DNA from: a virus
IMG/VR virus record: IMGVR_UViG_3300040751_003709
Coordinates: 1 to 20,995 of that record
Direction: 5' to 3' (one strand)
Length of the DNA: 20,995 nucleotides
Of this stretch, positions 1 to 20,995 are shown in pieces. Below the pieces are notes generated by a model. It searched no databases. It worked only from the letters and a program-made list of their open reading frames with translations, and was not told the origin of the DNA. The number at the start of each line of letters is the position of its first letter. The stretch's first letter is position 1. A program made the translations under genes and the position numbers.

Positions 1-262
1 CATAAAGCTTGTCGGCAAAAGCATCAATCTTTTCGTGGCGATTAGGCCAGTAAATATAATCCTTTTCAGGATTTGCCTTTAGATTATTAAGAAGTGGAAT
101 AATTGCATTATAAACAAGTTCTGCTTTTGCGCTTGTGGATTCTACCTGAGCAGATAGTTCCTCTGATTTTTCAGTTGCAGTTCGTACAACCTCAAGCTCA
201 TCAGCATCTACTGCAGTAAATCCAAAATCAAAATCTAAAATATCTTCTGATACTGTTGACAT
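1..262 (-). CDS. Conserved hypothetical phage protein, N-terminal part (runs off the window)
   Basis: An open frame starts with ATG at 262 and reads without a stop to base 1, so only the first 87 or so residues are seen. The start is supported by GGAGAA about 6 bases upstream. The protein begins MSTVSEDILDFDFGFTAVD, is acidic, and residues about 20-50 (ELEVVRTATEKSEELSAQVE and on) look helical or coiled-coil. It ends in the window with an IYWPNR segment. I recall similar small proteins next to gene 32 in marine T4-like phages, but I cannot assign a function. It lies downstream of gp32 and is separated from it by a terminator, so some of its transcription may come through from gp32. Confidence 0.75.
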   Translation of the reverse strand, partial: MSTVSEDILDFDFGFTAVDADELEVVRTATEKSEELSAQVESTSAKAELVYNAIIPLLNNLKANPEKDYIYWPNRHEKIDAFADKLY

Positions 263-275
263 GTTTTTCTCCAAT

Positions 276-310
276 AAAAATAAGAGGGCCCAACTATTTG
301 AGCCCTCTTA
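276..310 (-). terminator. Rho-independent terminator after gp32
   Basis: On the minus strand a 9-bp perfect stem (TAAGAGGGC at 310-302 paired with GCCCTCTTA at 289-281) is followed at once by five T residues (280-276). It lies just after the gp32 stop codon and before the next gene, as expected for a terminator that limits read-through from the highly expressed gp32 gene. Confidence 0.85.
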
Positions 311-323
311 GGTGATTACTTAA

Positions 324-1253
324 TTATGAGCGTGCAAGTTCTTTGAAGATTGACAAATCGTCATCATCGTCATCGTTCATGGACATATTCACGGGTGCCG
401 GTGCGGCTTCAGCTGAAGCCTGTGTGTTACCCATATTGCTCAAGTCCAAATCATTGTCCGTAGTGGACTCTTCCATCCGACTAGATGCAGTTGGTCCTGC
501 ATCTTCTGAAAGATCAAGAACTCGGTACAATTTTGTTTTGAGTTCAGAATATGATTTGAAGTTTTTAGGATCTAGTAATTCCTGGAGAGAATGCTGAGAT
601 TTCCAAGTAGCCTCTAGTTTGTCATCATCATCAAATAATGATGTCGGTCCATCAAACTCTGATTTGTCATAGTTAGGATAACCTTCGAACTGACGAATTT
701 TCAGACGGAAGTTAGCACCTTCCCATAGATCAAATGGGTTGACTGGTTTCTCATCCTCAAATGATGGGTTCATTAGATCATTGAGTTTATCAAAGATTTT
801 TTTACCAAACTGATAAAGGAATACTTTACCATCGTTTTCTGGGTTAGCAGAATCCTTGACCACATAAATGTTTGCCACATATTTCAGTCGACGTTTTTGT
901 TTACGTGCAAGGTCCTTGTCTGATTCCAGGCCAGAGTTCCATAATTTGGAATTGTACTCGGAGACTGGATCATCCTGACCAAGAGTTGTCAGTGAGTTCT
1001 CAATGTACCATTGACCGTTAGGTCCTTGGAAACCGTGATCCCAGATACGTACGAATGGCATTTCCTCACCTTGAGGAGGTGGAAGGAAACGAATAATTGC
1101 AAAACCGTTACCGGCCTTATCACGGGTCGGTTTCCAGAATTTACCCTCGTTCGGGTCGGAGTAAGATTTTGTGGTGATTTTATCGAGTTGAGCGTTCAGT
1201 TTGTCTAGTGACGAAGAACGGTTCTTTTTTAGTGCGTTGAAATCCATAGTCAT
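324..1253 (-). CDS. 32: T4 gp32-like single-stranded DNA-binding protein
   Basis: This is the phage single-stranded DNA-binding protein, which coats ssDNA at the replication fork and recruits the helicase loader and polymerase. The N-terminus has a basic stretch KKNRSSS (residues 9-15) like the T4 cooperative-binding (LAST-type) domain. The core carries the OB-fold region with conserved FWKPTRDK (about 39-46) and IIRFLPPP (about 53-60). The C-terminus ends in a strongly acidic tail with DDDDDD followed by LSIFKEL, typical of SSB partner-binding tails. Length (309 aa) matches T4 gp32 (301). There is no cysteine anywhere, so the Cys-based zinc site of T4 gp32 is missing. GGAG lies 11 bases before the ATG. 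Gene order 33-59-32 matches T4. Confidence 0.97.
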   Translation of the reverse strand: MTMDFNALKKNRSSSLDKLNAQLDKITTKSYSDPNEGKFWKPTRDKAGNGFAIIRFLPPPQGEEMPFVRIWDHGFQGPNGQWYIENSLTTLGQDDPVSEYNSKLWNSGLESDKDLARKQKRRLKYVANIYVVKDSANPENDGKVFLYQFGKKIFDKLNDLMNPSFEDEKPVNPFDLWEGANFRLKIRQFEGYPNYDKSEFDGPTSLFDDDDKLEATWKSQHSLQELLDPKNFKSYSELKTKLYRVLDLSEDAGPTASSRMEESTTDNDLDLSNMGNTQASAEAAPAPVNMSMNDDDDDDLSIFKELARS

Positions 1254-1310
1254 GGTTTTATTTCTCCTAATTTTGCGTTATATAGTATTTTATTGCGGTT
1301 TATATCTTCA

Positions 1311-1913
1311 TTAAAGGAATTGATCTTTGACATATGTCTTGTACCTATTCCAATCAAGATCCAAGAAAGGTTTATACTTCCTTGATTTTTTCATTATATC
1401 ACGTGACACAACTTTGTCAACAATTTTTTTGTCCCAATAAGGAAAAATATTTGCCAAGTGTGTCATGATGGTGAATGTTTCTAAGGATATTTTTTTCTGT
1501 AGCATCATAGTCATTATATGTGGGTGTTGCCCATCACGAACTACAAAATTATCTTCATATTCATCCAACATAGTATTTATATCACTCTTGAAGATATATC
1601 CTAACGAGTCCATTCTTTTTTTCCATTTTATATAGCGATTGTGTCCCTCCTGCTCCAGTATATCACGTACCCATATATCTGGCTTTTCAATCATATTAGC
1701 CAGAATTATATTTTCATAATCGTCTTTTCTTGCCAGTTTCAGAAAGAAAAACGAATCATTTCTCGACTGAAACGAATCAATCGAAGCTCTAACTTTTCCA
1801 TTGTATTTGAAATAATCATACGAGTCTGTAGTAAAATGTCTTTTAAAAGCAAGATATTTTACATAAGCACTGAATGATTCCTCATTCGCAAATGTCGGTG
1901 AGGTCATTTTCAT
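1311..1913 (-). CDS. 59: T4 gp59-like helicase loader
   Basis: gp59 loads the replicative helicase gp41 onto gp32-coated forked DNA. The protein has 200 aa (T4 gp59 has 217). It shares the recognisable block YDYFKYNGKVRAS...SRNDSFFFLKLARK (about residues 32-63) with the T4 sequence YDVIKYNW...RRDKYFFQKLSEK, and a later SLETFTIMTHLANI block resembling T4 SFETFILLDSFLNI. The start codon lies inside the end of gp33 (32-bp overlap), so translation is probably coupled. It is followed after 57 bases by gp32. The position between 33 and 32 strengthens the call. Confidence 0.93.
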   Translation of the reverse strand: MKMTSPTFANEESFSAYVKYLAFKRHFTTDSYDYFKYNGKVRASIDSFQSRNDSFFFLKLARKDDYENIILANMIEKPDIWVRDILEQEGHNRYIKWKKRMDSLGYIFKSDINTMLDEYEDNFVVRDGQHPHIMTMMLQKKISLETFTIMTHLANIFPYWDKKIVDKVVSRDIMKKSRKYKPFLDLDWNRYKTYVKDQFL

Positions 1914-2118
1914 CTTTTTTCACCATTCTCAACTGAACTGCCTCTGAACGTACTTTTTCCTTAAGTATAGAGGATTTCTTTATTATAGCAGCAATAGTTT
2001 CAATTTCAAGTCCATTATTTTCTGCGTATGTCACTAGCGCGTCAATATAAGGAACACCTTGAGAAACCATTGTCGATATTGCATGATGTATTTTTTCAGG
2101 TGTCATAGTAACGACCAT
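1882..2118 (-). CDS. 33: T4 gp33-like late transcription coactivator
   Basis: In T4, gp33 bridges the host RNA polymerase beta flap and the sliding clamp gp45 to activate late promoters. This protein is 78 aa, short like other marine T4-like gp33 proteins (T4 has 112). It contains IHHAISTMVSQGVPYIDALVTYAENNGLE and an IIKKSSILKEKVRSEAVQL helix, a pattern I associate with the gp33 family. The gene order 33-59-32 supports it. It starts at ATG 2118 with GGAGATAGG upstream, and its own early promoter sits at 2154-2182. The presence of TATAAATA promoters in the window fits a phage with this late system. Confidence 0.82.
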   Translation of the reverse strand: MVVTMTPEKIHHAISTMVSQGVPYIDALVTYAENNGLEIETIAAIIKKSSILKEKVRSEAVQLRMVKKDENDLTDICE

Positions 2119-2153
2119 AAAAACCTATCTCCTATTTGATTGGTAATACTATT

Positions 2154-2182
2154 ACTATATCACGTACTATAAGAAATGTCAA
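2154..2182 (-). promoter_or_regulatory. Early sigma70-type promoter for 33-59-32
   Basis: Minus strand TTGACA (2182-2177), 17-bp spacer, TATAGT (2159-2154). The -35 box overlaps the bilin reductase stop codon. It belongs to a family of near-identical promoters in this window that share TTGACATT after an AT-rich upstream run. Confidence 0.8.
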
Positions 2183-2856
2183 CCAATTTCTTCAAAAAGA
2201 ATTCGATCTACATAATAATCTTTCTTATGCTCTGGAATCCCCATTGCAGCAATTGAACTGTGTAGCTTAGGATTCTTTTTCTGATTTTTGCAATAGTTAT
2301 TCTGGACCGCCTTTGTATCCAATTTAGTATTCTCGGCAAGAGTTTCCATCTGTAAGAGATAGTATTCCATAAGAGAATATGTCAACTGTGTGAACTGATC
2401 CACCTCTTCATTACGAACCGCACCAGCAGCGACCATATGGTTTGAAAAGATTTTTGTGGCCCACGGTGGCAATTTTCTTTCTCGTTTCCAAGACACCCCA
2501 CCAGTTTGTTCTGCAAAGTGCTTAATCATTGGATGGTGTTGTTTGATAATAGGTGAGAAATCAAAGAACGAACCGCTAATTTTATTCGGCCCTGCAACTA
2601 CATCACATCCTAATATAGGCAAATCAAGCCCGAACTCTGGAAAGATATTAATATGCAGAAGCCAAAGGTTTCGTTCTTCAATTAGATCTATTGTTTTTAA
2701 ATGACATTTTCTAATCAATCCTGGCTTTTTCCAAAACTGATCCGACCATCCAGGGAATTGCTCGACTCTATAATCGGGCATAGTTCTTTCCATATTATTG
2801 GAAAAAAGTGTCTTTGTGTCGGCCGTAAATTTATTTAATTTTTTTACTATTTCCAT
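2179..2856 (-). CDS. pcyX: Ferredoxin-dependent bilin reductase, PcyX/PcyA type
   Basis: Reduces biliverdin IXalpha, made by the upstream heme oxygenase, to a phycobilin with electrons from ferredoxin. The 225-aa protein aligns by eye with cyanobacterial PcyA: the block LLHINIFPEFGLDLPILGCDVVAG (about 66-89) matches PcyA [24 protein letters not shown]. The PcyA catalytic His and Asp are kept (His68, Asp85). The PcyA catalytic Glu is absent; an Asp (Asp57, in TIDLIE) lies nearby, although the loop has a two-residue insertion. Glu-to-Asp replacement is the published mark of phage PcyX enzymes, which make phycoerythrobilin. LPPWA (about 129-133) and the C-terminal KNQKKNPK...ILFEEIG also match. 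It starts 3 bases after the heme oxygenase stop, so the two are one transcript. PcyX is favoured over PebS or PcyA but the product is inferred. Confidence 0.9.
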   Translation of the reverse strand: MEIVKKLNKFTADTKTLFSNNMERTMPDYRVEQFPGWSDQFWKKPGLIRKCHLKTIDLIEERNLWLLHINIFPEFGLDLPILGCDVVAGPNKISGSFFDFSPIIKQHHPMIKHFAEQTGGVSWKRERKLPPWATKIFSNHMVAAGAVRNEEVDQFTQLTYSLMEYYLLQMETLAENTKLDTKAVQNNYCKNQKKNPKLHSSIAAMGIPEHKKDYYVDRILFEEIG

Positions 2857-2859
2857 ATG

Positions 2860-3477
2860 CTATTCTTCTTCACCATCAGCGACATCATATGGTAAGCCTT
2901 CCGCCATTGCATATTCAGTATTAAAATAATATGGAGTGCAATCCAGCAATTCACCAAACATTTGCTCAGCATATTGGAAACAAATGCCAGCTTCTACAGC
3001 CATATCATTATTCAACAATTCTCTAATACCAGATTTTAATGTATCAATGTCATCAAAATCATAGAATGTACCATCGCCTGGAACCTTGGTTCTGATAATT
3101 TGTCCACCGCTCATATCACCAAAATGGCGAACATATAGGTGAGCCAAAAGACCATTGTTGTCGTTATTTTTCGCAAGATAACCTATATGCTCAACATATT
3201 CAATTACCGCTGGTAAAGGTTCATCCCATGGTTCAATACCATAAATGCTTTCTAATTCCGCAATATCTTCCTCTAATCCAGTTTGTCTGAATACAGATTG
3301 AAATTCTGTTGGCAATGTCACCGCCTCTTCAAGTGCAGTATAACAAATTAATTGGCTGCAAAGATATTTGTGATAAAGTTCTGGGCTAATTTCACCACCT
3401 AGCAAAATTTGAGTAAATTCAGTACGTTCTGCTGATTTGTGATGTTCCCAGGTAAGTTCTTTTAAGTTGTTTGCCAT
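2860..3477 (-). CDS. ho1: Heme oxygenase (biliverdin-producing)
   Basis: Cleaves heme to biliverdin IXalpha, CO and iron using reductant such as ferredoxin. With the chosen ATG at 3477 it has 205 aa. The axial heme ligand is His13 in the HKSAE motif, and the distal helix has the signature GDMSGGQI (from about 120) preceded by LYVRHF, as in cyanobacterial HO1. An in-frame TTG 18 bases upstream could extend it by six residues (MEELDF), but those codons contain the GGAGG ribosome site, so the inner ATG is the true start. It is followed after 3 bases by the bilin reductase, forming a heme-to-phycobilin pathway. A late-type TATAAATA element lies 64 bases upstream. Confidence 0.96.
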   Translation of the reverse strand: MANNLKELTWEHHKSAERTEFTQILLGGEISPELYHKYLCSQLICYTALEEAVTLPTEFQSVFRQTGLEEDIAELESIYGIEPWDEPLPAVIEYVEHIGYLAKNNDNNGLLAHLYVRHFGDMSGGQIIRTKVPGDGTFYDFDDIDTLKSGIRELLNNDMAVEAGICFQYAEQMFGELLDCTPYYFNTEYAMAEGLPYDVADGEEE

Positions 3478-3540
3478 AAAATCTAATTCCTCCAAATTGT
3501 GAGTGTTAATTACAAAGTTCGCTCGTGCAACTTTTGAACT

Positions 3541-3548
3541 TATTTATA
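3541..3548 (-). promoter_or_regulatory. T4-type late promoter for the ho1-pcyX cassette
   Basis: Exact TATAAATA on the minus strand (3548-3541), the T4 late consensus recognised by gp55/gp33/gp45-directed polymerase. It lies in the gap between the porin-like gene and ho1, in the right orientation, with no TTGACA box upstream. This suggests late expression of the bilin genes. Confidence 0.7.
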
Positions 3549-3552
3549 AGGT

Positions 3553-3582
3553 ACAAGGGGGCAAGAATCCTGCCCACCTTGT
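3553..3582 (-). terminator. Strong intergenic hairpin after the porin-like gene
   Basis: ACAAGG + GGGCA (3553-3563) pairs with TGCCC + CCTTGT (3571-3582), an 11-bp stem with one bulged base and a 7-base loop. It follows the porin stop codon. There is no T run after it on either strand, so it may be a 3' stabilising or weak terminator hairpin rather than a classical one. Confidence 0.55.
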
Positions 3583-3597
3583 GTGTGTATTTATTCT

Positions 3598-4383
3598 TTA
3601 GAACGAGAACGCAACACCCGTGGATGGGGTCCACTCTTCGCTATCAAGGTTATATGCAGTTTCAGCATACACATCCAAACCTTGTACATTGGTGTAGTAA
3701 CCACCACCTACATTTTGTAAGCTGTCGTTTTCATCGCCGTTGACAAAACCTGTAACACCAAATACAGTTACATCTGTTTCATAAGCAAAGGTTTCGGCAC
3801 CATAAGTAAAAGTAGTTCCGATGCTAGCCTCAGTACCTGCGATGGAACGAGTTGCTCCGCCAAAGCCCATGTAGATAAATTCCTCTGAATCTAGGTTATA
3901 GTCCAAACCTACACCGATGTCAATCCCGGCTGCATCCATGCCATATGTAGCTTGTACATTTTTTACGTCAGTCACATCAGCTGTCATATCAGTAAGACCA
4001 ACCATAATGCTTGCGCCATATGCACTTGCGATTAGACTTTCACCATCATCAGCTGGATTGGCCAAAGTTGTCCCGCCTGCGTTTTCTGTGATTCCACCAA
4101 AGTCACCTAGCAAGTCACCCTGATCACCAAATGAGAAGGCAATATCTCCTGTTGACATTCCCACATGCCACGAATCAACCTCTACAGTATCTCCGTTCAT
4201 TGCAAATCCAATGCCGGCATTTCCTGCCATTGCATCAACACCAAGTTCTAGTGTTTGGTTGGCAACAATATCATCAGCTGCGTTTTGTGTAAAGTCCAAT
4301 TGAATTTCACCAGTGACATCCGCGGCAAAGGCAGTAGAGGTCATCAAAGCCATCGCTGCTGTAGTTAAAAATAGATTTTTCAT
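3598..4383 (-). CDS. Porin-like outer-membrane beta-barrel protein
   Basis: A 261-aa exported protein. It has a clear Sec signal peptide (MKNLFLTTAAMALMTSTAFA, cleavage after the AFA near residue 20). The mature part is acidic, rich in Gly, Thr and Asp, poor in Lys, and has alternating hydrophobic/polar strands (for example LELGVDAM, GIGFAM, IAFSFGDQGD, YGAETFAYETDVTVFGV). The sequence ends in Phe (GVAFSF), the usual outer-membrane barrel assembly signal. It resembles small alphaproteobacterial porins in style, but I do not recognise a specific family. AAGGAG lies well placed before ATG 4383. The gene starts just after the tmRNA terminator with no obvious promoter of its own, so it may rely on read-through. 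Possible roles are changing host envelope permeability or masking receptors; neither is shown. Confidence 0.8.
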   Translation of the reverse strand: MKNLFLTTAAMALMTSTAFAADVTGEIQLDFTQNAADDIVANQTLELGVDAMAGNAGIGFAMNGDTVEVDSWHVGMSTGDIAFSFGDQGDLLGDFGGITENAGGTTLANPADDGESLIASAYGASIMVGLTDMTADVTDVKNVQATYGMDAAGIDIGVGLDYNLDSEEFIYMGFGGATRSIAGTEASIGTTFTYGAETFAYETDVTVFGVTGFVNGDENDSLQNVGGGYYTNVQGLDVYAETAYNLDSEEWTPSTGVAFSF

Positions 4384-4411
4384 CCTTGAAAATCTCCTTG
4401 TGTGTATTAAG

Positions 4412-4442
4412 AAAAATAAAGACCCGTCAGTACTGACGAGTC
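4412..4442 (-). terminator. Terminator at the end of the tmRNA gene
   Basis: On the minus strand GACTCGTCAG (4442-4433) pairs with CTGACGGGTC (4430-4421) around a 2-base loop, followed by TTTATTTTT (4420-4412). It closes the tmRNA coding piece. The porin-like gene starts only about 29 bases further on. Confidence 0.85.
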
Positions 4443-4760
4443 ATTAGAATAAAGTGTCACTTTTCTGTTCCGAGGCAAGTGACCAGCCCGTCAGCTTATG
4501 CCGCTAGTGCGTAACCTGAAGGTGCAACATTATCGTTTGCATTTAGTTTGTTTGGCCGAATGTCGTAAGCCACCACGGTAATCTACTCTCATCTCTACAC
4601 ACCTGTCGATCCTAGTTCAGCCCCATCAAAAACACACTGTTGCTCAAGGTTGCGACCCTTTATAGACTTACTGACGCTTGCACGTTCTCAGTGTGTTTAT
4701 GGTGGAGCTGTCGGGAATTGCACCCGAGTCCAGTCCATGCGTTGAATCGTATCAACGATT
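4443..4760 (-). ncRNA. ssrA: tmRNA, circularly permuted two-piece type (alphaproteobacterial style)
   Basis: tmRNA rescues stalled ribosomes and tags their products for proteolysis. On the minus strand the acceptor piece comes first (about 4760-4700): a T-arm TCGGG-TGCAATT-CCCGA, then CAGCTCC-A-CCA ending at 4700 with CCA encoded. A 75-base spacer (4699-4625) follows. The coding piece starts with GGGGCTG at 4624, which pairs with CAGCTCC over 7 bp and gives the G3:U70 alanine identity pair, followed by GAACTAGGATCGACAGG. The tag frame (4540-4496) reads ANDNVAPSGYALAA then TAA. After it come a GTCACTT/AAGTGAC stem and the terminator. Piece order (3' half before 5' half) shows permutation. The spacer ends pair as AAACACACTG with CAGTGTGTTT, a 10-bp stem that would extend the acceptor helix in the precursor. 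The 5' boundary is approximate. Confidence 0.95.
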
Positions 4761-4766
4761 ACATAG

Positions 4767-4795
4767 TATTTATGATGTTATACATCAAAAGTCAA
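4767..4795 (-). promoter_or_regulatory. Probable tmRNA promoter
   Basis: Minus strand TTGACT (4795-4790), 17-bp spacer, TAAATA (4772-4767), placing the start near the 5' end of the acceptor piece. The same -10 region reads CATAAATA, one base from the late consensus, so early and late use are both possible. Confidence 0.55.
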
Positions 4796-4806
4796 TATAT
4801 AACATC
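4774..4806. repeat. Inverted repeat over the tmRNA promoter
   Basis: GATGTTATA (4774-4782) and its perfect complement TATAACATC (4798-4806) flank 15 bases that include the -35 box. It could be an operator or simply a hairpin after the small gene at 4817. Confidence 0.5.
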
Positions 4807-4816
4807 ATTATGTGAC

Positions 4817-4981
4817 CTATAAGTCACATGCAGTTGCTTCAAATTTTGCAACCATGTCCTTCTTTTCCAACAGAAGTTTTTCCAAAGAGTAAAGTGCCGC
4901 ATATTTCTCATCGCTGGCACCTTCGTTAAAGGCGATTAATGCAGATTCAATAACATCAATATCAGTCATAAGTTCAGTCAT
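4817..4981 (-). CDS. Small hypothetical protein (54 aa)
   Basis: ATG at 4981 with GGAG about 9 bases upstream, stop TAG at 4819-4817. The product starts MTELMTDIDVIESALIAFNE and continues with a helical segment (DEKYAALYSLEKLLLEKKDMV). It is acidic, has no signal or membrane segment, and I do not recognise it. It lies between tRNA-Pro and the tmRNA on the same strand and is likely part of the same early run. Good codon pattern and ribosome site support a real gene. Confidence 0.72.
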   Translation of the reverse strand: MTELMTDIDVIESALIAFNEGASDEKYAALYSLEKLLLEKKDMVAKFEATACDL

Positions 4982-5009
4982 AATAAAGTCTCCAAAAGAG
5001 TTGTGTCAG

Positions 5010-5086
5010 TGGTCTCGGTGGAGAGATTCGAACTCCCGACCCTTTGGTCCCAAACCAAATGCGCTACCAGACTGCGCTACACCGAG
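5010..5086 (-). tRNA. tRNA-Pro (anticodon UGG)
   Basis: A 77-base cloverleaf on the minus strand: acceptor CTCGGTG pairs with CACCGAG, D-arm GCGC...GCGC, anticodon stem TTTGG/CCAAA with loop TTTGGGA (anticodon TGG, G37 as in tRNA-Pro), T-arm GGGAG-TTCGAAT-CTCTC, discriminator A and encoded CCA. A phage tRNA may help decode phage codons or replace a cleaved host tRNA. Confidence 0.96.
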
Positions 5087-5099
5087 TAATCATTTTAAT

Positions 5100-5357
5100 T
5101 TATGCTACCTCATAGCCTATTACAGTTTCTACATATCCATTACCATACTCATCCGCAATAGCCAACATGATCTGCTCACGTGGTTCCGTATCCATATTAT
5201 CGATTTTTGCGACGGCATCATCAATGTCATCCGAATTAATCATCCATTGTACTGCTTGGAAATCAGATAGATCACCTTTATATAGATCAGCAAGGTCTGT
5301 ACCTTGTGCTTCTACAAAGTAGCTGTGAGTTTGATCGATAAGTTTCTGAATAGACAT
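5100..5357 (-). CDS. Small acidic hypothetical protein (85 aa)
   Basis: Starts at ATG 5357 with AGGAAC upstream and has its own early promoter (5389-5416). The product (MSIQKLIDQTHSYFVEAQGT...) is acidic and soluble, with Asp-rich patches (DLADLYKGDLSDF, INSDDIDDAV). No known motif is seen. As a short, separately promoted early gene it fits the class of phage early host-takeover proteins, but this is only by position. Confidence 0.75.
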   Translation of the reverse strand: MSIQKLIDQTHSYFVEAQGTDLADLYKGDLSDFQAVQWMINSDDIDDAVAKIDNMDTEPREQIMLAIADEYGNGYVETVIGYEVA

Positions 5358-5388
5358 GTTAGTTCCTTTGTTTTCACCTTATAGTATT

Positions 5389-5416
5389 AATATACACCAT
5401 CTATAGCAAATGTCAA
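5389..5416 (-). promoter_or_regulatory. Early promoter
   Basis: Minus strand TTGACA (5416-5411), 16-bp spacer, TATATT (5394-5389), followed by AATACTATAAGG, which is shared with other promoters in the window. An AT-rich run precedes the -35 box. Confidence 0.85.
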
Positions 5417-5448
5417 CCATTTATTTGCATTTATTTTCATTTTTTTTC

Positions 5449-5622
5449 CTATGAGATTTGAAGTTCTTTGAATTCAGCTTCAACTTTACAATCAGGATAT
5501 TTTCTATCAAGATACATTAGTTCTTCAGATGTTGAATAACCAGAATATTCTTCTGACTTATGTAGAAGTTTTCCTTCAGGAGATGTGACTGTGATTTCAT
5601 AGAATCTTTTAAACATTTCCAT
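5449..5622 (-). CDS. Small hypothetical protein (57 aa)
   Basis: ATG at 5622, AAGGATACACA just upstream, stop at 5451-5449. The product begins MEMFKRFYEITVTSPEGKLL and ends KVEAEFKELQIS. It looks like a small alpha/beta protein with an initial beta-strand (YEITVTSPEG). It has its own early promoter at 5649-5676. I do not recognise the family. A second in-frame Met at residue 3 is possible as the start. Confidence 0.75.
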   Translation of the reverse strand: MEMFKRFYEITVTSPEGKLLHKSEEYSGYSTSEELMYLDRKYPDCKVEAEFKELQIS

Positions 5623-5648
5623 TGTGTATCCTTTCTGTTTATAGTACT

Positions 5649-5676
5649 AATATATACCATCCAGAGCGAATGTCAA
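5649..5676 (-). promoter_or_regulatory. Early promoter
   Basis: Minus strand TTGACA (5676-5671), 16-bp spacer, TATATT (5654-5649), then AGTACTATAAA. It is nearly the same as the promoter at 5389-5416 and drives the 57-aa gene. Confidence 0.85.
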
Positions 5677-5694
5677 CCATTATTTTAATTTTTT

Positions 5695-5702
5695 TATAAA
5701 TA
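5695..5702 (+). promoter_or_regulatory. T4-type late promoter
   Basis: Exact TATAAATA on the plus strand, 48 bases before the ATG at 5750 and back-to-back with the minus-strand early promoter at 5649-5676. Confidence 0.75.
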
Positions 5703-5749
5703 AAATTTGTGCAAGTGCATAAAAAACATAATAAAAAGGAGGTTGCACA

Positions 5750-6082
5750 ATGGCTGCAAAGAAAACGATTGATGCGGATGCTGTAGAAGGAGTTGACGCA
5801 AACGGTGACGGACACATTTCAAAAGAAGAAATGAACATGCATCTAGAATTCAAACGGAGAGAACTAGAAGATCAAGATGCTCAAAGGGATGCCATGCGTA
5901 AAATGACATGGTTTGCATTGTTTGGAATGTTGCTCTATCCAGCTACCATTATGTTTACAGCTTATCTAGGACTAGACGGAGCCGCAGGTATTGTGGGTGA
6001 TATTGCGCCAACATACTTTGTTGCTATTTCTGCCTTGGTATCAGTATTCTTTGGTGCGAATGCATATTCTGCCAAAAAATAA
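5750..6082 (+). CDS. EF-hand membrane protein
   Basis: A 110-aa protein that combines a calcium-binding loop and two membrane segments. The EF-hand loop is DANGDGHISKEE at residues 16-27, with D16, N18, D20, H22, I23 and E27 in the canonical positions. A charged helix (about 28-50, KRRELEDQDAQRD) follows, then hydrophobic segments at about 52-73 and 85-104. AGGAGG lies close upstream and a late promoter is at 5695. It is the only gene in its late unit. I recall similar EF-hand membrane proteins in marine T4-like phages, role unknown; a calcium-sensing membrane or virion-associated role is only a guess. Confidence 0.88.
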   Translation: MAAKKTIDADAVEGVDANGDGHISKEEMNMHLEFKRRELEDQDAQRDAMRKMTWFALFGMLLYPATIMFTAYLGLDGAAGIVGDIAPTYFVAISALVSVFFGANAYSAKK

Positions 6083-6090
6083 GTATTGGA

Positions 6091-6118
6091 AGGGTTGGCT
6101 TAAATATAAGCCAACCCT
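6091..6118. terminator. Bidirectional hairpin between convergent genes
   Basis: AGGGTTGGCTTA (6091-6102) pairs perfectly over 12 bp with TAAGCCAACCCT (6107-6118) around AATA. It follows the EF-hand gene on the plus strand and contains the stop codon of the 37-aa gene on the minus strand. T runs are weak on both sides. Confidence 0.7.
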
Positions 6119-6213
6119 ATCATTGCTAACAGCATGAATGCAATCACGATGTTTTCCAAAAAAGAATGATTCCAGAATAGCATTCTGTAAAATAAAACTT
6201 TTATTAGATTCAT
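6100..6213 (-). CDS. Micro membrane protein (37 aa)
   Basis: The ATG at 6213 overlaps the TGA of the upstream dehydrogenase (ATGA), and GGAGGTAGC sits just before it, so translation is coupled. The product MNLIKVLFYRMLFWNHSFLE continues into a hydrophobic helix (NIVIAFMLLAMIGLAYI) that reaches the C-terminus: one probable membrane segment with a basic N-terminus. The stop codon lies within the 6091-6118 hairpin. Role unknown. The strong ribosome site and exact overlap argue that it is real. Confidence 0.7.
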   Translation of the reverse strand: MNLIKVLFYRMLFWNHSFLENIVIAFMLLAMIGLAYI

Positions 6214-7022
6214 GCTACCTCCAATACAGTTTCCTTATGCTCTGCTCTGAATTTATTTAATTCAGAATTAGTTGAGTGAACCTTTTCCAAAATTGAATGA
6301 GGTAGTATCTGCAATAGAGCACTCACATCCTTAGGGAAACAAGCTCCACCATAACCCAGACTTCCTTCATGATTAGGTGCTGCCATCATATCAGGACCAA
6401 TACGCTCAAACATACCAAGAGTAGCAGTCAGTGACTTATAGTCAATGCCCTCTGGCAAATTTGCATAGAGTTCATGAAACCATGCAACCTTTGTTGCCAA
6501 CCATGAATTGTGTACATATTTAATCATACTTGCGGTTGCTCTATCTGTAAATACAGATTCGATAAACCTACCTAAGACTTTATAAGAGTCTTCAAACAAA
6601 TCAGCCCACCACATTGTATCCGCAAGGCTGTTGCCTTTATCGGCTGATCCAAAAATTTGAAACTCTGCTGCCTTAAAGTCTTCCATTGCACACCGTTCAC
6701 GAAGAAACTCAGGATTGTAAACTACGTTCTTTGGATAGTCTGCAATATTATCCATCGTTACTGTGCTTTTTAAGAGAATACGCTTTTTCGGGCCCATCTT
6801 TTTAAAGAGACTTCGAACAATGGAATCATCACAACGACCATCATCTCCCATAGGAGTAGGGACTGCAATTATAATTCCGTCTGCCTTGCTGATAGCAATC
6901 TCTGGTATTGTATCAGGGTATTTTACGGGATCAACTCTAATTACCTTAGAGCCAGTCATTTCCAAAAACTCAGCTGTTGTGCCGCCAACAAAGCCACAAC
7001 CAAATACTGCAATTGTTTTCAT
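6210..7022 (-). CDS. Short nucleotide-sugar (UDP-glucose/GDP-mannose type) 6-dehydrogenase
   Basis: The family oxidises UDP-glucose or related sugars to uronic acids with NAD+. The N-terminal Rossmann motif GCGFVG (8-13), VPTP (54-57), NPEFLRE (103-109), the Lys/Asn pair of MIKYVHN (168, 172) and the catalytic block YGGACFPKD with Cys228 and Lys231/Asp232 are all present. At 270 aa it is much shorter than host enzymes (about 390-440 aa) and lacks the C-terminal substrate-binding domain. Short forms like this are common in marine T4-like phages. GAGGAA precedes ATG 7022. It follows the glycine-zipper gene and overlaps the 37-aa gene. It probably feeds sugar modification, perhaps with the glycan-type genes at 16854-20995. 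Confidence 0.9.
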   Translation of the reverse strand: MKTIAVFGCGFVGGTTAEFLEMTGSKVIRVDPVKYPDTIPEIAISKADGIIIAVPTPMGDDGRCDDSIVRSLFKKMGPKKRILLKSTVTMDNIADYPKNVVYNPEFLRERCAMEDFKAAEFQIFGSADKGNSLADTMWWADLFEDSYKVLGRFIESVFTDRATASMIKYVHNSWLATKVAWFHELYANLPEGIDYKSLTATLGMFERIGPDMMAAPNHEGSLGYGGACFPKDVSALLQILPHSILEKVHSTNSELNKFRAEHKETVLEVA

Positions 7023-7066
7023 ATTTTTTCCTCACTTTATTAATAACAAATCTATTTAGAAGCCTG

Positions 7067-7528
7067 CTAATCTTTTAAAAATCGCAGAGTATATACCTTT
7101 CCATCAGTTTTAAAAGTAACCTCACTGTGGCTATATTCTGTTACAGTAGAAGTTTTCCATGTAGTCACATAATCACAATGTGTGCTTTCCTTATAGCCAA
7201 CGATAACATTTTTACCTTGTTGTGAACCTTTATCAGCACCAATAAGGCCACCCATTACTGCTCCTGCTGCGGCACCACCGTCGTCACCTGTAACACTTTT
7301 GCCAATTACACCACCAAGGATCATACCTAGCAATGCACCACCGGCTGCGTCACCTTCTGTTTGCTGTCTCTCATACACAGGCACCTCAACTTTTCGACAA
7401 CGTCTTTCCTGTAAAGGAGTACTCTGCTCAATGTCAATATAGACATCACGAACCTTGGCAACGGTATCCGCAAATGCAGGTGTACATATGGATCCTGCCA
7501 AGGCAAAAGCAATTAATTTATTTTTCAT
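7067..7528 (-). CDS. Exported glycine-zipper (17-kDa antigen-like) protein
   Basis: A 153-aa protein with a signal peptide (MKNKLIAFALAGSICTPAFA, cleavage near residue 20). Residues about 60-105 form a glycine-zipper double-hairpin (GGALLGMILGGVIGKSV and AAAGAVMGGLIGADKG), as in the Rickettsia 17-kDa surface antigen and similar envelope proteins. The C-terminal half (YVTTWKTSTVTEY) is beta-rich. There is no lipobox Cys right after the signal; Cys15 lies inside it. It is first in an early operon with its own promoter at 7585-7613, followed by the sugar dehydrogenase. It probably acts in the host periplasm or outer membrane; superinfection blocking is possible but unproven. Confidence 0.85.
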   Translation of the reverse strand: MKNKLIAFALAGSICTPAFADTVAKVRDVYIDIEQSTPLQERRCRKVEVPVYERQQTEGDAAGGALLGMILGGVIGKSVTGDDGGAAAGAVMGGLIGADKGSQQGKNVIVGYKESTHCDYVTTWKTSTVTEYSHSEVTFKTDGKVYTLRFLKD

Positions 7529-7584
7529 TTTTTCTTCCTCTGTAATCCTTCTCGGACCAATAAATAAAGTTGCACATTAATATT

Positions 7585-7613
7585 ACTATAACCCATTATG
7601 ATTGGTATGTCAA
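7585..7613 (-). promoter_or_regulatory. Early promoter inside a divergent region
   Basis: Minus strand TTGACA (7613-7608), 17-bp spacer, TATAGT (7590-7585). It overlaps the leader of the plus-strand gene at 7620, so the two genes may interfere with each other. A near-late element AATAAATA (7560-7567) faces the plus-strand gene. Confidence 0.75.
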
Positions 7614-7619
7614 CAAAAA

Positions 7620-8114
7620 ATGCGTCTTCATTTATTAATCCCATTTCTCTTTGTAGTTTCCGGTTGTGAGCAATTAGAGCTGGAGAATCCTACTACGGAC
7701 TCAATCAAAACAGCTCGAGAGTTTTTACACTCTAGCGAAACTAAGGACCGAGCAGAGTTAAAGCAATTTCTTGGTTTAGATCCAGTCCGATATGAATGGT
7801 GTGCTGCATTTGTAAATTCTGTACTAGAGGTTAACAATATACCAGGATCTGAATCTGTTAGTGAACATCCCTTGATGGCAAGAAGTTTCTTGCTCTGGGG
7901 TGAAAAAGTATCTGAACCAGAACGAGGAGACATCATTGTGTTTCCAAGAGGCAATTCAGAATGGCAAGGCCATGTAGGGTTTTATATTTCAACATATTCA
8001 GTCACTGGTATAGAGTATTATGTTATTTTAGGTGGTAATCAGGATGATAAGGTGAGTTACGAACTCTATCCCTCGGCCAGGGCCTTGTCTATTCGTAGAC
8101 CTCCAGCCCAGTAA
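7620..8114 (+). CDS. Predicted lipoprotein amidase/peptidase (TIGR02594-like, NlpC/P60-CHAP type)
   Basis: With ATG 7620 the protein has 164 aa and starts MRLHLLIPFLFVVSGCEQ, a lipoprotein signal with lipobox SGC. A longer version from TTG 7602 adds six residues and is less likely. The mature part has the catalytic-type block EWCAAFVNSVL (Cys), GDIIVFPRG, then GHVGFY (His) and YYVILGGNQDDKVS, followed by IRRP. This order is the TIGR02594/NlpC-P60 cysteine peptidase pattern that cuts peptidoglycan. It may act at the envelope during entry or lysis. There is no clear Shine-Dalgarno. Its 3' end overlaps the convergent gene at 8089 by 26 bases. Confidence 0.82.
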   Translation: MRLHLLIPFLFVVSGCEQLELENPTTDSIKTAREFLHSSETKDRAELKQFLGLDPVRYEWCAAFVNSVLEVNNIPGSESVSEHPLMARSFLLWGEKVSEPERGDIIVFPRGNSEWQGHVGFYISTYSVTGIEYYVILGGNQDDKVSYELYPSARALSIRRPPAQ

Positions 8115-8319
8115 AGCCTTCTTGAGTCCAGCCACGAGCCTCAGCATAAGCTTCAACTATATGACTGTAGTGCATGCTCCCCCAAACACCAGTAGCTTTT
8201 GCCCACTTGCCCATGTCTGATTTAACTTCAGCTTGCATGTCGCCTTCGCATACATATGGTTCAATACGGCGCTGTTCTTCTTCCACAAGGATCATATCTG
8301 CTACCCACTGACGTTTCAT
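8089..8319 (-). CDS. Small hypothetical protein (76 aa)
   Basis: Starts at ATG 8319, whose A is also the last base of the preceding gene's TAA stop (TAATG), so it is translationally coupled. The product MKRQWVADMILVEEEQRRIEPYV...TGVWGSMHYSHIVEAYAEARGW is soluble and of no known family. Its last 26 bases overlap, on the opposite strand, the end of the lipoprotein hydrolase gene. Confidence 0.75.
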   Translation of the reverse strand: MKRQWVADMILVEEEQRRIEPYVCEGDMQAEVKSDMGKWAKATGVWGSMHYSHIVEAYAEARGWTQEGFTGLEVYE

Positions 8320-8594
8320 TATACTGCCTCCATTCCAAGATAATCAGTTTTAAGAACTTGCAAGCGATCCCAAGCAATGTTTAGATCATAATCGTCAGCC
8401 AGTTTGTCAAGGCATTCGGCAATATATGAAGCTGAATAGTAACCACAGTCAAGGTTCATATCAGCATCTACAAAGTTCCAATTGATAGAACCATCGGTAT
8501 TGATGTTCTCGGGGTTGTCAACCGCACGGTCGAAAGATTCCACAACATCTGCTTTGATCATTGAGCCGTCGTTTAAATGAGTAATTCTTGACAT
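8319..8594 (-). CDS. Small acidic hypothetical protein (91 aa)
   Basis: ATG 8594 with AAGGAA upstream, behind the early promoter at 8625-8652. The product (MSRITHLNDGSMIKADVVESF...) is strongly acidic and soluble, with DADMNLDCGYYSASYIAECLDKLADDYDLN near the middle. No motif recognised. It is the first gene of a two-gene early operon with the 76-aa gene. Confidence 0.78.
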   Translation of the reverse strand: MSRITHLNDGSMIKADVVESFDRAVDNPENINTDGSINWNFVDADMNLDCGYYSASYIAECLDKLADDYDLNIAWDRLQVLKTDYLGMEAV

Positions 8595-8624
8595 TTGGTT
8601 TTCCTTTATTTACCTTATACTATT

Positions 8625-8652
8625 AATATAACACCTGCTAAGCAAATGTCAA
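8625..8652 (-). promoter_or_regulatory. Early promoter
   Basis: Minus strand TTGACA (8652-8647), 16-bp spacer, TATATT (8630-8625), then AATAGTATAAGG. It is preceded by the duplicated AT-rich block also found upstream of the 9011-9039 promoter. Confidence 0.85.
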
Positions 8653-8684
8653 CCATTTTTTTACATTTATTTTAACTTTTTTTA
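8645..8684 (-). repeat. Promoter-bearing direct repeat, copy 1
   Basis: About 40 bases (AATGTCAACCATTTTTTTAC then ATTTATTTTAACTTTTTT on the plus strand) are nearly identical to 9032-9071. The repeat carries the -35 box and the A-rich upstream element, and contains the end of the gene at 8672. A diverged third copy lies near 5409-5450. Confidence 0.85.
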
Positions 8685-8983
8685 CGAAGGTATCTACCAC
8701 GGCCAGCATAACCAACTTTTTGAACTGCTTCCAACGGATTGGTTGCTTCAACCTCAGCCAGATAGCCCTCAACAGTATAGTTTTCTACCAGACATTTAAC
8801 CCAAGATTTCCAAGGTTTTTGTCCATATTTAAACCGAGCAATAAATGCAGGTTTGACTTTGCCTATCCATGAAGGGTGGCAGTCCGGATGAGCTTCGTTC
8901 ATCAATACTGAACCTTTGTAGTCGCCTTTGTACATTAAGTACATTCCGTCCCACTGGAACAATTCTTTTTCAAACTTAGTCAT
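8672..8983 (-). CDS. Small basic hypothetical protein (103 aa)
   Basis: I chose ATG 8983 (MTKFEKELFQWDGMYLMYKG) because AAGGTGATG lies before it and the early promoter (9011-9039) would sit inside any longer frame. The protein is Trp/Tyr-rich in the first part and has a basic C-terminus (GYAGRGRYLRKKS), with ARFKYGQKPWKSWVKCLV near the middle. The basic, aromatic makeup would suit a nucleic-acid or host-protein binder, but no family is recognised. Confidence 0.75.
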   Translation of the reverse strand: MTKFEKELFQWDGMYLMYKGDYKGSVLMNEAHPDCHPSWIGKVKPAFIARFKYGQKPWKSWVKCLVENYTVEGYLAEVEATNPLEAVQKVGYAGRGRYLRKKS

Positions 8984-9010
8984 ATCATCACCTTTTGTTA
9001 TCATATATAC

Positions 9011-9039
9011 ATAATAACACAGGTAGTAACGAATGTCAA
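9011..9039 (-). promoter_or_regulatory. Early promoter
   Basis: Minus strand TTGACA (9039-9034), 17-bp spacer, TATTAT (9016-9011). Its upstream part is the second copy of the 40-base repeat. Confidence 0.85.
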
Positions 9040-9071
9040 CCATTTTTTTACATTTATTTTAACTTTTTTAC
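9032..9071 (-). repeat. Promoter-bearing direct repeat, copy 2
   Basis: Nearly identical to 8645-8684. It includes the stop codon end of the gene at 9068 and the -35 box of the promoter at 9011-9039. Confidence 0.85.
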
Positions 9072-9295
9072 TCTCTCTGTGGCCAACCAACACCAGTGTA
9101 GTACTTTAATGCTGTATTCAAGGCATCCAGGGTATTAACCAACCACATATATTCTACATCCTCATCATCTGTGAGCCCTACCATTTTCATTTTTTCTTGT
9201 AGCTGGGTGAGATCACCATCAATAATCTCGGCATCACTTTTAAGCCTTTGAGCTACAATCTCATCCAAAACAATATCTTCAATTTCAACTTGCAT
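9068..9295 (-). CDS. Small acidic hypothetical protein (75 aa)
   Basis: ATG 9295 lies 5 bases after the stop of the 2OG oxygenase; GGAGG formed by the end of that gene acts as ribosome site. The product MQVEIEDIVLDEIVAQRLK is acidic and probably helical, with a KMVGLTDDEDVEYMWLVNTLDALNTAL stretch. No family recognised. Tight linkage to the oxygenase suggests joint expression. Confidence 0.77.
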   Translation of the reverse strand: MQVEIEDIVLDEIVAQRLKSDAEIIDGDLTQLQEKMKMVGLTDDEDVEYMWLVNTLDALNTALKYYTGVGWPQRE

Positions 9296-9300
9296 TTAAG

Positions 9301-9870
9301 TTACCTCCACCGTGGACCTTCCATCCAGCATACCAATGCCTTACGAGATCCTTTTGTTAATTCTGTTACCCTATGTTTCATATAGGAAGGGAATACAATT
9401 ACTAATCCTTTTTGTCTTTGTTCAAGCAGTTGTGCTGGAGACATAGCTTGAAGCCCTTCAAATTCTAAATCGCCACCTTCGTACTCATCAGAATCTGATA
9501 ATTGTATTGACATGCTTAGCTTTCGATCATGCATCAATTGGCTACCCCAGTCAACATCAAGGTGCCAATCAAAGTGATCTTGTCGGTCAGCTGAATATTC
9601 CGTATATTGCATATCCCACACATAATCGGTATCAAAGCCAAAGACTTCTTTGTTTGCTCTGCGGAAAATATCCGTGACCATTTCATGAATTCTGGGATTT
9701 TTTAAAAATTTAATTTTACTTTTACGCATCTCTTCGCTAGGAAGAGCTTCACCTTCTATAGTAGCATCATCTAGGAATTCTGTACCACGGGACGTGATAT
9801 CATCTAATTCTTTCTCAAGACCTTCAATATTTCGTCTACCGAGTGAAGTTACCCATACTGGTTGTCTCAT
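9301..9870 (-). CDS. 2-oxoglutarate/Fe(II) dioxygenase (prolyl hydroxylase-like)
   Basis: Enzymes of this fold hydroxylate proteins or other targets using Fe(II), O2 and 2-oxoglutarate. The iron ligands are visible as H103-x-D105 in HFDWHLDVD and the distal H166 in KHRVTE, with the 2-oxoglutarate-binding Arg at R176 (GSRKALVCW). The beta-strand KLSMSIQLSD and EGGDLEF block between them is typical of the P4Hc/PiuC type. Length 189 aa is normal for phage forms, which are common in marine T4-like phages. Target unknown. GAGGATT precedes ATG 9870. It is probably co-transcribed with 9887-10126 and 9068-9295. Confidence 0.92.
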   Translation of the reverse strand: MRQPVWVTSLGRRNIEGLEKELDDITSRGTEFLDDATIEGEALPSEEMRKSKIKFLKNPRIHEMVTDIFRRANKEVFGFDTDYVWDMQYTEYSADRQDHFDWHLDVDWGSQLMHDRKLSMSIQLSDSDEYEGGDLEFEGLQAMSPAQLLEQRQKGLVIVFPSYMKHRVTELTKGSRKALVCWMEGPRWR

Positions 9871-9886
9871 TATAAATCCTCATTAT

Positions 9887-10126
9887 TTAATCTTCTTTTG
9901 TTTGTGTTCTCATTTGTAAGAGAACTTCATCAACAGTTTCAAGTGCTGCATCAATAATTTCTTCGTTTAGCGGTTGAAGCTCACCTTTATACATTGCTAT
10001 TACAATTGCATCATGTATATTTTCTCGGCATGCTTTTCCACTACGATCTACTGGTCTGTAGGTTTCGTTAGTTAAAATATCCCAAGCCAACCTTCCAGCT
10101 ATTTCTTGAATATCATATTCTGACAT
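9887..10126 (-). CDS. Small acidic hypothetical protein (79 aa)
   Basis: ATG 10126 has a strong AGGAGG just before it and an early promoter at 10151-10178. The product (MSEYDIQEIAGRLAWDILTN...) is helical and acidic, ending LETVDEVLLQMRTQTKED; no family is recognised. Its ribosome site also lies in one arm of a 10-bp inverted repeat (10131-10170), so read-through mRNA may be poorly translated while mRNA from its own promoter is not blocked. Confidence 0.77.
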   Translation of the reverse strand: MSEYDIQEIAGRLAWDILTNETYRPVDRSGKACRENIHDAIVIAMYKGELQPLNEEIIDAALETVDEVLLQMRTQTKED

Positions 10127-10130
10127 ATAC

Positions 10131-10170
10131 CCTCCTGTATCTCTATAGTACTATATATCAATACAGGAGG
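10131..10170 (-). repeat. Inverted repeat that can hide the ribosome site
   Basis: On the minus strand CCTCCTGTAT (10170-10161) pairs perfectly over 10 bp with ATACAGGAGG (10140-10131). The second arm holds the AGGAGG ribosome site of the gene at 10126. The first arm lies between the -35 and -10 boxes, so it is absent from transcripts made by that promoter. Confidence 0.75.
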
Positions 10171-10178
10171 AATGTCAA
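10151..10178 (-). promoter_or_regulatory. Early promoter
   Basis: Minus strand TTGACA (10178-10173), then TATATA with a 15-bp spacer or ATATAG with 16, followed by GTACTATAG. The expected start is near 10144, giving a very short leader. Confidence 0.75.
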
Positions 10179-10183
10179 CAAAT

Positions 10184-11149
10184 TTATGACGGGTTTATAA
10201 CATAATGAATCAGTAATACTAACGCAACCGAGGCACCAAGTCCTACCATCATTTTACCAAAGTCTTTAGCGACCAAGGGAAATACTGATTTTGTTTTCTT
10301 TTTACCAAAATATGTAGCCATAGCCAATTCACGACCTGCAAGTAACCCAACAAATACCCACGTGGTACTCATAGGAATATCATTCAGTTCTTTGAAAAAG
10401 TACAGACATAACCAATAGAACAAGTCAATTAGTGTCGCTGACCGTACATATCGAGTATTATGTTTTTCCAAAACAATCTTCTGGATCTTACCACCTTTTT
10501 CTCTAAACATAAAGAACAAGCCGGCAACAAACACAATGCTGATAAACACCATTAGGTCTACAGGAATGGCACGTGGTAGGAATACTGCAATGTTAGCAAT
10601 ATCATGCGACAACCAAGTAAACCATAATCCACCTGTTGCTACCCATTGGGCAATACGCCAAAACTTTTTATTGCTTTCAGATACTGGTTGAGTTTCGTCG
10701 TACCATTTACCAAAATACTTATGGATAGCAAACCACACAGCATAAGCAAATGCTGCAGCAACACCATAGCCCATAATTGATTTCATAAGCATTTTTTCCA
10801 ACACAAAGGTTGAAGCAAATACTGATAAGACTAAAAATGATGTTGAAACCGGAACACCCATTCGTGTTAGTAAAACAAGAATGGCAGGTGCCGCGGCATG
10901 ATACCATTGTACATCTTGGAATGGAATTTTATTCAAACGGCCATAAGATATATCGCCACCATTCATATACCAACCATACCATAGTGTATACAATAAAACA
11001 GCGGATGCCGCTGCCCATAATACTTTATAATTAAATCGCTCATTGTTTGATGCCATCCAAGTACCGAGCGTTTGTACTGAATCGTTGGCGATAACTGCAT
11101 ACGCAGCAAGCAGGAATCCGATAAGACTCCACATTGTGAGTAGTTCCAT
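10184..11149 (-). CDS. PiT-family inorganic phosphate (or sulfate) transporter
   Basis: A 321-aa membrane protein with about 8-9 hydrophobic helices. It shows the PiT (PHO4) signature repeated in both halves: ANDSVQTLGT (21-30) and SHDIANIAVF (181-190), each followed by a PVST-type motif (PVSTS at 100-104; PMSTT at 259-263). This duplicated, inverted layout is the PiT fold, which imports phosphate with H+ or Na+. Some PiT relatives carry sulfate, so substrate is inferred. It is shorter than bacterial PitA (about 500 aa). GGAG precedes ATG 11149. It has an early-type promoter and a structured leader. It would raise phosphate supply during infection in phosphate-poor water. Confidence 0.87.
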   Translation of the reverse strand: MELLTMWSLIGFLLAAYAVIANDSVQTLGTWMASNNERFNYKVLWAAASAVLLYTLWYGWYMNGGDISYGRLNKIPFQDVQWYHAAAPAILVLLTRMGVPVSTSFLVLSVFASTFVLEKMLMKSIMGYGVAAAFAYAVWFAIHKYFGKWYDETQPVSESNKKFWRIAQWVATGGLWFTWLSHDIANIAVFLPRAIPVDLMVFISIVFVAGLFFMFREKGGKIQKIVLEKHNTRYVRSATLIDLFYWLCLYFFKELNDIPMSTTWVFVGLLAGRELAMATYFGKKKTKSVFPLVAKDFGKMMVGLGASVALVLLIHYVINPS

Positions 11150-11167
11150 TTAGTTCTCCTTTTGCTT

Positions 11168-11220
11168 GACGGCTTTACCCCGTCGCTCGCATTGAAATAG
11201 ACAGCGCTTTACCCACTGCC
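11168..11220 (-). promoter_or_regulatory. Tandem-hairpin 5' leader of the PiT gene
   Basis: In the minus-strand RNA, hairpin A (GGCAGTG/CGCTGTC, 11220-11200) and hairpin B (GACGG/CCGTC, 11184-11168) carry the same 7-base loop GGUAAAG. Hairpin A starts about where the transcript should begin, and hairpin B lies 6 bases before the ribosome site. They look like a paired binding site for a protein or small RNA. Confidence 0.65.
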
Positions 11221-11228
11221 TACTCTAT

Positions 11229-11257
11229 ATATTAACACATTAATCTTTATTTGTCAA
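11229..11257 (-). promoter_or_regulatory. Early-type promoter of the PiT gene
   Basis: Minus strand TTGACA (11257-11252), 17-bp spacer, TAATAT (11234-11229). A second TTGACA at 11263-11258 overlaps the palindrome. Confidence 0.6.
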
Positions 11258-11299
11258 TGTCAAAGTTTTGACAACCTTGTAGTGTCACATTTGTGACAC
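11258..11299. repeat. Two adjacent palindromes in the divergent control region
   Basis: TGTCAAA-GT-TTTGACA (11258-11273) and GTGTCACA-TT-TGTGACAC (11282-11299) are perfect inverted repeats (7- and 8-bp arms, 2-bp centres). They lie between the early PiT promoter and the late promoter of the plus-strand operon. Arms and spacing are typical of dimeric repressor operators. Confidence 0.65.
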
Positions 11300-11349
11300 G
11301 GAGAACTAAGGCTACCAGTAAGTTTTAACAGAAATAGGCTGGCTGGATG

Positions 11350-11357
11350 TATAAATA
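11350..11357 (+). promoter_or_regulatory. T4-type late promoter of the long plus-strand operon
   Basis: Exact TATAAATA, then AGC, 38 bases before ATG 11396. No TTGACA box is at the right distance. It is the only clear promoter for the 13 genes up to 16779. Confidence 0.8.
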
Positions 11358-11395
11358 AGCATGTGATAAAATAATGATTACACGGGATTAATACT

Positions 11396-11965
11396 ATGAC
11401 TAAATCTAAAATGATGTTCTTGTTAATGATGTTATGCTTGCCTAATTTTGCATTAGGTCAGGAAGCAGACAGCACAGCAAGTGATACTATTAAAACAGAA
11501 TCAACTACACAGAGTACAATTAACTCGACAAGTGATTCCACCACAACAGTAAAAACCGCTCCTCCTTCAGCTATATCTCCACAGATTAATACGGCAAATT
11601 CTGATCTGTGTACCGTAGGTATTGCTGGGGCAGTGCAGACTCAAATATTGGGAATTTCAGCAGGTAAAACTGTTCGTGATATGAATTGTGAAAAGTTAAA
11701 AAATGCTAAGACTTTATATGATATGGGCATGAAGGTGGCAGCTGTTTCTGTAATGTGTCAGGATGAGCGTATTTTTAATGCAATGATGAATGCCGGCACA
11801 CCATGTCCCTTTGATGGTAAAATTGGTGTAGAAGCTAAAGCTGCTTGGGAAGAAAACCAGGATCAAATGCCTGGAAACAAAAATAAGGTAGTAAATGAAG
11901 AGACAAAGAGCACTCTTATCGGCGGTGGTATTTTGGGCACTCTCCTCCTCCTTTTGTTACTCTGA
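11396..11965 (+). CDS. Exported protein with C-terminal membrane anchor
   Basis: A 189-aa protein with a signal peptide (MTKSKMMFLLMMLCLPNFALG, cleavage near residue 21) and a low-complexity Ser/Thr linker (about 23-58). A cysteine-containing domain follows (DLCTVGIAGAVQTQILGI, RDMNCEKL, VMCQDERIF, GTPCPFDG; four Cys), then a C-terminal hydrophobic run (LIGGGILGTLLLLLLL). The layout suggests a periplasmic domain tethered at both export and C-terminal anchor. It is first in the late operon. Its last 71 bases also encode, in another frame, the signal peptide of the next protein. No family recognised. Confidence 0.82.
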   Translation: MTKSKMMFLLMMLCLPNFALGQEADSTASDTIKTESTTQSTINSTSDSTTTVKTAPPSAISPQINTANSDLCTVGIAGAVQTQILGISAGKTVRDMNCEKLKNAKTLYDMGMKVAAVSVMCQDERIFNAMMNAGTPCPFDGKIGVEAKAAWEENQDQMPGNKNKVVNEETKSTLIGGGILGTLLLLLLL

Positions 11966-12821
11966 AGAAATAGGGGTAACAGGGACGGGGACTGAAGTCT
12001 ACAGTACCACAAATAATGCGGCCGCAAATGGACTTAGCTGGGTAATGGCTAATATACTACCAGCACAGACGGGCTTGACTATCGGTAATATTTTTTATCG
12101 CTATACAGTAGATAAAGAACCGGGTGATAATTTATTAGTTCATGTGCAGAATGAAAATGCACAAGGGCCAGGCTATGTTTTCAGAAGTACCGACGATTGG
12201 TCTGGTTTACCTGGTAACACAATTAGTAGGCTCATTTCGATTGAAAATACACCAGCAACAGCATTTGGTACAGGATCCATTCAAACGGAAGGTGAAGGTA
12301 CTATTAACAACCCTACTGTCATATACAGCTATAAGTATGATGAGTGTTATGTAGTAATTTCAAATCCAGAATGTCCTGGGTATGAGGATGCTTTATTTGC
12401 ATGGATGCAAGATCAAGGACTCTTTGAAGCACCTCCACAACCAGGTGACCCTTACTATGATGAATACGTCCAATTGGTAATGAATAGGGACCAAATGGGT
12501 GATGAGGAAGAAGATGTGACTGAAAAAGAACAAAGAAAGACACAGCAGGAAGAGGCCACTGAAGATGATCCTATCAGACAATTAAATGCTGGCATGGACA
12601 TAGAAGGTTTTGTTACTACTGCAAAAGAACAGGAAAAAATGTTACGACTATCAGCGGTACCAGAGTTTAATACTTATTATCAGGCACAGATTCCTGGGGG
12701 TGCCTATCCAGAAACAGTTAAATTATCAGACTCTAATATTCCTGACAACAGAAGAGCTCTTAGTAATTTGGCTTCAGATGCTGTCCATAATGATATGGTC
12801 AGATCACAATATAAAAACTAA
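11895..12821 (+). CDS. Exported protein of unknown family (308 aa)
   Basis: Starts at ATG 11895 inside the previous gene (71-bp overlap in another frame) with AAGGTAG just before it. The N-terminus MKRQRALLSAVVFWALSSSF is a good signal peptide with cleavage near CYS-EE (about 23). The mature N-terminal half is beta-rich (GVTGTGTEVYSTTNNAAANG, NIFYRYTVD, GYVFRSTDDWSG) and includes CYVVISNPECPGYEDALFAW. Then a Pro/acidic segment (PPQPGDPYYDEY), a charged linker (EEEDVTEKEQRKTQQEEATE) and a C-terminal helical part. I do not know the family. The signal peptide makes the overlap convincing because both frames encode sensible protein. Confidence 0.83.
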   Translation: MKRQRALLSAVVFWALSSSFCYSEEIGVTGTGTEVYSTTNNAAANGLSWVMANILPAQTGLTIGNIFYRYTVDKEPGDNLLVHVQNENAQGPGYVFRSTDDWSGLPGNTISRLISIENTPATAFGTGSIQTEGEGTINNPTVIYSYKYDECYVVISNPECPGYEDALFAWMQDQGLFEAPPQPGDPYYDEYVQLVMNRDQMGDEEEDVTEKEQRKTQQEEATEDDPIRQLNAGMDIEGFVTTAKEQEKMLRLSAVPEFNTYYQAQIPGGAYPETVKLSDSNIPDNRRALSNLASDAVHNDMVRSQYKN

Positions 12822-12841
12822 AACTAAAACGGAGTAAATTT

Positions 12842-13360
12842 ATGAATATCAAACCAATAATTACAGGATTAGGAATAAGCCTAGCTTCTGCAATTGGTTA
12901 TGTTTCTGTGGCAGCGGCAGAGGACATACCTATTATAGGAAATGTTCAAGCTAAGTGTTCAATCTTTACCGACACTGCAGGTGTATATGGTAACCCTACA
13001 CCCAATGAGTTGAGTACCGAGAGTGCTGACGGTGGTATTAGCCCCGTCATTCGTTTCGACGTGGCTCAGGCAGATTACTATACGGCAAGGATTAGATATC
13101 CATTATCCTTCTCGACAGCGCCGACCCTAGTTGACACGGTTACTTGGACTGGATCCACAACTGTTTCCAATACATCAGATGTTAATATGGCTGGGTATGA
13201 AGCGGCAAAGGTAGAATTTGATAACGCAACAGAATATGATTTATCTGTGGCAGGAACTACCTGGTTTTCAGTATCCTCGACAGCTACGTATGGGTTTAAT
13301 ACTGCATTTCCTGCAGGTACATATACATCTATCGTTGAAGCAGAATGCATCGCTAACTAA
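12842..13360 (+). CDS. Exported beta-sandwich protein, pilin/SCPU-like
   Basis: A 172-aa protein with a signal peptide (MNIKPIITGLGISLASAIGY...VAAAEDI; cleavage near AAA-ED, about 26). The mature part is Thr/Ser/Val-rich and beta-stranded. It has one Cys near the start (QAKCSIF) and one at the end (VEAECIAN), able to form a disulfide. The ending FPAGTYTSIVEAEC resembles the last strand of SCPU or chaperone-usher type pilin subunits (GTYtxxVxvxi). This family link is inference from pattern only. GGAG precedes the ATG. The next gene may be its chaperone. Confidence 0.78.
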   Translation: MNIKPIITGLGISLASAIGYVSVAAAEDIPIIGNVQAKCSIFTDTAGVYGNPTPNELSTESADGGISPVIRFDVAQADYYTARIRYPLSFSTAPTLVDTVTWTGSTTVSNTSDVNMAGYEAAKVEFDNATEYDLSVAGTTWFSVSSTATYGFNTAFPAGTYTSIVEAECIAN

Positions 13361-13375
13361 AAATAGGCTTTTATT

Positions 13376-13762
13376 ATGAGATATTTGATTTTATCGGTGC
13401 TGATTTGTCTTATGATGCTTTTTATAGCTAACAAGGCAATGTCGCATGAAATGACTCCGGCGTATCCTGAACTTAGAAATTCATATATGCCGGAGGTTAA
13501 ACAACTTAATCTTAAACTATTTAATAGAAGATCAGATGTACTCTATTATGAAATATCAGTATTTGACAAAGAATGGGAGCAAATTCCTTTTGCTTCAACT
13601 GAACGAATCTTTAAAGTAAACTACTTGGACAGAAAATCATTTACAGTATTCATTAGAGATAGAGATGTCAATAGTGTTGGGTATGTTTGTACAAGATCTA
13701 AATTACTAAAGGGGGGAGGGCCTACCGTTGTCTCCTCAAAAATATGTTCTAAAGTAAAGTGA
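13376..13762 (+). CDS. Exported small protein, possibly chaperone-like
   Basis: A 128-aa protein with an N-terminal signal (MRYLILSVLICLMMLFIANKAMS, cleavage near 23). The mature part, about 105 aa, has beta-strands LNLKLFNRRSDVLYYEISVFDKEW, then IPFASTERIF, SFTVFIRDRD and GYVCTRSKL, with a second Cys near the end (SKICSK). The spacing of strands and the Phe-rich middle recall the N-terminal domain of fimbrial chaperones (NxxxxxxxYEIxVxDxxWxxIPF), but it is too short for a two-domain chaperone and lacks the Arg/Lys pocket signature I could confirm. I recall similar proteins in marine phage genomes, without function. Confidence 0.75.
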   Translation: MRYLILSVLICLMMLFIANKAMSHEMTPAYPELRNSYMPEVKQLNLKLFNRRSDVLYYEISVFDKEWEQIPFASTERIFKVNYLDRKSFTVFIRDRDVNSVGYVCTRSKLLKGGGPTVVSSKICSKVK

Positions 13763-13772
13763 GAAAAATGAG

Positions 13773-14195
13773 ATGTTGAGATTTTTGGTAGTGACTGCTA
13801 CGTTATGCATGGTATCTATTGCAAACGCAGATTCAAGTTCACTAAACCTTCAAATCCCAACTGCGCCTGGAAATCATCAATATGATAAATTCAGAGCAGG
13901 GGATTTGGACTGTCAGAATGCTATTGGTTCAGCTACATATACTGAATTTGGAGTCACAGGTATTATATCTAGGAACCAAAATAATAATGGCTTTAATGAT
14001 TATAATGACAGTCTTGGTAGTAGCCCTAAGGATGTTGGGGTATATGCTAGAATAATTATTCCGCTTGGTGCTAAACCTAAAGCTAGAATTAATTGTAATG
14101 AATTGTATCAGCTTGAATTAAAAAAGAAAAGGCTGGAGGTAATGAAATTAGAACAGGAAATACAACAATTAAGACAATTACAATTTGAAAACTAG
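13773..14195 (+). CDS. Exported protein with C-terminal helix
   Basis: A 140-aa protein with a signal peptide (MLRFLVVTATLCMVSIANA, cleavage after 19 or so). The mature N-terminal part has LNLQIPTAPGNHQYDKFRAG and DLDCQNAIGSATY. Then GVYARIIIPLG and ARINCNELYQLELKKKRLEVMKLEQEIQQLRQL, a charged coiled-coil that ends the protein. The two Cys could bond. The barrel-like GVYARIIIPLG strand before a helix could suggest an envelope-attached part. ATG 13773 has only a weak ribosome site. It lies 10 bases after the chaperone-like gene. Confidence 0.77.
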   Translation: MLRFLVVTATLCMVSIANADSSSLNLQIPTAPGNHQYDKFRAGDLDCQNAIGSATYTEFGVTGIISRNQNNNGFNDYNDSLGSSPKDVGVYARIIIPLGAKPKARINCNELYQLELKKKRLEVMKLEQEIQQLRQLQFEN

Positions 14196-14204
14196 AGGTA
14201 ACTT

Positions 14205-14750
14205 ATGGCTGATAAAGATCTGGGAGAAGGTTTAGAGGCTTTCGATAATGAGGTTGAGAACCTCAAGAACACCAAAATGAAGTTATTTGGAATTACACTA
14301 ACACCATCTACTATTGGTGCACTTTTCGCTGTAGTGAGTGCTTTGCTAGGAACACTATATGGAGCATTTGAATCATATAAAGCGTTTCAAGAAATGAGTG
14401 AAAAGCTAGAGGTATTGGACTTGGAGGCTGTAGAAGCCAGGAATCTTTCCATCGAACGAAAGCTTGATGATGCAATTGATTATACACGGGATATTAAAAA
14501 CAGCTTAAAGGATGATATTATTAGAGTAGAAAGAATTACTGATTCTACAAGTTCTCGTGTAAAGAATATTCAGGATGACATTGATACCAGACTAAGACAA
14601 TTATCTGATCTGACAAGAGAATCAGAAAAGGATTCCAGAGACACAATGCGTGAAACAGAAGAACGAATTGATAATAAAATGAATAAACTGGATACAGATT
14701 TAAGAAAAACATTACAAGAAGCATTGGATAATCCATTATCAGGAAACTAA
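14205..14750 (+). CDS. Inner-membrane coiled-coil protein
   Basis: A 181-aa protein with GAGG before the ATG. It has an acidic N-terminus, a membrane segment at about 35-55 (TPSTIGALFAVVSALLGTLYGAF), then a long coiled-coil of about 115 residues (EKLEVLDLEAVEARNLSIER to the end) with many charged residues and heptad-like Leu/Ile. There is no signal peptide, so the topology is a cytoplasmic or periplasmic rod anchored by one helix. Such proteins recur in marine T4-like late regions. Possible roles include membrane organisation at lysis (spanin-like) or holding the exported complex, but no direct evidence. Confidence 0.82.
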   Translation: MADKDLGEGLEAFDNEVENLKNTKMKLFGITLTPSTIGALFAVVSALLGTLYGAFESYKAFQEMSEKLEVLDLEAVEARNLSIERKLDDAIDYTRDIKNSLKDDIIRVERITDSTSSRVKNIQDDIDTRLRQLSDLTRESEKDSRDTMRETEERIDNKMNKLDTDLRKTLQEALDNPLSGN

Positions 14751-14766
14751 TAAATAGGAGATAATA

Positions 14767-14886
14767 ATGCAAGGACCTGAAAGAACGTGTGAGAGCTGCG
14801 GGCACCGATGCCATTGCTATGCACCTGACTGCAAGAACTGCATTAATGATGTGTGTACTAAATGTAAATGTAAAAAACATGATTAA
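14767..14886 (+). CDS. Cys-rich microprotein (39 aa)
   Basis: ATG 14767, GGAG seven bases upstream. The product MQGPERTCESCGHRCHCYAP continues DCKNCINDVCTKCKCKKHD. It has nine Cys (8, 11, 15, 17, 22, 25, 30, 33, 35) and three His, enough for zinc binding: CxxC at 8-11, 22-25 and 30-33 and CxC at 15-17 and 33-35. A metal-binding role is inferred. The 3' end overlaps the next gene's start by 8 bases. It looks real because of the strong ribosome site and dense Cys pattern. Confidence 0.8.
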   Translation: MQGPERTCESCGHRCHCYAPDCKNCINDVCTKCKCKKHD

Positions 14887-15190
14887 GCAATTTCTGTTTG
14901 ATTGGCTATTAAAGGATTATATTGAAGGAGAGATAGACCGTAGGTTCAAGGAGAATATGATTGAGAGATATTGGACTCAAAAGCATAATGAAACAGCAAA
15001 AAGAATTGCTGAGCTCAGAAAGGCGTATCTTCCGCCACAACCCTCTCATAAAGAAGATATATCCGAACAAGTTCAGCCCAGTAGTGACCTTCGACGGCAA
15101 AACTCCCAATCCAAATTACCAATCAAAGCTAATAAGAAGATGAGTGATAGTGAGTTATTCAAACAAAAATTAAATAAAAACAAATTATAA
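14879..15190 (+). CDS. Small basic hypothetical protein (103 aa)
   Basis: The start was set at ATG 14879, which overlaps the end of the Cys-rich gene; a longer frame from 14789 would lie wholly in that gene and is rejected. The product MIKQFLFDWLLKDYIEGEID has an amphipathic N-terminal helix, a charged helix (ENMIERYWTQKHNETAKRIAELRKA) and a disordered Lys/Ser/Gln-rich C-terminus. No clear ribosome site, so translation may be coupled to the upstream gene. Family unknown. Confidence 0.7.
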   Translation: MIKQFLFDWLLKDYIEGEIDRRFKENMIERYWTQKHNETAKRIAELRKAYLPPQPSHKEDISEQVQPSSDLRRQNSQSKLPIKANKKMSDSELFKQKLNKNKL

Positions 15191-15202
15191 TGGATCTAAA
15201 TA

Positions 15203-15424
15203 ATGGCTACAAAACCAAATAAAAACTTTACATTAGGTGTAAGAGATATTGAACTAATTGAACAGGCATTAAGAGCAAAGGCTGGCCGAAGAGGTATGGC
15301 TATTGCTAGCGGTGAAACATCTGCAACATTGAGGTATGAAATGCACGAGATTCAAGAACTTCTCGGCCGAATACACAACCAAAAAATATTTTATAAGCCC
15401 AAAGGATTTGTTCCCGGTGGGTGA
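15203..15424 (+). CDS. Small conserved hypothetical protein (73 aa)
   Basis: MATKPNKNFTLGVRDIELIEQALRAKAG, then RGMAIASGETSATLRYEMHEIQELLGRIHNQKIFYKPKGF. It is a soluble basic protein with a likely helix-turn-helix-sized pair of helices (DIELIEQALRAK and EMHEIQELLGRIHNQ). I recall similar short proteins near lipase genes in marine phages but not their role. It lies 15 bases before the lipase gene. Confidence 0.78.
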   Translation: MATKPNKNFTLGVRDIELIEQALRAKAGRRGMAIASGETSATLRYEMHEIQELLGRIHNQKIFYKPKGFVPGG

Positions 15425-15439
15425 TACTAGGAGGACTAA

Positions 15440-16150
15440 ATGTCAAACGTTTGTCATAAAATGGCACAATTAGCTGAACTTGCATATTTGGATAGTGCAA
15501 AGGCAAAACCAAAAATGAAGGCCTTGGGTTACACGGGTCATAAATTCTTTGAAAATGATGGTGCTCAATGCCATGCTGTATGGAACAAGGAGGAATATGT
15601 CCTTGCATTCCGAGGTACAGAACCTTCAGAACTAAGTGATGTATTAGCAGATTTAAATGCTATTCCACGAGGTGCTATGACTCACGGTTTGGTACATTCA
15701 GGTTTCAGAAATGAATGTGATAAACTTTGGGCTGATATAGTAAAACACCATAATAATCACAAAACAAAGAGAATGTACATCACTGGGCACTCATTAGGTG
15801 CTGCGATGGCTACTATTGCTACATCTCGCTTTGAAGAGGAACGTAAGGTAGAACAATTAACCACCTTCGGCTCACCAAGAGTTGGTACTCGTAAATTTGT
15901 AAAAAATATTTCTACGACTCACCTTAGGTATGTTAATAATAATGATATTGTCACCAAGGTGCCATTGTTCATTATGGGCTATAAGCATCACGGTTCATTA
16001 CAATACATTAACTTTTATGGAAATGTTCGCAAAATGACTGGTTGGCAATTACTTAAGGATAGATGGAGGGGTTGGAGATCCGGTTTCTTGGATGGTGCAG
16101 CTGATCACGGAATGAATAATTACACTAGGTGTACAAAGGATATAACATGA
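15440..16150 (+). CDS. Class 3 (alpha/beta-hydrolase) lipase
   Basis: Hydrolyses ester bonds of lipids. The 236-aa protein has the full set: FRGTEPSELSDVLADL (about 57-72, oxyanion-side block), the nucleophile elbow GHSLGAA with Ser118, TFGSPRVG (about 142-149), Asp169 in NNNDIVTKVP and His223 in ADHGMNNY. There is no signal peptide, so the enzyme stays inside the cell or in the virion. Strong AGGAGG precedes ATG 15440. It lies in the late operon just before three small membrane-type proteins, which suggests membrane breakdown at the end of infection. Similar lipases occur in several large marine phages and viruses. Confidence 0.93.
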   Translation: MSNVCHKMAQLAELAYLDSAKAKPKMKALGYTGHKFFENDGAQCHAVWNKEEYVLAFRGTEPSELSDVLADLNAIPRGAMTHGLVHSGFRNECDKLWADIVKHHNNHKTKRMYITGHSLGAAMATIATSRFEEERKVEQLTTFGSPRVGTRKFVKNISTTHLRYVNNNDIVTKVPLFIMGYKHHGSLQYINFYGNVRKMTGWQLLKDRWRGWRSGFLDGAADHGMNNYTRCTKDIT

Positions 16151-16440
16151 TGGAAATGCTCACAAGGATGTTTGGAGATACGCTGTGGATCTATACTGCC
16201 ATTGGTGGATCCATTGTAGGTGCCGCCTTTTTAGCATGGTTCCGAAATACAAAAGCCGCTCTATATTTGATGGGTAAATTTGATGGCCTATTGGACCACC
16301 TGGTGGACCGCTTTGGATGGGAATGGCTTCAGGATGATCCAGAGGCATGGCGTAAACGATATCCAAAAGTCACCAAAAAGATTGATGATTTGGAGACACG
16401 GATACAAAAGTTAGAAAGCAAAAAGAAAAATGTTAAGTAA
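16147..16440 (+). CDS. Small membrane coiled-coil protein (97 aa)
   Basis: Chosen start ATG 16147, which overlaps the lipase TGA (ATGA) with AAGGATATAAC before it; a longer frame from 16129 is less likely. One membrane segment (TLWIYTAIGGSIVGAAFLAWF, about 11-31) is followed by a soluble part (FGWEWLQDDPEAWRKRYPKV) and a Lys/Glu-rich coiled coil at the C-terminus. Holin- or spanin-like sizes fit, but there is no family proof. Confidence 0.78.
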   Translation: MMEMLTRMFGDTLWIYTAIGGSIVGAAFLAWFRNTKAALYLMGKFDGLLDHLVDRFGWEWLQDDPEAWRKRYPKVTKKIDDLETRIQKLESKKKNVK

Positions 16441-16627
16441 ACAATGTAAAGCTCACTTAGATGAAGTTGGCGAAACTGGATTACAACACATGGGGCATGC
16501 CTTAAAAGCGGCCATTAAATTACAGCTCTTGGTGCCAGCACTTATTATTCACAGTGTTGCACCAAGATGCTTTACTAACACAGCATCAAATGTAATGAAA
16601 GATATTTTAAAGGAGAGATCAGAATGA
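16430..16627 (+). CDS. DUF6356-like small protein (65 aa)
   Basis: MLSKQCKAHLDEVGETGLQHMGHALKAAIKLQLLVPALII with HLDEVGETGLQHM matching the pattern I associate with DUF6356. A hydrophobic stretch (LQLLVPALIIHSV) could insert into a membrane. Its start overlaps the preceding gene by 11 bases and its end overlaps the next by ATGA, so the four genes from the lipase on are tightly coupled. DUF6356 has no known function. Confidence 0.72.
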   Translation: MLSKQCKAHLDEVGETGLQHMGHALKAAIKLQLLVPALIIHSVAPRCFTNTASNVMKDILKERSE

Positions 16628-16779
16628 AATGGTTAACAAAAAGATTAACAGAAAGAACTACACTTGATGGTGCGGTTCTTATTGCAACTGGTGTTGCTAT
16701 GATTTTGGTACCAGTAGATTTAATTGCATACGCTGCTATTTTCTATGGTGCATGGACCATCTGGAAAAAAGAAGATTAA
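16624..16779 (+). CDS. Small membrane protein (51 aa)
   Basis: ATG 16624 overlaps the preceding TGA (ATGA) and AAGGAGAG lies upstream. The product MKWLTKRLTERTTLDGAVLI continues through ATGVAMILVPVDLIAYAAIF to a charged end (WKKED). Two short hydrophobic helices and a basic N-terminus give a holin-like hairpin shape. Family unknown. It is the last gene of the late operon. Confidence 0.77.
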   Translation: MKWLTKRLTERTTLDGAVLIATGVAMILVPVDLIAYAAIFYGAWTIWKKED

Positions 16780-16804
16780 AAAAGGGGGAAGCATTGCTCC
16801 CCCC
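16778..16804 (-). terminator. Rho-independent terminator of the methyltransferase operon
   Basis: On the minus strand GGGGGGAGC (16804-16796) pairs with GCTTCCCCC (16792-16784) over 9 bp (one G-T pair), followed by six T (16783-16778). It faces the minus-strand genes. On the plus strand the same hairpin has no T run, so it is a weaker stop for the late operon. Confidence 0.85.
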
Positions 16805-16853
16805 TACTGCCAACCCGACCAGGGCGTGTTTTACTTCCACCCGAGAAGATACA

Positions 16854-17552
16854 TCAGAGACTTTGAGTAATGATTTGCCTACGATCTCCTTGACGCCTCT
16901 TTTCAAATACTACAATACTATCATAAAAATGAATGCTATCAGTTGACCGAGTAATATCAGATATTGCTGGTCCGTAAGGTATGTTTTGTTTTCTACGTTT
17001 TATTGTATTTGTCATGCATGTATGTATTGAGTTTGCATGAAGATCATCAATCTTATCTTTGGCAAATTCCATGAAACTATCAGACTTTTTAAGCCCACCA
17101 TTATAGGGTGACATGGGCAAATAACAAGCGTGTGTGTCCTCAATAAAATACACACCATCCTCGTCTACGTGGTGATATAACATATCGTAGGAATCTTTCA
17201 TATCGCTAGAGAAGTGGCTACCGTCGTCTAACACTATATCAATCTGTGGATACTTGGCCATAATCTTTTTAAGGATCTGAGGATCAGATTGACTACCAAT
17301 GAATATGTCTACATTATCAGATTCATATTGCTTACAATTTGGGTCAATATCAATTCCTATAATCTGACACCCTTCGCCAAAATACCATTTCCACATATCT
17401 AATGAACCACCACCTTGAACACCAATTTCAAGCATCACTGGTTTTTTGTTTCTAAATTTTGAAAAATGTCTTTCGTAGATGTCAAAGTAATGCAACCACT
17501 TTTGAAGCATTTTTCCATTATTATTTAAAGCATATCTATGTAAATCACTCAT
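16854..17552 (-). CDS. Class I SAM-dependent methyltransferase (macrocin O-methyltransferase-like)
   Basis: A 232-aa protein with the SAM-binding motif LEIGVQGGGS (41-50), the acidic ribose-binding IGIDID (65-70) and the VLDDGSH block (107-113) typical of sugar/macrolide O-methyltransferases (TylE/TylF-like, Methyltransf_24). Then YFIEDTHACY and a C-terminal FYDSIVVFEKR strand. It probably methylates a sugar or glycan. It is followed by the strong minus-strand terminator and preceded 2 bases away by the FkbM gene, so the two are co-expressed. Confidence 0.88.
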   Translation of the reverse strand: MSDLHRYALNNNGKMLQKWLHYFDIYERHFSKFRNKKPVMLEIGVQGGGSLDMWKWYFGEGCQIIGIDIDPNCKQYESDNVDIFIGSQSDPQILKKIMAKYPQIDIVLDDGSHFSSDMKDSYDMLYHHVDEDGVYFIEDTHACYLPMSPYNGGLKKSDSFMEFAKDKIDDLHANSIHTCMTNTIKRRKQNIPYGPAISDITRSTDSIHFYDSIVVFEKRRQGDRRQIITQSL

Positions 17553-17554
17553 TA

Positions 17555-18160
17555 TTAAACCTTTATTAGTCGAACATTTTGGTAGGTCCGCTGTGCCATT
17601 CTATATCCCATATCCTTATATAGGTCAATTACTTCCAAAACTAATTCGTCAGCTGTGAGCTGATTTGCTTCAAAAAATATTTCGTCCGGGCGATGTTCCT
17701 TAGGGCGTTCTGACAAATAAGGTAAAAATGATTTCAGTATATGAACATCAGCACCTTCTGTATCTAGTTTTAGTAATTTAACCCCCTCGACATTATAGTC
17801 ATCAAAGATCTTTGACAGTGGGATCATATCAATTTCTGTTGCAAGCACCTCGGCATTTGTGTTCTTTACCCTATCGGTCAAATGCTGAATATGAGGCTCA
17901 CCAATTCTATTACAGCCCTTTATATAACCAGGCAAACCATTCTTTGCAAGATCATCTGGGTGTATCCAATATATTTTATCTTTATATTCTGTGCCGTCAA
18001 GCGAAATTGCACAATTTAGTTTTGTGACATTTGGCTTGTCCGGTAACCTATCAAGATAAACCTTTAATGGTTCAATTGATAATCCAGCTTCGCCGGCATT
18101 ACTGGATTGAATGCACGTGTCAAAATCAGATGTTCCAATCTCTATAAAATCATAATTCAT
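17555..18160 (-). CDS. FkbM-family methyltransferase
   Basis: The start ATG 18160 overlaps the upstream TGA (ATGA) with GGAGAAG before it; an earlier in-frame start at 18184 would add eight residues and is not needed. The 201-aa protein has FIEIGTSDFDT (about 5-15, SAM motif), SIEPLKVYL (about 28-36), LLKLDTEGADVHIL (about 130-143, FkbM signature), and EIFFEANQLTADE. FkbM enzymes O-methylate sugars or lipids. With the neighbouring genes it looks part of a glycan-modifying set. Confidence 0.88.
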   Translation of the reverse strand: MNYDFIEIGTSDFDTCIQSSNAGEAGLSIEPLKVYLDRLPDKPNVTKLNCAISLDGTEYKDKIYWIHPDDLAKNGLPGYIKGCNRIGEPHIQHLTDRVKNTNAEVLATEIDMIPLSKIFDDYNVEGVKLLKLDTEGADVHILKSFLPYLSERPKEHRPDEIFFEANQLTADELVLEVIDLYKDMGYRMAQRTYQNVRLIKV

Positions 18161-18342
18161 TCTACTTCTCCCATATACACACAAATCGCCTGTGTTCCAG
18201 GAATAAAGCGCCCTGATGTCCCAGAGTTTTCTTGTCCTAATGCTTCTCTAGCATAAAAACAATCTGTCATTTTATTATATGTATCATATGTTTCAGAATA
18301 TGAAATTCCTTCATAAAGATATATAAAAACTAATGTCCACAT
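18157..18342 (-). CDS. Small hypothetical protein, MWTL paralog B (61 aa)
   Basis: MWTLVFIYLYEGISYSETYDTYNKMTDCFYAREALGQ...AICVYMGEVE. The start ATG 18342 directly follows the TAA of paralog A. It shares MWTL at the start, a tyrosine/acidic middle, a C-x-x-A type segment (CFYAREAL against CLIQASVL) and a C-terminal C-x-Y-M/F-G-[ED] ending with paralog A. Likely a duplicated small domain of about 60 aa; role unknown. It overlaps the FkbM gene by ATGA. Confidence 0.78.
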   Translation of the reverse strand: MWTLVFIYLYEGISYSETYDTYNKMTDCFYAREALGQENSGTSGRFIPGTQAICVYMGEVE

Positions 18343-18513
18343 TTATTCATCACCAAAATAACAAAGAGTTATTTCCTTCTCCTCAAATGTTGCTTCCAGA
18401 ACAGAGGCTTGAATCAAGCAAGCCTCTCTGGTTTTATAATCGTCATACATTGTATGTCTAATACCATAGTCATCCATGTCAGTAACAATACTGAAAATTA
18501 TTAAAGTCCACAT
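18343..18513 (-). CDS. Small hypothetical protein, MWTL paralog A (56 aa)
   Basis: ATG 18513 immediately follows the TAA of the 25-aa frame (TAAATG); AGGATT is upstream. The product MWTLIIFSIVTDMDDYGIRH ends ITLCYFGDE. Its layout matches paralog B (MWTL start, central Tyr/Asp, Cys in the second half, C-Y-F-G-D end). The tandem pair probably arose by duplication, with divergence since. Confidence 0.75.
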   Translation of the reverse strand: MWTLIIFSIVTDMDDYGIRHTMYDDYKTREACLIQASVLEATFEEKEITLCYFGDE

Positions 18514-18591
18514 TTATATAAATCCTATCCAGTGTGTTACATCATCGCATGGGTCATCAATCCAATGGTGTATAAAAGTATCTATATCCAT
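18514..18591 (-). CDS. Possible 25-aa micro-ORF
   Basis: ATG 18591 with AAGG eight bases before it, reading MDIDTFIHHWIDDPCDDVTH to a TAA that touches the next ATG. The frame is very short, and the upstream tRNA-Thr end lies only 23 bases away. Translation is plausible because of the linked stop/start and ribosome site, but it could be a leader that couples translation of the paralog pair. Confidence 0.45.
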   Translation of the reverse strand: MDIDTFIHHWIDDPCDDVTHWIGFI

Positions 18592-18613
18592 CGTTCGAAC
18601 CTTTTTTTTATTT

Positions 18614-18689
<76 letters not shown>

Positions 18690-18696
18690 GTGTATT

Positions 18697-18774
18697 TGGC
18701 CTCCGCTGAGGGATTCGAACCCCCGACCTAGTGCTTAGAAGGCACTTGCTCTAATCCAGCTGAGCTAAGCGGAG
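18697..18774 (-). tRNA. tRNA-Arg (anticodon UCU)
   Basis: A 78-base cloverleaf on the minus strand: acceptor CTCCGCT/AGCGGAG, D-arm GCTC...GAGC, anticodon arm AGTGC-CTTCTAA-GCACT (anticodon TCT), T-arm GGGGG-TTCGAAT-CCCTC, discriminator G and encoded CCA. It reads AGA, a common codon in AT-rich phage genes. Confidence 0.95.
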
Positions 18775-18780
18775 ATAACT

Positions 18781-18990
18781 TTATCCCTCCAAAAGGAGTT
18801 TTTCTGTTTTGGTGATTTCGTCCTTCAAAAGAAGTTTTTCTCTTTTGAGAGTATTAATGTACAGATCCGGAGCCTTTTCAGCTTCCATTGCAATAATACG
18901 TTGATCCAGATCCCGATGCTTTCGGACCAGAGATTCCATTCTATTTTCCATTGAACCCATGTTCTCACCATTTGTATTGTCTATTAGCAT
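18781..18990 (-). CDS. DUF465 (YdcH)-like small coiled-coil protein (69 aa)
   Basis: MLIDNTNGENMGSMENRMES then LVRKHRDLDQRIIAMEAEKAPDLYINTLKREKLLLKDEI. The HRDLDQRI...LKREKLLLKDEI pattern is that of the small alpha-helical DUF465/YdcH family, also common in alphaproteobacteria. ATG 18990 has GGAGAAC upstream and its own early promoter (19006-19034). Its job in phages is unknown; it may come from a host gene. Confidence 0.83.
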   Translation of the reverse strand: MLIDNTNGENMGSMENRMESLVRKHRDLDQRIIAMEAEKAPDLYINTLKREKLLLKDEITKTEKLLLEG

Positions 18991-19005
18991 TGTTTGTTCT
19001 CCACT

Positions 19006-19034
19006 ATACTATCACGTCCATTTACGAATGTCAA
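19006..19034 (-). promoter_or_regulatory. Early promoter before the DUF465-like gene and tRNAs
   Basis: Minus strand TTGACA (19034-19029), 17-bp spacer, TAGTAT (19011-19006). The leader would be about 9-10 bases. The transcript would continue into tRNA-Arg, tRNA-Thr and the MWTL paralogs. Confidence 0.78.
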
Positions 19035-19041
19035 CAAAAAA

Positions 19042-19920
19042 TTACGTTGGCTGAAACATTTTATGATAAATGTAACTTGTACCGCATTCTTGAAACCATT
19101 CCTCAAATTTGTCTCGAATATCGTGATATTCTTGGGTTATTGATATTTGTTCGGAGCCGATGATTAATGATTCAAATAGCTTATTAGCCTTTAATTGTAA
19201 ATCCACCGGGTAGTCGTGCATTATATATTTAGGTTTTTTCTCTATGTCTGGAAAGTATGGTACACAATGTGATGCTATAATCTCATACACATGCATAGTA
19301 TCCCAGCCTAATTGATCGTTATAAGTCACTGTTGCAAACATTGCCTTAAGAAATTGCACATAATAATAATGCTCTACTTTAAACACATTTGAATTAGGTA
19401 GAAACCTGGAATCATATGGGGCCAAAAGTGATGTTTTTACTTCACGAGTAAATCGTTGCCTATATACAGGAAATGCATGGTGTATAGGATGCACCAGTTT
19501 ATGTTTTTGCTCGCCAATTTCTCTTTTGTAGTAGGTCGATTTTCTAGCAACATTTAAATGTGGGGAATGTGACATTGTAGAGTCAATCACAACAATATTC
19601 TTTTTATTATATTTTTTAAATATCTTTTCCACAAAAGGAGCATTCATATTTTTGGATAGCCAATTGATGTCGGAAAATAAAACCATGTCAAAATCATAAT
19701 TATGAGCTTGTTTAGGTGAGATCCAAGTAATTCTTTCTTTTTTCCATGCCGGGATGTTTTTATAAACCGAATGGTTTGTTGCATTTCCCCAATCATTAAA
19801 ATATGCAGCGTTGAGAGAATTTGCATATATTTCTACATTACCACAAAATATTAAATGACCTATAATAAGATCCTTTAATGTTTCAGGAGTAAAGTCAGGG
19901 TTATAGATAAACAATTTCAT
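19042..19920 (-). CDS. Probable glycosyltransferase-like protein (292 aa)
   Basis: Starts at ATG 19920, just after the methyltransferase stop. Visible features: an N-terminal MKLFIYNPDFTPETLKDLI, a central SDINWLSKNMNAPFVEKIF and KNIVVIDSTMSHSPH, and a C-terminal block WDTMHVYEIIASHCVPYFPDI (about 225-245) that resembles the E-x7-P-Y-F/V donor-binding end of GT-B glycosyltransferases (exostosin-like). I did not find a complete family signature. It is co-oriented with two methyltransferases and the partial gene at 20557, so sugar attachment on a glycan is plausible. Confidence 0.6.
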   Translation of the reverse strand: MKLFIYNPDFTPETLKDLIIGHLIFCGNVEIYANSLNAAYFNDWGNATNHSVYKNIPAWKKERITWISPKQAHNYDFDMVLFSDINWLSKNMNAPFVEKIFKKYNKKNIVVIDSTMSHSPHLNVARKSTYYKREIGEQKHKLVHPIHHAFPVYRQRFTREVKTSLLAPYDSRFLPNSNVFKVEHYYYVQFLKAMFATVTYNDQLGWDTMHVYEIIASHCVPYFPDIEKKPKYIMHDYPVDLQLKANKLFESLIIGSEQISITQEYHDIRDKFEEWFQECGTSYIYHKMFQPT

Positions 19921-19921
19921 T

Positions 19922-20548
19922 TTACATATTCTTTTTAATAAACAGTTGATCTAATGCAGTTTTGTTTCCGATATTAATTACACTCAATTTGTCCCAATGT
20001 ATATTTACAAATGTATCAATAGCAACTTTAGGTGTATTATTGGGATTATCAAATCGCTCGTCGTTCCAAGGCTTCCAATGCCAGTCATCGAATATAATTA
20101 CACCACCAGGGCGAATGAGTTTAAAGGCGAGTGTAGCGTCTAGCAAAACATCAGGTGCTGTATGTGACCCATCGACATAAATCAAATCAAACTTGCCTTC
20201 ATATCTATCCATCATAGCACTCATAAGCCGGTGGGAATATGTCTTTTCTTTAATAATCTGGGTGCTTCGTTTTGCTTTTGTTTTGGCCAATTTTATATTT
20301 GAATCAAATCGCTTTTCAACATCACTCATATTTACATCAGTGTGTTCCATGCTACCTTCCCAGGTATCAACTGCCCAAAGCTTCACATCGTCAGACCAAT
20401 CATTTTGTTCTATCATATATGTAGTGCATTGGCCTTCGTAACAGCCTATTTCCATAATATGCTCTGGTTTCCACTCTCGTAAAAGTATTTCCCACACGGA
20501 AAATGTCGTTGAGTTTCTAAACCATTTATTTGTAAACTTGTATTCCAT
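19922..20548 (-). CDS. Class I SAM-dependent methyltransferase (Methyltransf_24 type)
   Basis: A 208-aa protein with SAM motif IMEIGCYEGQ (31-40), LWAVDTWEGS (57-66), FDLIYVDGSHTAPDVL (about 120-135) and RPGGVIIFDDWHW (about 146-158). This is the class I fold of the kind that methylates sugars or small molecules. GGATAAG precedes ATG 20548. It lies one base upstream of the glycosyltransferase-like gene, in a unit with other glycan-type genes. Confidence 0.88.
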   Translation of the reverse strand: MEYKFTNKWFRNSTTFSVWEILLREWKPEHIMEIGCYEGQCTTYMIEQNDWSDDVKLWAVDTWEGSMEHTDVNMSDVEKRFDSNIKLAKTKAKRSTQIIKEKTYSHRLMSAMMDRYEGKFDLIYVDGSHTAPDVLLDATLAFKLIRPGGVIIFDDWHWKPWNDERFDNPNNTPKVAIDTFVNIHWDKLSVINIGNKTALDQLFIKKNM

Positions 20549-20556
20549 TCTTATCC

Positions 20557-20995
20557 TTACACATCAATAGGTATATACATGAACTTTTGATTCGTATGGG
20601 CTGGGCAACAGTACTCATAATCAAATAACTGTTCCAATGTAGAATTAGTTCCTATCTTTTCCCACCATTCCTTGACATATACATATGTTGATTCCGAGTT
20701 TTCATGTTGTCTCTTTGCCAGACCAACATTATCAGTCGGGTTCATTGATTTGAAATCGTGTACATTATGATTAAAAATTGGATGTGTATATACATGCCCT
20801 AGCCCTAATACAATATTCTCAGGCGTTGGTTGTAATTTAACCATAAACGGCTCTCGCTGACACCAGGCCATTCTAATACTAATAATATTGGAGGCACCTT
20901 GATTAAAATAATACTCAACAATCTTTTTGGCATAATGTCTTTTAATAATATAACATTGCAACCCATGATCCCAAGGATCTCGAACTCTCGGTGCC
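20557..20995 (-). CDS. Partial gene, possibly glycan-related (N-terminus outside the window)
   Basis: The frame stays open through the right edge (…APRVRDPWDHGLQCYIIKRH), so the apparent start at 20961 (a TTG) is not the real one and the true start lies beyond 20995. At least 145 C-terminal residues are present. The DPWDHGLQCYIIKRHYAKKIV pattern recalls GT25-type glycosyltransferases (an acidic motif before a GLxxYxI segment), but this is a weak match. The rest (GLGHVYTHPIFNHNVHDFKS, NPTDNVGLAKRQHENSES) contains several His and Asn residues. It is placed 8 bases before the methyltransferase gene. Confidence 0.65.
   Translation of the reverse strand, partial: APRVRDPWDHGLQCYIIKRHYAKKIVEYYFNQGASNIISIRMAWCQREPFMVKLQPTPENIVLGLGHVYTHPIFNHNVHDFKSMNPTDNVGLAKRQHENSESTYVYVKEWWEKIGTNSTLEQLFDYEYCCPAHTNQKFMYIPIDV

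Follow-up and report, generated by a model that had tools for sequence, protein, structure and literature searches.

A conserved late cassette of exported proteins in marine T4-like phages and its possible role in the host envelope at lysis

Why would a lytic phage send a whole series of proteins into the envelope of its host late in infection? The question is raised by an IMG/VR record of 20,995 bases (the whole stretch that was analysed, called the window here) from a marine T4-like phage, in which five consecutive open reading frames between positions 11,396 and 14,195 encode proteins with Sec-type signal sequences and are followed by an open reading frame with a transmembrane segment and a coiled coil (14,205 to 14,750). 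Both features had been described in an earlier note on this DNA and are present as claimed; the six genes are named g1 to g6. The same note considered such export odd for a lytic phage. Late export of several proteins indeed stands, but the wording needs softening because curli (type VIII) secretion modules have already been reported in pelagiphages (PMC9599517, PMC7029224, PMC9004378), and a role in lysis has also been proposed for these modules (PMC9004378).

A late gene set kept together in related phages

Comparison of the window with 50,697 phage records revealed no close relative, tRNA genes excepted. Since g2, g3 and g4 gave no tblastn match in this collection, it holds no cultured phage that represents the full cassette. 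Iterative profile searches of fetched loci showed g1 to g6 with their order and orientation preserved in more than 100 contig loci, a number that includes overlapping stretches of one contig and corresponds to 73 non-redundant loci with g3 after dereplication. The set is therefore kept together in related phages, a point that the earlier note had proposed to check, and chance open reading frames are ruled out. Median identities to the window copy were 62% for g1, 39% for g2, 54% for g3, 43% for g4, 54% for g5 and 37% for g6. Among 20 contigs searched, g1 was single-copy in all, and the T4 major capsid protein (PF07068) was detected in each of the five contigs above 110 kb in length as well as in four shorter ones, which identifies the carriers as T4-like.

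An exact copy of TATAAATA, the T4 late promoter motif, is located at 11,350 to 11,357 on the plus strand, 46 nt before g1. In relatives, 30 of 71 non-redundant loci carry the motif in the 150 nt ahead of g1, usually 18–49 nt from the start, as compared to an expectation of 0.023 per locus from simple shuffles. Upstream of g2, g3, g4, g5 and g6 it was found in 0, 0, 1, 0 and 1 loci, respectively. Its presence before g1 and near-absence before the other genes supports transcription of g1 to g6 as one late unit, in agreement with the single late promoter proposed earlier. Literature searches yielded no description of the cassette, and the suggestion of an undescribed conserved system is borne out as far as the libraries searched show.

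Export signals, cysteines and predicted folds of the products

A hydrophobic core near the N-terminus, which we read as a signal sequence, was found in 67/69, 65/67, 61/61, 66/66 and 61/62 non-redundant homologues of g1 to g5, respectively. Cysteines are invariant at positions 72, 98, 121 and 137 of g1, 39 and 169 of g3, 105 and 124 of g4 and 47 and 108 of g5, while C151 and C160 of g2 are nearly invariant. The number of conserved cysteines is even in all five proteins (four in g1 and two each in g2 to g5), as would be expected of oxidised periplasmic domains. Lipobox-like motifs occurred in 1/69, 4/67, 2/61, 0/66 and 2/62 homologues of g1 to g5 and were conserved in none of the families, and inspection by eye detected none in the window copies; no outer-membrane anchor of the o-spanin type is therefore seen in these five proteins. 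A PDB sequence search with the g1 to g5 profiles returned nothing significant. Judged by their sequences, g1 to g5 are five probably disulfide-bearing proteins which are sent into the host envelope late in infection.

The product of g1 (11,396 to 11,965, plus strand; phrog_20531, 530 relatives in IMG/VR) consists of a signal sequence, a Ser/Thr-rich linker, the domain carrying the four invariant cysteines and a C-terminal Gly/poly-Leu membrane tail. In all 73 non-redundant T4-clade loci, the 3' end of g1 also encodes, in its +1 frame, the signal peptide of g2. Where this overlap is present, g1 ends in the Gly/poly-Leu tail, with three exceptions (loci L190, L191 and L193, overlap and no tail), and in seven cases lacking the overlap the tail is missing as well. 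Serine codons of g2 are strongly skewed within the overlap (209 TCN and 10 AGY) relative to the rest of the gene (788 and 417; p = 7e-24), and the T at g2 codon position 1 falls on g1 codon position 2, as required for Leu, Val, Ile and Phe. The TCN bias and the matching need for hydrophobic codons in g1 indicate that both overlapping frames appear to be under selection and that the membrane tail is real. Together with the three exceptions, the bias also counters the view of the tail as a mere by-product of overprinting. The C-terminal anchor previously assigned to g1 is hence confirmed by the double-coding constraint.

The g2 product (11,895 to 12,821, plus strand) comprises a signal peptide, a lectin-like jelly-roll domain, a helical linker and a conserved C-terminal domain of about 60 residues. 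In the structure model, residues 30–151 form a confident jelly roll and the remainder is helical or of low confidence, so that the former description as a 308-residue beta-rich protein applies to the first of these parts only. The first Foldseek matches for the jelly roll included TNF-like lectins and cellulose-synthase BcsB domains, and VIA-align gave Z scores of up to 8.4 which were unspecific; g2 is predicted to begin with a lectin-like fold. Across lineages, other domains take the place of this N-terminal part, and two depositors annotated a g2 equivalent as carbohydrate-binding protein.

The next two genes, g3 (12,842 to 13,360) and g4 (13,376 to 13,762, both plus strand), were folded as a read-through fusion to place both in one job. 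The model reached a mean pLDDT of 89, with about 97 for both domains, and a pTM of only 0.55, and the mutual placement of g3 and g4 is therefore uninformative; the donor-strand pairing of the two products raised in the earlier note gains no support from it. The exported g3 product is predicted to be all-beta with a cysteine near each end (Cys39 and Cys169) and has a conserved C-terminal strand, AECIA. Its former reading as pilin- or SCPU-like was not confirmed: g3 had no Pfam match at E values up to 1 (PF05229/SCPU and pilin families included) and its Vibrio homologue matched no pilin family. A search for SCPU in six MAG genomes, meant to supply a comparison set, gave no matches, with no control matched either, and is therefore uninformative. 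Besides its two invariant cysteines, the exported g4 product (128 residues) has a His24 that is likewise invariant and lies close to where cleavage is predicted. Structural comparison of the fusion model, which essentially reports on the g4 half and hardly covers g3, aligned g4 with domain 1 of the chaperones FimC, DraB, Caf1M and CsuC at Z scores of 9.4–10.6 (FimC 4dwh, Z 10.6, rmsd 2.7, 97 aligned residues; DraB and Caf1M, Z 10.5 each). VAP/MSP domains, which share the fold, scored about 9. The alignment covers chaperone residues 3–114 only and the second Ig domain is absent; g4 is thus predicted to be a single PapD/FimC-type Ig domain, i.e. half a chaperone, as had been anticipated, even though neither g4 nor 63 homologues matched PF00345 (PapD_N) at E 0.1. 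For the exported g5 product (13,773 to 14,195, plus strand; phrog_37374 family, two invariant cysteines), two beta strands and a C-terminal coiled coil are predicted from reading the sequence. The barrel suggested earlier for g5 is a guess from sequence.

The cassette is completed by g6 (14,205 to 14,750, plus strand), whose product contains a single N-terminal transmembrane segment starting at residue 27 and a long coiled coil, and ends in the motif [DEN]NPL in 57 of 60 homologues. The coiled coil probably resides on the periplasmic side, a layout resembling that of i-spanins. No match to the lambda-type Rz family (PF03245) was obtained for g6 or elsewhere in the contigs in a search which also missed the annotated Rz-like protein of phage Thalassa.

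Two separable modules and their genomic neighbours

Judged from gene content in relatives, the cassette is two modules joined together: g1 with g2 and g6, and g3 with g4 and g5. The g1-g2-g6 triad occurs without g3 to g5 in unrelated marine phages, namely in the pelagiphages HTVC115P, HTVC023P, HTVC033P, Mosig and Baldr, in the roseophage CRP-207 and in MAG contigs. Here, g6 was recognised by profile in HTVC115P, CRP-207, ctXG6705 and the MAG contigs, and by sequence reading or position (same layout) in HTVC023P, HTVC033P, Mosig, Baldr and S28C10. The position of g2 is taken in triad phages by a larger exported protein of about 460–850 residues with a variable N-terminal part. In one class of these, the last ~60 residues share homology with the corresponding part of g2 (hhalign probability 97.3%, E 1.9e-11); in another (HTVC023P, Mosig) a coiled coil forms the C-terminus, and no homology to g2 was detected for it.

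About 180 Vibrio phages, belonging to several genome types, carry the g3-g4-g5 trio as a separate unit (phrog_25895, phrog_25455 and phrog_37374, in the same order). The hhalign probabilities between the cassette and the Vibrio proteins were 98.2% for g3 (E 3.7e-13), 95.7% for g4 (E 3.7e-9) and 99.5% for g5 (E 2.3e-22), the scores of g3 and g4 being somewhat inflated because their alignments span the signal peptides. In contrast to the cassette, the Vibrio trio directly follows large fibre-like genes (phrog_10818, no assigned function) and lacks g1, g2 and g6 in the loci read. In the T5-like phages Thalassa and pVp-1, holin and endolysin genes then follow the trio, and in Vibrio phages the g3 to g5 homologues coexist with an annotated Rz-like spanin. 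Relatives of g5 are also present in Klebsiella and Erwinia myophages (hhalign 98.2%), where they are flanked by small exported genes of similar size.

Two further genes of the window are frequent neighbours of the cassette in relatives. A class 3 lipase (g9, 15,440 to 16,150, plus strand; Pfam Lipase_3, 2.3e-23) often lies just downstream, in 16 non-redundant loci at about +3.7 kb from g1. A protein with an EF-hand and a hydrophobic C-terminal half (5,750 to 6,082, plus strand), which may be holin-like, is preceded by its own TATAAATA at 5,695 and is in relatives usually encoded downstream of the cassette (present in 12 of the 20 larger contigs, in eight of them within about 5.5 kb downstream of g1). 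Across 110 non-redundant loci, the neighbours of g1 included the EF-hand protein (42), SleB-type endolysins (17), the lipase (16), lysozyme-type endolysins (14) and, more rarely, a 3TM-holin-like gene (7) and GH19 endolysins (6). Overall, 45 of 73 T4-clade and 16 of 37 other loci had one or more lysis-type genes on the same strand between -3.5 and +6.5 kb, a count which includes the putatively holin-like EF-hand protein and has no matched random-window control behind it. Searches with PF11351 and PF11031 gave no matches in the T4-like contigs and no control matched, PF11351 being matched in a later set. Individual examples are Mosig, in which a 3TM holin immediately precedes g1; S28C10, with a holin-like 3TM gene upstream; CRP-810 and HTVC033P, with a lysozyme adjoining the g1 region; ctXG6705, with a holin-like gene and a lysozyme downstream; and HTVC023P, with an M15 peptidase directly after g6. 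A sizeable minority, exemplified by HTVC202P, has no lysis neighbours near g1.

Candidate roles in the host envelope

A late exported envelope module is the best-supported statement on the cassette. Owing to the lysis-type neighbours and the i-spanin-like g6, we consider action at lysis the most likely role and give it a probability of about 0.4. The products of g1 to g6 would build an envelope complex in which g6 sits in the inner membrane and extends its coiled coil into the periplasm, the C-terminal tail fixes g1 in the membrane, and the lectin-like domain of g2 faces a carbohydrate surface, for instance peptidoglycan or LPS. The all-beta g3, the half-chaperone g4 and g5 with its two strands and coiled coil would add a rod or connector, and the coiled coil of g5 may pair with that of g6. 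Alongside holin, endolysin and lipase, this complex would help to disrupt or reshape the outer envelope as infection ends and thus do spanin-like work by different parts. The late promoter before g1 only, the proximity of the triad to lysis-type genes in several independent phages and the selection on the g1 tail are in line with this proposal; the missing PF03245 match counts for little, given that the same search overlooked the Thalassa protein.

Comparison with spanins (Rz/Rz1 and unimolecular) reveals similarities and differences. The cassette shares with them the late timing, the closeness to holin and endolysin genes, the overlap of exported genes (g1/g2), an inner-membrane coiled-coil protein and a protein with N-terminal signal and C-terminal transmembrane segment (g1). 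The single N-terminal transmembrane segment of g6, followed by a presumably periplasmic coiled coil, resembles a two-component spanin. Unlike spanins, the cassette comprises six genes instead of one or two, contains a swapped adhesin-like domain and gave no match to the Rz family (PF03245) in the search that also missed the Thalassa protein, and the signal peptide of g1 is an ordinary one and not that of a lipoprotein as in unimolecular spanins. As the lipoprotein signal that defines spanins is not conserved in g1 to g5, we do not file the cassette as a spanin. Against a role in lysis also speak the swapping of the g2 N-terminal domain between lineages, which fits binding better than membrane fusion, the location of the Vibrio trio behind fibre-like genes in phages with an Rz-like spanin, and the minority of loci devoid of lysis neighbours.

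The same domain swapping and the linkage of g3 to g5 with large fibre-like genes across several genome types of Vibrio phage make receptor masking, or superinfection exclusion, a serious and indeed the main rival, which we nevertheless hold to be rather unlikely. Here, the exported lectin-like g2, with or without a rod of g3 to g5, would cover the phage's own receptor late in infection and keep progeny from being wasted on the host cell or on cell debris. The carbohydrate-binding label given by two depositors agrees with this, and phage T5 carries its receptor-blocking lipoprotein gene llp beside the receptor-binding gene. Late timing, the frequent position of the triad near lysis genes, the absence of a conserved lipobox in g1 to g5 and of any outer-membrane translocation machinery seen, as well as the fibre-like genes having no assigned function, argue against masking. 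Virion proteins would likewise account for the fibre-like genes ahead of the Vibrio trio and for the late promoter, with exported products attaching to particles at exit, for instance on fibres; yet the signal sequences and conserved cysteine pairs imply the periplasm, g1 and g6 are membrane proteins and tailed-phage virions assemble in the cytoplasm, which renders this option very improbable.

A small pilus without usher, in which g3 is the subunit, g4 the half-chaperone and g5 an outer-membrane pore or base of a periplasmic or surface fibre, draws on the likeness of g4 to chaperone domain 1 of FimC, Caf1M and CsuC, on an exported all-beta g3 with a candidate disulfide pair and on the joint travelling of the three genes in distant phages. 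We regard it as improbable. Unlike chaperone-usher pili, the cassette has a chaperone of one domain and no SCPU or fimbrial family match, for g4 the VAP/MSP domains reach almost the same scores and the low pTM of the fusion model does not help. Moreover, no gene for an usher-sized outer-membrane protein was found in the cassette or among its common neighbours, which weakens the reading as a surface fibre. The curli modules of pelagiphages provide a precedent for marine lytic phages exporting several proteins into the envelope of the infected cell, but folds and gene order differ, and a Pfam scan of g1 to g6 gave no match to the Csg families (CsgG, CsgF, CsgA).

Returning to the envelope module, a doubtful extension is a new trans-envelope machine composed of an inner-membrane coiled coil, a tail-anchored Cys-domain protein, an interchangeable lectin-like adhesin and a rod of pilin, half-chaperone and hairpin. 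Marine phages would assemble it late in order either to breach the outer membrane or to close off the host surface, and its mechanism would differ from those of spanins, ushers and curli.

The sequence-level facts are solid, whereas the function is tentative; the location of the genes suggests that they help in envelope breach or remodelling at lysis. The g1 family, with its 530 relatives, is found in phages that infect SAR11, the ocean's most abundant bacteria, and little has been described of how such phages breach the outer membrane; among 677 surveyed phages of Gram-negative hosts, 91 carry no recognisable spanin (PMC6139136). Parts of the cassette are already available in cultured phages (the triad in HTVC115P, HTVC023P, Mosig and CRP-207; g3 to g5 in Vibrio phages such as Thalassa and pVp-1). 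Being conserved and late, and made up of two mobile parts that can be separated, this export module is a testable candidate for the outer-membrane step or for late surface exclusion.

Exported proteins and an EF-hand protein outside the late operon

Two further exported proteins are encoded on the minus strand of the window. The 261-aa porin-like protein (3598-4383) had no match in Pfam or PHROG, and genes related to it lie approximately 0.4-1.4 kb upstream of g1, the first gene of the six-gene late cassette, in six loci of T4-like carriers. The Gly-zipper (YMGG/Omp-like) protein (7067-7528) is found near the cassette in several relatives too. On the plus strand, the product of a CHAP-domain gene (7602-8114) carries a lipobox-like signal (VVSGC), is similar to the tail-lysozyme domains of phrog_1259 and is possibly an exported lipoprotein peptidoglycan hydrolase.

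An EF-hand protein with a hydrophobic C-terminal half is encoded on the plus strand (5695-6082 including the promoter motif); a T4-type late promoter motif of its own, TATAAATA, stands 55 nt before the gene. In compared locus L177, the homologous gene is flanked by the g2-like gene and g6, the membrane coiled-coil gene; in roseophage CRP-207, it comes immediately 3' of g6.

Cassette genes and comparable genes in other phages

In the single-Ig-domain protein g4 (13376-13762), the His immediately past the predicted signal peptide (His24) is invariant across the aligned homologues. Two Enterobacterales-phage proteins of g4-like size (L205 8601-8936; L206 8598-8948) also have a His immediately past the predicted signal peptide. 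The g5 homologue of Vibrio phages has a small lipoprotein gene at its 3' end, either overlapping it or starting shortly after it (L204 9245-9448; L201 9089-9256; L202 8870-9271).

The database names of two relatives look wrong: the 'putative lysozyme' CRP-207 gp73 (L093 3292-3873) is a membrane coiled-coil protein of the g6 family, and the 'OmpA family protein' CRP-810 gp53 (L209 5818-6573) belongs to the g1 family.

Further genes of the window

A heme oxygenase gene (PF01126, E 5e-25) occupies 2860-3495 on the minus strand. Downstream of the lipase gene, the plus strand encodes a DUF6356 protein (16430-16627; E 3e-12), the gene for which is retained in a few relatives.
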